Assembly: GCF_025628985.1 (NCBI RefSeq)
Contig: NZ_JAOTEM010000006.1
Location: 1-64,000, forward strand
DNA from: Chryseobacterium edaphi
GTDB taxonomy: Bacteria; Bacteroidota; Bacteroidia; Flavobacteriales; Weeksellaceae
DNA: 64,000 nucleotides
Direction: 5' to 3'
Made by a program: the position numbers and the translations under genes. Positions 1 to 64,000 of the stretch are shown piece by piece. The notes beneath the pieces are model-generated. The model searched no databases. It was given only the letters and a program-made list of their open reading frames with translations, and was not told the DNA's origin. Each line of letters opens with the position of its first letter. Positions within the stretch are counted from its first letter, which is position 1.

Positions 1-80
1 TGTTCCCATTCCGAACACAGAAGTTAAGCCCACCAGCGCCGATGGTACTGCGAAAGCGGGAGAGTAGGTCGCCGCCAGTC
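1..80 (+). rRNA. rrf: 5S ribosomal RNA, 3' part
   Basis: The first 80 bases read as the 3' two thirds of a bacterial 5S rRNA, including the CCGAACACAGAAGTTAAGCCC stretch (loop B to helix III) and the closing GGTCGCCGCCAG. The 5' end lies before the window. This is the end of an rRNA operon read on the plus strand. A terminator follows immediately. Confidence 0.93.
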
Positions 81-85
81 TTTTT

Positions 86-122
86 AAATCCTCAATCATT
101 TATTTGATTGAGGATTTTTTTT
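86..122 (+). terminator. Intrinsic terminator after 5S rRNA
   Basis: A perfect 13-bp stem (AAATCCTCAATCA / TGATTGAGGATTT) with a 5-nt loop is followed by a run of T. It ends the rRNA operon. Confidence 0.9.
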
Positions 123-383
123 GTGATAAACATTTGTAAAAAAGGAAAAGGTAAATGTAAATAGTAAAAATAGCCTAGTACGTAGTGTAAGATAGTGTTT
201 CGGGTTTAGAGTTTTGTGTTTAATGTTCGAGTTGCTTGGTAAAGGAATCTTAATATTAGATTGCGTTTTACGAAAGCATACTTTAAGAGTCGAGATTAAT
301 TTTGAAATTTTCAGTTAAGCGTACGAACTCTGTATCTGTCAATTTGGCATTTGTAGATAAATTGTAAAGGAAACAACAGGCCG

Positions 384-451
384 CTCCTACGGAGTTCAAA
401 TTAGGATTCATGATAATTGTTGTTCTATGAACAGTTCACCGCCCTGCGGTG
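384..451. repeat. Cluster of three short hairpins with 3-nt loops (REP-like)
   Basis: Three perfect hairpins follow each other, each with a 3-nt loop: CTCC-TAC-GGAG (384-394), TGTTC-TAT-GAACA (421-433) and CACCGC-CCT-GCGGTG (437-451). The layout resembles the REP-type hairpins at 23023-23065 and those around the RAYT gene near 24.5 kb. No gene is visible here. Family membership is inferred from shape, not from sequence identity. Confidence 0.5.
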
Positions 452-581
452 TTTAAAATCACATTTGTTAACTTAGATTATATTATCTAACGCTTTAAAG
501 GTTTTTGAGCATCTGAATTTCAAAAATAAAAAAACAAATTCTTGAAAATATTTAATTGCTTCACAAAATGTAATTTTGCAT

Positions 582-700
582 AATCGTCAATCGTCAATCG
601 TCAATCGTCAATCGTCAATCGTCAATCGTCAATCGTCAATCGTCAATCGTCAATCGTCAATCGTCAATCGTCAATCGCCAATCGTCAATCATCAATCATC
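582..700. repeat. Heptamer tandem repeat, 17 copies of AATCGTC
   Basis: Seventeen contiguous 7-bp units run from 582 to 700. Thirteen exact AATCGTC units are followed by AATCGCC, AATCGTC and two AATCATC, so decay is limited to one end. No reading frame is involved. The repeat lies in the gene-free stretch between the rRNA operon and the alpha-amylase gene. Confidence 0.95.
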
Positions 701-760
701 GAACAATTAGACGTAAAAGAAGTAAATAACGACAAAATCCCGTTATCCGACACTCCTACC

Positions 761-853
761 TAGCCCAGATCGCAACGGCATCCTTTTTTGTTGGTTGGCC
801 AAAAGCAAGGGCACAAAAAAGATATAGTGGAGAGCTGGATAAAGCTCCTGAAA
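761..853. ncRNA. Flavo-1-like structured intergenic element
   Basis: The stretch starts TAGCCCAGAT, carries GGCATCCTTTTTTG and its partner CAAAAAAGATATAGTGG on the other side of a short loop, and ends AGCTGGATAAAGCTCC. The T-rich and A-rich arms pair, and CCAG can pair with CTGG at the outer edge. From memory this resembles the Flavo-1 RNA motif (Rfam) that is common in flavobacterial intergenic regions. The match was not checked by covariance search. The orientation of any transcript is unknown. Confidence 0.5.
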
Positions 854-929
854 ATTCAAAGTATTCGATAACCGCTCAAGGTCTACCTAATGATTCACAT
901 AAAGTAAAATAGGGTGTGCATTATGAAAA

Positions 930-2306
930 TTACTTTGACTTCACCAAAACCAAATATTGCCAAGGTTTGATATCGAAATGGGTCTGATCTTGTGTAATGG
1001 TGATTTCTTTTCCAGAAAACAGTTCGGTATATTTCCCTTTAAAATATTTTGTGTCTAGATTTACTGATGATTCTTTATCAGAAAAATTAATGATGGGCAA
1101 AACTGCATCGGTATTTTTCTCCCGATAAAATGATAAAACATTATTCATGTTGTCGTTATGAACGCGGATCATTTCTCCGCCCCATTTTCCGTTCCATAAT
1201 GCCTGGTTTTTATGTTTAAGATTGAAGAGAGTTTCGTAGATTTTTGAATTTTTATGTTCTTTCCAGTCGATTAAATCTTTTTCAAAAAATGCAAGACTTC
1301 GATCGAGACCCGCTTCCTGTCCACTATAAATTAGTGGCATTCCATTTACAGTGCTGCAAAAAACCATTGCCGCTTCCAAACCTTTTCCAAAATTAGAATA
1401 CTGATTTCCTTCCCATGAATTTTTATCATGATTATCAGTAAAAGTCATTCTGTAAGAATTGTAAGGAAAGCTGTTTACATCGTGTGCCATATATTCAAAG
1501 AGTGCAGAAGCGCCTTTTCCTTCTATTGTGGCTAATTTCATTTTATCCCAAAGAGACCAAGAATAGGTCATGTCAAATGATTTTCTGTATAGATCTCTGG
1601 ATTCCCATTCTGCTAACATAAAAACAGGTTTTATCTGGTCAAGTTCTGTTCTGGCATTTTCCCAAAAATCAACTGGTATAAACCCGGCGACATCACATCT
1701 ATAACCGTCAATATTGGTTTCTTTCACCCAAAATTTCAACGCATCCGTCATATATTTTCTGAAGTCCGGATTATCGTAGTCAAAATCGATTACGTCATCC
1801 CAATCATACCAAGGTGTGGGCTGAAATTTTCCTTCTTTTGTTTTTGTATACCAATCTGGATGTTCTATTGCCAAAGGATTGTCCCATGCAGAATGATTTC
1901 CCACCCAATCAATGATAATATACATGCCCATCGAATGAATTTTGTTTACGAGGTTTTTGAGATCTTCCATTGTTCCAAAATCAGGATTGACCGCTTTGAA
2001 ATCTTTTACAGAGTAATAACTTCCCAATTTTCCTTTTCTATTGAGCTCGCCGATAGGATGGATAGGCATCAGCCAAATAATATCCACACCCATTTTTTTT
2101 AATCTTGGAAGATGTTTTTCAAAAGCTTTAAAAGTTCCTTCTGGAGTGTATTGTCTGATGTTGGCTTCGTAGATAGTTGCATTTTTTGACCATTCAGGAT
2201 GATTGATTTCTACATATAGTTTTGGCTGGTATCGAAGGTCTTTGGTTTGAGCATTATAATTTATAAAACAAAGTGTAAAAAAGAAATAAAATATCTGACG
2301 TTTCAT
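930..2306 (-). CDS. Secreted GH13 alpha-amylase family glycosidase
   Basis: Likely hydrolyses alpha-1,4-glucans outside the cytoplasm. The 458-residue protein starts with a signal peptide (residues 1-20, ending FINYNAQ). It has the four GH13 regions: DWVGNH (133-138), GYRCDVAGF with nucleophile Asp205, AEWES with acid/base Glu233, and FTDNHD (289-294). The length suits a compact alpha-amylase. It is transcribed alone, since a hairpin terminator separates it from the upstream ABC-F gene. I see no clear -7 element before it. The family is certain, but amylase versus a related maltodextrin hydrolase cannot be decided from sequence alone. Confidence 0.9.
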   Translation of the reverse strand: MKRQIFYFFFTLCFINYNAQTKDLRYQPKLYVEINHPEWSKNATIYEANIRQYTPEGTFKAFEKHLPRLKKMGVDIIWLMPIHPIGELNRKGKLGSYYSVKDFKAVNPDFGTMEDLKNLVNKIHSMGMYIIIDWVGNHSAWDNPLAIEHPDWYTKTKEGKFQPTPWYDWDDVIDFDYDNPDFRKYMTDALKFWVKETNIDGYRCDVAGFIPVDFWENARTELDQIKPVFMLAEWESRDLYRKSFDMTYSWSLWDKMKLATIEGKGASALFEYMAHDVNSFPYNSYRMTFTDNHDKNSWEGNQYSNFGKGLEAAMVFCSTVNGMPLIYSGQEAGLDRSLAFFEKDLIDWKEHKNSKIYETLFNLKHKNQALWNGKWGGEMIRVHNDNMNNVLSFYREKNTDAVLPIINFSDKESSVNLDTKYFKGKYTELFSGKEITITQDQTHFDIKPWQYLVLVKSK

Positions 2307-2337
2307 AAGTTTACATATTTTAATTCTAAGTTAAATA

Positions 2338-2364
2338 AAAAAAGCGTCTCAAAATGAAACGCTT
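2338..2364 (-). terminator. Terminator of the ABC-F gene
   Basis: A 10-bp stem, AAGCGTCTCA / TGAAACGCTT with one mismatch and a short A-rich loop, is followed on the minus strand by a run of T. It sits just after the ABC-F stop codon. Confidence 0.75.
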
Positions 2365-2387
2365 AATTTAATTTATATAAAAGTATT

Positions 2388-4073
<1,686 letters not shown>

Positions 4074-4092
4074 TCAAGTTTTTAATGTGTGG

Positions 4093-4100
4093 TATTTTTG
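4093..4100 (+). promoter_or_regulatory. -7 element of the smpB promoter
   Basis: TATTTTTG matches TAnnTTTG and lies 26 nt before the chosen smpB ATG at 4127. It overlaps the upstream in-frame extension, which argues that the longer reading frame is not translated. Confidence 0.6.
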
Positions 4101-4126
4101 TATATTACAGTAATGAAAATTTAGAT

Positions 4127-4585
4127 ATGAAGATCGAAAAAACAGTTAATATATTTAATCGAAGAGCCAGATTTGAGTATGAAATCATGGAAGAATTTGA
4201 GGCCGGAATGGTACTTACAGGCACGGAAATAAAATCTTTACGCTCTTCTAAGGCATCTATCACAGAAGCCTTCTGTCAGTTCATTGACGGCGAATTGTAC
4301 ATCATTAATATGATGATTGATGAGTATAAATTGGGGACTTTTTATAACCATAAAACAAAAAGGGAACGAAAGTTGCTGTTGCACAAAAGAGAATTGTTAA
4401 AACTCGAAAAAAAACTCAAAGATGCAGGAAATACAATTATACCTTTAAAGCTTTATATTAATGATAGAGGAAAAGCAAAAGTGCTTGTAGCGTTAGGAAG
4501 AGGGAAAAAGCTTTTTGATAAAAGGGAAGCAATAAAAGACAGAGAAAGTAAACGAAGCCTCGATAGAATATTAAAGAAAAGTTAA
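4127..4585 (+). CDS. smpB: SsrA-binding protein SmpB
   Basis: Binds tmRNA and delivers it to stalled ribosomes (trans-translation). The 152-residue protein has NRRARFEYEI near its start, GTEIKSLR, and the basic tail KKLFDKREAIKDRESKR, all SmpB hallmarks. The reading frame is open back to 4025, but starting at 4127 gives the usual family length and leaves room for the -7 element at 4093-4100. It is divergent from the ABC-F gene, another translation factor. Confidence 0.95.
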   Translation: MKIEKTVNIFNRRARFEYEIMEEFEAGMVLTGTEIKSLRSSKASITEAFCQFIDGELYIINMMIDEYKLGTFYNHKTKRERKLLLHKRELLKLEKKLKDAGNTIIPLKLYINDRGKAKVLVALGRGKKLFDKREAIKDRESKRSLDRILKKS

Positions 4586-4662
4586 AAATCATCCTGAAAA
4601 CTTTGTTTATAAAGAAAAATTATATTTATTTTGCAATATCAATTATTTAATCATTTAATTCT

Positions 4663-6150
4663 ATGAAAAATCTAAAATTAGGAATTTCAGCATTGGCGCT
4701 TACAGTTGCCTCTACTGTTTTCGCTCAGACTACCAACAATCCGTGGTTAATCGGAGTTGGTGCTCATGCGGAAAACCATAAAGCACAGGCAGGTAATTTC
4801 AGTAATACCTTCTCTGCTACAAACTTGACGAAGAATATGTTCAATGTGGACAATTTCTCGATCACTCCACCATTATCTAAACTTACGGTTGCTAGAAACA
4901 TCGGTAAAGGTTTGGTAATTGACTGGCAGACTACTGTTGGTAACGTTGAAAACCAAAGATTCAACATGGGTAAAGAATTCATGTTAATGACTGGTTTAGG
5001 TTTCCAAGCGAAAGCTGCAGGTCTTATCTGGAATGAAGAGTCTTGGTTTGACCCATATTTAAGAGTAGGTGCTAACTACCTTAGACATGATTACACAGCT
5101 CTTACTTTCCCAAGAACAGATTGGAGAGGAGAGAGTGTAGGAAATGGTGATAACGGTAACGAAAACGGTAAAGCTAATCACTTTGCAGTTGCTGGTGGTG
5201 CTGGTGTTAATTTCTGGTTAACCAAAAACTTCGGTCTTGGTGTACAAGGAGATTACGTTGCAACGCCTGGTGACAAATCAAATGTTGCTAACTTTTGGCA
5301 AGCTTCTGCTTCTTTGAACTTTAGATTCGGAAACAGAGATAGAGATAAGGATGGTATCTTAGACAAAGACGATTTGTGTCCAGATACTCCAGGTTTACCA
5401 GAATTCCAAGGATGTCCTGATACTGATGGTGACGGAGTCCCAGATAAAGATGATCAGTGTCCAGAAGTTGCTGGTCCGGTTGAAAATAATGGTTGTCCTT
5501 GGCCAGATACTGACGGAGACGGTGTAATCGACAAAGATGATGCTTGTCCTACAGTTGCAGGTCCTGCAGAAAACAATGGTTGTCCTTGGCCAGATACAGA
5601 CGGTGACGGTATCTTAGATAAAGATGATGCTTGTCCTACTGTTCCAGGTCTTCCAGAATACAACGGATGTCCAAAACCTAAAACAGTTGTTGCTACAGAC
5701 TTAGAAGAAAACTTTAAATCTGTATTGTTTGACTTCAACAAAGCTACGATCAGACCTGAATCTGCTAATGCATTAGATACTGCAGCAGGTATTATTAAGA
5801 AAGAAGGAGGTAACTATCTATTGGAAGGTAGAACTGATGCTAAAGGTTCAGAAGCTTATAACTTGAAATTATCTAGAGAAAGAGCTGCTGCTGTAGTTGC
5901 TGCTTTAGATGCAAGAGGTGTTGATACTAACGCTCTTAAATCAATTGGTGTAGGTGAAGCTAAAGCTACAGTTTCTGAAAAAGCTACTGATGCTGAAAGA
6001 CAAGTAGACAGAAAAGTAGTTGTAAAAGCTGTTGAAGATGCTGCTGAATGGAATGCAATTAAGAAAAGAGATTATGAAGATGCTCCAGTAAAAGCTGCTA
6101 CTAAAAAAGCTCCGGCTAAGAAAAAAGCTGCTGCTAAAAAGAAAAAATAA
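4663..6150 (+). CDS. OmpA-family outer-membrane protein with TSP type-3 repeats
   Basis: Probably a major outer-membrane protein that anchors the membrane to peptidoglycan. The 495 residues comprise a signal peptide (ending TVASTVFAQ), an N-terminal barrel domain (to about residue 225), four Asp-rich calcium-binding-type repeats of the DxDGDGVxDKDDxCP kind (about 227-337) and a C-terminal OmpA domain (about 349-456, LLEGRTDAKGSEAYNLKLS). After the OmpA domain comes a strongly basic Lys/Ala tail (about 474-495, ending KKAAAKKKK), unusual for this family. A near-consensus -7 (TATTTTG) is at about 4627. A good terminator follows. Confidence 0.93.
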   Translation: MKNLKLGISALALTVASTVFAQTTNNPWLIGVGAHAENHKAQAGNFSNTFSATNLTKNMFNVDNFSITPPLSKLTVARNIGKGLVIDWQTTVGNVENQRFNMGKEFMLMTGLGFQAKAAGLIWNEESWFDPYLRVGANYLRHDYTALTFPRTDWRGESVGNGDNGNENGKANHFAVAGGAGVNFWLTKNFGLGVQGDYVATPGDKSNVANFWQASASLNFRFGNRDRDKDGILDKDDLCPDTPGLPEFQGCPDTDGDGVPDKDDQCPEVAGPVENNGCPWPDTDGDGVIDKDDACPTVAGPAENNGCPWPDTDGDGILDKDDACPTVPGLPEYNGCPKPKTVVATDLEENFKSVLFDFNKATIRPESANALDTAAGIIKKEGGNYLLEGRTDAKGSEAYNLKLSRERAAAVVAALDARGVDTNALKSIGVGEAKATVSEKATDAERQVDRKVVVKAVEDAAEWNAIKKRDYEDAPVKAATKKAPAKKKAAAKKKK

Positions 6151-6169
6151 TTAATTTTTTTAAATAATA

Positions 6170-6204
6170 AATACCTCCAGATTTTCTGGGGGTATTTTTT
6201 TTGT
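6170..6204 (+). terminator. Intrinsic terminator of the OmpA-like gene
   Basis: A 12-bp stem, AATACCTCCAGA / TCTGGGGGTATT (one T-G pair) with a TTT loop, is followed by eight T. Confidence 0.9.
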
Positions 6205-6217
6205 TGTTGATTTTGAG

Positions 6218-6225
6218 TAATTTTG
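6218..6225 (+). promoter_or_regulatory. -7 element of the yebC promoter
   Basis: TAATTTTG matches TAnnTTTG and lies 19 nt before the ATG at 6245. Confidence 0.6.
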
Positions 6226-6244
6226 TGAAAATTTAAATTATAAA

Positions 6245-6985
6245 ATGGGAAGAGCGTTTGAATATAGAAAAGCTTCGAAAATGGCGCGTTGGGATAAAAT
6301 GGCCAAAACTTTTTCTAAAATAGGTAAAGATATTGCTTTAGCGGTAAAAGCAGGAGGTCCTGATGCGGAAGCTAATCCAGCATTGAGAAGATGTATCCAG
6401 AATGCGAAGGGTGCAAACATGCCAAAAGATAACGTTGAAAGAGCAATCAAAAAGGCGAGTGGTGCAGATGCAGAAAACTACGAAGAAATCAACTATGAAG
6501 GTTACGGACAAGGTGGTGTTGCATTTTTTGTAGAATGTACAACCAACAATACAACAAGAACTGTTGCCAACGTAAGAGCTATTTTCAACAAGTTTGATGG
6601 TAACTTAGGAAAGAATGGTGAATTAGCTTTCATCTTCGACAGAAAAGGGATTTTTAGTATTGATTTATCACAGATTAAAATGGATTGGGATGATTTCGAA
6701 ATGGAAATGATCGACGGCGGAGCAGAAGATGTAGAAAAAGATGATGAAGAAGTAATGATTACAACAGCATTTGAAGATTTCGGTTCTTTATCTCACAAAT
6801 TAGATGAACTTAAGATTGAAGTGAAAAGTGCAGAGCTTCAAAGAATTCCAAATAATATAAAAGAGGTTACAGCAGATCAATTTAAAGCAAATATGAAGAT
6901 GCTAGATCGTTTTGAAGAGGATGATGATGTGCAAAATGTATATCATAATATGGAAATTACAGACGAATTATTAGATTCTTTATAA
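6245..6985 (+). CDS. yebC: YebC/PmpR family protein
   Basis: A cytoplasmic protein of the TACO1/YebC family. Members act in translation through polyproline stretches, and some were described as DNA-binding regulators. The 246 residues start with the typical MGRAFEYRKASKMARWDKMA, continue with KIGKDIALAVKAGG and PKDNVERAIKKASG, and end in the acidic C-terminal part normal for the family. The length is standard. It is a single-gene unit with its own -7 element, and no transfer signs are seen. Confidence 0.93.
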   Translation: MGRAFEYRKASKMARWDKMAKTFSKIGKDIALAVKAGGPDAEANPALRRCIQNAKGANMPKDNVERAIKKASGADAENYEEINYEGYGQGGVAFFVECTTNNTTRTVANVRAIFNKFDGNLGKNGELAFIFDRKGIFSIDLSQIKMDWDDFEMEMIDGGAEDVEKDDEEVMITTAFEDFGSLSHKLDELKIEVKSAELQRIPNNIKEVTADQFKANMKMLDRFEEDDDVQNVYHNMEITDELLDSL

Positions 6986-7050
6986 AAGATAATATTTCAT
7001 TCATATACAGTTCATTTTCAATTAGTTTCTTTGCATAGAATCAATTGTGA

Positions 7051-7095
7051 GATCGCCATTCTTGGTAAATTAAAATACTAATTGATATGGCGGTC
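7051..7095. promoter_or_regulatory. Inverted repeat before the metallophosphoesterase gene
   Basis: GATCGCCAT (7051-7059) pairs with ATGGCGGTC (7087-7095) over nine positions with one G-T pair, across a 27-nt AT-rich centre. It lies 35 nt before the start codon and could be an operator or a leader hairpin. No other evidence supports either. Confidence 0.35.
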
Positions 7096-7130
7096 ACATT
7101 TTGATCATTTTAGTAAGCAAATATCTGCGA

Positions 7131-7955
7131 ATGAAAAGAAACGTTGAATTGGTTGTCATTTCGGATGTACATTTGGGAACTTACGGATGTAAGGCTAAAG
7201 AATTGTTGAGATATCTAAATTCTATTCAACCGAAGACCTTGGTTTTAAATGGTGATATTATTGATATCTGGCAATTTAAAAAGTCTTACTTCCCTAAACC
7301 TCATTTAAAGGTAATTAAGAAAATCATTTCATTTGCAACGAAATCTTCGGATGTGTATTACATTACAGGAAATCATGACGAAATGTTCAGAAAGTTTACC
7401 GATTTTGAATTAGGTAAATTAAAAGTCATCAATAAACTTCACTTAACTTTAAATGGAAAGAAAACCTGGATCTTTCACGGAGATGTTTTCGATGCCTCAG
7501 TTCAACATTCGAAATGGATTGCAAAATTGGGTGGAAAAGGATATGATCTGTTGATTGTCATCAATAACGTAGTCAATTGGTTTTTAGAAAAAATGGGAAG
7601 AGAAAAATATTCATTCTCAAAAAAGATCAAAAATAACGTCAAAAAAGCAGTTAAGTATATTGGCGATTTTGAATTGACTGCTTCCGAACTTGCCATTGAC
7701 AACGGATATGACTTTGTAATTTGCGGTCATATTCATCAACCGCAAATACGGGAAGTGAAAAACAAAAAAGGTTCATGTACCTATCTAAATTCTGGAGATT
7801 GGATTGAAAATCTTTCCGCTTTGGAATATAACAATGGTGAATGGAAAATCTTTTATTATGAAGATCATAAACATCTACTTAGTGATGATGAAACCGAAGA
7901 AATGCAGGATATGAATAATTCTGACCTTTTAAAAATAGTTACTCAATTTACTTAA
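7131..7955 (+). CDS. COG2908-type metallophosphoesterase (LpxH-like)
   Basis: A calcineurin-like phosphoesterase with all metal-binding motifs: SDVH (11-14), GD (41-42), GNHD (80-83), HGD (116-118) and GHIH (199-202). The family contains LpxH, which cleaves UDP-2,3-diacylglucosamine in lipid A synthesis. This 274-residue protein has an extra helical stretch (about 120-180), so another lipid-linked substrate is possible. I chose ATG 7131 over the upstream TTG at 7101, because SDVH then sits at the usual distance from the start. One base separates it from the glycosyltransferase gene, so the two are almost surely co-translated and may share a glycolipid pathway. Confidence 0.82.
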   Translation: MKRNVELVVISDVHLGTYGCKAKELLRYLNSIQPKTLVLNGDIIDIWQFKKSYFPKPHLKVIKKIISFATKSSDVYYITGNHDEMFRKFTDFELGKLKVINKLHLTLNGKKTWIFHGDVFDASVQHSKWIAKLGGKGYDLLIVINNVVNWFLEKMGREKYSFSKKIKNNVKKAVKYIGDFELTASELAIDNGYDFVICGHIHQPQIREVKNKKGSCTYLNSGDWIENLSALEYNNGEWKIFYYEDHKHLLSDDETEEMQDMNNSDLLKIVTQFT

Positions 7956-7956
7956 C

Positions 7957-8928
7957 ATGAAGGTTTTATATGCATTTCAGGGAACCGGAAATGGTCACGT
8001 TGCAAGAGCTCAGGAAATTATTCCTATTTTAAAAAAATATGCTTCGGTTGATACATTGATCAGTGGTCACCAATCTCAATTAAAAACAGATTTCCCGATA
8101 GATTTTAAGCATCGTGGAGTATCTCTCCTTTACAATAAAACTGGTGGAATTTCCTATAAAAAAATTCTGCTTGAAAATAATTTTCTTGAAGCGATCAAAA
8201 CCATTCGTCAGATTGAATTAAGTCAATATGATTTAATTATCAATGACTACGAACCTTTGACAGGTTGGGCTTGCAAATTGAAAAATTTGAAAATGCTGGA
8301 ACTCAGTCATCAAGCTTCTATGAGTTTTAAAGAAACTCCGAAACCGGATAAAAAAGATTTTTTTGGCGAATTGGTTCTTGAGCATTACTGTCCAAGTAAA
8401 GATAAAATAGGTTTTCATTTCGAAAATTATCATCCACAGATAAAAAAACCTGTTATAAGACGAAAAATCAGAAATTTAAATCCTGTAAAAAAGGGATTTT
8501 ATGTCGTTTATCTGCCGAGTTTTTCAGATGAAAATATTACTAAAGCTTTAAGCCAAATTCCGGTAGAATGGAAAGTGTTTTCAAAATATACTAAAATTCA
8601 CAGTCAGATCAATAATGTTGAAATCTATCCGGTTGACGAAACTCATTTTTTAGAATGCTTCGAAAGTTGTGACGGAATTTTATGCAATGCAGGTTTTGAG
8701 GGACCTGCTGAAGCACTTTTTATGGATAAAAAATTGTTCGTGATTCCTATTCATAATCAATATGAGCAGGAATGTAATGCCTGTGCATTAGATAAAATGG
8801 AAATCCCCAATTCTAAAATTCTGGATGTTGAAGAAATTAAAAATTGGGTAAATTCAGATATTCATTTTAAAGTAAATTATCCTGATGATATTGAAGATAT
8901 TATCTTAAATGACGTATTAACGTTCTAG
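7957..8928 (+). CDS. Glycosyltransferase of the GT1/MurG-like fold
   Basis: Likely transfers a sugar to a lipid or other acceptor. The N-terminus has FQGTGNGHVARAQE, the glycine loop of GT-B enzymes. The C-terminal half has CNAGFEGPAEALFMDKK followed by a Gln/Glu-containing segment typical of nucleotide-sugar binding in the TIGR00661-like family. It has 323 residues and no membrane segment. It starts one base after the phosphoesterase stop codon. Its 3' end overlaps the convergent acetyltransferase gene by 12 bp. Donor and acceptor cannot be named. Confidence 0.8.
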   Translation: MKVLYAFQGTGNGHVARAQEIIPILKKYASVDTLISGHQSQLKTDFPIDFKHRGVSLLYNKTGGISYKKILLENNFLEAIKTIRQIELSQYDLIINDYEPLTGWACKLKNLKMLELSHQASMSFKETPKPDKKDFFGELVLEHYCPSKDKIGFHFENYHPQIKKPVIRRKIRNLNPVKKGFYVVYLPSFSDENITKALSQIPVEWKVFSKYTKIHSQINNVEIYPVDETHFLECFESCDGILCNAGFEGPAEALFMDKKLFVIPIHNQYEQECNACALDKMEIPNSKILDVEEIKNWVNSDIHFKVNYPDDIEDIILNDVLTF

Positions 8929-9207
8929 AAAAATATCTTCCACATCATTCATTCTTCTCATTACAGCTCTTGCGTAAGAACAGTGTGGGTAAACATTCCA
9001 TTTATTTTCTCTTGAGAATTTGATGGCTTCTTCAACCAAATATTTTCCCATTCCGCGACCTTCAAATTCCGGATGTACAAGTACAAAAGAAATAATCAGT
9101 TTGTTGTCTTCTGGGAAAATGGTGTAAGTCAACCTTCCGACTTCTTTGATCTCGTTGTTGAGCGTGATAACTCCGCCGTTTCCTGATTTATTGTTTTCGA
9201 ATTTCAT
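8917..9207 (-). CDS. Small GNAT-type acetyltransferase
   Basis: A 96-residue protein of the short YjdJ-like acetyltransferase family. HPEFEGRGMGKYLVEEAIKF is the acetyl-CoA-binding loop and helix, and YPHCSYARAVMRR follows as in the family. The length is normal for this single-domain group. The substrate is unknown. It converges on the glycosyltransferase gene with a 12-bp overlap. Confidence 0.85.
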   Translation of the reverse strand: MKFENNKSGNGGVITLNNEIKEVGRLTYTIFPEDNKLIISFVLVHPEFEGRGMGKYLVEEAIKFSRENKWNVYPHCSYARAVMRRMNDVEDIFLER

Positions 9208-9445
9208 ATGTAGTAGTTTAATTTTAATTGGACATATGTTATCGCCTATTTTTTTAGTTTATGAATCATGACAAGTCATAGCGATTTCATAAGTTTGATT
9301 TCACAGAAGGATACAAAATCTGCACCGAAAGGGAGAAAAGTAAAGTAAAAGTGAATTGTGAAATGTCAATTAACTAAGTTGTGAATTCTTAAGGCGAAAA
9401 TTCACGATTGACTTTGCGAAGCAAATATTGACCATTCAAATACAA
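9208..9445. other. Intergenic region with two hairpins
   Basis: It contains GTGAATT (9381-9387) paired with AATTCAC (9399-9405), and TTTGC-GAA-GCAAA (9413-9425), again with a 3-nt loop. They lie just after the RDD gene stop codon on the minus strand and may act as its transcript end or as REP-like repeats. No gene is seen. Confidence 0.4.
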
Positions 9446-10189
9446 TTATTCTTTCCCCGTATAATAATTGTAATCTTTAATAACAATTCCGATAAACTGT
9501 CTTTCCGTCATTTTTGTGGGGTCAACTTCCAATTTTAAAATTCCTTTTATTTTATCCGAAAGTTTGGATATGATTTGTCGGTCATCAATTCTCAAAGCCT
9601 TCAGATAATTATCTTTAATAATCCTCATATCATTATCACTTAAACCTATTACTTGAGGGAAAGTCGGGACATAATCCGTTTTTAAATTTTCTAAAATAGT
9701 ATGAGAAATATTAATATTATTTTTCAAAGAAATTACGGCTGTTCCCGCCGCAATATCTCCAAAACGTTGGTTGTTTTTTGTAATGATCATGGTGATAAAT
9801 CCTACACAAAGGATGGAAATATCAATCACTCTGAAAACCCAGCGGATGAGATAATCTCCAAAACTTGCCTGATAACCGTCGATTTTTACAACACGTATTT
9901 TCATTACTTTTTTTCCAAGGGTTTGTCCTTCCATCAGACTTTCCATTACGACAGGATAAATAACAGTCGGAAAAAGAAGAATGCTGTAAACTGCACCAAC
10001 TGACCATTGATCAAGACCATTTAAAACATATCCCAAATCAAAAACGCTGAAAAAAAGATAAAAAATAAGAATACCATAAGCAATCTTTACCACAGAATCG
10101 ATGATGAAAGCAAGAAACCTTTCACCAATACTTGATATGTTAAAGTTAATATTTACATTTTGTGAGGTGTTTATCGCAATTTGAGACAT
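9446..10189 (-). CDS. RDD family membrane protein
   Basis: An integral membrane protein of 247 residues. The N-terminal part has the Arg-Asp signature (ERFLAFIIDSVVK) in the first membrane helix, further helices follow, and the C-terminal 80 residues are soluble. I chose the start at 10189 (MSQIAINTSQ) because it leaves only a short divergent promoter region to the SpoIIM gene. Some RDD proteins transport ions, but most have no assigned role. Here it is the divergent partner of the SpoIIM/DUF4129/MoxR/DUF58 cluster, an association seen in other Bacteroidota as I recall. Confidence 0.88.
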   Translation of the reverse strand: MSQIAINTSQNVNINFNISSIGERFLAFIIDSVVKIAYGILIFYLFFSVFDLGYVLNGLDQWSVGAVYSILLFPTVIYPVVMESLMEGQTLGKKVMKIRVVKIDGYQASFGDYLIRWVFRVIDISILCVGFITMIITKNNQRFGDIAAGTAVISLKNNINISHTILENLKTDYVPTFPQVIGLSDNDMRIIKDNYLKALRIDDRQIISKLSDKIKGILKLEVDPTKMTERQFIGIVIKDYNYYTGKE

Positions 10190-10216
10190 AATTTTTATTA
10201 TTTTAGCCTTACAATT

Positions 10217-11209
10217 ATGAGAGAAGTTTATTTTATTAAACAAAATAAAGAAAAATGGTTGGGAATCGAACAGGTTATTCAGGGGAAAATCAAAAAAAAT
10301 CCTGACGACCTGTCTTCACTGTACATTAATCTGATCAATGATCTTTCTTTTGCCCAAACGTATTACCCGAAAAGTAATACGACGGTTTATCTTAATCACC
10401 TTTCATCTCAGATTTTCCAGAAAATTTATAAGACCAAAAGAGTAGAAGAAAACAGAATGCTGTATTTTTTCAAAACCGAAGTTCCGCTTTTGGTTTATCA
10501 ATACAGAAGGTATTTGCTGTATGCTTTTGTGTTTTTTATTTTGTTTACATCGATGGGTGTGCTTTCTGCGATTTACGATAAAGATTTTGCCAATATTATT
10601 TTAGGTGAAAGTTATGTAAATACAACAATTGAAAATATAAAAGCAGGAAACGCTGTTGGAGTTTATCAAAGCGGTTCGACTTGGGGAAGTACCATTGGAA
10701 TTACTTTAAATAATATAGGAGTCGGAGCCAAATTATATATCTACGGAATTTTCGGTGGAGTAGGCTCATTATACGCTCTTCTTACTAATTCTGTGATGTT
10801 GGGATCATTCCAGTATTTTTTTTACGATTACGGAGCTTTGAAAGACAGCGCAAGAGGAATCTGGCTTCATGGAGTTTTTGAGATCTTCGCAATGGTTGTA
10901 GAAGCAATGTGCGGATTGATTCTCGGAACATCCATACTTTTTCCAAAAACATTGTCGAGATTTGAATCTTTAAAAATAGGCTTAAAAGATTCATTTAAAA
11001 TATTTTTAAGCACCATTCCATTCACGGTTTGTGCAGGAATTATCGAAGGCTATGTTACAAGACATGCTTTAAAGATGCCGGAATTTTTAAATTTAATTAT
11101 CATCTTCGGATGTTTGATGATCATAGGATTTTACTATTTTGTGTATCCGTTTATCGTCAACAAAAAAATGAATAACAACCTTACAATCACAAAAGATGCA
11201 GTTTTATAA
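10217..11209 (+). CDS. SpoIIM/DUF95 family membrane protein
   Basis: A 330-residue membrane protein related to stage II sporulation protein M. This organism does not sporulate, so a role in sporulation is excluded. A soluble N-terminal region (about 1-100) is followed by several membrane helices, with HGVFEIFAMVVEAMCGLILG as the family's conserved helix. ATG 10217 was preferred over an earlier in-frame codon at 10181, because the upstream version would overlap the divergent RDD gene. It begins the long operon to the DUF58 gene and overlaps the next gene by 14 bp. Confidence 0.88.
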   Translation: MREVYFIKQNKEKWLGIEQVIQGKIKKNPDDLSSLYINLINDLSFAQTYYPKSNTTVYLNHLSSQIFQKIYKTKRVEENRMLYFFKTEVPLLVYQYRRYLLYAFVFFILFTSMGVLSAIYDKDFANIILGESYVNTTIENIKAGNAVGVYQSGSTWGSTIGITLNNIGVGAKLYIYGIFGGVGSLYALLTNSVMLGSFQYFFYDYGALKDSARGIWLHGVFEIFAMVVEAMCGLILGTSILFPKTLSRFESLKIGLKDSFKIFLSTIPFTVCAGIIEGYVTRHALKMPEFLNLIIIFGCLMIIGFYYFVYPFIVNKKMNNNLTITKDAVL

Positions 11210-12155
11210 AAAAAGAGATTTCGGAACGTTTATCAGCGACAGTTTTGGTTTTTTCAGACTTTACGGAAAAAATTATTTTAAAAATTATATACTCCTAAAC
11301 GGGCTTCTGCTGATCTTGATGGTTGTTGTGGTCATCTTTGGTTATCGTGAATTATTTTCGCAGCTTTTCGGCTCCAATTTAAACGGAAATGCGTCTTACA
11401 TGGAGAATTATTTCGAGGACAATCTTGGAATGTTTATCGCAATAGGAATTTTAACATTCTTGCTTTTTGTAGTTTTAATGATTCTCAATTATCTCTATCC
11501 GGTTTTTTACCTAAAAAGACTTTCTAGTGGTCAGCAAAAAATAGGAACAGATGATATTTTATATGATTTTAAAAGTAATATTGGCAGAATAGGAACTCTC
11601 TGTCTTGGAATGATTTTCATAGTGTCTCCATTGTCACTTATTCTGATCGGAGTTTCTTATGCGTTGGTATTTATCATCATCGGATTGCCGATTCTTTTAT
11701 TTGTTTTTCCTACGGTTTTTAATATCGTGAATTTTCTGATGTACGATATGTTCAACAGCAAAAGAGGTTTTTTTGAAAGTTTAAGTTATTCTATTCGTTC
11801 GCAATTTTCTTACACAAACGGACGTGAAAAATCCCCGTATTGGAAATATTGGGGAGCAACACTTATCATATCAATTATTTTGTATATCATCACGACGATC
11901 TTTACGATGATTCCGATGATTATATTTTATGCATCAATTTTCACCTCTGCTCCGGATGGAGAATTTGAGCAAAATCCTTTTGCCGGAACAATGGGAATTA
12001 TGTTTTTTGTCGTGTACGGAATTTCAATGTTGGTTTCGTTTTTCCTGTCAAATCTGATGTATGTGAATTCAGGATTGCTTTATTATGATAGCAGAACAGA
12101 TCTGCATCAACAAGTGGAATTGGCAGAAATTGATACAATCGGGATCAATGAATAA
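11196..12155 (+). CDS. Multi-pass membrane protein of the MoxR/DUF58 cluster
   Basis: I do not recognise a named family. The 319-residue protein shows about six membrane helices (for example near 30-50, 85-110, 140-190, 225-250 and 265-290) with short loops. It overlaps SpoIIM by 14 bp and the DUF4129 gene by 8 bp, so it belongs to the same translational unit. From memory, genes of this kind occupy the same place in other flavobacteria. A structural subunit of the membrane complex is an inference. Confidence 0.8.
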   Translation: MQFYKKRDFGTFISDSFGFFRLYGKNYFKNYILLNGLLLILMVVVVIFGYRELFSQLFGSNLNGNASYMENYFEDNLGMFIAIGILTFLLFVVLMILNYLYPVFYLKRLSSGQQKIGTDDILYDFKSNIGRIGTLCLGMIFIVSPLSLILIGVSYALVFIIIGLPILLFVFPTVFNIVNFLMYDMFNSKRGFFESLSYSIRSQFSYTNGREKSPYWKYWGATLIISIILYIITTIFTMIPMIIFYASIFTSAPDGEFEQNPFAGTMGIMFFVVYGISMLVSFFLSNLMYVNSGLLYYDSRTDLHQQVELAEIDTIGINE

Positions 12156-12948
12156 AACCATCTTTTTCATACTATTTCTCTTTTTATTTGGGCCTTGTAA
12201 AGCTCAGGTTGTAGACAGCAGTTATGTTTACGAAGATGAGTATTATGAAGACACTTTGAGTACGGGACATTACAAAAATATGTATCGCGCAGATTCTGTT
12301 TTACTTAAAAATCCGGTTTCCGAAAACACACTTCATCCGAAAAGTTTTAAAGAAAACATAAAATCTAGATATAAAGGTGAAGAGTTTGACTATGCAACTT
12401 CAAAACCCAGAGAATCCTTTTGGGATAAATTGATGAGAAAAATTTTAAAGCTGATTCAGACTATTTTTGGTGAAACCAGTTTAGAAAGTTCAGCACAGAT
12501 TACCACAGTTGTTATCCGTCTCTTTGCGATTGTTTTGGTTGGTTTTCTTTTATATTTTATCATTAAATTTCTCATCGGCAAAAACGGAAATTTCATCTTC
12601 GGGAAAAGAAATAAGAAAGTCATTATCAACGATGAAGAGCTTCATGAAAATATTCATGAGATCAATTTCCCTGAAAGTATTGCAACATTTGAAAGAACAA
12701 AAGATTATCGTTCTGCAGTGCGCTATCAGTTTTTATTTTTATTAAAAAAACTCAGCGATAAAAAACTCATTCTCTGGAATCCTGAAAAAACAAATAAAGA
12801 TTATGTAGCCGAATTGAAAGTTCCACATTTAAAAAATGAATTTTCAAATCTTTCTTATATTTTCGATTATGTTTGGTATGGTGAGTTCAGTATTGATGAA
12901 CAGAGTTATTCGAAATTTAAAGAGCAATATCAGTCTTTCAAACCTTAA
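12148..12948 (+). CDS. DUF4129 domain membrane protein
   Basis: A 266-residue protein with a signal peptide or first membrane helix (1-20), an acidic Tyr-rich extracytoplasmic stretch, one central membrane helix (about 120-145, ending FIIKFLIG) and a cytoplasmic C-terminal domain. The end of that domain (FDYVWYGEFSIDEQSYSKF) is the DUF4129 signature. The start at 12148 overlaps the previous stop codon as ATGAATAA. DUF4129 genes usually sit beside MoxR and DUF58 genes, as here. The molecular function is unknown. Confidence 0.85.
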   Translation: MNKTIFFILFLFLFGPCKAQVVDSSYVYEDEYYEDTLSTGHYKNMYRADSVLLKNPVSENTLHPKSFKENIKSRYKGEEFDYATSKPRESFWDKLMRKILKLIQTIFGETSLESSAQITTVVIRLFAIVLVGFLLYFIIKFLIGKNGNFIFGKRNKKVIINDEELHENIHEINFPESIATFERTKDYRSAVRYQFLFLLKKLSDKKLILWNPEKTNKDYVAELKVPHLKNEFSNLSYIFDYVWYGEFSIDEQSYSKFKEQYQSFKP

Positions 12949-12962
12949 TTATTTTTTTTAAA

Positions 12963-14123
12963 ATGAACAAAACTTTCAAAATATATGCTTTAATTTTCAT
13001 CATTATCATGGTGATTTTGGCGTTGTTTGAAGTGAATAAAAAAGAGGTGATAGATTGGCGAAAGAATTTTGATGTGAACGAAAAATCACCTTTCGGGCTG
13101 TTTGTTTTTAATCATGAAGCAAAAGATTTATTTAAAAATAAACTGAAAAAAATTGATGTTACCGCTTACGATTATTATAACGAGAACAGTAAGAAGAAAC
13201 CACACAATATCGTTGTTATAGAAAGCGAAATCGATACTGAATCCTGGAATAAAATTCTTGACGAAGTTTCAAATGGTTCTGATGCGATGGTGATCATGGC
13301 AAAAATGCCGAAAGAAATCTCAGACAGTATTGGTTTTTACGATTCTCAAATATCTTTTGAAGATGTAAATGCACTGAAACTGACTGACAGAAAATATCAG
13401 AATGATTTTATTAAATTAGATAAATTTCCATCTGGAAGAGGTTTTTCTTACATCAAACCCGGAGTTCAGGTTTTGGGAAAAACCATTGAGAAAGAAAATG
13501 ATGATCAGGCTAATTTTATCAAAGCCAAATTTGGGAAAGGAAAGATCTATGTTCATTGCGAACCTCTTTTTCTGACCAATTATTATCTTCTGAAATCAGG
13601 AAATACAAAATATGCGCAAGATGTCTTTTCATATCTTGATGACAGAGAGACGCTTTGGTTTGTGGAAGCAAATACCAAGGAATCAAGATTTTTTATGCGA
13701 TTTATTTTAGGAAATCCGGCTCTGAAATATGCTTGGTGGCTCTTATTGGCAGGCTTGATTTTGTTTATATTTTTTAATGCAAAAAGAAAACAGCGTATCG
13801 TTCCGATCATTGAACCGCTGAAAAATACATCAGTTGATTTTGTGAAAAGTATAGGAAATCTTTATCTGCAGGAAGGTGATTTCCACGATATGATGGCGAA
13901 AAAAGCACAGTATTTTCTGAATAAGGTGAGACTCGATCTCTTGATTGATACTCAAAATTTAGATGAAGAATTTGCTAAAAAGCTTCATCTCAAAACAGGG
14001 AAAGATATTGAAACAATCAACGAAGCAATTGTGTTGATTAAGAAAGCTCAAGATCCTTATGCAAGTGTGATGAAAGAAGATTTGGCTAGAATGAATAAGC
14101 TTTTGGATAGTATTTTAAAATAA
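12963..14123 (+). CDS. DUF4350-type membrane protein
   Basis: The 386 residues comprise an N-terminal membrane helix (about 7-22), a large domain of roughly 220 residues with a fold like DUF4350 or GATase-like proteins, a second membrane helix (about 258-276, WWLLLAGLILFIFF) and a cytoplasmic helical tail. The gene follows the DUF4129 gene by 14 bases and precedes moxR. Proteins of this kind are regular members of MoxR/DUF58 clusters. A sensing or substrate-binding role is a guess only. Confidence 0.8.
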   Translation: MNKTFKIYALIFIIIMVILALFEVNKKEVIDWRKNFDVNEKSPFGLFVFNHEAKDLFKNKLKKIDVTAYDYYNENSKKKPHNIVVIESEIDTESWNKILDEVSNGSDAMVIMAKMPKEISDSIGFYDSQISFEDVNALKLTDRKYQNDFIKLDKFPSGRGFSYIKPGVQVLGKTIEKENDDQANFIKAKFGKGKIYVHCEPLFLTNYYLLKSGNTKYAQDVFSYLDDRETLWFVEANTKESRFFMRFILGNPALKYAWWLLLAGLILFIFFNAKRKQRIVPIIEPLKNTSVDFVKSIGNLYLQEGDFHDMMAKKAQYFLNKVRLDLLIDTQNLDEEFAKKLHLKTGKDIETINEAIVLIKKAQDPYASVMKEDLARMNKLLDSILK

Positions 14124-14172
14124 TGTTTAGTAAAAATGAAGTTCTTATGGAGCTTAAATAATAAAACAAAAT

Positions 14173-15204
14173 ATGGAAAACCTTGAAAATCAAAATACAG
14201 AACCTCAGATTCCGATCAATTTAGACAAAAAAGAAAGCGGATTTGAATCAAGAATTGATATGATCGAACTTCGCAACAGTTTAGAAAAAGTAAAAGCTGA
14301 AATTGCAAAAGTAATCGTTGGTCAGCATGATATGATCGAGCATCTTTTGGCGGCTTTATTATCAAACGGTCACGTTTTGATTGAAGGTGTTCCTGGTGTT
14401 GCAAAAACGATTACGGCAAAACTTTTGGCAAAAACTATTGATGTCGACTTTAGCAGAATACAGTTTACTCCCGATTTGATGCCTTCAGATATTTTGGGAA
14501 CTTCGGTTTTCAGCATGAAAAATTCCGAATTTGAATTTAAAAAAGGTCCGATCTTTTCAAATTTTATTCTAATTGATGAGATCAACCGTTCTCCAGCAAA
14601 AACGCAATCTGCTCTTTTTGAAGTGATGGAGGAAAGACAAATCACGATGGACGGAACGCAATATGAAATGGAAGCTCCGTTTTTAGTGGTTGCAACTCAA
14701 AATCCAATCGAACACGAAGGAACTTACAGACTTCCGGAAGCACAACTTGATCGATTTTTATTTAAAATAAATGTTGGTTATCCAAATCTTGAACAGGAAA
14801 TCGCCATTATCAAAAATCAGCACGAAAGCAGACAGGAAGATAAAACCGATGTCGTAAAACCTGTGATCAGTGCGCAACAATTAAGCAATTATCAGAAATT
14901 AGTCAAAGAAATCATCGTTGAATCTCAACTGATGGAATACATTGCTAAAATTATCATCAACACGAGAGAAAATCAGTTTTTATATTTGGGTGCTTCACCG
15001 AGAGCGAGTTTGGCATTATTGACGGCTTCAAAAGCTTTTGCAGCATTGAGAGGAAGAGATTTTGTTACTCCTGAAGATATCAAGGAAGCGAGTTATGCCG
15101 TATTAAGACACAGAGTTATCGTGTCGCCAGAAAGAGAAATGGAAGGTTTGACTGCCGATGAAATCATTCGTCAGATTTTAGAAGGAATAGAAATTCCTAG
15201 ATAG
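14173..15204 (+). CDS. MoxR family AAA+ ATPase
   Basis: A cytoplasmic AAA+ ATPase of 343 residues with Walker A GVPGVAKT (about 75-82), Walker B FILIDEIN, sensor 1 VATQNPIE, and GASPRASLAL near the end. MoxR ATPases work as chaperones with von Willebrand A-type partners and are thought to help assemble or load metal into complexes. The natural partner, the DUF58 gene, is downstream but separated by an unrelated four-helix-bundle gene. The left arm of that cassette's inverted repeat begins at the last base of the stop codon. Confidence 0.93.
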   Translation: MENLENQNTEPQIPINLDKKESGFESRIDMIELRNSLEKVKAEIAKVIVGQHDMIEHLLAALLSNGHVLIEGVPGVAKTITAKLLAKTIDVDFSRIQFTPDLMPSDILGTSVFSMKNSEFEFKKGPIFSNFILIDEINRSPAKTQSALFEVMEERQITMDGTQYEMEAPFLVVATQNPIEHEGTYRLPEAQLDRFLFKINVGYPNLEQEIAIIKNQHESRQEDKTDVVKPVISAQQLSNYQKLVKEIIVESQLMEYIAKIIINTRENQFLYLGASPRASLALLTASKAFAALRGRDFVTPEDIKEASYAVLRHRVIVSPEREMEGLTADEIIRQILEGIEIPR

Positions 15205-15636
15205 GTTGTAGTTATTAGGTAGCAGATTATAGTTTTAAGTTTTTAATATGGCGCATTTTAAAGAGCTTTTAGTTTGGCAGAAATCTATAAATTTTGTTAC
15301 AGAAATTTATAAAGAAACTGAATCTTTTCCAAAAACTGAAATGTATGGTTTAACTTCCCAAATAAGAAGAGCTACAGTTTCAATTCCTTCAAATATTGCT
15401 GAGGGAAATTCGAGAAGAAGTGTACTTGATTATTTGCAATTTCTAAGAATCTCAAGAGGAAGTTGTGCAGAAGTTGAAACACAATTAATTATATCAAAAA
15501 ATCTTGGTTTTTTAGATGAAGACAAATCTTTAAAACTAAATCAAGATATTATTGAAATTTCAAAAATGTTAAACGGTCTTATTACTTCTTTAATGCAATC
15601 AACGAATCTGCCTCCTAAAATCTAAAACCTGCAACC
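15204..15636. mobile_element. Putative four-helix-bundle gene cassette with inverted-repeat ends
   Basis: The gene at 15248-15625 is bounded by imperfect inverted repeats. GGTTGTAG...AGCAGATT (15204-15228) corresponds in reverse complement to AATCTGCC...GCAACC (15605-15636). The left arm overlaps the moxR stop codon and the right arm overlaps the end of the cassette gene. It sits between moxR and DUF58, which are usually adjacent. Mobility is inferred. No transposase is present and no target duplication was identified. Confidence 0.4.
15248..15625 (+). CDS. Four-helix-bundle protein (23S rRNA intervening-sequence protein family)
   Basis: The 125 residues carry the TIGR02436 hallmarks: LLVWQKSINFVTEIYK, FPKTEMYGLTSQIRRA, VSIPSNIAEG, and the helix ending LQFLRISRGSCAEVETQL. 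First described inside 23S rRNA intervening sequences, such proteins are common as stand-alone genes in Bacteroidota. Their function is unknown. The gene stands inside an otherwise conserved operon and is flanked by inverted repeats, suggesting insertion. Confidence 0.9.
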   Translation: MAHFKELLVWQKSINFVTEIYKETESFPKTEMYGLTSQIRRATVSIPSNIAEGNSRRSVLDYLQFLRISRGSCAEVETQLIISKNLGFLDEDKSLKLNQDIIEISKMLNGLITSLMQSTNLPPKI

Positions 15637-15643
15637 TTTAATA

Positions 15644-16966
15644 ATGAAAAACCTATACATCAACAATCGTTTTTTCTTCACGCTCATCGGAGTGGGAATT
15701 CTCTATGTTTTTGCATTTTTCTTTCCGTTTCTGATGATAGTAGGTCACATTATTTTGTTACTGGTTTTTCTTGCTGTTATGGTAGATTATCTGCTCTTAT
15801 TTAGAGAAAAAGATGGTGTTTTAGCACAAAGAATTCTACCTGAGAAATTATCTAATGGCGATGAAAATCCGGTAAAAGTCGATATTAAAAATAATTATAG
15901 TTTTAAAATCATTACCAAAATAATTGATGAAATCCCGTTTCAGTTTCAGAAGAGAGATTTTTTAATTGAAAAACAAATTGAGTCGGGAAAAAATACCTTG
16001 TTTCAATATATTCTTGAGCCCAAAGAAAGAGGAGAATACAATTTTGGAGCTTTAAATATTTTTGCTTCATCTCCTTTAGGTTTTGTTTCTAAAAGATTTA
16101 CTTTTCAGAAAGATGCATTTTTGCCGGCTTATCCGTCATTTATTCATTTGAGAAAATATGAATTAATGGCTTTGCAAAACGAATTTCTGCTCGGAGGAAT
16201 CAAAAAAATCAGAAAGCTTGGGCACACCATGGAGTTTGAGCAGATCAAAGAATATGTTCCCGGAGATGACGTAAGAACCATCAACTGGAAAGCAACTTCC
16301 AAAACAAACCGACTGATGGTCAATCAATTCCAGGATGAAAAAGCACAGCGTGTTTTTATGTTGATTGATAAAGGCAGAACCATGAAAATGCCATTCAAGA
16401 AATTAAGTCTTTTGGATTATTCGATTAACGCAACGATGGCTTTGTCACATATTATTCTTAAAAAAGGTGATCGTGCCGGAATGATGACATTTTCTAAAAA
16501 AACGGAAAATAAAGTTGCAGCGGATAACAAATCGGGACAGTTGAGAAAAATTTCGGAATCGCTTTATAATATTAAAACAGATTTTTTTGAAAGTGATTTC
16601 AACAGGCTTTATCAGGATGTGAAATTTTCATTGAATCAGAGAAGTCTGGTTTTGCTTTTTACGAATTTTGAAACTTTAGACGCTTTAAACCGTCAGATGA
16701 AATATCTTCGTGGGATTGCAAAAAACCATTTATTGGTAGTGGTTTTCTTTAAAAATTCTGAATTGCAGACTTTGCTTCACAAAAATCCCGAGAGTATGCA
16801 GGAAATTTATGATGAAGTAATTGCTGAAAAATTTGAATTTGAGAAGAAACTCATCATTCAGGAGTTGAGAAAGTATGGAATTTATTCTGTCTATACACTT
16901 CCTGAAAATCTAAACGTGGAGGTAATCAATAAATATCTGGAAATAAAAGCGAGGGGGATTTTGTAA
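15644..16966 (+). CDS. DUF58 domain protein, partner of MoxR
   Basis: The 440 residues have two membrane helices near the N-terminus (about 8-45), an extracytoplasmic or Ig-like middle region, and the DUF58 core with PGDDVRTINWKATSK (about 205-220). The von Willebrand-like part that follows begins LIDKGRTMKM. A standard metal site would read DxSxS, so this site is degenerate. DUF58 proteins are the expected partners of MoxR. The stop codon overlaps the -7 element of the next gene. Confidence 0.9.
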   Translation: MKNLYINNRFFFTLIGVGILYVFAFFFPFLMIVGHIILLLVFLAVMVDYLLLFREKDGVLAQRILPEKLSNGDENPVKVDIKNNYSFKIITKIIDEIPFQFQKRDFLIEKQIESGKNTLFQYILEPKERGEYNFGALNIFASSPLGFVSKRFTFQKDAFLPAYPSFIHLRKYELMALQNEFLLGGIKKIRKLGHTMEFEQIKEYVPGDDVRTINWKATSKTNRLMVNQFQDEKAQRVFMLIDKGRTMKMPFKKLSLLDYSINATMALSHIILKKGDRAGMMTFSKKTENKVAADNKSGQLRKISESLYNIKTDFFESDFNRLYQDVKFSLNQRSLVLLFTNFETLDALNRQMKYLRGIAKNHLLVVVFFKNSELQTLLHKNPESMQEIYDEVIAEKFEFEKKLIIQELRKYGIYSVYTLPENLNVEVINKYLEIKARGIL

Positions 16967-16971
16967 CTTTG
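16964..16971 (+). promoter_or_regulatory. -7 element of the osmC promoter
   Basis: TAACTTTG matches TAnnTTTG, overlaps the DUF58 stop codon and is followed at once by the heptamer array. Confidence 0.55.
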
Positions 16972-17012
16972 CAATAAGCAATAAGCAATAAGCAATAAGC
17001 AATAAGCAATAA
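16971..17012 (+). repeat. Heptamer tandem repeat, six copies of GCAATAA
   Basis: Six perfect 7-bp units fill exactly the space from the last base of the -7 element to the first base of the osmC ATG. The leader of osmC, if transcribed from this promoter, consists almost wholly of the repeat. Confidence 0.95.
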
Positions 17013-17437
17013 TGAAAATATCACTCAACCGAATCAACGACGACTTTTTATTTGAATGCACCAATTCACAGGGAAATTCAATTCTTTTAGATAACACTTC
17101 TCAACCAGGCGCGAAAGGAGTTTCACCAATGGAAAGTGTAATGATGGCAGTTGCAGGTTGCAGCGGTATTGATGTCGTTTCAATTCTGAAAAAACAAAGA
17201 CAGGAAATCACAGATTTTAGAGCAGAGGTAGAAGGTGAAAGAGTTCCTGTAGAAGATGCAAAACCATTCAAATCGATGATGGTTAAGTTTTTCTTAGAAG
17301 GAACGATCGATCCTAAAAAAGCATTGAAAGCATCAGAATTATCTTTCGAAAAATATTGTTCAGTTTCAAAAACATTAGAACCCAACGTAGAAATTGGTTA
17401 CGAAGTTTATGTAAACGGAGAAAAAGTGGAGGGATAG
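17012..17437 (+). CDS. OsmC family peroxiredoxin-like protein
   Basis: OsmC/Ohr-type proteins reduce organic hydroperoxides with two conserved cysteines. Both are visible here: Cys50 in VAGCSGID and Cys116 in KYCSVSKTL. The 141-residue length is normal. It has its own -7 element, so it is probably not part of the DUF58 operon. The substrate (lipid peroxide or other) is not evident. Confidence 0.92.
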   Translation: MKISLNRINDDFLFECTNSQGNSILLDNTSQPGAKGVSPMESVMMAVAGCSGIDVVSILKKQRQEITDFRAEVEGERVPVEDAKPFKSMMVKFFLEGTIDPKKALKASELSFEKYCSVSKTLEPNVEIGYEVYVNGEKVEG

Positions 17438-17449
17438 AGTAATAGAGTG

Positions 17450-17523
17450 GGAGAGTCTGAGTGTAGGAGCGTAGAAAAAAATATTCTCAGCATCTCTCAA
17501 ACCCTCCCACACTCAAACTCTCC
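17450..17523. terminator. Long imperfect inverted repeat between convergent genes
   Basis: Two 23-nt arms (17450-17472 and 17501-17523) pair at 20 positions, separated by 28 nt. Each arm has the pattern GGAGAGTyTGAGTGTrGGAG. It stands between osmC and the facing GH63 gene and may terminate both, though T runs are lacking. The arm sequence looks like an interspersed repeat. Confidence 0.5.
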
Positions 17524-17530
17524 AACCTGA

Positions 17531-20143
17531 TTATGCCAATCTAGGTTTCATTAATTTTGCAACGGTTGCCGTCCATCCTGTCTGATGAGAAGCTCCTACG
17601 CCACGGCCATTATCTCCGTGGAAATATTCGAAAAATGTAATGTAATCTTTGAAATTCGGGTCATAATTAAATTTATAATTTCCTCCGTTGAAAGCTCTTT
17701 GTCCGCTCTCATCCTTTAAAAATATAGAACAAAGTCTGTTGCTGATATCTTGTGCTACTTCATCAAGATTTTTCTTTTCACCACTTCCTGTAGGAAGTTC
17801 TACTTTAAGACTGTTTCCATAATAAAAATGAAAACGCTGTAAACTCTCAACGATCAGAAAATTGATGGGAAACCAAATCGGACCTCTCCAGTTACTGTTT
17901 CCCCCAAACATTCGGCTGTCACTTTCTGCAGGAGTATAATAAACCACATTTTTATTTCCATGAACGGTAAAAACAAAAGGATTTTCTTCGTAAACTTTTG
18001 ACATTGCACGAATTCCGTAAGAACTTAAAAATTCTTTTTCATCAAGCATTCTTGTCAAAACTTTTGTAAGTCTTGTTTTTCTTAATATACTCATCAAATG
18101 TTTTCTTCCGCTTCCTTCCTCTTCCCAATGAGAAACAAGTTTGGTAAGTTCGGGTTTGTTTTTTAGTACCCAATCCATTCTGTCGCGGAAATTCGGCATT
18201 TTTTCAAGCAAGTGATGATCGATAACTTCTACAGCAAATAATGGAATTAAACCGACAATACTTCTCAAGCGTAGAGTCACACTTTCACCATTTGCAAGTT
18301 GTAAAACGTCATAGAAGAAACCGTCTTCTTCATTCCACAATCCTTCTTTGTCATCACCCATATTTTCCATAGCTTCTGCGATGTAAAGGTAATGTTCAAA
18401 GAATTTGATGGCCATGTCTTCATAAACCTGGTAATACTGAGCAAGTTCCATCGCAATACGCATCATGTTCAGTGCATACATTGCCATCCAGCTCGTTCCA
18501 TCGGCTTGTTCAAGATGTTCACCATCTTTCAGTGTCATATTTCTATCAAAGGCACCTATATTATCCAATCCAAGAAACCCTCCTCCAAAAATATTTTTTC
18601 CGTTTTTATCTTTTCGATTCACCCACCATGTGAAGTTAAGAAGCAGTTTTTGAAAAACTTTTTCTAAAAATAATAAGTCTGGTTTTCCATTGGTTTTTTC
18701 ATCAATTTTGAATACTCTGAAACATGACCAAGCATGTACTGGCGGGTTTACATCACTCAAATTCCATTCGTAAGCAGGCATTTGTCCATTCGGATGCATG
18801 TACCATTCTTTGGTAAGTAATAGAAGCTGGTTTTTAGCAAAATCAGCGTCAATAATTGCAAAAGGAACACAGTGAAAAGCAAGATCCCAAGTTGCGTACC
18901 AAGGATATTCCCACTTATCGGGCATTGAGATAATATCTTTGTTATGAAGATGTTCCCATTCGGTATTTCTTACATAATTATTAAAATCTCTTGGAGCTTC
19001 GTAGTTAGGATCGCCTTTCAGCCATTTCCCGACATTGTAATGATAAAATTGCTTGTTCCAAAGAAGTCCGGCAAAAGCCTGTCTCTGCACATTTTTTTCA
19101 TCATCATTGAACACGTCTTGCTGTACATTTTCATAAAATTCATTTGCTTCAGCAATTTTCAGATTAAATATTTCATCAAATTGATAAAAAGGTTCATCTA
19201 AATCATTGGGTGAAAGCCTGAACTCAAAAGTTTCTGATTGTCCGGCTTTTATAGTCTCGTTGATGACAAATGCTGCTTTTGTACCTGATTGCTGAGGATT
19301 TACTGTATCTTTTTGATGTACGATAAAATCATTGATTCCATCTTTGAAAAAAGCGTTTTCAGGATTCGGAATTCCGTAAAGCTTTAAATTATTTGTCTCA
19401 TTATCGCAAAATAAACTCTTGGCATTTTTTCTTTTAGAATAAAACTTTTTTATGGGAATACTGTCGTGATTGATATTAATGCAGCATTCGGATGAAGCTT
19501 CCAATTGACCTTTGTATTCATTGTAGCCCCATTTCCAGTTGTTTCTAAACCATAAAGTGGGTAAAACAAAGATTGGCGCATCCTGATTACTTCGGTTGCA
19601 AACCTTTATGCGAACTAAAATATCATCAATATCGTTTTTGCAATATTCGATGAAGATATCAAAATACTCATCCTTGTCAAATATTCCTGTGTCGATGATT
19701 TCATATTCAGGTTCTTTTTTGCTTCTTTTTCCGTTTTCCACAAGAAGATCTCCATAAGGAAATTGGTTGATGGGATATTTGTATACCATCTTCATGTAGC
19801 TGTGAGTAGGTGTATTATCTAAGTAATAAAATATTTCTTTGATGTCTTCTCCGTGATTACCTTGTGGGTTACTTAGTCCAAAAAAACGTTCTTTTACTCT
19901 TTCGTCTTTCGTATTCCAAAATGATAATGCAAAGCAAAAAAGCTGTTTCGTGTCAGAGATTCCTGCAATACCTTCTTCGCCCCATCTGTAGGCATAGCTT
20001 TCAGCATTGTTGTGGTTGGCAAAATGCCATGCGTTACCATTCGGGCTATAATCTTCACGAACGTTTCCCCACTGTCTGTTGCTTACGTAAGGTCCCCAGT
20101 TTAGCCAGTTTTTATCTTTTAGTCTCTGCTTTTCAACACTCAT
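17531..20143 (-). CDS. GH63-type glucosidase
   Basis: A large (870 residues) enzyme of the glycoside hydrolase 63 / MGH1-like group, expected to have an (alpha/alpha)6 barrel and to release glucose from alpha-glucosides. Recognisable segments are NWGPYVSNRQWGNVREDYS at the start, TEWEHLHNKDIISMPDKWEYPWYATWDLAFH in the barrel, and GGNSNWRGPIWFPINFLI near the end. There is no signal peptide, so it is likely cytoplasmic. It is a single gene with its start 190 nt from the riboswitch region. The natural substrate is unknown. Confidence 0.85.
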   Translation of the reverse strand: MSVEKQRLKDKNWLNWGPYVSNRQWGNVREDYSPNGNAWHFANHNNAESYAYRWGEEGIAGISDTKQLFCFALSFWNTKDERVKERFFGLSNPQGNHGEDIKEIFYYLDNTPTHSYMKMVYKYPINQFPYGDLLVENGKRSKKEPEYEIIDTGIFDKDEYFDIFIEYCKNDIDDILVRIKVCNRSNQDAPIFVLPTLWFRNNWKWGYNEYKGQLEASSECCININHDSIPIKKFYSKRKNAKSLFCDNETNNLKLYGIPNPENAFFKDGINDFIVHQKDTVNPQQSGTKAAFVINETIKAGQSETFEFRLSPNDLDEPFYQFDEIFNLKIAEANEFYENVQQDVFNDDEKNVQRQAFAGLLWNKQFYHYNVGKWLKGDPNYEAPRDFNNYVRNTEWEHLHNKDIISMPDKWEYPWYATWDLAFHCVPFAIIDADFAKNQLLLLTKEWYMHPNGQMPAYEWNLSDVNPPVHAWSCFRVFKIDEKTNGKPDLLFLEKVFQKLLLNFTWWVNRKDKNGKNIFGGGFLGLDNIGAFDRNMTLKDGEHLEQADGTSWMAMYALNMMRIAMELAQYYQVYEDMAIKFFEHYLYIAEAMENMGDDKEGLWNEEDGFFYDVLQLANGESVTLRLRSIVGLIPLFAVEVIDHHLLEKMPNFRDRMDWVLKNKPELTKLVSHWEEEGSGRKHLMSILRKTRLTKVLTRMLDEKEFLSSYGIRAMSKVYEENPFVFTVHGNKNVVYYTPAESDSRMFGGNSNWRGPIWFPINFLIVESLQRFHFYYGNSLKVELPTGSGEKKNLDEVAQDISNRLCSIFLKDESGQRAFNGGNYKFNYDPNFKDYITFFEYFHGDNGRGVGASHQTGWTATVAKLMKPRLA

Positions 20144-20295
20144 ATAACGTCATTTTTCATTGCTAAGGTAGATTTTTTGACAAAAAAAACCAATTTTTTT
20201 AAGCTTAATAATTCTTAACATGCTTTCGAAATGCTTTTGATGAAGGGATTTTTGCTGATAAATAATTTTTATTTAAATATTTAAGAGAAATGTAT

Positions 20296-20303
20296 TATCT
20301 TTG
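20296..20303 (+). promoter_or_regulatory. -7 element of the methionine operon promoter
   Basis: TATCTTTG matches TAnnTTTG and lies 30 nt before the first stem of the SAM riboswitch. Confidence 0.65.
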
Positions 20304-20332
20304 CACCATTCGATCATTCACATATTGAAAAT

Positions 20333-20439
20333 GTTATCAAGAAAGGTTGAGGGACAGACCCTGTGAAACCTTAGCAACCCTTTGCGCAAGCGAAGAAGGT
20401 GCTACGTTCTACCAAATAATTTTATTTTGGACAGATAAC
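20333..20439 (+). ncRNA. SAM-I riboswitch (S-box leader)
   Basis: The aptamer is recognisable by the GAGGGAC, CCCTGTGAAACC, TTAGCAACC and GAAGGTGCTACGTTCTACC blocks typical of S-box RNAs. The closing helix P1 is perfect: GTTATC (20333-20338) with GATAAC (20434-20439). S-adenosylmethionine binding should lower expression of the methionine genes downstream. Confidence 0.93.
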
Positions 20440-20442
20440 TTA

Positions 20443-20477
20443 CTGAAGTTCTTTTCAGCCATTTCTCATGGCATTTT
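20443..20477 (+). promoter_or_regulatory. Possible expression platform of the SAM riboswitch
   Basis: Two short hairpins follow the aptamer: CTGAA/TTCAG (20443-20458) and GCCAT/ATGGC (20458-20472), the latter followed by ATTTT. The stems are only 5 bp, so termination would be weak. Another mechanism is possible. Confidence 0.4.
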
Positions 20478-20507
20478 CAAATTGTATTATCAAAAAGTAT
20501 AATAGAA

Positions 20508-21446
20508 TTGAAAACAGAACTGCAACATATTAATTTCCCGTATCAAACCGATTCCCAAAAGGAATACGATATCTCATTAAGCTATCAGCTTTTTGGGAAA
20601 CACCTGTTTTCTGCACCCATCATTTTAGTCAATCATGCATTAACCGGAAATTCAAACGTGGCCGGAGAAAAGGGTTGGTGGAAACAGTTGATTGGTGAAA
20701 ATCAGGTAATTGATACCAATAAATATACAGTACTTTGTTTCAATATTCCCGGAAACGGATATGATGATTTTTTAATTGACGACTGGTCAGATTTCACGCC
20801 TTCAGACATAGCAAATATTTTTCTGAAAGGTCTTGAAATTTTACATATTAAAAACCTTTACGCCATAATCGGAGGCTCGCTGGGAGGTGGAATTGGCTGG
20901 GAAATGCTGGCTAAAAATCCAGATTTGGCAGAGCTTTTTATTCCGATTGCCTGTGATTCTAAAACCCATGATTGGTTACACGCCCAATGTCTGGTTCAGA
21001 AATTTTTATTAAACGGAAATGATGAGCCACTGCAGAAAGCAAGAATTCATGCGATGCTGTGCTACAGAACACCTCAATCTTTAAACGATAGATTTCAAAA
21101 TACATTCAATCTTGAAAAACAAAAGTTAGAATCGGAAGACTGGCTGGATTATCATGGGAAATCTCTTGCCGAAAGATTTAGTTTAAAATCTTATCAGTTG
21201 ATGAACCATTTGCTGATGAACATTAATGTTAACGATAAAGATTTAGGTAAAATAAAAGCACGAATGCACATGATCTCTGTAGATACCGATCTTTTTTTTC
21301 CGGCTTCTGAAATCCGAATGTGTTTTAATAGACTGAAAGCTGAAAAAGACGATGTTTTCTACCACGAGATCAAATCAATTCATGGGCACGACGCCTTTTT
21401 AATGGAATACGAACAGTTAAATTATATCATAAAAAATATTTTGTAG
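20508..21446 (+). CDS. metX: Homoserine O-acetyltransferase (MetX type)
   Basis: Activates homoserine with an acetyl group (or succinyl group in some members), the first step to methionine. It is an alpha/beta hydrolase fold protein of 312 residues with NHALTGNS (42-49), nucleophile Ser124 in GGSLGGG, Asp261 before FFP, and His294 in HGHDAFL. It is shorter than many MetX proteins. The start is TTG at 20508, because no ATG lies in frame upstream in the leader. It is preceded by the SAM riboswitch and directly abuts the next gene (stop TAG, then ATG). Confidence 0.9.
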   Translation: MKTELQHINFPYQTDSQKEYDISLSYQLFGKHLFSAPIILVNHALTGNSNVAGEKGWWKQLIGENQVIDTNKYTVLCFNIPGNGYDDFLIDDWSDFTPSDIANIFLKGLEILHIKNLYAIIGGSLGGGIGWEMLAKNPDLAELFIPIACDSKTHDWLHAQCLVQKFLLNGNDEPLQKARIHAMLCYRTPQSLNDRFQNTFNLEKQKLESEDWLDYHGKSLAERFSLKSYQLMNHLLMNINVNDKDLGKIKARMHMISVDTDLFFPASEIRMCFNRLKAEKDDVFYHEIKSIHGHDAFLMEYEQLNYIIKNIL

Positions 21447-22988
21447 ATGAAAGCGAATGCAAACGAAATAAAATTTTTTAAAAACAGATCAATCATCAAA
21501 TTTGAAGGAGCAGATTTCTTAGGCGAAATCGGGATTGACGGAAGGGTTTTTAAGGCGCTTACCCTGGCGCGAATCAGTGTGGGAGTAATTTCTCAGCAGG
21601 CCGTTGAGAACGGATTGTCAATTCTTGTACACGAAGAAGACTCTGAAAAAGCAGTAACCTGCCTAATCGAGGAGTTTGCTCCTGAAAGAAAATCAGGAAA
21701 AGTTTCTCAGATTTACAGCATCAACAATGTGTCTGTCATTGGTTTTGTGGCAGATGATTTAAATAAAATACTTTCAGAACTGGCAAGAAACAATGTTTTC
21801 CCGTTGCTTTTGAATCAAAACTCAAGCGAGAAGCGTATCAATATTGTGGTGACTTCTTCTCAGGATGAGAAAACTAAAAACATCATTGAATCGGAAATTT
21901 TCAAGAAACCAAAAACAGTTCACCTGGCCATAATCGGTCACGGAAACGTTGGGAAAACGTTAATCGAGCAGGTTTTGCATTCTTCCGAAGAAATTAAAAG
22001 AAGGAAAAACATTCACCTGAAAGTCGTGGCAGTAGCCAATTCCAGAAAAATTGCTTTCAATAAAAAAGGATTTGATAACACATGGAGCGATGAGGTTTTT
22101 GCAGCTGAAAAATCTTCAAATGTTGAGGAATTAATCAATTTCTCAAAAGAAAATCAGCTCGAAAACCTGATTGTTGTAGATAACACAGCAAGTGTAGACT
22201 TCGTTAAAAACTATCAGGCTTTGGCTGAGAATGGATTTGATTTGGTTTCATCCAACAAAATTTTCAATACACTTCCGATTGAAGAATACCGTAAACTAAG
22301 ATATACGTTGAACAAAAATAACAAACGTTATCTTTACGAAACCAATGTGGGTGCAGGTTTACCGCTAATTGATACAATTAAATTACTACACCTTTCAGGA
22401 GAAAATATTACCAGAATTAAAGGGGTTTTCTCTGGAACATTGAGTTATGTTTTCAATAATTTTTCTCTGCGCGATGATAAATTTTCAACCATCGTTAATG
22501 AAGCATTAGAAAAAGGCTTCACAGAACCGGATCCGAGAGAAGATTTATCAGGAAACGATGTTGCCAGAAAACTGTTGATTTTGGCGAGAGAATTAGATTT
22601 AATTAATGAATTCAGTGATATCAATATTCAAAACTTAGTTCCTGAAGCACTGCTTTCAGTTTCAAAACAGGAATTCCTTTCAAGACTGGAAGAACTGGAT
22701 GAAGAATACGACAAAATCAAGAAAAATCAGGAGCCGAATCATGTTTTAAGATATGTTGGTGACCTGCATGGAGATTTACAGAAAGAAAAAGGTGAGCTGG
22801 ATGTGAAATTAATTTCTGTTCCTGCAACTTCAGCTTTAGGACAACTGAAAGGTTCAGACTCAATTTTTGAAATCTATACCGAAAGTTATGGTGAAAACCC
22901 AATCGTCATCATGGGAGCCGGAGCCGGAGCAAAAGTGACTGCCCGCGGTGTTTTTGGTGATATTTTAAGATTGAGTGAAACGAAGTAG
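21447..22988 (+). CDS. Homoserine dehydrogenase with N-terminal ACT domains
   Basis: Reduces aspartate semialdehyde to homoserine. The first 155 residues look like the paired ACT regulatory region of aspartokinases (FLGEIGIDGRVFKALTLARISVGVISQ). The NAD(P)-binding motif AIIGHGNVGKT starts at about residue 161, followed by the catalytic domain (GAGLPLIDTIK, EKGFTEPDPREDLSGNDVARK). It thus equals ThrA or MetL of enteric bacteria without the kinase catalytic domain. The ACT pair suggests feedback control, perhaps by threonine. Its start is directly joined to the metX stop codon. Confidence 0.9.
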   Translation: MKANANEIKFFKNRSIIKFEGADFLGEIGIDGRVFKALTLARISVGVISQQAVENGLSILVHEEDSEKAVTCLIEEFAPERKSGKVSQIYSINNVSVIGFVADDLNKILSELARNNVFPLLLNQNSSEKRINIVVTSSQDEKTKNIIESEIFKKPKTVHLAIIGHGNVGKTLIEQVLHSSEEIKRRKNIHLKVVAVANSRKIAFNKKGFDNTWSDEVFAAEKSSNVEELINFSKENQLENLIVVDNTASVDFVKNYQALAENGFDLVSSNKIFNTLPIEEYRKLRYTLNKNNKRYLYETNVGAGLPLIDTIKLLHLSGENITRIKGVFSGTLSYVFNNFSLRDDKFSTIVNEALEKGFTEPDPREDLSGNDVARKLLILARELDLINEFSDINIQNLVPEALLSVSKQEFLSRLEELDEEYDKIKKNQEPNHVLRYVGDLHGDLQKEKGELDVKLISVPATSALGQLKGSDSIFEIYTESYGENPIVIMGAGAGAKVTARGVFGDILRLSETK

Positions 22989-23022
22989 GTTTTGTAAAAA
23001 GTATAAAGTAGAAATGTAAAAA

Positions 23023-23065
23023 GTCCCAACGGGACGATTTAATTAAGGATAGGATGCAATCCTAT
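23023..23065. repeat. Two REP-like hairpins
   Basis: GTCCC-AAC-GGGAC (23023-23035) and ATAGGAT-GCA-ATCCTAT (23049-23065) are perfect hairpins with 3-nt loops between the dehydrogenase and sulfhydrylase genes. They would lie inside the operon transcript. Confidence 0.6.
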
Positions 23066-23083
23066 TAGTCAAAATTAGATAAA

Positions 23084-24250
23084 ATGGAAAACGAAAATTT
23101 CGAAACCTTCGCAATAAGAACTCAAACAGAAAGAACTCAGTTTGATGAGCATTCTACGCCTTTGTATCTTACATCAAGCTTTATTTTTGAGGATGCAGAA
23201 GATATGAGAGCGAGTTTTGCTGAGGAGAAATCAAAAAATCTGTACAGCAGGTTTTCAAATCCGAACGTCACAGAATTTACAGATAAAATTGTAAAAATGG
23301 AAGGCGCAGAAGCTGGGTACGCATTTGCCACCGGAATGGCTGCAATTTACTCTACCTTTGCAACATTGCTGAATGCGGGAGATCATATCGTGAGCTGTCA
23401 GTCGGTTTTCGGATCTACGCATACATTGTTCACAAAATATTTCCCAAAATGGAATATTGAAACGACTTATTTCAAAGCCGAAGATTCTGAAAATGTAGAA
23501 AATTACATCAGGCCCAATACAAAAATTCTGTATCTGGAAACACCTACCAATCCGGCCATAGAAATTTTAGACTTAGAATATTTTGGTCAGATTGCCAAAA
23601 AACATAATCTTATTTTCATTGTAGACAATTGTTTTGCGACGCCTTATCTTCAGCAGCCAATCAAATACGGAGCTGATCTGGTTGTTCATTCTGCGACGAA
23701 ACTTATTGACGGTCAGGGTCGTGTTTTGGGTGGAGTAGCGGTCGGTAGAGAAGATTTAATCAGAGAAATTTATCTTTTTGCCAGAAATACAGGTCCAGCC
23801 ATGTCGCCATTCAACGCCTGGGTTTTATCAAAAAGCCTGGAAACGCTTGCGATCCGTGTAGAAAGACATTGCGAAAACGCTTTCAAGGTCGCCGAGTTTT
23901 TAGAAAATCATCCGAATGTTGAATTGGTAAAATATCCTTTTTTAAAATCGCATCCGAGCTATGAGATTGCCAAAAAACAAATGAAATTGGGTGGAAACGT
24001 CGTTGCTTTCGAAATCAAAGGCGGTATTGAAGGGGGCAGAAACTTTTTAGATAAAATAAAAATGTGCTCGCTTTCTGCCAATCTGGGCGATACCCGAACG
24101 ATTGTGACGCATCCTGCATCCACAACGCACTCCAAGCTGTCTGATGAGGAGAGAAATGAAGTGGGAATCACCGCAGGCTTAGTTCGCTGCTCGGTAGGTC
24201 TGGAAAATGTGGATGATATTATTGCAGATTTGAAGCAGGCGTTGGGGTGA
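23084..24250 (+). CDS. metZ: O-succinyl/O-acetylhomoserine sulfhydrylase (MetZ-like)
   Basis: A PLP enzyme of the Cys/Met metabolism family, 388 residues. It would make homocysteine directly from activated homoserine and sulfide. Visible features are YSRFSNPN, GFATGMAAI-like AYAFATGMAAIYSTF, ETPTNPA, the PLP lysine Lys206 in SATKLIDGQGR, and THPASTTHSKL near the end. The LIDGQGR sequence after the lysine is typical of MetZ. With MetX before it and the MetH halves after it, the cluster is a complete direct-sulfhydrylation route. Whether the true donor is the acetyl or the succinyl ester is not settled. Confidence 0.85.
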   Translation: MENENFETFAIRTQTERTQFDEHSTPLYLTSSFIFEDAEDMRASFAEEKSKNLYSRFSNPNVTEFTDKIVKMEGAEAGYAFATGMAAIYSTFATLLNAGDHIVSCQSVFGSTHTLFTKYFPKWNIETTYFKAEDSENVENYIRPNTKILYLETPTNPAIEILDLEYFGQIAKKHNLIFIVDNCFATPYLQQPIKYGADLVVHSATKLIDGQGRVLGGVAVGREDLIREIYLFARNTGPAMSPFNAWVLSKSLETLAIRVERHCENAFKVAEFLENHPNVELVKYPFLKSHPSYEIAKKQMKLGGNVVAFEIKGGIEGGRNFLDKIKMCSLSANLGDTRTIVTHPASTTHSKLSDEERNEVGITAGLVRCSVGLENVDDIIADLKQALG

Positions 24251-24276
24251 AATTGTTTAGTTTGCTTGCACTGAGC

Positions 24277-25087
24277 GGGCAAAATCAACAGCCTGTTGTG
24301 AAGCCACAGCAAAAGAGAATGTATTAGTAATAAGCTTTGAAGGGCTACATTACTATCTTTGTAACAAATTCCAGTTCATCACAAATGAAGATTGTATTTG
24401 TGAAAGTATGAAGATGAGAATAGGAAGTGTGGATTAACCCTGAAAGGGCAAAATCAACAGCCTGTGGTGAAGCCACAGGAATAAGAATATATTATTACAA
24501 AGCCCTGAAAGGGCATCATCACTTTAAGATAAATAAAAAAAATATGTCACAATCTTTAAGCAAAATTTATGTCCATATTATTTTTAGTGTCAAAAATAGA
24601 GAGCCTTTAATTCAAGACACAATTAAAGAAGAGCTTTTTAATTATCTGGGCGGTATTTGTAAAAACTTAGAGTGTTACCCAATTCAGGTTGGAGGTTACA
24701 GAGATCATGTTCATATACTCTGCATTCTTTCAAAAAAAGTACCACTGGTGAAATTATTAGAAGATATTAAATCTTCATCTTCAAAATGGATAAAAACAAA
24801 AGGTGAAATGTTTTCTAATTTCTACTGGCAGAGTGGTTATGGAGCATTTTCTGTAAATCCAACAGAAATTGAAGTAGTAAAAAATTATATTATAAATCAA
24901 GAAGAACATCACAGAACAAAAAGTTTTCAGGATGAGTACCGAGCTTTTATAAAAAAATATGATGTTCAATATAATGAAGAATATGTTTGGGATTAGTGAT
25001 GTCGCCCTTTCAGGGCTTTATTGAATCTCAAGAATTTTCACATTGGGCTGCACCCAATGCTAATGATAAAGCCCTTTCAGGGCTTTG
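24277..25087. mobile_element. RAYT transposase gene with flanking REP-like hairpins (REPtron)
   Basis: A Y1 transposase gene (24544-24996) is surrounded by palindromes. On the left, a direct repeat of about 77 bp occurs at 24277-24353 and 24446-24522. Its intact copy has CCTGTGG-TGAAG-CCACAGG and GCCCT-GAA-AGGGC hairpins. On the right, the same GCCCT/AGGGC hairpin appears in the opposite orientation at 25004-25016 and 25070-25082, with CATTGGG-CTGCA-CCCAATG (25041-25059) between them. This is the expected structure of a REP-associated tyrosine transposase locus. Confidence 0.7.
24544..24996 (+). CDS. REP-associated tyrosine transposase (IS200/IS605-like, Y1)
   Basis: A single-strand DNA transposase of the HUH class, 150 residues. 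The HUH pair is His55-Val-His57 (GGYRDHVHIL), and the catalytic tyrosine is Tyr115 in VVKNYIINQEEHH. The start is ATG 24544. A longer in-frame reading from 24427 would run through the left hairpins and is rejected. Surrounding hairpins with inverted orientation on the two sides point to a domesticated REP-processing enzyme, not a free IS200 element. It stands between the sulfhydrylase and the methyltransferase genes of the methionine cluster. Confidence 0.9.
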   Translation: MSQSLSKIYVHIIFSVKNREPLIQDTIKEELFNYLGGICKNLECYPIQVGGYRDHVHILCILSKKVPLVKLLEDIKSSSSKWIKTKGEMFSNFYWQSGYGAFSVNPTEIEVVKNYIINQEEHHRTKSFQDEYRAFIKKYDVQYNEEYVWD

Positions 25088-25107
25088 CAAAATAAATAAT
25101 TAAAAAA

Positions 25108-26118
25108 ATGAAAAATTCAGCACAACTATACAAAGCCCTTTCCGAGAGAATCCTAATTCTTGATGGAGCAATGGGAACCATGCTTCAGCGTTACAAATTT
25201 GAAGAAGAGGATTACCGCGGCGAACGTTTCAAAGACTGGGAACATCCTGTAAAAGGAAATAATGACTTGCTTTCTCTGACGCAGCCTCACGCAATCGAGG
25301 AAGTTCACAGAAAATATCTGGACGCCGGCGCCGATATTCTGGAAACCAACACATTTTCCGGAACAACCATCGCAATGGCAGATTATCACATGGAAGATCT
25401 GGTGTACGAACTCAACTACGAATCTGCAAAAATTGCCAGAAAAGTTTGTGATGAGTTTACGGCTCAAAATCCTGATAAACCGAGATTTGTGGCTGGCTCT
25501 ATCGGACCGACCAACAGAACAGCAAGTTTAAGTCCGGACGTCAACGATCCGGGTTACCGTGCAATTACTTTTGAAGACTTGAGACTGGCCTACAAACAAC
25601 AGTCAGAAGCATTGTTGGACGGTGGGTCAGATATTCTTTTAGTAGAAACAATTTTCGATACACTGAATGCAAAAGCAGCATTATTTGCCATCGACGAAAT
25701 TCAGGAAGAGAGAGGAATCGAAATTCCAATCATGGTATCGGGAACGATTACAGATGCCTCAGGAAGAACGTTGAGCGGACAAACCGCTGAAGCATTTTTG
25801 ATCTCAGTCTCGCATTTGAATTTACTGAGTGTTGGATTCAACTGTGCCTTGGGAGCCAATCAGTTAACGCCATATTTGGAAACATTGGCGCACAATTCAG
25901 AATTCCACGTTTCGGCTTATCCAAATGCGGGTCTTCCGAATGCTTTCGGGCAGTACGATGAATCTCCGGATCAGATGGCTGCTCAGATTAAAGAATATGT
26001 AGAAAAAGGACTGATCAATATCATCGGTGGATGCTGTGGTACAACGCCGGAACACATCAAAGCCATTGCTGACTTGGTGGACAAATACGAGCCGAGAAAA
26101 GTGAAGGATTTTGTATGA
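25108..26118 (+). CDS. Homocysteine S-methyltransferase module of methionine synthase (MetH N-terminal part)
   Basis: Carries the zinc-bound homocysteine-activating half of B12-dependent methionine synthase as a separate 336-residue protein. It has [11 protein letters not shown] near the start, [26 protein letters not shown], and the zinc cysteines in [10 protein letters not shown] near the C-terminus. The other half is encoded at 27501-30167. Splitting of MetH into these two proteins is known in Bacteroidota. Its start is only 20 bases after the last REP hairpin. Confidence 0.93.
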
Positions 26119-26182
26119 TTTTTGATTGTTGAAAATTTAGAACGAGTATAAAAACTTTTTTTAAATCCAAATCAACGATCTT

Positions 26183-27274
26183 ATGGAAAAGCCATTTTAC
26201 CTTAAAAATCCCGACGATACCAAACTGTTTAATGAATTAAGAAAAAGAGTGAACCAGCGCGTAGAAACACTTCCCCAAAACAGAGATGTTTACATTCAGA
26301 TCAAAGCCATTATTTTGCCTTTGGTCTATTTTGGTTTGTATGTGTTTGCGCTTTTCAATGCAGATCGGCCTTGGGTTTATATTTCGAGTTTTGTTTTGAT
26401 GGGGATTTCTCTGGTTTTAATTTATTTAAATTTAATTCACGAAGCGGCGCACAACAATATCTTTAAAAATAAAAAACTTAACAGTCTCGTTTTGCAGATT
26501 TTCGATCTCGTTGGAGCCAATTCCTACATCTGGAAGAAGCGGCACATCGCAGCGCATCACGCCTACCCGAACGTTGATGGCTGGGATACCGACATCGAGC
26601 AGAGCGGACTTTTACTGATCGTTCCATGGATTAAGGCTAAAGGAATTCAGAAATTCCAACATTTCTTTTTCTTTTTGGTGTATCCTTTATATTTGTTCAA
26701 CTGGATGTTTATCAGAGACTTCAGAGATTTTTTTGATAAGGAAAGAGTGATTTTAAAAACACAGGGGAAAATTCCGGTTTCGGAAAAAATTAAAATGATC
26801 AGTTTCAAATTATTTTACTTTTTCTATCAGATTGCCGTTCCGGTTTTATTTTTTAAAGTTTCGATAGGTCTGGCTTTGGGTGCCTGGTTTTTACAGGTGA
26901 TTGCAGCGAGTGTTTTTGCGCTTTTTGTTCTGTTGCCGCTGCATCCGCTGCCAGACAATGCTTTTCCTAAACTGGATGAGAAAAACGGACTTCCGTTCAG
27001 CTGGATCCGTCATCAGCTTGAGGTGACCAATGATTTAGAAGAAAACAACTGGTTCGTGAGAAACGTTTTGGGAAATTTCAACTTTCACGTTGCCCATCAT
27101 CTTTTTCCGAACTACAGCTATATGTATTATAATGAAATCACAGAGGAGATTGAGCAGTTCGCCAAAGAAAATAATCTGGGTTACAAACGATTTCCAATTT
27201 TTACCGCTTTGGGCAAACATGTCGATTTGCTGAAGCAAAATGCGAACAACGCCTATTTTATTTTAGAAGAATAA
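26183..27274 (+). CDS. Fatty acid desaturase
   Basis: A membrane di-iron desaturase of 363 residues. The three histidine boxes are present: HEAAHN, HIAAHH and HVAHHLFPNY. Hydrophobic segments lie near 48-85 and 205-255. It would insert a double bond in acyl chains of membrane lipids. It separates the two parts of methionine synthase and has no obvious link with methionine. It is probably carried by the same transcript, with 64 bases on the left and 226 on the right. Substrate and bond position cannot be read from the sequence. Confidence 0.9.
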   Translation: MEKPFYLKNPDDTKLFNELRKRVNQRVETLPQNRDVYIQIKAIILPLVYFGLYVFALFNADRPWVYISSFVLMGISLVLIYLNLIHEAAHNNIFKNKKLNSLVLQIFDLVGANSYIWKKRHIAAHHAYPNVDGWDTDIEQSGLLLIVPWIKAKGIQKFQHFFFFLVYPLYLFNWMFIRDFRDFFDKERVILKTQGKIPVSEKIKMISFKLFYFFYQIAVPVLFFKVSIGLALGAWFLQVIAASVFALFVLLPLHPLPDNAFPKLDEKNGLPFSWIRHQLEVTNDLEENNWFVRNVLGNFNFHVAHHLFPNYSYMYYNEITEEIEQFAKENNLGYKRFPIFTALGKHVDLLKQNANNAYFILEE

Positions 27275-27500
27275 ATGGGTTAAAATAAAAAAGCTGAATA
27301 CTAAGTACAGTTGATGATAAAGAACTGAGTGTGCTTTTAAAAGGTTAAGGTTTTGTAAAACTCAAAACAGTAAGCATTTAAAAAACTTAATGAACTTAGT
27401 GTTCAAAATGATGATTAAAAAATTTAAATTAAAAACAAATCAATTTAGCGATTCCAAATATTGGTAAACTGAACTGATCAATTGTTAGATTAAAAAAAAC
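27275..27500. other. Intergenic space before metH
   Basis: 226 bases of AT-rich sequence without a gene. No clear terminator or -7 element is visible, so I cannot say whether metH has its own promoter. Confidence 0.5.
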
Positions 27501-30167
27501 ATGAAATATTTAAGATTGTCAGGGCTTGAGCCACTGATTATTACTCCGGAATCAAATTTTATCAACGTTGGTGAAAGGACCAATGTTGCCGGATCTAAAA
27601 AGTTTTTAAGATTAATAAAAGAAGAGAAATTTTCTGAAGCCTTAGATATCGCGAGAGATCAGGTAGATGGCGGTGCTCAGATCCTTGACGTGAATTTTGA
27701 TGACGGTTTGATCGACGGAAAAGCTTCCATGATCAAATTCCTAAACCTGATTGGTTCCGAACCGGATATTTCCAAAATTCCAATCATGGTCGATTCTTCC
27801 AAATGGGAAATTCTGGAAGCCGGTTTACAGGTTGTTCAGGGGAAATGTGTGGTGAATTCCATCAGTTTGAAGGAAGGAAAAGAAGAGTTCGTTAAGCACG
27901 CCAAAGCCATCAAAAGATACGGAGCTGCGGTAATCGTCATGGCATTCGATGAGGTCGGACAAGCTGATAATTACGAAAGAAGACTTGAAATTACCAAACG
28001 TTCCTACGATATTTTGGTGGATGAGGTTAAATTTCCTGCTGAAGATATTATTTTCGATTTAAATATATTTCCGGTTGCAACGGGAATGGATGAACACCGT
28101 CGCAACGCAATCGATTTCATTGAAGCAACCCGTTGGGTAAGACAAAACCTTCCGTACGCCTCGGTGAGTGGAGGTGTTTCCAATGTTTCGTTCTCGTTCC
28201 GTGGAAATGATACGGTGCGTGAAGCGATGCACTCGGTTTTCCTTTATCATGCGATTCAGGCTGGGATGAACATCGGTATTGTAAATCCGGCAATGCTTGA
28301 GGTTTATGATGAAATCAATAAAGAACTTTTAGAACTCGTTGAAGATGTAATTCTCGACAAAAGAGAAGATGCTACCGAGCGGCTTTTAGATTATTCTGAA
28401 CGGAATAAATCGGTTAAAAAAGAAAAAGTAGAAGAACTCGAATGGCGTACTCATCCTTTGCAGGACAGAATTACGCATTCTTTGGTTAAAGGAATCGACC
28501 GTTTCATCGAAGAAGATGTTGAGGAAGCCAGATTACATTCTGAAAGGCCACTCCACGTCATAGAAGTTAATCTGATGACCGGAATGGGCGTTGTCGGAGA
28601 TTTATTCGGAAGCGGAAAAATGTTTCTTCCACAGGTAGTAAAGTCAGCAAGGGTAATGAAGAAAGCTGTAGCTTATCTGCAGCCATTCATCGAAGCCGAA
28701 AAAGATGTGGCTCAGAAACCTAATGGAAAAATTTTGATGGCAACCGTAAAAGGCGACGTTCACGATATCGGAAAAAATATTGTGAGTGTGGTTTTGGGTT
28801 GTAATAATTATGATATTGTCGATTTGGGCGTGATGGTTCCTGCCGAGAAAATTATTCAGGCAGCCATTGATCACAACGTGGATGTTATTGGTCTGAGTGG
28901 ATTGATCACGCCAAGTTTGGATGAAATGGTCTACATCGCCTCAGAACTGGAAAGACAAAACCTAAATTTCCCTTTATTAATCGGTGGTGCAACAACTTCG
29001 AAAGCACACACTGCTGTAAAGATTGATTTAAAATATAAAAATGCTGTCGTTCACGTAAATGATGCTTCCAGAGCGGTAAACGTGGTAAGCTCATTGCTTG
29101 GAGACCGAAATAAAGAATATGTGGATGATCTGAAAAGTGATTATTCAGATTTCAGAGAAAAATTCCTGAACAGACAGGTTGATAAAAACTATGTTTCCAT
29201 TGAAGATGCCCGAAAAGATAAGTTTAAAATCGATTGGGAAAATGAAGAAATTTTCACTCCCAATAATTTAGGAATTCAGGTTTTTGAAAATCAGGATTTG
29301 GAAGAATTAATACCGTTCATCGACTGGTCACCATTTTTCAGAAGCTGGGATCTCCACGGAAAGTATCCGAATATTTTTGATGATGAGGTTGTAGGCGAGC
29401 AGGCAAAAGAATTATTTGCAGACGGACAGAAGATACTGAAGAAAATTGTTGATGAAAAACTATTGGTTGCCAAAGCAATCTTCGGAATTTTCAAAGCTAA
29501 TTCAAACGATACGGATGACATTTTGATTTATGATGAAAATAATCAGGAAAAAGTCAAGTTTTTAACGCTGAGACAGCAGGTTCAGAAATCAAAAGGTAAA
29601 GATTATATCGCATTAAGCGACTTTATTGCTCCAAAAAGTTCAGGAAAGACCGACTACATGGGCGCTTTCTGCGTTTGTACAGGTTTTGGAACGGATGAAC
29701 TGTCGGATCAGTATGAAAAAGACAACGACGATTACAACGCCATCATGGTAAAAGCCATCGCCGACCGTTTTGCGGAAGCTTACGCAGAATTTTTGCATAA
29801 AAAAGTACGTACGGAATATTGGGGTTATGCCAATCAGGAAAATTTGAGCAACGAAGATTTAATTGCCGAAAAATATAAAGGAATTCGTCCTGCCCCTGGT
29901 TATCCCGCCTGTCCGGACCATTTGGAGAAACATGCGATTTGGGATTTGCTGAAGGTGGAAGAAGAAATCGGTGTTTATCTTACTGAAAGTTTGGCAATGT
30001 TCCCTACAGCAGCTGTTTCCGGATATTATTTTGGAAGTCCGCACGCCAAATATTTTGGTTTGGGAAAAATTTCAGAAGATCAGTTGAAAGAATATTCGCA
30101 AAGGAAAGGAATTTCTTTACAGGAAGCCAGAAAATGGCTGAACCCGAATTTGGCAGATGGAATTTAA
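27501..30167 (+). CDS. metH: Methionine synthase, folate/cobalamin/activation part
   Basis: The 888 residues contain the methyltetrahydrofolate domain ([16 protein letters not shown] near the start, [11 protein letters not shown]), the cobalamin cap, the B12-binding domain with cobalt-ligand His421 in GDVHDIGKN, and the SAM-dependent reactivation domain ([23 protein letters not shown]). The homocysteine domain is missing here and is encoded at 25108-26118. Together they should transfer the methyl group of methyl-folate to homocysteine. The 3' end runs into the next small gene, and metF follows. Confidence 0.95.
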
Positions 30168-30168
30168 A

Positions 30169-30648
30169 ATGAAAAAACTTTTTTCTTTTATAATTTTTAT
30201 GATCTATAGTTTTGCTCTTGCGCAGAACTGTAAATATCAGCTTACAATTAATTCAGAAAATTTAAAAGAGACAGGAAAATTCAAATTAACTATTAAAAAC
30301 ACAGACTCTCAATCTTTCAAAATTCCGAAAAAAATTAATTTGTGTAATATGAGATTAATTGATTTGGAAATTTTTAATGAAGACACTCAGTCTTTTGAAA
30401 AAATGAATTTAGCCAAAAAAGATATTGATTGTTTTACTTATAAGGATAAAGATTTTAAGCTTAAACCAAACAAGAATTATGTATATGAGGTTAATATCAA
30501 ATCTGATTTTGAAGTGATGCAAAGCACGAAATTTTTTGAAGTTTTTAATGACAGGAAATACAGATTTAAAATTTCTTTTTCTCTCGATACATACGCTCAT
30601 TGCGGAGAATCAAACAATGTTGTCACTAACTGGATATACAAAAATTAA
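30169..30648 (+). CDS. Small exported protein of unknown function
   Basis: The 159-residue protein begins with a clear signal peptide (MKKLFSFIIFMIYSFALAQ). The mature part is a beta-rich domain of about 140 residues with FKLTIKNTDSQSF, which suggests an Ig-like fold, and four cysteines. The start at 30169 gives a clean signal peptide, whereas an ATG at 30157 would overlap metH. It lies between metH and metF in the same orientation. No function can be assigned. Confidence 0.75.
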   Translation: MKKLFSFIIFMIYSFALAQNCKYQLTINSENLKETGKFKLTIKNTDSQSFKIPKKINLCNMRLIDLEIFNEDTQSFEKMNLAKKDIDCFTYKDKDFKLKPNKNYVYEVNIKSDFEVMQSTKFFEVFNDRKYRFKISFSLDTYAHCGESNNVVTNWIYKN

Positions 30649-30664
30649 ACTACTACTATAATAA

Positions 30665-31621
30665 ATGAAAATCACAGACCACATAAAAAACGCCAACGGC
30701 AAAACTCTATTCTCCTTAGAGGTTGTTCCGCCTCAAAAGGGAATCGGGATTGAAGATTTATATAAAAATATCGACCCGTTGATGGAATTTAAACCTCCAT
30801 TTATCGACGTGACGACTTCAAGAGAAGAATATATTTACATCGACAAAGGAAACGGTTTGATGGAACGCCGTATCACGAGAATGCGTCCCGGAACTTTGGG
30901 AATTTGTGCGGCAATTCAGCATAAATACAATGTAGATACCGTTCCACACTTGCTTTGCGGAGGTTTTACCAAAGAAGAAACAGAATATCTTTTGGTAGAC
31001 TGTATGTATTTGGGAATCGACAATATTATGGCGCTTCGTGGCGATGCGATGAAAGGTCACCAATATTTTGAAGCCACTCCAGGTGGTCACGCCAGTGCTA
31101 TGGATTTGGTGAATCAGATCAACAATTTGGGAAGAGGTAAGTATCTTCACGACGATCAGGCTTGCGATGAGCACAACAAATTCTGTATCGGAGTTGCCGG
31201 TTATCCCGAAAAACACATGGAAGCTCCATCAATGAATTACGATCTAAAATGGCTCAAGCAAAAAGTAGATGCCGGCGCAGATTATATTGTGACCCAAATG
31301 TTTTTTGACAATAAAAAGTACATCGAATTTGTAACCAAAGCCCGTGAAATGGGAATCACCGTTCCTATCATTCCGGGAATTAAACCGATTGCTACTAAAA
31401 AACATTTAAAATTACTGCCACAGGTTTTCAAGATTGATTTGCCTGAAGACCTAATTAATGCTGTGGAAAGTGCGAAAAACAATGAAGCTGTAAAACAAAT
31501 CGGCGTGGAATGGGCCATAAGCCAATGCAAGGAATTGCTTGATTTTGGCGTTCCCGTACTTCATTTTTACTCGATGGGTAAAAGTGATAATATTAAAAAA
31601 GTGGCTGGAGAGCTATTTTAA
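30665..31621 (+). CDS. metF: Methylenetetrahydrofolate reductase
   Basis: Makes 5-methyltetrahydrofolate, the methyl donor used by MetH. The 318-residue FAD enzyme (TIM barrel) has SLEVVPPQKG at the start, PFIDVTTSR, LRGDAMKG, and YIVTQMFFDNKKYIEFV with the conserved Gln. Its position at the end of the methionine cluster fits its role. A strong palindrome after it separates it from the opposite genes. Confidence 0.95.
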   Translation: MKITDHIKNANGKTLFSLEVVPPQKGIGIEDLYKNIDPLMEFKPPFIDVTTSREEYIYIDKGNGLMERRITRMRPGTLGICAAIQHKYNVDTVPHLLCGGFTKEETEYLLVDCMYLGIDNIMALRGDAMKGHQYFEATPGGHASAMDLVNQINNLGRGKYLHDDQACDEHNKFCIGVAGYPEKHMEAPSMNYDLKWLKQKVDAGADYIVTQMFFDNKKYIEFVTKAREMGITVPIIPGIKPIATKKHLKLLPQVFKIDLPEDLINAVESAKNNEAVKQIGVEWAISQCKELLDFGVPVLHFYSMGKSDNIKKVAGELF

Positions 31622-31642
31622 ATAGTTAATAAAAGTGAAAAG

Positions 31643-31673
31643 ATAAGGCTTCAGAAATTTTCTGAAGCCTTAT
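31643..31673. terminator. Palindrome between metF and the convergent gene
   Basis: A perfect 15-bp inverted repeat, ATAAGGCTTCAGAAA / TTTCTGAAGCCTTAT, around a single T. It probably ends both transcripts and overlaps the 3' end of the facing gene. Confidence 0.7.
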
Positions 31674-32161
31674 TGTTTATATTCTGTCTGATATTGAATC
31701 ATTTGATCAAAAACACTTTTCGTTGTCGGTTTTGAAGAATTGGTATTAAAAATAAACATTCCGCTGTCGATATTAAAAAAGTATTTTTTTGTATCATCAC
31801 TCACCGAAAACCATTTCAACAGACCATTGACCAGATTGATATCTTCCCATCTTATTGACGATTCATCCAGATTAAACGTATGCGGATTCTGATGTAAAGT
31901 GTCTCTGAAAATGATCTTACGGTCTTCAATATAAATCATTCCGCTTCCCTGAAACGCTTTCAGTTTAAAGAACTCATTTTGCGTATTTCCCATATTGTAC
32001 CGTACAAAAGCACGATATTCCGGAGTACCAATTTCATCCAGGAGAATTTTCTGTTTTTTCTTTCTGCTTTGTGCCGCCAAGTATGCAACCAAAAAAATAA
32101 TTGCAGGAATAGACAACAGAAAAATGAAAAATAAGATAACAACAAAAACTAATGGTTCCAT
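31670..32161 (-). CDS. Single-pass membrane protein of unknown function
   Basis: 163 residues with one N-terminal membrane helix (about 4-30) followed by a basic QSRKKKQK segment, which predicts a cytoplasmic C-terminal domain. That domain is mixed alpha/beta with several aromatic residues (WEDINLVNGLLKWF). I do not recognise a family. It follows the GNAT-like gene after 19 bases on the same strand and is likely co-transcribed. Confidence 0.7.
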   Translation of the reverse strand: MEPLVFVVILFFIFLLSIPAIIFLVAYLAAQSRKKKQKILLDEIGTPEYRAFVRYNMGNTQNEFFKLKAFQGSGMIYIEDRKIIFRDTLHQNPHTFNLDESSIRWEDINLVNGLLKWFSVSDDTKKYFFNIDSGMFIFNTNSSKPTTKSVFDQMIQYQTEYKQ

Positions 32162-32180
32162 GATTTGATTTTTTTAAATT

Positions 32181-33335
32181 TTAAACTGTCGGATGCTTTT
32201 CAAACTCTTTGTTGCGGTCAAATAAATATCGGTAGGTTGCCAGTTTTCTTGTAACTTCAGTCTCCAGATGTTTTGCCAGCCCCAGCATTTTAGGGTTAAA
32301 ATCCCCGATCCACTGCATTTCAAAATCTAAAAATTCCGTAGCAACTCTGAAGTGATTGGCCGCTTCCACAATCAAATAACCTTCCACGCCTTTATTCTGC
32401 CATTCAGGAACCACTCCGAAGATCAGTCCGACAAACTTGGTGTTGGTTTTTGTGGCTTTGTAATATAAAAATTTCAGTTTATCTAAAAATCCGAATTTTC
32501 CGTTCAAATATTTAAACCATTGGTTCAAATCCGGAATGTTGATCCACATTGCAATCGGTTTGTTGTTTTCATATGCAAACCACGCAATGTGCTCATTCAT
32601 TACTGGTTTCATTTTATCAAACATTTTTTTGACTTCCTTTAAATTCATCTGCTTACCGCCTCCATGGCTTTCCCACGTTTTGTTGTAAAGTTCAAAAAAA
32701 TCCTGGGCAAACTTATCCATGTTCGCTTTAGTCACTGGCTTTGAAGAAAAATTTTCGTTTTTAGAATGCTTTGCGTGCATCAGGTTGAAAATTCTTGAAG
32801 TAGGAGCATGTGCTTTTCTGCTGAAACACAACATATCGTAATACACCTGAAATCCATAATTCTCAAAAAGATCTTTATAATATGGGAAATTATAGTTCAT
32901 TCCGTACAAAGGTGGAGTAAAACCATCTATTAAAACACCCCAGAATTTATCCCGTTCTCCAAAATTTATAGGGCCATCCATAGCTTCCATTCCGATTTCC
33001 TTAAGCCAGTTTTTACAGAAATCAAAAATGAAATTTGCTGTTTCCTGATCATTAATACAATCAAAGAAACCAATTCCACCGGTTGGTTGATCCTGAAGAT
33101 AAAGTTGATGATTGAATACGGCAACTTTTCCTACTGTATCGCCATTTTTATTTAAAAATAAAAAACGCTTGCAGACACCGTTGTCAAAAAACTTGTTTTT
33201 CTGCGGATCAAAAACGAACTCAATATCTTTATCTAATGGTCGAATATACGCTTCATCATTCTTGTAAAGTCTCGCGGGAAACTCCAAAAATTCTCTCTTT
33301 TGTGCGTTATTCAGTACTTCTTCTGCAATGACCAT
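32181..33335 (-). CDS. GNAT-like protein of the YghO type
   Basis: A 384-residue cytoplasmic protein. The central and C-terminal part (KFVGLIFGVVPEWQNKGVEGYLIVEAANHF) is a degenerate acetyl-CoA-binding segment, and DGPINFGERDKFWGVLIDGF is a conserved block that I recall in the YghO-like family of distant acetyltransferases. I chose ATG 33335 (MVIAEEVLN) because an upstream in-frame start at 33371 crowds the divergent folE promoter. Function is unknown. It is divergent from folE. Confidence 0.72.
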   Translation of the reverse strand: MVIAEEVLNNAQKREFLEFPARLYKNDEAYIRPLDKDIEFVFDPQKNKFFDNGVCKRFLFLNKNGDTVGKVAVFNHQLYLQDQPTGGIGFFDCINDQETANFIFDFCKNWLKEIGMEAMDGPINFGERDKFWGVLIDGFTPPLYGMNYNFPYYKDLFENYGFQVYYDMLCFSRKAHAPTSRIFNLMHAKHSKNENFSSKPVTKANMDKFAQDFFELYNKTWESHGGGKQMNLKEVKKMFDKMKPVMNEHIAWFAYENNKPIAMWINIPDLNQWFKYLNGKFGFLDKLKFLYYKATKTNTKFVGLIFGVVPEWQNKGVEGYLIVEAANHFRVATEFLDFEMQWIGDFNPKMLGLAKHLETEVTRKLATYRYLFDRNKEFEKHPTV

Positions 33336-33409
33336 ATTTTTTATCGGCTTTAGATGGGAAAGGTAATTCAATTTAGGTTTAAATTAAAATATAGAATTAA
33401 TTTTATCCG

Positions 33410-33417
33410 TATTTTTG
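33410..33417 (+). promoter_or_regulatory. -7 element of the folE promoter
   Basis: TATTTTTG matches TAnnTTTG and lies 17 nt before the folE ATG. Confidence 0.6.
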
Positions 33418-33434
33418 TTGCAAAATAAATAAAA

Positions 33435-34103
33435 ATGGTTGATTTTACCGATAACGATGATGATATTTTCACAGGGAAAGAGCATACGCCGATTCGTGAA
33501 GATGCCTTTGAGAAATCGCCACAGGAAAAAATAGAAAAAATTACTGAACTTTTTGGAGAAATCATGGAAACACTTGGTCTTGATATGACCGATGATTCAT
33601 TAAAAGATTCTCCCAAAAGAGTTGCAAAAATGTATGTCAATGAAATTTTCGGTGGATTACTTCCTGAAAACAAACCCGGAATTTCTACATTTTCAAACAA
33701 ATACAAATACCGCCAGATGTTGGTGGAAAAAGACATCACAGTTTACTCATTCTGCGAGCATCACTTTCTGCCAATAATCGGAAGAGCACACGTTGCGTAT
33801 ATTTCAAGTGGTGACGTAATCGGACTTTCAAAAATCAACAGAATTGTTGATTACTATGCGAAAAGACCACAGGTTCAGGAGAGACTGACGATGCAGATTG
33901 TTGATGCCCTAAAAGATGCTTTAGGAACTCAGAATGTTGCCTGCATTATCGATGCAAAACACCTGTGCGTAAACTGCAGAGGAATAAAGGATACTGCAAG
34001 TTCAACCATTACTGCGGAATTGAGCGGAATTTTCAGAACCAATCCGATTACCAGACAGGAATTTCTGCATTATGTAGGAAGCCACGCGAAACTGGATTAT
34101 TAG
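33435..34103 (+). CDS. folE: GTP cyclohydrolase I
   Basis: First step of pterin and folate synthesis, converting GTP to dihydroneopterin triphosphate. The 222 residues contain the zinc and active-site motif SFCEHHFLPIIGRAHVAYI and the second cysteine region HLCVNCRG. The N-terminal 30 residues are acidic and variable, as usual. It has its own -7 element. cysS follows after 123 bases. Confidence 0.95.
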   Translation: MVDFTDNDDDIFTGKEHTPIREDAFEKSPQEKIEKITELFGEIMETLGLDMTDDSLKDSPKRVAKMYVNEIFGGLLPENKPGISTFSNKYKYRQMLVEKDITVYSFCEHHFLPIIGRAHVAYISSGDVIGLSKINRIVDYYAKRPQVQERLTMQIVDALKDALGTQNVACIIDAKHLCVNCRGIKDTASSTITAELSGIFRTNPITRQEFLHYVGSHAKLDY

Positions 34104-34226
34104 AAGTATAGAAATGATTAAATTTAAAAAAGTTTTAAACCAGATTTTCATCACAACCATTATTTGTTGTGGCTAATTTGTAATGAATTAATTTCAAATT
34201 TCAAACCTCAAATTTCAAATCAAATA

Positions 34227-35693
34227 ATGCAATTAAAAATATACAATTCGCTCACAGCGGAAAAAGAAATATTCACACCAATCCACGAAAATAATGTCGG
34301 GATGTATGTTTGTGGACCAACGGTTTACAGCAATGTGCACTTGGGAAATGTGCGTACCTTTCTTTCTTTCGATTTTATATACCGAAGCTTAATGCATTTG
34401 GGATATAAAGTTCGTTACGTAAGAAATATTACTGATGCAGGCCACCTTACCGACGATGGAGACGTCAATAACGACCGTTTTGTGAAGCAAACGCGTCTTG
34501 AAAAACTGGAACCCATGGAAATTGTTCAAAAGTACACGGTCGATTTTCACAAAGTTCTTGAAATGTTTAATCTTCTTCCTCCGAACATTGAGCCGACAGC
34601 AACAGGTCACATCGTTGAACAGATCGAACTGACTCAGAAATTAATCGAAAAAGGTTTTGCTTACGAAAGCAACGGTTCGGTTTACTTTGATGTTTTACAA
34701 TACAACAAAAGAGGTCTGAATTACGGTGAACTTTCAAAACGAAATATAGAAGAACTTTTTGCCAACACCAGAGATCTTGACGGACAGGGCGAAAAGAAAA
34801 ACCCACAGGATTTTGCCTTGTGGAAAAAAGCTTCTCCTGCTCACATCATGCGTTGGAATTCTCCCTGGGGAGAAGGTTTTCCTGGATGGCACCTTGAATG
34901 TACTGCAATGAGTACGAAATATCTGGGCGACAAATTCGATATCCACGGAGGTGGAATGGATTTAAAATTCCCTCACCACGAATGTGAAATCGCACAGGGA
35001 AAAGCCTGCAACGATGTAGAACCGGTAAACTACTGGATGCACGCCAACATGCTGACCATGAATTCACAGCGTATGAGCAAGTCGACCGGAAATTATATAT
35101 TACCTAAACAGTTGGTTTCAGGTGAAAACGATTTCTTCGAAAAACCTTTTCATCCTACAATCGTTCGTTTCTGCTTTCTTCAGGCGCATTACAGAAGTGT
35201 TTTGGATATTTCTAATGATGCGATGATTGCCAGCGAAAAAGGATTTACAAGAATGATGGAGGCGGTAAAAGTTTTAAATTCAATTACACCAAACGATCAG
35301 AAAGAATCTGGTTTTATTCTCAAAGAATGGAAAACCAAAGCGTATGATGCTCTGACAGACGATTTCAACTCTCCGGTTTTGATTGCGCATTTATTTGAAG
35401 CCGTGAAATTTATCTTTGCATTAAAAGAGGAAAAAGAAACAGTTTCCACCGAAGATTTAGCAGATTTAAAATCGACTTTAAATGCTTTGATATTCGACGT
35501 TTTGGGACTTCAGAATATTGAAGAAAATAATAATGAAAAGCTGGATCAGACATTACAGGTTTTAATTGAACTGAGAAATCAGGCCAGAAAATCTAAAAAC
35601 TTTGAACTTTCAGATCAGATCAGAGATAAACTATTGGCTGAAGGAATCGAACTGAAAGACGGAAGAGACGGAACTTCCTATGTTTTAAACTAG
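34227..35693 (+). CDS. cysS: Cysteinyl-tRNA synthetase
   Basis: Charges tRNA-Cys. The 488-residue class I synthetase has the zinc and HIGH-type region [43 protein letters not shown] and the KMSKS-type RMSKSTGN. I chose ATG 34227 (MQLKIYNSL), because the earlier in-frame ATG at 34164 falls in the hairpin region and adds a non-homologous stretch. A hairpin (CACAAC/GTTGTG, 34152-34171) lies upstream in the leader region. A large terminator follows. Confidence 0.95.
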
Positions 35694-35715
35694 AGAAACG
35701 TTTTTCAACTTATAT

Positions 35716-35796
35716 ATCTCGCAGATTTTACAGATTAGGTAGATTTTTAAATACAATCGTCTACTAAATCCGTAAAATCTGCGAGATTTTTTTTTC
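35716..35796 (+). terminator. Long palindromic terminator after cysS
   Basis: ATCTCGCAGATTTTAC at 35716 pairs with GTAAAATCTGCGAGAT ending at 35787, and the inner AGATTAGGTAGA/TCTACTAAATC arms extend the stem. Nine T follow. A related sequence stands at 63694-63766, so this is probably an interspersed repeat used as terminator. Confidence 0.75.
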
Positions 35797-35895
35797 TTAA
35801 TTGAGATTTAAATTTTACCAATAAATTTTCGAAAGCAAATCAAAAAATGTTTAACTTAGTAAGACTAAAACAATTACAAATAAAATATTTCTTAT

Positions 35896-37059
35896 ATGAA
35901 AAAACATTTATTCCCTATTATTCTATTATTACTTGGAAATACCATCAATGCACAGCAAGACATTTTTGCATTGGCAGGTAAAGATTCTCCAAGAATTGAA
36001 TTCAGCGATTTCCGTGCGATGAATGCAGACGGAACTTCCGGTCAAAGTATTTTTGGAGTTTCTTCAGAAGCGAAAATAATTTCACAATCTAGAAAAGCTT
36101 CTGTTGTGGAAGATAAAACTTCCTACAATCATGCTCAGTCTATGACTTTGGCAGCTTTGGCCTATGATTCTTCTGGTGATAATTTGGTTTATATGCCGAT
36201 GTTTTCGTCAAACATCTATGTTTTAAATCAAAAAACAAAAGAAATCACTTTAGTTGAAAATACGGTTGCACGAGTGACCTCATGTGATATTAATTCTCAT
36301 ATCACGAGAATGACGACTGGCTATGATCGAAATATCTATGCGATCAATAATTCAGGAACACAGTTTCTTCAGATCAGTAAAAAGAATAATCAGTATGTTG
36401 TAAACGATCTCGGAATTATAAAAGACGATGCTGCAAACGGTAAGAATTCTTTTACGTCAATTGAAAGCGGTTTTGGTGGTGATATGATTGCTGATGCAGA
36501 GAATAATTTTTATGTTTTTGCAACGTCAGGAAACGTATTTAAGGTTTCAACTAAAGAATTAATTGCAAAATTTATAGGTAAAATCTCAGGCCTTACTGAA
36601 AATTATTCTGTAAACGGAGCTGCAGTAAATTCTAAAGGTAAAGTTGTGATTGCGAGTGCAAAAGGAGCTTCGATGTATGAGTTGAGTCTTGAAAATTTAG
36701 AAGCAAAACAGCTTTCAGGAGAGAGCAATCTGCATATTTATGATTTGGCAAGTAAATATTTTGTCAATGACAGAACATCTTCTGCGAATGTTTTTGCTAA
36801 TTTGGATGTTTATCCAACGAAAGTTGATGAGCATTTTATTTATTTAAATGTAAACGACAAAACATTAAAAGGAAACATTAAATTAAACATTTTTGATATT
36901 TCAGGAAAGGCTGTATTAGCACAAAAATTATCAATAAAAGATGGTAATTTAAATCAACAGATTTATCTTAAAAATTTGGTTGCAGGTTCATATATTGTGA
37001 ATATTACAGATGATTCTGGAAAAGCTTTGTTGAATAAAAAAATTCTCGTAACAAAATAA
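35896..37059 (+). CDS. Exported protein with type IX secretion sorting domain
   Basis: 387 residues: a signal peptide (ending NTINAQ), a region of about 280 residues with repeated short beta segments (possibly a propeller, for example AALAYDSSGDNLVYMPMF), and a C-terminal type A sorting domain (about 305-387). The sorting domain has LDVYPTKVDEHFIYL, NIFDISGKAVL, LVAGSYIVNI and a Lys-ending strand. Proteins with this domain cross the outer membrane by the T9SS and are attached or released there. The cargo function is unknown. A terminator follows. Confidence 0.85.
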   Translation: MKKHLFPIILLLLGNTINAQQDIFALAGKDSPRIEFSDFRAMNADGTSGQSIFGVSSEAKIISQSRKASVVEDKTSYNHAQSMTLAALAYDSSGDNLVYMPMFSSNIYVLNQKTKEITLVENTVARVTSCDINSHITRMTTGYDRNIYAINNSGTQFLQISKKNNQYVVNDLGIIKDDAANGKNSFTSIESGFGGDMIADAENNFYVFATSGNVFKVSTKELIAKFIGKISGLTENYSVNGAAVNSKGKVVIASAKGASMYELSLENLEAKQLSGESNLHIYDLASKYFVNDRTSSANVFANLDVYPTKVDEHFIYLNVNDKTLKGNIKLNIFDISGKAVLAQKLSIKDGNLNQQIYLKNLVAGSYIVNITDDSGKALLNKKILVTK

Positions 37060-37084
37060 TTTAGATTTTTTCTCTGATTCACTG

Positions 37085-37117
37085 AACCTTTTTTCAAGCT
37101 TGAGAAAAGGTTTTTTT
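37085..37117 (+). terminator. Terminator of the T9SS-cargo gene
   Basis: AACCTTTTTTCAAG pairs with CTTGAGAAAAGGTT, followed by seven T. Confidence 0.85.
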
Positions 37118-37141
37118 AATGAATATTTGACATTGCAACCG

Positions 37142-37172
37142 TTTGTATTTCAATTTTAAAACCTTATTTTTA
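37142..37172 (+). promoter_or_regulatory. Possible malQ promoter
   Basis: TTTG (37142-37145), 19 nt, then TATTTTTA (37165-37172), one base off the TAnnTTTG consensus, 17 nt before the ATG. Confidence 0.45.
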
Positions 37173-37188
37173 TCAAAAAAATATATAG

Positions 37189-39840
37189 ATGAAATTATAT
37201 TTTAATGTTGGCTATCATACAAAGCCGGGTGAAAATCTGCAGTTGGTCATTGATGAAAATGAAAGTAACTCCCAGATTCATAAAATGTTTTATACCGAAG
37301 ATGGATTTTGGAAATGTGAAGTTGATTACTTTTCAAAATCAATTTCTTACAGATATCAGCTTGTTGATGATAAAAATTCTGTTTTAAGAGAAGAATTTGT
37401 TTCGCATAATCTTAATTTTCCACACAATTACAAAGAGTTTTTAGTTTTTGACGAGTGGAATAATAAGAATTTTCCTGAAAATTATCTTAATAATAAAGTT
37501 CTTTATAATAAGCTTAATCAATTTGCATCTCAGAAACTTACGGTGCTAAAAAAACATACGCATCTGTTCAGAATTGAAGCTCCGGTTTACAATCCTGATT
37601 GGGAAATTGTGATATTCGGAAATGTAGCTTCACTTGGAAATTGGGATGGTGAGAAAGCAATTCATTTATCTCAGACCGATTTTGGAATTTGGGAAACCTC
37701 TGTTGAGATTGCTGAAAATCAATTGATTCACTATAAATATGCGATTTTTGATAAAGTACAGGGGAAATTAATTGATGTAGAACCGGGTGACAATAGATAT
37801 ACTATTCCTAATCTTCAGAAAGATGTTCTCCAGATTTCTGCCGATCATTATTTTAAATTCAGATCTTACCAAATGTATCATGCTGCAGGAGTTGCTGTTC
37901 CTGTTTTCTCTTTGAGAAGCGAAAATGGTTTTGGAGTAGGTGAATTTTCTGATCTCAAAAAACTGGCAGACTGGGCAAAAGAAACTTCTTTAGGCATCAT
38001 TCAGATTTTACCGATCAATGATACGACAGCAAACTATTCGTGGACAGATTCTTATCCTTACGCAGCAGTTTCTGTGTACGCTTTGCATCCGCAATATATT
38101 TCTATTGATAGTCTTGATTTTAAACTACCTAAAGAATTAGTTGAAGAATATGTAACCGAAAAAGCAGAATTAAATTCATTAGATCTTATCGATTACGAAA
38201 AGATGATTTCGGGAAAATGGAAGTATCTGAAAGCGATTTTCAATACTGAAAAAGAGAAAATCTACAAAGATAGAAACTTCAAGAAATTCATTAAAGATAA
38301 TGAATCATGGCTTCTTCCTTACTCCGCTTTCTGTGTTTTGAGAGATAAATACAAAACTCCAAACTTTAATGAGTGGAAGACACACAAGAAATATATTGCC
38401 GGAAAAATATCTCCTTTTTTCTCCGCTAAAAGTAAAGATTATGAGGCTTCGATGCTTCATGCATGGGTACAGTTTCAGCTTCATAAACAACTAAAAGACG
38501 CTGTCGACTATATTCATAGTTTAGGAGTTTCTTTAAAAGGAGATCTGCCAATTGGTATTTACAGACATTCTGTAGAAGCCTGGACAGAACCGGAATTATT
38601 CGGAATGGATTTTCAGGCTGGAGCACCACCTGATCAGTTTACAGAACTAGGACAAAACTGGGAATTCCCAACCTATAACTGGGAAGCGATGAAAGCAGAT
38701 GATTATCAATGGTGGAAAAACAGATTCAAAGCATTAGAACAATATTTTGATGCAATGAGGATCGATCATATCCTTGGATTTTTCAGAATCTGGAGAATGC
38801 CCATTTCTGCTACTCAAGGTATTTTAGGTTATTTTTACCCTGCAGTTCCTATTGTTTTGGAAGAATTTAAGGCAAGACATATTCCATTTAATTTTGACAG
38901 ATATTGCAAACCGTTTATCAATGATCTGATTCTCTGGAACTATTTCGGAGAGCAAAGCAATAAGGCTTTAGATTTTTTAAATAATCATTTTGATGGAACT
39001 TATAGTTTCAAAGAAGAATTTGATACCCAGAGAAAACTTTCAGATTATTTCAAGAAAAAGCCAGCGGGTTCTATTGAAGATCAGTTGATCGCTCTTTGTG
39101 CCAATGTTTTATTTTTAACAGAAGAACGAGATGGGCAAACCGTTTATCATCCGAGATTCAATGCTTTCAAAACAGAATCTTACAAATATCTTTCTGATTG
39201 GGAGAAGAAAGCAATCTACGAATTGTATCACGATTATTTCTTTAAGAGACAAGATTATCTGTGGCGTGAAAAAGCAATGGAAAAACTTCCGGTGATTTTA
39301 AATGCAACAAAAATGTTGATTTGTGGTGAAGATTTGGGAATGGTTCCTGATTGTGTTCCTGATGTTATGAATGAATTGGCAATTATTGCATTAAAAGTTC
39401 AGAGAATGCCTTCTGAACAGATTCCTTTTTACAATCCTAAAAACGCAGGTTATATGAATGTTGTGACTGCATCATCACACGATAGCTCTACATTGAGACA
39501 ATGGTGGAAAGAAGATCCGCAACTTACGCAGCAGTATTTTAACCAACAATTGATGCAATACGGAAGAGTTTCAGATCAATTAGAACCTCATTTGGCAGAA
39601 ATTATCATGAAGCAACATTTGTACAATGATGCAATGTTGGCTGTTTTTCCGCTTCAGGAATTTTTGGCTACTGACGAAAAATTGACAAATCCTGTGATGG
39701 ACAATGAAAGGATTAATAATCCTGCAGTGTTTCCACACTATTGGCGATACAGAATGCATTTAAATGTTGAAAATTTAAAGGAAAATTCAGAGTTTAATCA
39801 AAAAATTTCAAATTGGGTCAAAGACAGTGGTCGATCTTAA
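37189..39840 (+). CDS. malQ: 4-alpha-glucanotransferase with N-terminal CBM20 modules
   Basis: Rearranges alpha-1,4-glucans. The 883 residues begin with two starch-binding CBM20-like modules (about 1-95 and 125-215; the second has FGNVASLGNWDGEKAI), followed by a GH77 domain. The domain shows the catalytic segments FDAMRIDHILGF (nucleophile Asp), CGEDLGMVPD (acid/base Glu) and SSHDSSTLRQWW. The layout is that of plant DPE2 and its bacterial relatives. It has no signal peptide and so is cytoplasmic. The other glucan genes (the amylase at 0.9 kb and the GH63 gene) are not next to it. Confidence 0.93.
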   Translation: MKLYFNVGYHTKPGENLQLVIDENESNSQIHKMFYTEDGFWKCEVDYFSKSISYRYQLVDDKNSVLREEFVSHNLNFPHNYKEFLVFDEWNNKNFPENYLNNKVLYNKLNQFASQKLTVLKKHTHLFRIEAPVYNPDWEIVIFGNVASLGNWDGEKAIHLSQTDFGIWETSVEIAENQLIHYKYAIFDKVQGKLIDVEPGDNRYTIPNLQKDVLQISADHYFKFRSYQMYHAAGVAVPVFSLRSENGFGVGEFSDLKKLADWAKETSLGIIQILPINDTTANYSWTDSYPYAAVSVYALHPQYISIDSLDFKLPKELVEEYVTEKAELNSLDLIDYEKMISGKWKYLKAIFNTEKEKIYKDRNFKKFIKDNESWLLPYSAFCVLRDKYKTPNFNEWKTHKKYIAGKISPFFSAKSKDYEASMLHAWVQFQLHKQLKDAVDYIHSLGVSLKGDLPIGIYRHSVEAWTEPELFGMDFQAGAPPDQFTELGQNWEFPTYNWEAMKADDYQWWKNRFKALEQYFDAMRIDHILGFFRIWRMPISATQGILGYFYPAVPIVLEEFKARHIPFNFDRYCKPFINDLILWNYFGEQSNKALDFLNNHFDGTYSFKEEFDTQRKLSDYFKKKPAGSIEDQLIALCANVLFLTEERDGQTVYHPRFNAFKTESYKYLSDWEKKAIYELYHDYFFKRQDYLWREKAMEKLPVILNATKMLICGEDLGMVPDCVPDVMNELAIIALKVQRMPSEQIPFYNPKNAGYMNVVTASSHDSSTLRQWWKEDPQLTQQYFNQQLMQYGRVSDQLEPHLAEIIMKQHLYNDAMLAVFPLQEFLATDEKLTNPVMDNERINNPAVFPHYWRYRMHLNVENLKENSEFNQKISNWVKDSGRS

Positions 39841-39883
39841 TGAAAATAATTATATTGATTATCAGTTAATTAAAAATATTATG

Positions 39884-39920
39884 AAAGAAGTTTTACCTTA
39901 AGGTTTAACTTCTTTTTTTT
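39884..39920 (+). terminator. Terminator of malQ
   Basis: AAAGAAGTT...ACC pairs with GGT...AACTTCTTT around TTAA, followed by a T run. Confidence 0.85.
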
Positions 39921-39981
39921 CTTTACATCAAAAAGACAAGAATGAGAGTTCTGACCAATTAACCAATTAATGCTTATAGAA

Positions 39982-41019
39982 ATGAAAAAAATACTTTTGG
40001 GATTTGCTTTGACTTTGTCGACTTTGTCGTTTGCTCAGCAATATCCAAACAACGGGTACAATGATGGCTACGGAGATAATGATGGCTATTACTCTGATCA
40101 GGATGATCAAAATTATTTCCCGGATGATTATTATTACAACTATCCTCAGGATTATTACCCACAGGATTATTATCAGAGTTATTATAATGATTATAGAAAC
40201 AGTATAGTCAATGTAAACTGGAATGTATTTTTTCAGCAAAACAGACTCAACCGTTGGCAAATTGATCAGATTTTATATCTGAATAATCTGTACTCAAGTT
40301 TTTCTAACTGGAATAACTTTTACAGATACAATCCAGATAGATGGTACTACGACAGATTCTATGCAATGGAAAGAATTTTGGGACCGAGAATATTTGTAGT
40401 TTTTCAAAACAATTATTACCGAAGACAAAGCCCGATTGCATATTTCCAGAATTACAGAAGAACGTATTACACGCCAAGATTTAGGGTGATGCCTCGTTAT
40501 AGAAATGTCAATATTAATATCTACAGAGTTGACAGAAACAGCTTTAGAAGAAATGATAATCCGACATTAAATGTAGTGAGAAATTCAGGATTCAGAAATG
40601 GAAATAATAACAACTCTGGCGGATTCAGAAATCAGAACAATGGAGTGAGAGGAGATAACGGAGGTTTTAGAAATTCTGATAATGGTGGGGTAAGAAGCAA
40701 TGGAGGAAATAATGGAGTACGAGGAAATGATAATGGAGGATTCAGAAACTCAGAAAATGGTGGAGTAAGAAGTAATAATGGAAACAATGGAGTGAGAGGA
40801 AATGATAATGGAGGTTTCAGAAATAACAATACTGGTGGAACAAGAACTCCTGCTCCAAGATCTGAGAGTAATGGAACAAGAGAAAACGGAGGTTTCAGAT
40901 CTCAGCAGAGAAACGAAAGTTCAAGTCCAAGAAATCAGAATAGTGCTCCAAGACAGCAGAATAATAGAAATGAAGGAAGAAGTTCAGGAGGATTCAGAAA
41001 TGGTTTAGTAAGTAATTAG
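39982..41019 (+). CDS. Exported low-complexity Asn/Tyr/Arg-rich protein with internal repeats
   Basis: 345 residues. A signal peptide ends at STLSFAQ. Then follow a Tyr/Asp-rich stretch (DDYYYNYPQDYYPQDYY), a middle region with many aromatic and Asn residues (about 75-175), and a long Gly/Asn/Arg tail with near-perfect repeats of about 24-25 residues such as NGVRGNDNGGFRNSENGGVR. The DNA repeats with periods of 72 and 75 bp (40639-40846). The start at 39982 begins the signal peptide, so the in-frame codon at 39970 is unlikely. No known domain is seen. A role as a disordered envelope or matrix protein is a guess. Confidence 0.82.
   Translation: MKKILLGFALTLSTLSFAQQYPNNGYNDGYGDNDGYYSDQDDQNYFPDDYYYNYPQDYYPQDYYQSYYNDYRNSIVNVNWNVFFQQNRLNRWQIDQILYLNNLYSSFSNWNNFYRYNPDRWYYDRFYAMERILGPRIFVVFQNNYYRRQSPIAYFQNYRRTYYTPRFRVMPRYRNVNINIYRVDRNSFRRNDNPTLNVVRNSGFRNGNNNNSGGFRNQNNGVRGDNGGFRNSDNGGVRSNGGNNGVRGNDNGGFRNSENGGVRSNNGNNGVRGNDNGGFRNNNTGGTRTPAPRSESNGTRENGGFRSQQRNESSSPRNQNSAPRQQNNRNEGRSSGGFRNGLVSN
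40639..40846 (+). repeat. Internal 72-75 bp coding repeat
   Basis: Units begin AATGGAGT at 40639, 40711 and 40786, with the third truncated near 40846. Variation between copies is mostly at synonymous or Ser/Asn positions. Confidence 0.85.
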
Positions 41020-41054
41020 ATAGTTATTTTCATATATTATATTTGAGTGGTGTG

Positions 41055-41090
41055 GAGATCGGGTTTTATTACCTGATCTCTTTTCATTTT
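41055..41090 (+). terminator. Terminator of the low-complexity protein gene
   Basis: GAGATCGGG pairs with CCTGATCTC (one G-T), followed by TTTTCATTTTT. Confidence 0.8.
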
Positions 41091-41204
41091 TCGTAATTAT
41101 TTAAATATTAATATAAAAATTTAACAAAATTTGTGAATTTAACATTTAACTTACCTTAAAATTACATATCAAATAGATATAACAAACCAATTAATTTAAA
41201 CGAA

Positions 41205-41669
41205 ATGAAAAAATTAGTATTATCAATAGCGCTTATCGGAATGGGAAGTTTTGCAATGGCTCAACAAGTTCCTCAGGATAAAAAGGTGAACAGAGAAGAA
41301 ATGAAGCAGAAGATGCAGCAAAAAGAGCAGGAAAGAATGGCTGAAATGCAGAAAGAACTGAATCTTAACCAAAGCCAAATGGCACAAATCAAAGATCTTC
41401 ACGAAAAGAGAAAGTCTGAAATGAAGAACAACTTTGAAAAAAACAAAGAACAGAGACAGGCAAAAATGGAGGAGATGAAAGCGAAAAAACAACAGATGGA
41501 TAATGATATGAAGAAAATCCTTTCGCCTGAACAGTACGATAAATGGCAAGCCGGAAGAAAAGCAAAAATGGAACAGAGAAGAGCGATGATGAAAGAAAAA
41601 GGTGTAAAGGGAGAAGGAAAAATGAGACATGGTGGTTTCAAACCCGCTCCGCAACCGCAAGTAAACTAA
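41205..41669 (+). CDS. Exported Spy/CpxP-like helical protein
   Basis: 154 residues with a signal peptide (ending GSFAMAQ). The mature protein is almost all charged helix (Lys, Glu, Met, Gln) with LNLNQSQMAQIKDLHEKRK and ILSPEQYDKWQ, the two LTxxQ-like segments of the Spy/CpxP chaperone group. It may act as a periplasmic chaperone or stress protein. The family assignment rests on these motifs and the composition only. A terminator follows and no partner genes are seen. Confidence 0.75.
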   Translation: MKKLVLSIALIGMGSFAMAQQVPQDKKVNREEMKQKMQQKEQERMAEMQKELNLNQSQMAQIKDLHEKRKSEMKNNFEKNKEQRQAKMEEMKAKKQQMDNDMKKILSPEQYDKWQAGRKAKMEQRRAMMKEKGVKGEGKMRHGGFKPAPQPQVN

Positions 41670-41701
41670 TAAGTTTATAATTTTGATTTTTTAATGTTAT
41701 G

Positions 41702-41727
41702 AGGGTAGAAGCAATTCTGCCCTTTTT
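41702..41727 (+). terminator. Terminator of the Spy-like gene
   Basis: AGGGTAGAA pairs with TTCTGCCCT (one T-G), followed by TTTTT. Confidence 0.8.
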
Positions 41728-41776
41728 ATATTAAATCTAAATTTTGCTAAAACTTTTCGTTTAGCCTTTTAATACG

Positions 41777-41784
41777 TATTTTTG
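41777..41784 (+). promoter_or_regulatory. -7 element of the ferritin promoter
   Basis: TATTTTTG matches TAnnTTTG and lies 17 nt before the ATG at 41802. Confidence 0.6.
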
Positions 41785-41801
41785 ACTATAAATTTTTTAT
41801 T

Positions 41802-42311
41802 ATGGTAAGCGAAAAAATTGCACAACTCATCAACGAACAAATAGCTCACGAGCAATATGCTGCTCAATATTATCTTTCAATGTCTGCATGGTTTTTTGCG
41901 AAAGATCTTGACGGGATTGCCAATTACTTCAGAGTTCAGAGCAAAGAAGAATTGATGCACGCAGATAAAATGTTTGATTATCTGAACGATGTAGGCGGCG
42001 AAATTATCATCGGTGAAATTGCAAAACCGCCACACATTTTCGAAAATGCAGTTGATATTTTCGAAAAAGCTCTGGAGCACGAAAAGAAAGTGACAAGAAG
42101 TATTTTTAACATCGTAAAAAATGCAAACGACGAAGGAGATTTTGCAACAACTTCTTTCTTACAATGGTTTATCAACGAGCAGGTAGAAGAGGAAGCAAGT
42201 GCATCACAGTACGTAACTAAAATCAAAATGGTTTCCGATAATCCTTCAGCTTTATATCTTTTTGATCAGGAATTGGCAACAAGAGTTTTTGTACCGGATA
42301 CAAACGCATAA
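41802..42311 (+). CDS. ftnA: Non-heme ferritin
   Basis: Iron storage cage subunit, 169 residues. The ferroxidase residues are in EQYAAQYYLSM, QSKEELMHADKMFDYL and QWFINEQVEEEAS, and the length and helix pattern match bacterial ferritins. It is a single-gene unit with its own -7 element. A strong hairpin separates it from the facing gene. Confidence 0.95.
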   Translation: MVSEKIAQLINEQIAHEQYAAQYYLSMSAWFFAKDLDGIANYFRVQSKEELMHADKMFDYLNDVGGEIIIGEIAKPPHIFENAVDIFEKALEHEKKVTRSIFNIVKNANDEGDFATTSFLQWFINEQVEEEASASQYVTKIKMVSDNPSALYLFDQELATRVFVPDTNA

Positions 42312-42334
42312 TCATTTTTCTTAATAGGATAAAG

Positions 42335-42363
42335 TTTCGGCGGCACCAAAGGTGCCGCCGAAA
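42335..42363. terminator. GC-rich perfect hairpin between convergent genes
   Basis: TTTCGGCGGCACC pairs with GGTGCCGCCGAAA over 13 bp with an AAA loop. There is no T run on either side, so it may be a REP-like element or a transcript-end structure for both genes. Confidence 0.65.
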
Positions 42364-42392
42364 ATATTTATTATTAGATAAGTCTTTTTGAA

Positions 42393-42965
42393 TTAGAAAT
42401 AATAAGTTACCCCAATTCTGTAAACATCTCTTCTTGCTTCGTAATAAGTTAAAACTAATTGATCAAACTGTTTTGTGAATCCTTTTGAGAAAGTTCCTTC
42501 TACCGTAAAATGATTTGATATTTTATAATCTACTCCTATATCTCCACTAATTCCGAGTCTTCTCCTAAAATAATAAGAATTATTATACTGTTCATCAGGA
42601 ATGTAATTCAATTTTGGACCTACAAGTAGTGTAAATTTTTTGTAAAAATTATATTTAAAATAGACAGGTAACTCAATAAAAGTGACAGCTTCGGTAAATG
42701 ATACTGTGGGTGTTACTTGTAGATAAGATTTTGTTGAAATTTGTTTTTCGATTACTAAACCACCATAAACTTCATCAATAATACCGCTCAAATAACCCGA
42801 TGGATTTCCATTTTCATCTACTGCATTAACATTGGAGTAATTCCAGCCTGCTTTAATTCCAAACTTTAGAGGATAATTCTGAGAAAACATCATTCCTGTA
42901 ATTACGATACAAAGAATCTGACTAAATTTCTTCCAAATTCTAATATCAGCATTAATATACTTCAT
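42393..42965 (-). CDS. Outer-membrane beta-barrel protein
   Basis: 190 residues with a signal sequence (hydrophobic 12-28, ending TGMMFSQ) after a longer than usual N-terminus. Alternating strands follow (FGIKAGWNYSNV, FIELPVYFKYNF, LLVGPKLNYI) and the final residue is Phe after TYYF, the usual end of outer-membrane barrels. It resembles PorT-like/OMP_b-brl proteins with about eight strands. The function is unknown. Confidence 0.78.
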   Translation of the reverse strand: MKYINADIRIWKKFSQILCIVITGMMFSQNYPLKFGIKAGWNYSNVNAVDENGNPSGYLSGIIDEVYGGLVIEKQISTKSYLQVTPTVSFTEAVTFIELPVYFKYNFYKKFTLLVGPKLNYIPDEQYNNSYYFRRRLGISGDIGVDYKISNHFTVEGTFSKGFTKQFDQLVLTYYEARRDVYRIGVTYYF

Positions 42966-42998
42966 CTTAAAAATAATTTCTTTTTTGTTTGTGTTTTT

Positions 42999-45900
42999 CT
43001 ACAAATAAATCAACTGCGTTTTCAAAACCTTCATTCCCAAACTTTCCAGCACAATTTTGTAGGTTGTAATCTGTTTTTCGTTCTTTTCAGATTCCTGTCC
43101 GGTTTTAAAATCAACAATGATACAACCTTCATCACTTTTCAGAATGCGATCAGGTCTGTAAATTTTACTGATACCTTTCTCTGAAATCATAATGTCTTTT
43201 TCATTGATCACTTCCCATTTTTCGTCAAAAAATTCAGAGTGTTTATTGATGATTTCTTTTAAATCATGATAAATTTCTTCCCTTTCATCTAAAGTAATCT
43301 GACCTTCCAAAAGATAACTTTCGAGAACCTTATGAATGTCTTTTTCAGTATTTATTTTTGAAAGCAACTCATGAACGAAGATTCCTGTACGTACTTTTTT
43401 ATTTCGCTCCTGATAAGTTTTTGACGGCGTTGCGATCTTTATTGATGTGCTTTTTTCGTGCTTGTTATTCAGATTCTGGATGTCTTTCGTTTTGTAAGAA
43501 GAGCTTTTATGTTGGCTGTGTTTTTTCAGCATTTCAGGATCTGTTTTGTATAAATCAAATTCATCGAGATTTTCAGTGTTTTTTGATTGAATGAATTCTA
43601 AAATCTCAAGATTATTTGAAGTTTTATTGGCTTTCTGAAGGTAAAAGAAAAGTTGTTCTACAGGTCTTGTCGTGGCAACATATTGCAGACAAAGCCTGTC
43701 CACAAAATTTTTATAAGAATTGATTTTATTAAATTTTTCAATTTCAGGATCGTAAGCTTCAAGACTTTTATTAAACTGATTAATGTTCACAGATTTCAAA
43801 GCTTCATCGTCATCTGTATCAAACCAATTATTAAACTGGCTGTCAGAATTTTTATTTTCCAAAGGAATAAAAACAATAGGAAACTCCAATCCTTTTGCTT
43901 TATGAATTGTCATGATCTGAATAGCATCAATATTTTCTGAAGCCTGAATCGTATGCTTAGACGCCTCTTCGTCCCAATATTTTAAAAATTCTTTTGTACT
44001 TGCACCGGCGTTTTGGGTAAAGTTGAAAAGCATTTCCAGAAAGTTAAGAAGAAAGTCGGTCTCCTTGTTTTCTACTGCAAATTCGTTGATGTAATATTCA
44101 ACAAAATTGTAGAGATTAAACTTTGGGAAATTATCCTGCTTCAGCTTTAAAGCATATTTATTTTGAATAAATTCTAAAATTTCCTCGTGTGAAGCAATCG
44201 CAAGAATTTCTGTGATATCAAAACTAAAATCTGTCATAGTAATTCTACCCAAACGGTTCAGGTAAAACATGAGCATAATCAGATGAGGTTTGTTCTTCGG
44301 ATTGGTTTCCCATCTCAAAAACTGGATTACCGCTTGTAAAGTATTTGATAATTCTAAAGTCAGGCCTTTATCGGAAATCGTTTTAATATTGGTAGATTCG
44401 CCTTTATAATTAACTTTCAGATTTCCAAGTTTCTGAGAATAGCTGAAAATATCAAAATTTCCACGACACAAAATCGTGATGTCAGAAAATCTGAATCCGT
44501 TATCAATACATTCCTGAATGTCTTTTTGCATTCTGTCGGAAACATCATTGTAAAAATCTTCTTTGGTGAGATTTTCAATAAGATTCACTTTTACGCGGCC
44601 GTCAATTTTAGATTTTGAATTTTGCTCGGCATCAATTCCGAAAATATTTTTATGCTCTTCTTCAAGATCATTAGAGTGAAATTGATAGAGTTCATTATTA
44701 AACTGAACAATATTTTTTGCACTTCGCCAATTTTCTTTTAGAACCAATAATTCAGCGTCTTTAGGCGAAATTTCTTTTTTGTTAATAATATCAAGCATCA
44801 ATTTGCTTTCTCCACCACGGAAACGATATATACTCTGTTTCGGATCTCCAACCAATGTGAAAGATGTGCCATCTGTAGAAACACTGTGGTTTCTCAATGG
44901 AACAAAATTCTGCCATTGCAACTCTGAAGTATCCTGAAATTCATCAAAGAAATAATGCTGAAACTGTGAACCTACTTTTTCATAAATAAAAGCAGAAGGC
45001 TCATTTTTTAAATTTTCATTAATCAGAATATTAAATTTCGATAGTAAAACCAAATCATTCTCTTCCTCAATTTTTTTCAGCTCATCCTGAATGTCTTTAT
45101 TGACTTTTAACGGAAGTAGCGCAGAAAGAATTTTTTCTTTTTTCTGAGTTTCAATAAATAAAAGAATCAGCTGCATTCTGTTTTCTAAAAGTTGATCGAG
45201 AATTTCAAAAATCTCATTTTCTTTATGTTTTGACTTTGCTGCAGCTCCTTTTTGGATATTATTTAATGCACTTTCTTCGTTTGTTGGGAAAGGAAATCCC
45301 GGTCTTTCTTTATGCAAGAATCTCTTGATTTCGATAAAAAATAATCCTAGTCCATTTTTTTTACCACCAGAAAAATCGTCAATTTCAATATTTTTTGATT
45401 TAAATAATTCAATCGATTGTTCTGCAATTTCTAAGGAACGTTTTTTGTTGATGACAATTTCTTTACGAAGCGTATTTTTGATGTCTTCGTATTTGCTGTC
45501 GTCAAAACTTTTATTGTTTTTAAGATGCTCGTAATGAATGTCTTTTACAAATTCTTTTGCAGAATCATAAAGGTTTTTATTTAAATTAATCTTCTCGTTA
45601 TTATCAAGACTGTAATCCACATAATCCATAAACGAATTGGAAATACTATCGTTTTCACCAATCTGATCAAGCATTTTGTCAACGGCTTCAATCAGAAAAG
45701 GTTCTGCATCAATTTCCAGATTGAAATTTTTAGCTAAACCTAATTCGTAAGAAAAACTTCTCACTAATCTTGAATTAAAACGGTCAATTGTTCCAATGTT
45801 CAAAGTAGAGTAGTTGTGAAGAACGTAATCCAATAGTTTTTTTGATCTGAAATGAAGTTCGTCAAGTGTGATTTTTAGACCTTCGTTTTCAAATGCAGTC

Positions 45901-46139
45901 TGAATGTTTTTCAAATCTGCATTTTCAGCATAATTCGCAGCGGTAAAATTTCCCAGCCATGATAAAATTCTTTCTTTCATCTCATTTGCTGCTTTATTGG
46001 TAAAGGTCAATGCCAGAATATTCCGTATCGAATGCTGTTGGTAAGGATATCGTAAACAGATCATCAGAAGTCTCTGAACGAGCGCATAAGTTTTTCCGGA
46101 ACCGGCTGAAGCATTGATTACTGTGTAAGAATTCTGCAT
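42999..46139 (-). CDS. UvrD/AddA-like helicase with C-terminal RecB-type nuclease
   Basis: A 1046-residue DNA repair protein. Helicase motifs are visible: ASAGSGKT (Walker A near the start), DEFQDTSELQW (Walker B), LVGDPKQSIYRFRGGE, MTIHKAKGLEFPIVFIP, and YVATTRPVEQL. Near the C-terminus, RPDRIL and IVDFKTGQE match a PD-(D/E)xK nuclease of the RecB type. This is the AddA architecture, working on broken DNA ends. No AddB partner is in the window. ATG 46139 (MQNSYTVINASAG) was preferred because it places the Walker A motif at its usual distance from the start. Confidence 0.88.
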   Translation of the reverse strand: MQNSYTVINASAGSGKTYALVQRLLMICLRYPYQQHSIRNILALTFTNKAANEMKERILSWLGNFTAANYAENADLKNIQTAFENEGLKITLDELHFRSKKLLDYVLHNYSTLNIGTIDRFNSRLVRSFSYELGLAKNFNLEIDAEPFLIEAVDKMLDQIGENDSISNSFMDYVDYSLDNNEKINLNKNLYDSAKEFVKDIHYEHLKNNKSFDDSKYEDIKNTLRKEIVINKKRSLEIAEQSIELFKSKNIEIDDFSGGKKNGLGLFFIEIKRFLHKERPGFPFPTNEESALNNIQKGAAAKSKHKENEIFEILDQLLENRMQLILLFIETQKKEKILSALLPLKVNKDIQDELKKIEEENDLVLLSKFNILINENLKNEPSAFIYEKVGSQFQHYFFDEFQDTSELQWQNFVPLRNHSVSTDGTSFTLVGDPKQSIYRFRGGESKLMLDIINKKEISPKDAELLVLKENWRSAKNIVQFNNELYQFHSNDLEEEHKNIFGIDAEQNSKSKIDGRVKVNLIENLTKEDFYNDVSDRMQKDIQECIDNGFRFSDITILCRGNFDIFSYSQKLGNLKVNYKGESTNIKTISDKGLTLELSNTLQAVIQFLRWETNPKNKPHLIMLMFYLNRLGRITMTDFSFDITEILAIASHEEILEFIQNKYALKLKQDNFPKFNLYNFVEYYINEFAVENKETDFLLNFLEMLFNFTQNAGASTKEFLKYWDEEASKHTIQASENIDAIQIMTIHKAKGLEFPIVFIPLENKNSDSQFNNWFDTDDDEALKSVNINQFNKSLEAYDPEIEKFNKINSYKNFVDRLCLQYVATTRPVEQLFFYLQKANKTSNNLEILEFIQSKNTENLDEFDLYKTDPEMLKKHSQHKSSSYKTKDIQNLNNKHEKSTSIKIATPSKTYQERNKKVRTGIFVHELLSKINTEKDIHKVLESYLLEGQITLDEREEIYHDLKEIINKHSEFFDEKWEVINEKDIMISEKGISKIYRPDRILKSDEGCIIVDFKTGQESEKNEKQITTYKIVLESLGMKVLKTQLIYL

Positions 46140-46294
46140 GATGAGAAAGAATTGAGACTGCAATTTAATTAAAATTTAAATGGAATTTTAACAATATCGA
46201 ATAGGTTTTTAACAGTTTAAAAAAGAAAATTTCCAAAAAATGTATTAAAAGCGTTAACTGTGGTTAAACTTCTCAGAATGTATAAAAATTACTT

Positions 46295-46302
46295 TAGTTT
46301 TG
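46295..46302 (+). promoter_or_regulatory. -7 element before the triple paralogue block
   Basis: TAGTTTTG matches TAnnTTTG and lies 19 nt before the GTG start at 46322. Confidence 0.55.
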
Positions 46303-46321
46303 CTTCATAAAACAATATTCC

Positions 46322-47068
46322 GTGAAATGTAAACTACTATTTATCTTCTCATTATTTTTCTTCGTTAGTATCAATGCCCAGGAATTTATTTTTGGCAAAG
46401 TAACTTCTGAAGATAATATGGAAATGCTTGATGTCACTGTTGTCAATATTCGTACGGATGAGCGGGTTACAACCAATCGTGACGGTCATTTTATGATTTC
46501 CGGAAGACAGGGTGATAATCTTCGTTTTATCAAAAGTGGTTACGACAGAGTAAATACAAATGTTACCAGAGCAAATATCACTTCACCGATTAATATTAAA
46601 TTAGTAAGAAGCGCACAACTGATTGATGAAGTCGAAATCAAAAAAGCTTTAACCGGAGATTTAAAAGTAGATACCAAAACATTGAATCCTCCAAGAAAAG
46701 TTGAAAAACTCAAAAGTGATTTAGCGGTTTACATGAAACAAAAATCTGATCCGAGAATTCTTGCTGCCAAACCCGGCGAATTTGTACAGCCAAAAGGACA
46801 GGGATTTATGATCGGAAAAGTTAAAAACAAATGGGACGATGTAGATTTCATGAATTATATGGTTACTGCTTTGGGATATCAGTATTTTAATGATTTAAAA
46901 ATAGAAAATTCTCAGGTTCAGCATTTTATTTATTATGTTTTGGCAGGAGGTTTTGAGCGAAAAAGTATTTTAAAATACGGTTTTGTCAGTGATGCCGATT
47001 TAATGAGATTTCAAAGAGCTGTTTTAAACAGAATCTCTACTTATAAAGCACCTCAAACACAAAAGTAG
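46322..47068 (+). CDS. Exported carboxypeptidase-regulatory-like protein, paralogue 1
   Basis: 248 residues starting with GTG: a signal peptide (ending FVSINAQ), a CarboxypepD_reg-like beta-sandwich (about 20-95; IFGKVTSEDNMEMLDVTVVNI, FMISGRQGDNLRFIKSGYD), a short spacer (VEIKKALTGDLKVDTKTL), and a helical domain of about 110 residues. The fold is best known as the N-terminal extension of TonB-dependent receptors. Here it is joined to an unknown domain. It is first of three similar genes. No function is known. Confidence 0.8.
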   Translation: MKCKLLFIFSLFFFVSINAQEFIFGKVTSEDNMEMLDVTVVNIRTDERVTTNRDGHFMISGRQGDNLRFIKSGYDRVNTNVTRANITSPINIKLVRSAQLIDEVEIKKALTGDLKVDTKTLNPPRKVEKLKSDLAVYMKQKSDPRILAAKPGEFVQPKGQGFMIGKVKNKWDDVDFMNYMVTALGYQYFNDLKIENSQVQHFIYYVLAGGFERKSILKYGFVSDADLMRFQRAVLNRISTYKAPQTQK

Positions 47069-47074
47069 GAGGTG

Positions 47075-47872
47075 ATGAAATTCTATTTCACAAAAGTATT
47101 CTTTATCAGTCTTGCTTTCTTATCTTTTAATATCATTTTTTCGCAGCAAAAGATTTCAGGAAGAATATTGAGTGAAAATGATATGGTGATCGGGAATGTT
47201 TTGGTGGTAAATATTTCAAATGATAAAAAAACGTATAGTGATGCCTCCGGAAAATTTGCAATTGAAGCTTCTGTCAATGACGAAATCAGGTTTTCAAAAG
47301 CCGGTTATGAAAGGTTTTCTAAAAGGATTTTTGATTATGATTCTTCGTTAAATATTATCCTAATCAGAATTCCAGAGGAAATAAAAGAAGTTGAAATTCT
47401 GAATCTCACAGGAAATTTAAATAAAGATTCTAAAAGACTTGCCAAAGAAGATAAAGTGGCAAAACTACAAAAAGATATTGGTCTTCCAAGACCGCCGGAA
47501 GTCGCACGGGAAAAGGCACCTGAACTTTCCGATGCATTCGTGATTGGTTTTCCTATGGCTGCAATCAATATTGATGCTTTGTACAAAGTAATCAGCGGAG
47601 ATGCGCGCAGAATGAAAAATCTTTACAAGTTTGAAGATTTGCAGAGACATCTGAAATGGGTGGTGAGCAGACTTGATTCTGATTATTTTACAAATCAGGG
47701 AATTGCTGAAAATCAGATTCGTGAATTTTTACAATTTGCATTTCTTGAAAACCCAAGAACATTAGAGTTTGTAAAAGCAAAAAATATTAACGGAGTCGTT
47801 TTCGAGATTGAAAAAGTGATTCCTAAATATATTGAAAGGGTGAAGTCTCAAACAAAAAACAGCACTAAGTGA
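47075..47872 (+). CDS. Exported carboxypeptidase-regulatory-like protein, paralogue 2
   Basis: 265 residues from ATG 47075 (a GTG at 47072 is also possible). The layout is as in paralogue 1: a signal peptide (ending FNIIFSQ), the beta-sandwich (ISGRILSENDMVIGNVLVVN, IRFSKAGYERF), the same VEILNLTGNLNKDSKRL spacer, and a helical end domain. An exact AGGAGGTGA runs into the ATG itself, too close to serve as a Shine-Dalgarno site for this start. The gene begins 3-6 bases after the preceding stop codon. Confidence 0.8.
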   Translation: MKFYFTKVFFISLAFLSFNIIFSQQKISGRILSENDMVIGNVLVVNISNDKKTYSDASGKFAIEASVNDEIRFSKAGYERFSKRIFDYDSSLNIILIRIPEEIKEVEILNLTGNLNKDSKRLAKEDKVAKLQKDIGLPRPPEVAREKAPELSDAFVIGFPMAAINIDALYKVISGDARRMKNLYKFEDLQRHLKWVVSRLDSDYFTNQGIAENQIREFLQFAFLENPRTLEFVKAKNINGVVFEIEKVIPKYIERVKSQTKNSTK

Positions 47873-48675
47873 AAACTATTTTTACCAAATTTCTTATCTG
47901 TTCTTTTTCTTTAATTTTTAAGCAAATTTTTTCCCAGCAGAGAGTTTCGGGAAAAATTACGGACAATCATCAAATAAGCATAGGTTTTGTTTTGGTTTTT
48001 AACGTTTCAAAAAATCTGAAGTCTACAAGTGATGTTTCGGGAAGTTTTACAATTGAAGCAGCGGAAAATGATGAGTTGCGATTTGTAAAGGAGAATTTTT
48101 ACCGTACAGACAGAATCATCAAAAAAGAAAATTTAAATTCCCGGATGAATGTAATTCTTCTTCGGATAGAAACTTTAATTCCGGAAGTATCGATCAAATA
48201 TAAGCCAACAGGGAATCTTGAGAAAGATATCAAATATTATAGCGATTCAAGAAAAGTGGCCTCGTTAAAATCGTCTATGGAAGATTATATGAAAACTCCT
48301 ATGAGTGAACCTGTTCCGATTAATGAAATTCCAAAAACATTTCAGGGGCATGATTTTCAGGCAGGTCATGTCAATTTACTGAATGTTTTCGGTGAAGCTG
48401 TGAGACTCATCAAAAAATCTTCAAAGCCTAAAATTACAGCACCAACTTATGTGGAAACACAAAGTTTTTTAGCAAAAATAAAAACAGAACTTGATTTGAG
48501 TTTTCTAACACGATATGGCATGAATGAGGAGGGAATTGATCATTTTCTTTTATATGCAGAACGGGTAAATCATCTTTCAAAAAGATTTAGAAAAGATTTC
48601 AAACCTGATGAAATTGAGTATGAACTGAAAACTGCATTTATAGAATATGCTAAACTGAATAAATTAAGTCAATAA
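47869..48675 (+). CDS. Exported carboxypeptidase-regulatory-like protein, paralogue 3
   Basis: 268 residues with a GTG start that overlaps the previous TGA stop (GTGA). It again has a signal sequence (ending QIFSQ), a beta-sandwich (VSGKITDNHQISIGFVLVFN, LRFVKENFYRTDR), the spacer VSIKYKPTGNLEKDIKY and a helical C-terminal domain. Coupling by overlap implies equal expression of the three. It ends four bases before the facing acetyltransferase stop codon. Confidence 0.8.
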   Translation: MKTIFTKFLICSFSLIFKQIFSQQRVSGKITDNHQISIGFVLVFNVSKNLKSTSDVSGSFTIEAAENDELRFVKENFYRTDRIIKKENLNSRMNVILLRIETLIPEVSIKYKPTGNLEKDIKYYSDSRKVASLKSSMEDYMKTPMSEPVPINEIPKTFQGHDFQAGHVNLLNVFGEAVRLIKKSSKPKITAPTYVETQSFLAKIKTELDLSFLTRYGMNEEGIDHFLLYAERVNHLSKRFRKDFKPDEIEYELKTAFIEYAKLNKLSQ

Positions 48676-48678
48676 AGG

Positions 48679-49191
48679 TTAATGATAAATCACATCGTAA
48701 ATCTCATCTTTTACTTCTACAAGATGTTCCGGATGATAATTGGCTAAAAGCCACAAAGCAAGAGGCTTTTTTCCTTCACCATAACTTGGCTGAATGTACA
48801 TTTCATCGATCAGATGAAAACCATTTCTTTGGTAAAACGAGAAACGTCGTTGAGAATCTTCATTAAGATGTTGTGGTTCGATTTCAAGAATGATTTTCGG
48901 ATGATTTTGAAATAAATAATCTGTAATGTGAGAACCCAATTTCTGATTTCTAAATTCAGAGAAGACTTCAAAATGTTCAACAAAAACAAAACAACTCAAC
49001 TCCCAAAGAATAAGATAACCAATGTTTTCAGTTTCATTTAAAACGGAAATTACTTTTACCTGCGGATGCTCAAATAGCCGCACAAATTTGTACCAGTCAC
49101 GTCTTTCATCTTCGGGAAAGCTCGAAGCGTAAGAGTCGTAAATTTGCTGCACACGATAATCATCAGGCGAGGTGATCTGTAAAAATTCCAT
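48679..49191 (-). CDS. GNAT family acetyltransferase
   Basis: 170 residues. The acetyl-CoA-binding segment is EVFSEFRNQKLGSHITDYLF, and the strand order before and after (IGYLILWELSCFVFVEHF, RFSFYQRNGFHLID) is that of the GNAT fold. The substrate is unknown. It is followed upstream on the same strand by the PspC-like and DUF2851 genes and may form an operon with them (gaps of 2 bases and an 8-base overlap). Confidence 0.85.
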   Translation of the reverse strand: MEFLQITSPDDYRVQQIYDSYASSFPEDERRDWYKFVRLFEHPQVKVISVLNETENIGYLILWELSCFVFVEHFEVFSEFRNQKLGSHITDYLFQNHPKIILEIEPQHLNEDSQRRFSFYQRNGFHLIDEMYIQPSYGEGKKPLALWLLANYHPEHLVEVKDEIYDVIYH

Positions 49192-49193
49192 AA

Positions 49194-49415
49194 TTATAAA
49201 TCAAAGACACTCGGTCTTCTGGTAATGAAAATATCTTTTATCCAAAGTGTAAAAGCGAGACCAAGATAAATTAAAAAGAAAAATCCTGCGGTTGCAAAAG
49301 TTGAATAAATGAAGAAAACACGAAGTTTAGAAACCGGAATTCCCAATTTGGCACCCATCCTTGTGAGTACTCCAAACCATTCTCTTTCCATCTTGTGACG
49401 CAGATTGCTAAACAT
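49194..49415 (-). CDS. Small PspC-domain membrane protein
   Basis: 73 residues with GVLTRMGAKLGIPVSKLRVFF leading into a membrane helix (about 35-58), as in PspC domains. Such proteins act in envelope stress sensing in enteric bacteria. Here it stands alone without the other Psp proteins. It overlaps the DUF2851 gene by 8 bp and so is co-translated with it. The domain call is good but the function is open. Confidence 0.78.
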   Translation of the reverse strand: MFSNLRHKMEREWFGVLTRMGAKLGIPVSKLRVFFIYSTFATAGFFFLIYLGLAFTLWIKDIFITRRPSVFDL

Positions 49416-50682
49416 GATTGTCTTCTTTTAAAATTTTAAATCCTATGCTGCAATTTAAGCAATTTTTTGCTGTGCAGTAATTTTTGTAGTGATAAATCAA
49501 GCTTTGAGTTTGTAGTGCGGTTTTTACTTTTAAACCTGAATTTTTCCAGCCATCAACAATTGAGTTTTTTTCAGCGGAAATCTGTCTGTAAAAAGTCAGA
49601 ATTTCATCTGCAATTTCTTCATGATGATTTTTGTGGTAATGATATTTTAAAGGTAAAACAGTATTTAAAATAATCAGCTCAATAAAGTCTTTAGATACAA
49701 TTTTTAGTTGGTCAACCGGCGAAATCTTTCCAAAATTAAAGTGATTATCCCAATATTCGGATGCTTTTGTATTGCTGAAAATCTCCATCAGTTCATCAGA
49801 ATTTTTAGCATTAATAATCTTTGAAAATAAATTTTGATGCTGATGATAAAGATCGGCGAGTTGTGACAAACGGATTGTTGGAAAATTTGGTGGCCGTAAT
49901 CTTAAAAATTTCGGACGGATTACCAAATCGGAAATACCAAATTTGGCCTTGAGGAAATCAAATTCTCGCTTCCATATTTTCATTTGTTCGTCTTCTGGTT
50001 TTTCAAGCCAACCGGAAATACCAAATAATAAAGATTCTAATTGTGTTTTGTTTTGTCGGATTTTACCAAAAACTGTAAAATCAATACTTTCTGCAATTTG
50101 TTTAAATAAATTTGCATTCACCTTCAACCCGAAAGAGTAGGCAAGACTATGGAAGAGAACGGCTTCGTAATTATTTTTGTGAATTTCAAGATCTTTTTCA
50201 AGCTCAGAAGATTTCTCTTCAAGTTTTTTCAGTAAACTTTCTTCATAAAAATCAATCTGAATTTTATCAGGATTAAATAGATCTTCACAGGGGATAAACT
50301 GAGTTTCTTTTAATAATTTCTCGTACTTTCCATAAATACTCTGATCAATATGATTTCGTAATTCAAGAGTCGGAATATTCTTGTTTTTAAATTCCTCAAT
50401 GTCTGCATCATTTTGATAAACGACGTGAAGAATGATATTTTGATAGTTCGGATCTTTTGAATGATTGTGAAAAATCCAGTCGGATGATTTTACGTGAAGC
50501 TCAATATTGCCGGCAAGAATGATATTGTTGATCTTAATCTTTGCCATCAGAAAATCTGGTCCGGAATCTGTGTTCCACGTTCCGTAATCTAAAATTTCGA
50601 TGGGATTTCCTTTAAGATCTTTAAAATTGTAAATAGTAAATATTTTAAAATTCCACAGATATTGCAGCAGTTTTTCGTTCAT
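49408..50682 (-). CDS. DUF2851 family protein
   Basis: A cytoplasmic protein of 424 residues. The N-terminal third contains the conserved block (LDYGTWNTDSGPDFLMAKIKI, NIELHVKSSDW) of DUF2851, a family found mainly in Bacteroidota. The last 30 residues hold a cysteine cluster (CTAKNCLNCSIG) that may bind metal. The role is unknown. It heads a small minus-strand unit with the PspC-like protein and the acetyltransferase. Confidence 0.85.
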   Translation of the reverse strand: MNEKLLQYLWNFKIFTIYNFKDLKGNPIEILDYGTWNTDSGPDFLMAKIKINNIILAGNIELHVKSSDWIFHNHSKDPNYQNIILHVVYQNDADIEEFKNKNIPTLELRNHIDQSIYGKYEKLLKETQFIPCEDLFNPDKIQIDFYEESLLKKLEEKSSELEKDLEIHKNNYEAVLFHSLAYSFGLKVNANLFKQIAESIDFTVFGKIRQNKTQLESLLFGISGWLEKPEDEQMKIWKREFDFLKAKFGISDLVIRPKFLRLRPPNFPTIRLSQLADLYHQHQNLFSKIINAKNSDELMEIFSNTKASEYWDNHFNFGKISPVDQLKIVSKDFIELIILNTVLPLKYHYHKNHHEEIADEILTFYRQISAEKNSIVDGWKNSGLKVKTALQTQSLIYHYKNYCTAKNCLNCSIGFKILKEDNHV

Positions 50683-50767
50683 CGGTTGTGTTTATTGCAA
50701 CTAATGTAAGAAAAATTAAATTTTAAATGTCGCTTAAATTGAAATTCATAAAATATTTATAATTCTA

Positions 50768-50937
50768 TTTCCGGAAAGTTTCCTGCACCCTCGCAACAGA
50801 CTTTCCGGAAGCAGGGAAAGTCTCTCGCACCCCTGCAAGGTGCTTTCCGGAACCTCCGAAAGCTTCCTGCACTCTGCATGAAACTTTCGTGAAGTCCCGA
50901 AACATTGCTGCACACTGCAGGAAGCTTTCGGGGAATT
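50768..50937. repeat. GC-richer degenerate tandem repeat with a period of about 42 bp
   Basis: Units beginning TTTCCGGAA or TTTCGgGAA follow at intervals of 34, 42, 41 and 41 bp. Each contains a second block like GAAAGyyTCCTGCAC. The sequence is clearly richer in G and C than its surroundings. It fills most of the 325-base gap between the DUF2851 and bshA genes. Confidence 0.8.
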
Positions 50938-50942
50938 TGTAA

Positions 50943-50979
50943 TTAAAAAACCTTTTCAGCGTTTTAAACGCTGAAAGGG
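50943..50979 (-). terminator. Terminator of the GH3-bshA operon
   Basis: CCTTTTCAGCGTTT pairs with AAACGCTGAAAGG. On the minus strand a run of six T follows. It stands 30 bases after the bshA stop codon. Confidence 0.85.
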
Positions 50980-51007
50980 TTGATTTGCTCAATATAATTA
51001 TGATGCT

Positions 51008-52156
51008 TTAAGCTTTAGAAAATTCTTTGTTAAAGTTTGCAATCGTAGTTGTATACATTTCTTCATAGATAGGAAGAATATTTTTCAGGTCAAATTTAAT
51101 CGCCTGTTCTTTAGCGTTGATTTTCATTTGAGCTAATAATTCTTCGTTGCTAAGAAGCTTAATCGTGTAATTGCTCATCGCTTCCACATTTCCAATTTCT
51201 GCTAAAAATCCTGTCTCACCCTGAATGTTGACTTCAGGAATTCCACCTGCGTTGGAACTGATGACCGGCGTATTTGCAGCCATCGCTTCCAATGCTGCCA
51301 AACCAAAGCTTTCCTGCTCAGAAGGAAGCAAAAACACGTCTGAAAGTCGTAAAATTCTATAAAGATCATTTACTTTACCCAAAAGACGGATTTTCGAAAT
51401 CAATTCCGGATTTTCCTCCAAAAACTGGTTCACTTTTTCCATATCCGGTCCTTCACCGATGATGATTAATTTAGACTTAACTTTCTTTTCTACACTTTTG
51501 AAGATTTGAAGAACTTCCTCAACACGTTTTACCGGACGTAAATTGGAAACATGAATCAGGATTTTTTCATCAGCACTTGCAAATTGGGTTCTCTGACATT
51601 CATTAAGTTCATCAAATTCGGAATTGTCAATGAAATTGGTGATGACCTGAATCTCTTTTTTAATATGAAAAAACTGCAGCGTATCTTTTTTCAGACTTTC
51701 GGAAACGGAAGTTATCGCATCCGACTGATTGATTGAAAATTCAACGGCATGTTTGTAGCTAGGATGCTGTCCAACCAATGTAATATCTGTTCCATGAAGT
51801 GTTGTTACCAGAGGAATATCGTTATTGTCTTCTTTCAGCATTTGCTTTGCCGTAAATGCTGCATAAGCATATGGAATTGCATAATGTGCATGAAGCAGAT
51901 CTAATTTGTAAAGATTTACAACACGGTAAATCATCGAGCTCAATGCAATATCATACGGTTGATATTGAAAAAGCGGATAGGTCTGAACATTTACTTTGTG
52001 AAAGAAAATATTCGGATTGGTAATATCTAGTCTTGCAGGAAGTGCCGAACTGATGAAGTGTACCTCATATCCTTTGTTGGCAAGAGACATCCCGAGTTCT
52101 GTTGCCACGATTCCGCTTCCGCCGTATGTTGGGTAGCAAAGTATGCCTATTTTCAT
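51008..52156 (-). CDS. bshA: N-acetyl-alpha-D-glucosaminyl L-malate synthase (bacillithiol synthesis)
   Basis: Joins GlcNAc and malate, the first step to the thiol bacillithiol. The 382-residue GT4 enzyme (GT-B fold) has MKIGILCYPTYGGSGIVATELG, HAHYAIPYAYAA, TTLHGTDITLVGQHPSY, and the C-terminal EQESFGLAALEAMAANTPVI motif with the E-x7-E pattern. These are typical BshA sequences. It is the last gene of an operon with a GH3 enzyme and an unknown exported protein. The other bsh genes are not here. Confidence 0.93.
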   Translation of the reverse strand: MKIGILCYPTYGGSGIVATELGMSLANKGYEVHFISSALPARLDITNPNIFFHKVNVQTYPLFQYQPYDIALSSMIYRVVNLYKLDLLHAHYAIPYAYAAFTAKQMLKEDNNDIPLVTTLHGTDITLVGQHPSYKHAVEFSINQSDAITSVSESLKKDTLQFFHIKKEIQVITNFIDNSEFDELNECQRTQFASADEKILIHVSNLRPVKRVEEVLQIFKSVEKKVKSKLIIIGEGPDMEKVNQFLEENPELISKIRLLGKVNDLYRILRLSDVFLLPSEQESFGLAALEAMAANTPVISSNAGGIPEVNIQGETGFLAEIGNVEAMSNYTIKLLSNEELLAQMKINAKEQAIKFDLKNILPIYEEMYTTTIANFNKEFSKA

Positions 52157-52159
52157 TTG

Positions 52160-52819
52160 TTATTTGGTTGTATTTTGGTTTGAGTTACAGTTCTTTTCGT
52201 AATATTCAAGAAGAACACTAACTTTATGATCTTTGATTTCTAAATTTTCACTTTCAAAATCAGTTACCAACTGAGGGCATTTATCTTTAAAGAAATTTTT
52301 CACATGCCTTTTGACTATATTTTTTTTATTGGGCGTCCATGTGCTATTAATAAAATAGATCATAGTTGGTTTGTCGTTTTTATATTGGAAAAAATAATTT
52401 GTAAGAGTAGAAGGTGTTACTGTATAATAGTATCCGTTATTTTTTATTCCTCCGTCATAGCTGTCAGAAACATATGTTGAAATATCTCCGCTAGATATTT
52501 TTCTCATCCAGTTGTATTCAGTTTTCTCATTTTCTGAACCTTGATAATAATTAAATTCTTTTAATTCTAAAGTGATAATCTCTCCTGTTTTTTTATCAGT
52601 ATATTCCACTTTATCTAGCAATTGGACTTTTATTTTTTCTTTTTTCTGTGTGTCATCATCTTTAAATAAAAGCTTGGTTTCTCCATTTAGAACCGCATCA
52701 GCTTTACCTTTTCTAGTTGCACCATCAAGATAAAACAACGTGGCTGTAAAGTTTTGGGCTGCAAAATGGTGAGCGAATGCCATTAGAATGATTGTAAGAA
52801 ATTTAAGATTTGTTTTCAT
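52160..52819 (-). CDS. Exported protein of unknown function
   Basis: 219 residues with a signal peptide (ending AHHFAAQ). The mature part has a beta-rich first half (LFYLDGATRKGKADAVLNG, LLDKVEYTDKKTGEI) and a charged second half ending in an Asn/Gln-rich tail. I recognise no family. It lies 3 bases before bshA and 16 bases after the GH3 gene, so it is almost surely co-transcribed with both. Confidence 0.75.
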   Translation of the reverse strand: MKTNLKFLTIILMAFAHHFAAQNFTATLFYLDGATRKGKADAVLNGETKLLFKDDDTQKKEKIKVQLLDKVEYTDKKTGEIITLELKEFNYYQGSENEKTEYNWMRKISSGDISTYVSDSYDGGIKNNGYYYTVTPSTLTNYFFQYKNDKPTMIYFINSTWTPNKKNIVKRHVKNFFKDKCPQLVTDFESENLEIKDHKVSVLLEYYEKNCNSNQNTTK

Positions 52820-52835
52820 CAGTAGTTTGTATTGT

Positions 52836-54539
52836 TTATTTTTTAGTTACAACTTCTAAAGTCATTCCCATTCCGGGTTTCAGTTGATCATTCACTAAAA
52901 CCGGAAGTTTTCCCCAGATTTTTGTTTTTCCGTTGATTGCATTTGCTGTCGTAGTCATTGAGTCATCATTGTTTTCGTAAGAAACCAAAACAGTGGAAAC
53001 TTTAGACAAATCGATATCTTTTAAAGCATAAGCACTTCCGAAAACATTTAAAATTACATTTTGATTTTTAGTTAAATCTGCCAAGACCTTTTTTGATTCT
53101 GTTGAAATCTTATAAGGTTTGTAAGCTGTTGAATTATCTTTATGAAAACCTACAATCACTGTAGAATTAGCAGGAATTGTATTTATTTCAGAAGCTTTTT
53201 TAATAACAACTGTCGAGTTTAAATTTAGCTGATCCGCAAAAGTCTGGTAAGGTGCTTCTTCCAAAGGAACATAATAGCAAGTGTTTTTGCAGTTCAATGG
53301 AAGTAATTTTTTTTCGTCTTTAATTAACGTTAATGCGTTTGAATAAAGATTTTGAACCAATATTCTGTGAGAATCATTATTAATATCCTGATTTATGTTT
53401 TCAGGATTCTTGGGAGTGTATTCATTTAATCCTAAGTAATATTTAGTCAATAGAATTTTTTTTACGCTTTCTTCCACTCTTTTTTGCGAAATTTCACCAT
53501 TGTCAATTGCTTTCTGGATCAGTTTTTTACCTTCAGCAACTCCTTGTGAGAAAAGCATAATGTCATTTCCTGCTCTGAAAGCTAAAGCGTCTAATTCGCC
53601 GGGATTATATTTGTTGGCGACTGCACCCATGTTGAGAGCATCGGTGATAATTAAGCCTTTATATCCAAATTTTTCTTTTAATAAACCTGTAACAATATTT
53701 TTTGAAATTGATGCAGGAATGCCTTTTCCTGATTCCAGACTCGGAACATAAAGATGGGCAACCATCACACCGCCAATTCCTTTGTCCATCAAAGCTTTGA
53801 AAGGGGCTAATTCGATCGAATTTAATCTTTCTAAATTATGTGAAACCACTGGAAGGTCTAAATGCGAATCGGTATTTGTATCACCGTGTCCCGGAAAATG
53901 TTTTATTGCGGCTAAAATATTATTATCCTGCAAACCATTGGAATAGGAGAGTGCTGATTGTGTTACGTTAAAAACATCCGAACCGAAACTTCTGTTGCCA
54001 ATGATTGGATTTTTTGGATTGGTGTTGACATCTACAACCGGAGCAAAATCCCAGTTGATTCCCATTCTTTTACAATCTTCAGCGATTTTTGCCGCCATTT
54101 GATAAATCAAGTTTTTATCCTGAATAGCTCCCAAAGTCATCGCCCAAGGAAACTTGTGTGCTGTAGCAATTCTCTGATATAAACCCCACTCAGCATCCAT
54201 CCCGATCATTAATGGAACTTTCGATTTTTGCTGAAATTCGTTAACTAAGTTGATTTCTCTTGCTGCATCATCCTGCATCAGAATCAACCCGCCGATTTTA
54301 TCGTTGGTAACAATATTTCTTACCTGATTGATATGATTTTCATCTTTGTTGGTGTAAAGTGCTACTATGAAAAGTTGTCCCAGTTTTTCGTCCTGCGAAA
54401 GAGCGTTGTAAGTTTTATCAACCCATTGCTGAGCTTTTTTCTGATCTGAATGAGAAATGTTTTTCGGCTGATATTGTGCTGAAAGCTGAGAGTTTATAAA
54501 AAGTATAATGAAGAGTAATTGAATTGCTACTTTGTTCAT
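52836..54539 (-). CDS. Exported GH3 beta-N-acetylhexosaminidase-like enzyme
   Basis: 567 residues from ATG 54539, which gives a clean signal peptide (ending NSQLSAQ). The GH3 domain (about 30-370) has the NagZ-type KHFPGHGDTNTDSHLDLP and the nucleophile segment GLIITDALNMGAV. A C-terminal domain follows. It would act in the periplasm or outside on GlcNAc-containing glycans such as peptidoglycan. A promoter is visible at 54556-54589. It is the first gene of the bshA operon. Confidence 0.88.
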   Translation of the reverse strand: MNKVAIQLLFIILFINSQLSAQYQPKNISHSDQKKAQQWVDKTYNALSQDEKLGQLFIVALYTNKDENHINQVRNIVTNDKIGGLILMQDDAAREINLVNEFQQKSKVPLMIGMDAEWGLYQRIATAHKFPWAMTLGAIQDKNLIYQMAAKIAEDCKRMGINWDFAPVVDVNTNPKNPIIGNRSFGSDVFNVTQSALSYSNGLQDNNILAAIKHFPGHGDTNTDSHLDLPVVSHNLERLNSIELAPFKALMDKGIGGVMVAHLYVPSLESGKGIPASISKNIVTGLLKEKFGYKGLIITDALNMGAVANKYNPGELDALAFRAGNDIMLFSQGVAEGKKLIQKAIDNGEISQKRVEESVKKILLTKYYLGLNEYTPKNPENINQDINNDSHRILVQNLYSNALTLIKDEKKLLPLNCKNTCYYVPLEEAPYQTFADQLNLNSTVVIKKASEINTIPANSTVIVGFHKDNSTAYKPYKISTESKKVLADLTKNQNVILNVFGSAYALKDIDLSKVSTVLVSYENNDDSMTTTANAINGKTKIWGKLPVLVNDQLKPGMGMTLEVVTKK

Positions 54540-54555
54540 GTTTTTTGAATAAGAA

Positions 54556-54589
54556 CAAAAATACAATTAAAAAAAACAGCATAAACAAA
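54556..54589 (-). promoter_or_regulatory. Promoter of the GH3-bshA operon
   Basis: On the minus strand, TTTG (54589-54586), 22 nt, then TATTTTTG (54563-54556), 16 nt before the ATG. Both elements of the Bacteroidota promoter are present. Confidence 0.65.
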
Positions 54590-54654
54590 GTTTTTGAGTT
54601 TTTTGGTATATGTTTTGATTCGGACTAATTACTAATAATATTAATTTAAATAAA

Positions 54655-55179
54655 ATGAGAAAATTTTTTCCAATTTTAATGCTGGCAATGGTCAGTTTAT
54701 TTATATTCAGCTGTAAAGATGATGACGATGATCAGGATTTTGATACTTATTCTCAAGTAAGAGATGTTACTGGTACATTTACAAGTGCAAACACCTATGC
54801 AATAACGCAAGGTATTAATATTGAATCAACAGACGTAGTTTTAGTATATAGATATTTAGGAGATTCTTGGCAGCTAATTCCTAAGATGATGTATTTACCA
54901 GATGTTACAGGTTTGCCTACTGGTAGAGAATTCCAGTATAATTTTGTTTTTGATACTCAGAATGTACAGATAAGTGTTGATGATCAGAATTTTAATTTAG
55001 CAACTGGATTAAATTCTACCGAAGCAAATCAGTATTTAAACAATCAGAGATTCAGAATTGTTTTAGTCCCTGCTAGTCAGGCAAAAGGGTCAAATGCTGT
55101 TGATTACAATAATTACAATACAGTAATTAAATATTATAACTTAAATGACTCAAATGTAATTAACACGAAAGTCAATTAA
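54655..55179 (+). CDS. Lipoprotein with probable surface-export signal
   Basis: 174 residues with a lipoprotein signal (FIFSC, lipid-bearing Cys20). Directly after the cysteine comes KDDDDDQD, an acidic run like the lipoprotein export signal that sends Bacteroidota lipoproteins to the cell surface. The mature domain of about 150 residues has no recognised family and has many Asn, Thr and Tyr. It is transcribed alone, divergent from the GH3 operon, and is followed by a strong terminator. Confidence 0.82.
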   Translation: MRKFFPILMLAMVSLFIFSCKDDDDDQDFDTYSQVRDVTGTFTSANTYAITQGINIESTDVVLVYRYLGDSWQLIPKMMYLPDVTGLPTGREFQYNFVFDTQNVQISVDDQNFNLATGLNSTEANQYLNNQRFRIVLVPASQAKGSNAVDYNNYNTVIKYYNLNDSNVINTKVN

Positions 55180-55207
55180 AATATATCTTTTCAGTTTTTT
55201 ATAATTA

Positions 55208-55242
55208 AAAAGCTCCGGGAAATTCCCGGAGCTTTGCTTTTT
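55208..55242. terminator. Bidirectional terminator
   Basis: AAAGCTCCGGGAA pairs perfectly with TTCCCGGAGCTTT. T-rich sequence follows on the plus strand and A-rich sequence precedes. It ends both the lipoprotein gene and the ribA operon. Confidence 0.9.
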
Positions 55243-55273
55243 TCTTGATTGATATAAATTAAATCTTTTTTAA

Positions 55274-55867
55274 TTAATCCTCTTCATCCAGAAGATGTCC
55301 GAAGTAATCTTTTTTAGTCTGTAAATATCCTCGGCTTGAATCATTCGCAGGAATCTGTAAAGGAATTCTTGAATTAAGGTTGATATTACTTTCTTCAACG
55401 TATTTTACTTTTTCAGGATTGTTGGTTAGAAGATTGATATTTTCTACACCTAAAATATTAAGTATTTCAATAGCAACAGAAAAATTTCTGTCATCCGCAG
55501 GTAAGCCTAACTCTAGATTCGCTGCAACGGTATCAAAACCTTTTTCTTGAAGTGAATAAGCTTTTAATTTATTGATAATTCCAATGTTTCTTCCTTCCTG
55601 ACGAAGATATACAATGATTCCGCCATTCTCCTGTGTATATTTCATTGCAGCGTCTAACTGTTGTCCGCATTCACATTTTTGAGAGTGGAAAACTTCACCG
55701 GTAATACATTCGGAATGAAAACGAACATTGACGGGCTTCGAAAAATCTGTATTTTCAGCGATGATCGCCATATGTGGCATCCAATCGGTAGATTCTTCAG
55801 AAAAAGCTATCATTCGGAAATTCCCGTGCTCTGTAGGAACATTTGCTTCCGCCTGAATTTTAATCAT
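55274..55867 (-). CDS. ribA: GTP cyclohydrolase II
   Basis: First step of riboflavin synthesis. The 197-residue stand-alone enzyme has the zinc cysteines in HSECITGEVFHSQKCECGQQL, YLRQEGRNIGIINKLKAY, and LTNNPEKV. There is no fused DHBP synthase domain. It is the last gene of the tatA operon. Confidence 0.95.
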   Translation of the reverse strand: MIKIQAEANVPTEHGNFRMIAFSEESTDWMPHMAIIAENTDFSKPVNVRFHSECITGEVFHSQKCECGQQLDAAMKYTQENGGIIVYLRQEGRNIGIINKLKAYSLQEKGFDTVAANLELGLPADDRNFSVAIEILNILGVENINLLTNNPEKVKYVEESNINLNSRIPLQIPANDSSRGYLQTKKDYFGHLLDEED

Positions 55868-55878
55868 TTACTTGTAAG

Positions 55879-56337
55879 TTATTTTTTACTGTTTATCGAG
55901 TCTTCAATAAAAGTAACATTGGTTTTTAGTCTTACCAAATATCTATTCAAAACTGCATCTTCATCTTTATTAAGATATTTTCTGAGTTTCTGAATTTTTT
56001 TGTAAGATTTTTCTAAATTTTTGAAAGTCTTGTTTTTTCCGGAAATATTTCCTGAATCGATAGCGTACAAATAATTCTGTAATGTATATTTCAGGGAATT
56101 CACTTCTTCGTTTACTGCCGTATTTTTAAATTTAGGGAAACTTGAAATCAGGTTGGTGATTTCAGCGGCATTCACATTTTCATTAATGTTAATAGAAAAG
56201 CCATTTGTTGTTGCTTCAGCTTCTCCCTTTTTAGCTTCACTGTAGAAACCATTAGACAGAGGCGAAACATTGGGTTTTTCTGTGGCGCAGGAAGTGATAG
56301 TTAATATAAGTAATCCGAAAAAATATGGTCGTTTCAT
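55879..56337 (-). CDS. Small lipoprotein of unknown function
   Basis: 152 residues with a lipoprotein signal (ITSC, Cys at about 17). The mature protein is mostly helical and Lys/Asn-rich. No family is recognised. Its start overlaps the DUF4254 stop by 4 bp (ATGA), and ribA follows after 11 bases. Confidence 0.75.
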   Translation of the reverse strand: MKRPYFFGLLILTITSCATEKPNVSPLSNGFYSEAKKGEAEATTNGFSININENVNAAEITNLISSFPKFKNTAVNEEVNSLKYTLQNYLYAIDSGNISGKNKTFKNLEKSYKKIQKLRKYLNKDEDAVLNRYLVRLKTNVTFIEDSINSKK

Positions 56338-56945
56338 TTTTGCTCCTTTTGATAAAGGATTGGGTTAAGACTTTCATCATTGTACATTTTCATCTGTTTG
56401 TACACCTTCATCTTAACATCACCGTTTTCAATATCAGTAAGCAATTGACTTATCGAAGTCGATAAATCCTGTTTCTGATCGAGAAGCACATCTAATTTTT
56501 TCTGACAATTCAAACGATGTTCTTCAGAAGCCGATTCTCTGTTGGCTTCCAATGACATGTGGTAAACTTTAAGCGCAAGTATAGATAATCTGTCAACTGC
56601 CCAAGCGGGAGTTTCAGTATTTATTTTTGCATCAGTTTTTGGAGTAATATTTTTATATTTATCAAGAAACCAACTGTCTATAAACTCAACCAAATCTGTT
56701 CTCTGCTGATTTGAAGCATCTATTCTTCTCTTCAGCTTAAGAGCTTCCACCGGATCTATATTCTCATCTCTGATTATATCTTCAAAATGCCATTGAACGG
56801 TATCAATCCAGTTTTTAGCATACAAAATTCGTTCCAAACTATCAATAGGGAACATGTTGTTTATTGGAGTATCGACATCGTCTAAAACATGGTAGTCTTC
56901 AATTGATGTATTGAAGACTTTCCAAGCGTTTTCGGTAAAATTCAT
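56334..56945 (-). CDS. DUF4254 family protein
   Basis: 203 residues, cytoplasmic and all-helical, with the conserved opening NFTENAWKVFNTSIEDYH, LERILYAKNWIDTVQWHFEDIIRD and RIDASNQQRTDLVE. The family is confined largely to Bacteroidota and has no known function. It lies between tatA (15 bases) and the overlapping lipoprotein gene. Confidence 0.85.
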   Translation of the reverse strand: MNFTENAWKVFNTSIEDYHVLDDVDTPINNMFPIDSLERILYAKNWIDTVQWHFEDIIRDENIDPVEALKLKRRIDASNQQRTDLVEFIDSWFLDKYKNITPKTDAKINTETPAWAVDRLSILALKVYHMSLEANRESASEEHRLNCQKKLDVLLDQKQDLSTSISQLLTDIENGDVKMKVYKQMKMYNDESLNPILYQKEQK

Positions 56946-56960
56946 TAATATGAAAGTTTT

Positions 56961-57176
56961 TTAGTTGCTGGTATTATTATTTGTTGTTGAAGTTGGATTT
57001 TCAGTTTTAGTAACTGGTTTATCATCCTCTTTCACAGAATCTTTAAATTCTTTAATACCTGAACCCAAACCTCTCATCAATTCCGGAATTTTTCTACCTC
57101 CAAAAAGAAGTAACAAAATGATCGCTACGATCAATAGATGTTGCCAAGATAATGACAGTATTGTAAGTGTATACAT
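56961..57176 (-). CDS. tatA: Twin-arginine translocase subunit TatA/E
   Basis: 71 residues: one membrane helix (about 12-26), then GGRKIPELMRGLGSGIKEFKDSV, the conserved hinge and amphipathic helix of TatA, and a Thr/Asn-rich tail. With TatC it forms the pore for folded proteins. The tatC gene is not in the window. It has a complete promoter and leads the DUF4254/lipoprotein/ribA genes. Confidence 0.93.
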   Translation of the reverse strand: MYTLTILSLSWQHLLIVAIILLLLFGGRKIPELMRGLGSGIKEFKDSVKEDDKPVTKTENPTSTTNNNTSN

Positions 57177-57190
57177 TGTTAAAATTTTTA

Positions 57191-57220
57191 CAAAGTTAAT
57201 ATTTTTAATTTGAAAGCCAA
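57191..57220 (-). promoter_or_regulatory. Promoter of the tatA operon
   Basis: On the minus strand, TTG (57220-57218), exactly 19 nt, then TAACTTTG (57198-57191), 14 nt before the ATG. This is the best match to the full Bacteroidota promoter in the window. It lies within the 3' end of the EnvC-like gene. Confidence 0.7.
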
Positions 57221-58758
57221 CCCATTGGATCTATTGGAGTGTCACCTCTCCAAATCTGAAAATCTAAAGTAAACGACCCATCAAAATCCTGAGCAACAGT
57301 ACCTACCGAAGTACCCGCAGAAACCTGCTGACCTTTTGATACTGTATTGTTGCTTAGATTTGAATAAATAGAGAAATAATCCCCATGCTTTATCAAAACT
57401 GTTTTTGTACCATCTGAAGCAGGCATTACCGAAGAAACTGTTCCCGGGAATACTGCTTTTGCATTAGTACCTTTTGCTACGGAGATTTTAATTCCGTTAT
57501 TTTCTTCTACAATATTTTTAAAAACAGGATGCGGCTGTCTTCCAAAACGGTGAGTAATCGTACCGTAAGCAGGCATTGCCAATCTTCCTTTGTTTGCTGC
57601 GAAACTGTTTCCTGCTGATGTTGACACACCATAATTGGTCATTGCTTTCGTCTCAGCAGCTTTTTTGTCGTCGTCTGTCTTCTTTTCTAAAGCTGCTTCA
57701 GCGGCTTTTGCTGCGGCTAGTTTATTTGCTGCTTCTCGTGATCTTAACGCAGCTTCATCTGAAGCTTTTTTAGCTGCAATTTTTCTTGCTTCATCTTTAG
57801 AATTTGCCTCACTACGTGCTGCTTCTTCATTTCTTTTTCTCTCATCTTCAGCTCTTTTTGCGGCAAAATCGGCAGCTTTTTTAGCTTCAGCTTCAGCTAT
57901 TTTTCTTTCTCTTTCTAATGCTTCAGCTCTTGCCTTATTTTCTGCATCAATTCTAGCTTTTTCTCTATCAGCAGCTATTTTTGCCAGACGAATCTTTTCT
58001 GCTTCAGCTTTTTTACGGGATTCTTCTTCCGCTTTTGCTCTACGAATTTCCTCGGCAATAATTGATCTAATCTGTCCTTCAAGAGCTTTTGACTGGGTTT
58101 GTTTCTGTCTCAATTCTCCTGCAAGTTTGGTTTCGTTCTTTTTAAACTCATTGACCAACTGCTCTTTCTGAGCTTTTTCAACATTAATTGTGGTTAAATC
58201 TTTCTGTTGATTTACCAATAAATTTTCTTTTTCATTGGCTGATCTTCTTTTTTGCTCGACAGATTTTTTTAATTCAACAGCTGCATTTGTTATTTCTGCT
58301 GCTTTTTTATCCTGATAATCAGAATATTGTTTTAAATATTGTACTCTTCTAAGTGCCTCCCCAAAACCTTTTGAAGAAAGAATAAATGTTACTTTATTCT
58401 GTACTCCTTTATTTTTATATGCATTGACCAAAACCTGAGCATAGTTTTTTCTTAATACTGCCAATTCACGATTTTGTCTGTTGATCTCAAGCTGACGAAG
58501 ATAAATTTCGTCTTCAATAAATCTTTTTTCTTTTTGAGTATTGTTATAAACCTTTTCTCTTAAAGCTAATTTCTGATTAACGCTTGTAAGATATGAGATC
58601 GAAAGTTTAGACTCATTTCTTGTTTTGGCTAAGTCAGCATTTATTTTTGCAATTTGTTTTTTAAGCTCGGCATTTTGTTGCTGCAACTGCTCTTTCTTTT
58701 GCCCAAAGTGCACTGAGAACAGCAAAATTCCTATTAAAAAGCTAAATTTTTTAATCAT
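57205..58758 (-). CDS. EnvC-like murein hydrolase activator with degenerate M23 domain
   Basis: 517 residues: a signal peptide (ending FSVHFGQ), a long coiled coil (about 20-250), an Ala/Lys/Glu-rich stretch (about 250-370, with repeats like AEAEKIRLAK), and a LytM domain (about 395-515). In active M23 peptidases the metal sites lie in HxGxD and in HxH near the end. Here the corresponding segments read NNGIKISV and LDFQIW, so the zinc ligands are missing. It should therefore activate amidases during division, as EnvC does. It overlaps the DUF4292 gene by 4 bp. Confidence 0.88.
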   Translation of the reverse strand: MIKKFSFLIGILLFSVHFGQKKEQLQQQNAELKKQIAKINADLAKTRNESKLSISYLTSVNQKLALREKVYNNTQKEKRFIEDEIYLRQLEINRQNRELAVLRKNYAQVLVNAYKNKGVQNKVTFILSSKGFGEALRRVQYLKQYSDYQDKKAAEITNAAVELKKSVEQKRRSANEKENLLVNQQKDLTTINVEKAQKEQLVNEFKKNETKLAGELRQKQTQSKALEGQIRSIIAEEIRRAKAEEESRKKAEAEKIRLAKIAADREKARIDAENKARAEALERERKIAEAEAKKAADFAAKRAEDERKRNEEAARSEANSKDEARKIAAKKASDEAALRSREAANKLAAAKAAEAALEKKTDDDKKAAETKAMTNYGVSTSAGNSFAANKGRLAMPAYGTITHRFGRQPHPVFKNIVEENNGIKISVAKGTNAKAVFPGTVSSVMPASDGTKTVLIKHGDYFSIYSNLSNNTVSKGQQVSAGTSVGTVAQDFDGSFTLDFQIWRGDTPIDPMGWLSN

Positions 58759-59597
58759 TTAATCTCAATTTTCTTATAATTGGCTGGAACTGAATAAGGA
58801 GTTTCCATTTTAGTAAAGCCAAATTTCGTGTTTTCAAGTAAAATCTGACTCGTTTTTGAACCTTTTATAATTATTTTAACACTTTGCGGCAATCTGAGAT
58901 TATTGTCAAAACTTTCCCACTGATCATATACGATTTCTACAGCGTCATCGGATTTTACATCTTGCAATTTAACATAAATTAAATTGTAATCATTCGAATA
59001 TCGCATATTGAGTTTGTATTCTCGTTCAACGCCGTTGGTTATAATTTTTTGATTTGTAATTGACGACAACTGATAACCTTCTGCATTTTTTGTAATATTT
59101 GAATTTTTATTACTAATCAAAAGAAATGTTCTTCCCATCAGAAGTTTTTCTAGAGTTTTGTAATCTATAAAATTGATATTTAGTAAATTATTTAAATATT
59201 CGAAATCTGAATCTATGAAATTTTTATTGTATTTATCAACAGCTTTGATTCCTTCTGGAGTTATGATTGCTCTTGCTGCGTTGAAAAAAAGAAAATTAAT
59301 ATTTGACCATATTTTTTTATCACTTTCGATATAGATAGTTGCATCCAATGGACTAACTCTAATGTTGTCGGCTGTAATTTTGCTATTGATTTTTATCTGA
59401 TCAAACTTCGGATGAATATATATGTTCTCATAGAAAGTCAGTCTGTCCTGAATATTTTTTCCGGCATCAATCGGATTATTGTCAGAATTTTCAACTTTAA
59501 TGCTGTCATTTTCAGAAGCGTTTTGCATCGTATTTTTTTTGGTCTTACATGAAAGTATAACCATTGTGACCAACAATAACGAGATCCATTTTCTCAT
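58755..59597 (-). CDS. DUF4292 lipoprotein
   Basis: 280 residues with a lipoprotein signal (VILSC, Cys17). The mature part is beta-rich and follows the DUF4292 pattern (KINSKITADNIRVSPLDATIYI, MGRTFLLISN, YVKLQDVKSDDAVEIVYDQW). Such proteins look like LolA/LolB-type lipid carriers, which is an inference from fold. It overlaps the EnvC-like gene, suggesting a joint envelope role. Confidence 0.82.
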   Translation of the reverse strand: MRKWISLLLVTMVILSCKTKKNTMQNASENDSIKVENSDNNPIDAGKNIQDRLTFYENIYIHPKFDQIKINSKITADNIRVSPLDATIYIESDKKIWSNINFLFFNAARAIITPEGIKAVDKYNKNFIDSDFEYLNNLLNINFIDYKTLEKLLMGRTFLLISNKNSNITKNAEGYQLSSITNQKIITNGVEREYKLNMRYSNDYNLIYVKLQDVKSDDAVEIVYDQWESFDNNLRLPQSVKIIIKGSKTSQILLENTKFGFTKMETPYSVPANYKKIEIK

Positions 59598-59636
59598 AAA
59601 TTCTTTTATATAAATACTTTACAATATTAACGCCAA

Positions 59637-59660
59637 ACCACACAAAACATTTTGTGTGGT
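59637..59660. terminator. Perfect hairpin between the nucleotidyltransferase and DUF4292 genes
   Basis: ACCACACAAAA pairs with TTTTGTGTGGT over 11 bp around CA. There is no T run directly after it on the minus strand, so termination is uncertain. Confidence 0.55.
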
Positions 59661-59687
59661 CGTAAGTCAATTTATTTTTTGATAAAA

Positions 59688-60707
59688 TTAATCTTTATTA
59701 AGGAAATCCAAAACAGAATAATCTCCCAAAGAAATTTCCCTGGCAACACCAAAATATTGTGCAGAATTCCCGATCATTGAGTTGGAAAGGTTTCCGTGGT
59801 TAATTTTTGTATTTTCCTGGATCAAAGAGTTTTCAATATTTGAATTGATAATCACCGTGTTATTACCGACAGAAACTCCCGGACCAATTTTAGAATTCAT
59901 AATTTTCACATTTTCACCAATAAAGCATGGAGGAATGATTAATGAATTTTCTATGGTAGAAGTAGATGTGAAGTGAGACATTTCTTCTTTTTCGTAAGCT
60001 AAAATTTTACTGTTAGTTTCGACAGTTGCATTTTTGTTTCCACAATCCATCCAGTCATCAACCTTTCCTAGTGAGAATTTAGCACCTTTCTGACGTAAGT
60101 TTTCTAATGCAGTTGTCAGTTGATATTCGCCTCCAAATTTAATATCATTATCCATGATATGATTGATTTCAGACATCAGTTTTTCACCTGAATTAAAGTA
60201 ATAAATCCCGATAATTGCGAGATCAGAAACAAAAGTCTGAGGTTTTTCTACAAAGTCTGTAATGAAACCGTAATCATCTAATTTAACAACACCAAAAGCC
60301 GAAGGGTCTTCTACTTTTTTCACCCAAATTACACCATCTGAATTGGTGTCTAACGTAAAATCTGCTCTGAAAAGTGTATCAGCAAAGGCAACAACCACAT
60401 TTCCGGTCATTGATTGCTCTGCGCATTTTATTGCGTGTGCAGTTCCCAAAGCTTCTTCCTGATGATAAATGCTTCCTTTTGCGCCTAATCTTTCAGCGAT
60501 CAGAAGAAGAGATTTCTCAACTTCATCACCGAAATCGCCAATGATAAAGGCAACTTCTTCAATTTCTTCTCCGGCAACTTTCGCAATATCTTCTACCAAT
60601 CTTTGTACAATTGGTTTTCCGGCGATAGGAATTAAAGGTTTTGGAACAGTCAAAGTATGTGGACGTAATCTGGAACCGCGCCCAGCCATTGGAACAATGA
60701 TTTTCAT
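59688..60707 (-). CDS. Sugar-phosphate nucleotidyltransferase
   Basis: Activates a sugar phosphate with a nucleotide. The 339 residues start with the NTP-transferase motif MAGRGSRLRPHTLTVPKPLIPIAGKP and have FADTLF and FGGEYQLTTAL. The end is a left-handed beta-helix region (about 245-325, with hexapeptides such as IGENVKIMNSKIGPGVSV), often seen in bifunctional or oligomeric members. The base and sugar are not evident; glucose-1-phosphate is likely. It follows the flippase gene by 37 bases. Confidence 0.88.
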   Translation of the reverse strand: MKIIVPMAGRGSRLRPHTLTVPKPLIPIAGKPIVQRLVEDIAKVAGEEIEEVAFIIGDFGDEVEKSLLLIAERLGAKGSIYHQEEALGTAHAIKCAEQSMTGNVVVAFADTLFRADFTLDTNSDGVIWVKKVEDPSAFGVVKLDDYGFITDFVEKPQTFVSDLAIIGIYYFNSGEKLMSEINHIMDNDIKFGGEYQLTTALENLRQKGAKFSLGKVDDWMDCGNKNATVETNSKILAYEKEEMSHFTSTSTIENSLIIPPCFIGENVKIMNSKIGPGVSVGNNTVIINSNIENSLIQENTKINHGNLSNSMIGNSAQYFGVAREISLGDYSVLDFLNKD

Positions 60708-60744
60708 ATGTATTTATATTGTTTAATTATAGTTTAGTTTAAAA

Positions 60745-62199
60745 TTATGATTTTCTGAGAATTTTATTGATCATCGTTTTTTCGTTAAACACTAGAAATG
60801 CGATGAATAAGATAAACATTCCGTTTCCTATTAAATAATTGTGTCTGAAACAATAAAATGAGATCATAGATATAGTAATCGACAATACTAAATAGACGGC
60901 GATTTTTTTTATATTATAATGAATAGGATATTGTATTTTTCCCCAAATATAGGAGATTACCATCATACTCGTATATGTTATTAATGCTGCAAAAGCACTT
61001 GCCCAATATCCGTATTCAGGAATGAAAGTGAAGTTGATAAATATTGTAATTGCCGCTCCGATTAATGAGATGTATAAACCAACTCTCGTTTGATCAGATA
61101 ATTTGTACCAAATTGAAAGATTTAGATAAATTCCTAAAAATAAAGCACCAAGCATCACAAAAGGAATGATTTCGATTCCTTCAAAATAAAGAGGGTTTTT
61201 TAAATATCTTTCTGAAATCCACTGCAGATTCACCATTAAACCGATATAGATTAAACAATTGCAGATGACAAATACATCCATCAAAACTGCGTAGGTTTTG
61301 TGATTGCTTTTGTCTTTAAAACTTGAGAAAAAGTAAGGTTCAATTCCCAATTGGTAAGCTTGACGGAAAACGGTAATGAAAGTTGCGATTTTATAAACAG
61401 CCCCATAAACCCCAATCTGATGTTTTGCCTCTTCTTTTGGAAGCAAATATTTCAAAAACTGTCGATCTAAAGTCTGGTTGATAATTCCTGCAAGTCCTGC
61501 GATCATTACGGGCCAGGAATAATTCATGATTCTTTTCCAGAGATTAAAATCAAATTTTCGGATACTAAAATTCACAAATTCTTTTCCGACTATTGCTAAA
61601 GTGATGATGCTCTGAACTAAATTGGCGATAAAAACATAACCGACACCGATTTCAGGATCATATTTAATTCCAAAAATTCCATTTGGATAGTGAGGAAGCC
61701 ATTTAATAAAAAATACAACTAAGAAATAATAAACCAATGATCCTATAACTTTAGATAGCATATAGGTTACAGGTTTTCCTTCCAGCCTTAAAACTGCCGA
61801 AGGAATTGTAGCAAAAGCATCAAATGAAAGGATAAAGAGAAAAATTACAAGATAATTGACCTGATCAGGAGTTTCAAATGCGTTGGCAAGATCCTGTCTG
61901 AAAACATATCCTAAAATCAAATATATAAAGCCGATTCCTAAAATGCTAAGCGCAGAAGTAGAGATCAAAGTTTTTTTATCGATATCACCTTCCTGAGCAA
62001 AACGGAAAAAAGAAGTTTCCATTCCGTGAGTCAAAAAAACGGTAATGACACCCGCAATAGAATACCAATCAACAAAAGGTGACGAAGCAGACGGTCCGAA
62101 TGCTTTGGTAACAATCGGCGCAATCAGGAAAGGAAAAATCCTTACCAAGACCGAACTCAACCCATAAACAGCGGTTTGTCCAAATAATTTCTTGTACAA
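60745..62199 (-). CDS. Oligosaccharide/lipid flippase (Wzx/MurJ-like)
   Basis: A polytopic membrane protein of about 484 residues with 12-14 helices, of the MVF/MATE-like polysaccharide export type. It begins YKKLFGQTAVYGLSSVLVR, the usual start of this group in flavobacteria. No ATG is in frame. I favour TTG 62199, since the alternative TTG at 62220 overlaps the -7 element at 62218-62225. It probably moves lipid-linked sugars across the inner membrane and pairs with the adjacent nucleotidyltransferase. Confidence 0.85.
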   Translation of the reverse strand: MYKKLFGQTAVYGLSSVLVRIFPFLIAPIVTKAFGPSASSPFVDWYSIAGVITVFLTHGMETSFFRFAQEGDIDKKTLISTSALSILGIGFIYLILGYVFRQDLANAFETPDQVNYLVIFLFILSFDAFATIPSAVLRLEGKPVTYMLSKVIGSLVYYFLVVFFIKWLPHYPNGIFGIKYDPEIGVGYVFIANLVQSIITLAIVGKEFVNFSIRKFDFNLWKRIMNYSWPVMIAGLAGIINQTLDRQFLKYLLPKEEAKHQIGVYGAVYKIATFITVFRQAYQLGIEPYFFSSFKDKSNHKTYAVLMDVFVICNCLIYIGLMVNLQWISERYLKNPLYFEGIEIIPFVMLGALFLGIYLNLSIWYKLSDQTRVGLYISLIGAAITIFINFTFIPEYGYWASAFAALITYTSMMVISYIWGKIQYPIHYNIKKIAVYLVLSITISMISFYCFRHNYLIGNGMFILFIAFLVFNEKTMINKILRKS

Positions 62200-62217
62200 A
62201 TTAATTTTTTTAAAGTG

Positions 62218-62225
62218 CAAATGTA
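62218..62225 (-). promoter_or_regulatory. -7 element of the flippase promoter
   Basis: On the minus strand it reads TACATTTG, matching TAnnTTTG, 18 nt before the proposed TTG start at 62199. Confidence 0.55.
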
Positions 62226-62280
62226 AATATTAGAATTCACAATTTTCTGATTGATGTTTAAAAATCATTGATGAAAATAT

Positions 62281-62288
62281 TAAATTTG
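62281..62288 (+). promoter_or_regulatory. -7 element of the pyrC promoter
   Basis: TAAATTTG matches TAnnTTTG, 33 nt before the pyrC ATG. Confidence 0.6.
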
Positions 62289-62321
62289 TGCAATATAAAT
62301 CTCAAGTTCTAAAAAAGTATC

Positions 62322-63659
62322 ATGAAAATTCTTATAAAAAACGTAAAAATCGTCAATGAGGGACAAATTGTTGAAAGTGATATTCTCATCGAAAATGATT
62401 TGATTTCTAAAATAGATTCCAATATTTCTGAAGATGCAGATCAGATTATAGATGGTTCAGGGAAATATCTTTTGCCGGGAGTAATTGATGATCAGGTTCA
62501 TTTCCGTGATCCAGGTCTGACTCATAAAGGTGATATCGAAACCGAATCGAAAGCTGCAATTGCGGGCGGAATTACAAGTTTTATTGATCAGCCCAACACA
62601 GTTCCTAATGCGGTAACGCAGGAATTATTGGCGGATAAGTACGAAATTGGCTCTCAAAAAGCTTATGCCAATTACGGTTTTATGATGGGCGGAACAAATG
62701 ATAATTTAGAGGAAGTTTTAAAAACAAACCCAAGAAATGTTCCCGGAATTAAATTGTTCTTAGGTTCTTCCACAGGAAATATGTTGGTCGACAATCCTGA
62801 AACTCTTGAGAATATTTTCAGTAATACAAAAATGCTGATTGCCGTTCATTGCGAAGATGAAGCGACAATTAAAGCAAATACTCAAAAATATATGGATCAA
62901 TACGGTGAAGACATTCCTGTGAAATTTCATCATTTGATCAGAAGCGAGGAAGCTTGTTATAAGTCTTCTTCAAAAGCGATTGAATTAGCTAAAAAAACAG
63001 GAGCAAGACTTCACGTTTTTCATTTGTCAACGGCAAAAGAAATGGAACTTTTCAGAAATGATATTCCATTAAAAGATAAAAAAATTACAGCAGAAGTTTG
63101 TGTTCATCACCTGACTTTTACCAACGAAGACTACGATACAAAAGGCGGATTAATAAAATGGAATCCTGCTGTAAAAATGCAGAAAGATAAAGACGGACTT
63201 TGGGAAGCGCTTTTAGACGACAGAATTGATGTAATCGCAACAGATCACGCTCCTCATACTTGGGAAGAAAAACAGAATGTCTACACAAAATGTCCTTCCG
63301 GAGCACCTTTAGTTCAGCATTCGTTGGTCGTGATGCTGGAAAATTACATCAACGGAAAAATATCTTTAGAAAAAATCGTTGAAAAAATGGCTCATAATCC
63401 TGCGATTCTCTTCAGAGTTGAAAAAAGGGGTTTTGTGAGAGAAGGTTATAAAGCCGATTTGGTTTTGGTTGATTTAAATGAAAACTGGACGGTAGAAAAA
63501 GAAAATATTCTGTACAAATGTGGTTGGAGTCCGTTGGAAGGAACGAATTTCCATTCTAAAGTTACTCACACTTTTGTCAACGGAAACTTGGTTTACGACA
63601 ATGGGAAAATTAATGAAGAAAAATTCGGTGAGCGATTGCTTTTTGAAGTTCAGGAATAA
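62322..63659 (+). CDS. pyrC: Dihydroorotase
   Basis: Cyclises carbamoyl-aspartate to dihydroorotate in pyrimidine synthesis. The 445-residue amidohydrolase has the metal-binding DDQVHFRDPGLTHKGD, GTxAAIAGGIT-like SKAAIAGGITSFIDQPNT, the His-rich HCEDE, and DHAPHTWEEK. The length and motifs are those of the long (class I) dihydroorotases. It is transcribed alone between its own -7 element and a terminator. Confidence 0.92.
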   Translation: MKILIKNVKIVNEGQIVESDILIENDLISKIDSNISEDADQIIDGSGKYLLPGVIDDQVHFRDPGLTHKGDIETESKAAIAGGITSFIDQPNTVPNAVTQELLADKYEIGSQKAYANYGFMMGGTNDNLEEVLKTNPRNVPGIKLFLGSSTGNMLVDNPETLENIFSNTKMLIAVHCEDEATIKANTQKYMDQYGEDIPVKFHHLIRSEEACYKSSSKAIELAKKTGARLHVFHLSTAKEMELFRNDIPLKDKKITAEVCVHHLTFTNEDYDTKGGLIKWNPAVKMQKDKDGLWEALLDDRIDVIATDHAPHTWEEKQNVYTKCPSGAPLVQHSLVVMLENYINGKISLEKIVEKMAHNPAILFRVEKRGFVREGYKADLVLVDLNENWTVEKENILYKCGWSPLEGTNFHSKVTHTFVNGNLVYDNGKINEEKFGERLLFEVQE

Positions 63660-63663
63660 AATG

Positions 63664-63690
63664 AAAGACTGCAAATTTGCAGTCTTTTTA
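63664..63690 (+). terminator. Terminator of pyrC
   Basis: AAAGACTGCAAA pairs perfectly with TTTGCAGTCTTT, followed by T. It starts 5 bases after the stop codon. Confidence 0.85.
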
Positions 63691-63693
63691 TTT

Positions 63694-63766
63694 CTCGCAG
63701 ATTATGCAAATCAAGCAGGTTGTAAAAATTCAATCATCTGCAAAATTTGCTAAATCAGCGGGAGAA
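63694..63766. repeat. Second copy of the CTCGCAGATT palindromic element
   Basis: CTCGCAGATTATGCAAATC and its approximate reverse complement ending GCGGGAG form a long imperfect palindrome resembling the one at 35716-35787. It lies between pyrC and the facing azoreductase gene. Confidence 0.55.
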
Positions 63767-63790
63767 AATTATCTAACAATTTTAAATCAA

Positions 63791-64000
63791 TCAATCAATC
63801 ACAATACTTTCAATTCCTTTTTCTAAAGAGTGTTCCATAATTCCCGGAATTGACAAACCTTCTGCACGAAAAACGGTAACATCTGTAACTCCATAGAAGC
63901 TAAAAACATTCTTGATATAAGGAACATTAGAATCGTAAACCTGATAAGGACCTTCGGAATAAATATTTCCTGAAGTAAATGCTATATACAACTTCTTGTT
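63791..64000 (-). CDS. azoR: FMN-dependent NADH-azoreductase, C-terminal part
   Basis: The last 69 codons of a gene that continues beyond the window. FTSGNIYSEGPYQVYDSN, VFSFYGVTDVTVFRAEGLSIPG and the helix before the stop match the end of AzoR flavodoxin-fold quinone/azo reductases. The start is outside. Partial length limits certainty. Confidence 0.75.
   Translation of the reverse strand, partial: NKKLYIAFTSGNIYSEGPYQVYDSNVPYIKNVFSFYGVTDVTVFRAEGLSIPGIMEHSLEKGIESIVID

Follow-up and report, generated by a model that had tools for sequence, protein, structure and literature searches.

The osmC gene of the window (the whole stretch of 64,000 nt that was analysed) stands at the end of a gene row that codes, in order, for a MoxR-type AAA protein, a four-helix-bundle protein, a DUF58-domain protein and the OsmC-family protein. 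The gene of the four-helix-bundle protein, of the 23S rRNA-intervening-sequence type, occupies window positions 15248-15625, between the MoxR-type and DUF58 genes. The osmC product matched the Pfam family given below; against the NCBIfam OsmC-family model it scored 79 bits, under the model cut-off of 138. Among the matches listed, the best 80 named OsmC relatives were all titled Chryseobacterium, so that the window is probably Chryseobacterium-like. The features that matter for the analysis are as follows.

15644..16966, plus strand: DUF58-domain gene, 440 aa (Pfam PF01882, E 5.9e-20), upstream of osmC
16964..16971, plus strand: putative -7 promoter element TAACTTTG, matching the consensus TAHHTTTG
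16971..17012, plus strand: exact heptamer array (GCAATAA)x6, read from the sequence, most of it predicted 5' leader
16976..16977, plus strand: predicted transcription start at the end of copy 1, placed by the 4-5 nt spacing of F. johnsoniae
17012..17437, plus strand: OsmC-family gene, 141 aa (Pfam PF02566, E 1.5e-17)

These elements share bases at every junction. The DUF58 gene stops at the TAA of TAACTTTG (16964-16966), the array opens with the G of this element (16971), and the ATG at 17012-17014 has its A in common with the end of copy 6 (17012). Repeat analysis of 16971-17012 gave a period of 7, 6.0 copies and 100% matches. Thus, the sequence-only reading was right that six exact GCAATAA copies span the distance from the -7 element to the ATG and that the last copy provides its A; the start it gave, 16964, is that of TAACTTTG, and the array itself starts at 16971. 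Near-identical tandem 7-nt units beyond chance length place the osmC array among the heptanucleotide long simple sequence repeats (LSSRs). The genome has three GCAATAA arrays and 0 matches to a control pattern in which the unit is read backward; therefore, the array is not a product of chance.

In F. johnsoniae the -7 consensus is TAHHTTTG, transcription starts 4-5 nt downstream of it, and the -33 element is weak (PMC6847099). No -33 element was obvious by eye upstream of the -7 element of osmC, and it is also much less evident in F. johnsoniae. If the F. johnsoniae spacing applies, the osmC RNA would have a leader of about 35-36 nt, made of the last 1-2 bases of copy 1 and of copies 2-6 minus the final A. 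This predicted length is close to the average 5' leader in F. johnsoniae, 33 nt (PMC6847099); the leaders reported for F. psychrophilum have a median of 24 and an average of 65 (PMC9723704).

Among the 65 loci where a DUF58 gene precedes osmC, HTTTG follows the stop codon TAA in 62 (the exceptions are L024, L074 and L093). The first base of HTTTG in these 62 loci was T in 33, C in 24, A in 5 and never G. Since this stretch lies outside the coding sequence, its constancy points to a promoter function. We also observed that the -7 element was retained in some species where osmC is located away from DUF58 (L098, L011 and L018); in other such species, e.g. L002 and L007, no such element was seen near the gene.

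The copy number of the array was compared in genome collections with one genome per species. Arrays of at least three heptamer copies were present at the osmC site in 17 of the 80 named Chryseobacterium loci, with the unit GCAATAA in 8, GCAACAA in 6 and ACTCATT in 3, and were absent from the remaining 63. A larger set of 95 distinct osmC loci, defined by a start-motif filter and including three loci fetched by array searches (L127, L141 and L155), had at least three copies in 26 loci and 2 to 2.9 copies in 10. The exact architecture TTT(unit)nTG was found in 13 of the 95, with n = 4, 4, 5, 5, 6, 6, 9, 9, 10, 10, 11, 12 and 17. Two of these loci, L127 and L155, came from an array search, and in L079 the last unit is GCAATAA, preceded by three GCAACAA.

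On a tree of the 65 DUF58-linked loci, there are four sister pairs in which both members carry osmC arrays, and in none of them do the two members have the same n (10/17, 12/4, 14/9 and 5/6); two of the four pairs contain L127 or L155, and the 12/4 pair differs in the repeat unit, too. The label 'array' needs 4 changes on this tree when only array and two-copy rows are counted, 36 rows being in neither group; the linked loci with fewer than two exact tandem copies are likewise 36 of the 65, so that an array is missing in many species. A two-copy leader, TTTGYAGAAGCAATAAGCAATAAATA, is common to seven loci and could be a ready seed for an array: L053, with 10 copies, sits in a clade that contains six of the seven. 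The nearest tree neighbours of the window (support 98/56 and 99/56) are L093, with a scrambled 223-nt leader, and L100, whose 22-nt leader is free of exact tandem copies. Judged from these sequences, the copy number of the osmC array turns over between species. Related genomes differ at osmC by whole units (n = 4-17), as is typical of LSSRs. The suggestion that the leader changes by whole heptamers while the -7 element and the ATG stay intact holds between species, given the 13 of 95 loci with n = 4-17, the -7 element in 62 of 65 loci and the differences in 4 of 4 sister pairs.

To the translation start, n appears to make little difference in predicted structure. In one folding model, in which transcription was set to begin at base 3 of copy 1, the predicted mean unpaired probability at positions -15 to +15 was 0.70-0.73 for n = 1-17, and the folding energies of the leader with the gene start lay between 0 and -9.3 kcal/mol. 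The idea that the osmC leader holds a structural switch was considered and dropped; folding over n = 1-17 gave no sign of it, and no Rfam family matched at the array. Elsewhere in the window, Rfam identified a SAM riboswitch (RF00162, 83.6 bits) at 20331-20441, upstream of an ORF at 20508. Since 63 of the 80 named relatives are without an array of at least three copies and the predicted openness is flat, n is not tightly constrained.

We favour, with moderate confidence, the following explanation. The array would be a heptanucleotide microsatellite, one member of a Chryseobacterium family of GCAATAA arrays, and would serve as the 5' leader of an osmC mRNA whose sigma-A promoter has its -7 element overlapping the stop codon of DUF58. 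Whole 7-nt units would be gained or lost by strand slippage. Since the -7 element closes the array on one side and the start codon on the other, a change of this kind should not touch the promoter, the bases transcribed first or the context of the translation start as long as n is about 2 or more; n would alter only how long the middle part of an unstructured, A-rich leader is. With these parts constant, the likeliest outcome is a buffered and mostly tolerated variation in length that affects expression modestly at most, a near-neutral effect being what the one folding model suggests. Points against this explanation are the inconspicuous -33 element, the many species that lack an array, and the species, such as L002 and L007, in which osmC lies away from DUF58 and has no such -7 element nearby.

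Alternatively, along the lines of the tuning of translation that the sequence-only reading suggested, the array could act as a rheostat, the copy number setting the OsmC level through leader length, ribosome standby or mRNA stability, and slippage producing a mixed population. The position of the repeat and its variation by whole units fit this idea. Yet the flat predicted openness of the start argues against it, as does the span of n among relatives, from 2 to 17 with the array absent in others; besides, OsmC is not known to be one of the surface structures that commonly undergo phase variation. We consider a rheostat unlikely. It does have a precedent in the 5' leader of uspA2 in Moraxella catarrhalis, where a variable-copy AGAT repeat also lies between promoter and start codon; leaders with 6-23 copies are described, with the best expression at 18 in one strain (PMC4679880). 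The uspA2 repeat is a tetranucleotide before a gene for a surface protein and has a shown effect on expression (PMC4679880), whereas the osmC array is a heptamer before a gene for OsmC, and its effect on expression is hypothetical. In sabA of Helicobacter pylori, too, a simple repeat is described as grading expression, by a rheostat-like mechanism (PMC4081817). Whichever effect n has, the osmC leaders form a natural series in which one unstructured unit is present 2-17 times while the promoter end and the start codon on either side stay fixed. Shine-Dalgarno sequences are described as lacking in the phylum (PMC6847099), and such a series makes effects of leader length directly testable.

The array could also be a plain intercistronic spacer, i.e. 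a neutral microsatellite in a gene gap, with osmC read from the DUF58 operon and TAnnTTTG having no role. The two genes are codirectional and only 45 nt apart, the -33 element is inconspicuous, and heptanucleotide LSSRs are a common class in bacteria, for which slippage was proposed (PMC4679880, citing Mrazek et al. 2007). Such a spacer does not account for the HTTTG that follows the stop codon in nearly all linked loci and never begins with G, a constancy that coding leaves without explanation, nor for the -7 elements retained where osmC is not beside DUF58. We regard this option as quite improbable.

The favoured explanation makes the osmC array one member of a family, and we observed this family widely in the genus. 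Of 98 Chryseobacterium-type genomes, all from the genus of the window, 52 contained at least three tandem GCAATAA copies. In a family-wide draw, such arrays were present in 33 of 197 genomes and in 3 of 33 genera (29 of 50 genomes in the genus of the window, 2 in g9 and 2 in g26). By flank similarity, 72 distinct GCAATAA and GCAACAA arrays fell into 17 loci; the osmC site is one of these 17, and arrays of this type are not peculiar to osmC.

In many cases, and in both orientations, a GCAATAA array has a -7-like element at its beginning. With one GCAATAA member scored per locus, an exact TAnnTTTG was found at the array edge, pointing inward, in 10 of the 17 loci. Of the others, five had one mismatch (L032, L130, L150, L160 and L161) and two had two (L163 and L166). 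The locus L125/L142/L151/L165 was scored by L142, while L125 and L165 are without an exact match; L128 carries a G that the refined consensus does not allow, and a strict count with the other member would give 8 of 17. At random intergenic positions (n = 12,000), an exact match occurred in 5.1% and a match within one mismatch in 41%, 36% having one mismatch; permuted heptamers had an exact -7 in 108 of 1937 cases. The control by single GCAATAA words matters, since the array edges themselves supply letters of the motif (G or GC). Single intergenic words had an exact -7 in 4 of 51 cases and one within one mismatch in 25 of 51; compared with these, the arrays are enriched with Fisher p = 4e-5 for exact matches and 0.005 within one mismatch. 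The idea that anchoring arises merely because GCAATAA often follows a -7 element was not supported by this comparison (4 of 51 single words versus 10 of 17 array loci).

Genus-wide searches of 148 genomes for anchored arrays gave a similar picture. The pattern TANNTTT(GCAATAA)3 had 30 sites in 24 genomes and TANNTTTGC(TTATTGC)2 had 53 sites in 48 genomes, many of these sites being the same locus in different species; the control patterns, with AT in place of TA, had 0 and 0 sites. A free position was occupied by G, which TAHHTTTG disallows, in 9 of the 83 anchored sites (6 and 3, respectively). From 60 fetched loci (the 30 sense sites and 30 of the 53 antisense sites) we read 57 distinct arrays. 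These represent 14 loci: 5 are sense to the unit and 9 antisense, the latter including two with only 2 full copies. Assuming that TA and AT are equally likely, 14 versus 0 loci corresponds to a probability of about 6e-5.

All three arrays of this genome are anchored: the one at osmC, one at the end of an SDR gene (C6; the gene was named from its sequence and is presumably an SDR) and one at the end of a 163-aa ORF (C8). Each has 6 full copies, and a mechanism producing equal lengths was considered and dropped; with partial units included, the arrays measure 42, 49 and 48 nt. Dispersal of the arrays as one mobile element was not supported either, as the flanks differ between loci beyond the motif.

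A regulator that binds the repeated GCAATAA as RNA or DNA, the arrays marking its regulon, would suit a single unit family at many unrelated genes of the genus (the 52 of 98 genomes above), the -7-like elements at 3 of 3 arrays of this genome and the regulon proposed for TAACTGA repeats in Beggiatoaceae (PMC4679880), yet we find it very improbable, given that the unit at the osmC site varies (GCAATAA, GCAACAA and ACTCATT), that 63 of 80 named species have no array of at least three copies at osmC, and that the arrays run in both directions with respect to the -7, so that the RNA would carry GCAAUAA at some loci and UUAUUGC at others.

Those TAACTGA direct repeats, described in Beggiatoaceae, Cyanobacteria and five Bacteroidetes (MacGregor 2015, PMC4679880), are the closest described case that we found to the favoured microsatellite leader. 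Like the osmC array, they are heptamers just upstream of start codons with no particular RNA structure predicted, and two strains differ mostly in 7-nt steps (PMC4679880). The unit GCAATAA and the taxon are different. Promoter anchoring is not among the features noted for the TAACTGA repeats (PMC4679880), whereas many Chryseobacterium arrays are anchored, some of them after the end of a gene to which the -7 is antisense. The likeness to the LSSR heptamers of prokaryotes as described there lies in the tandem 7-nt units; unlike these, the arrays here belong to one unit family that is found repeatedly within a single genus, and many of them have a sigma-A -7-like element at their start. Among the matches listed for literature on heptamer and simple repeats in Chryseobacterium, Bacteroidetes and bacteria, where subscription journals are little covered, no title described the GCAATAA family. 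Its promoter anchoring is the new part; heptamer repeats and repeats in 5' leaders were already known.

That a repeat family is tied to -7-like elements suggests that the growth of repeats is connected with the initiation of transcription. In its strongest form, which we regard as speculative and rather unlikely, initiation itself would seed and drive the arrays: the melted -7/start region would be a hot spot of 7-nt slippage, microsatellites would grow from active -7 elements either way, and the array sites would be a fossil record of promoters, including antisense promoters, absent from the annotation, that follow the ends of genes such as those for pyruvate kinase and SDR. In practical terms, GCAATAA arrays could flag promoters that annotation missed.

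Several antisense anchored arrays lie behind a gene end, beside a terminator-like hairpin (by eye). The largest antisense cluster is behind a gene that we take from its sequence to be pyruvate kinase, the ORF having been read in L126 only. In 12 fetched loci (L126, L129, L135 and nine others), 4-9 GCAATAA copies follow the stop codon of this gene; a terminator-like hairpin and an antisense TAnnTTTGC, which is conserved, accompany them. Three loci of one sense cluster were checked: in two, the array comes immediately after 5S rRNA, and the third begins at a contig end. In L265 and L151, GCAATAA arrays on a -7-like element directly follow 5S rRNA. Genome G127 has five such places, with two sets about 6.4 kb apart, like tandem rRNA operons.

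Heptamers are not the only class of repeats here, and a claim that they are would be too strong, since 5-, 6- and 8-mers occur. At a threshold of at least 3 copies, 7 is the commonest period among periods of at least 5, with 17 of the 32 heptamer arrays in the sampled loci belonging, besides the window's own, to the osmC site on which those loci centre; at 2.5 copies, 5- and 6-mers outnumber 7-mers in the samples examined. For example, 8-mer arrays AATGTAAC / TAACAATG of about 6-14 copies occur at a similar position, near 6900-7340, in four species (L025, L041, L058 and L060). On C6 of this genome (L177:12260-12447), an AATAGGT x6.3 array (7-mer) is followed by an 8-mer array, AATCTTTT x16; these repeats sit just upstream of the -7-like TATCTTTGCAAAATG, i.e. 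before the element.

The notion that every heptamer array is promoter-anchored was rejected. Arrays of other units, at least 25 nt long, made up 18 rows, three of them being the osmC locus of L004-L006. Of these rows, only 2 had an exact -7 at the edge, those at window 582 and in L124; five more had one mismatch at the first edge and four more only at the other edge, against the background of 36% of random positions with one mismatch. The array at window 582-697, AATCGTC x16.6, directly follows TAATTTTGCAT and lies about 500 nt behind the apparent end of a 5S rRNA gene (as read from window 1-80). In L124:1501-1619, two arrays follow in succession, each behind TAATTTTG: (GCAATAA)5 and then CATAAGC x10.7, which ends near an ATG.
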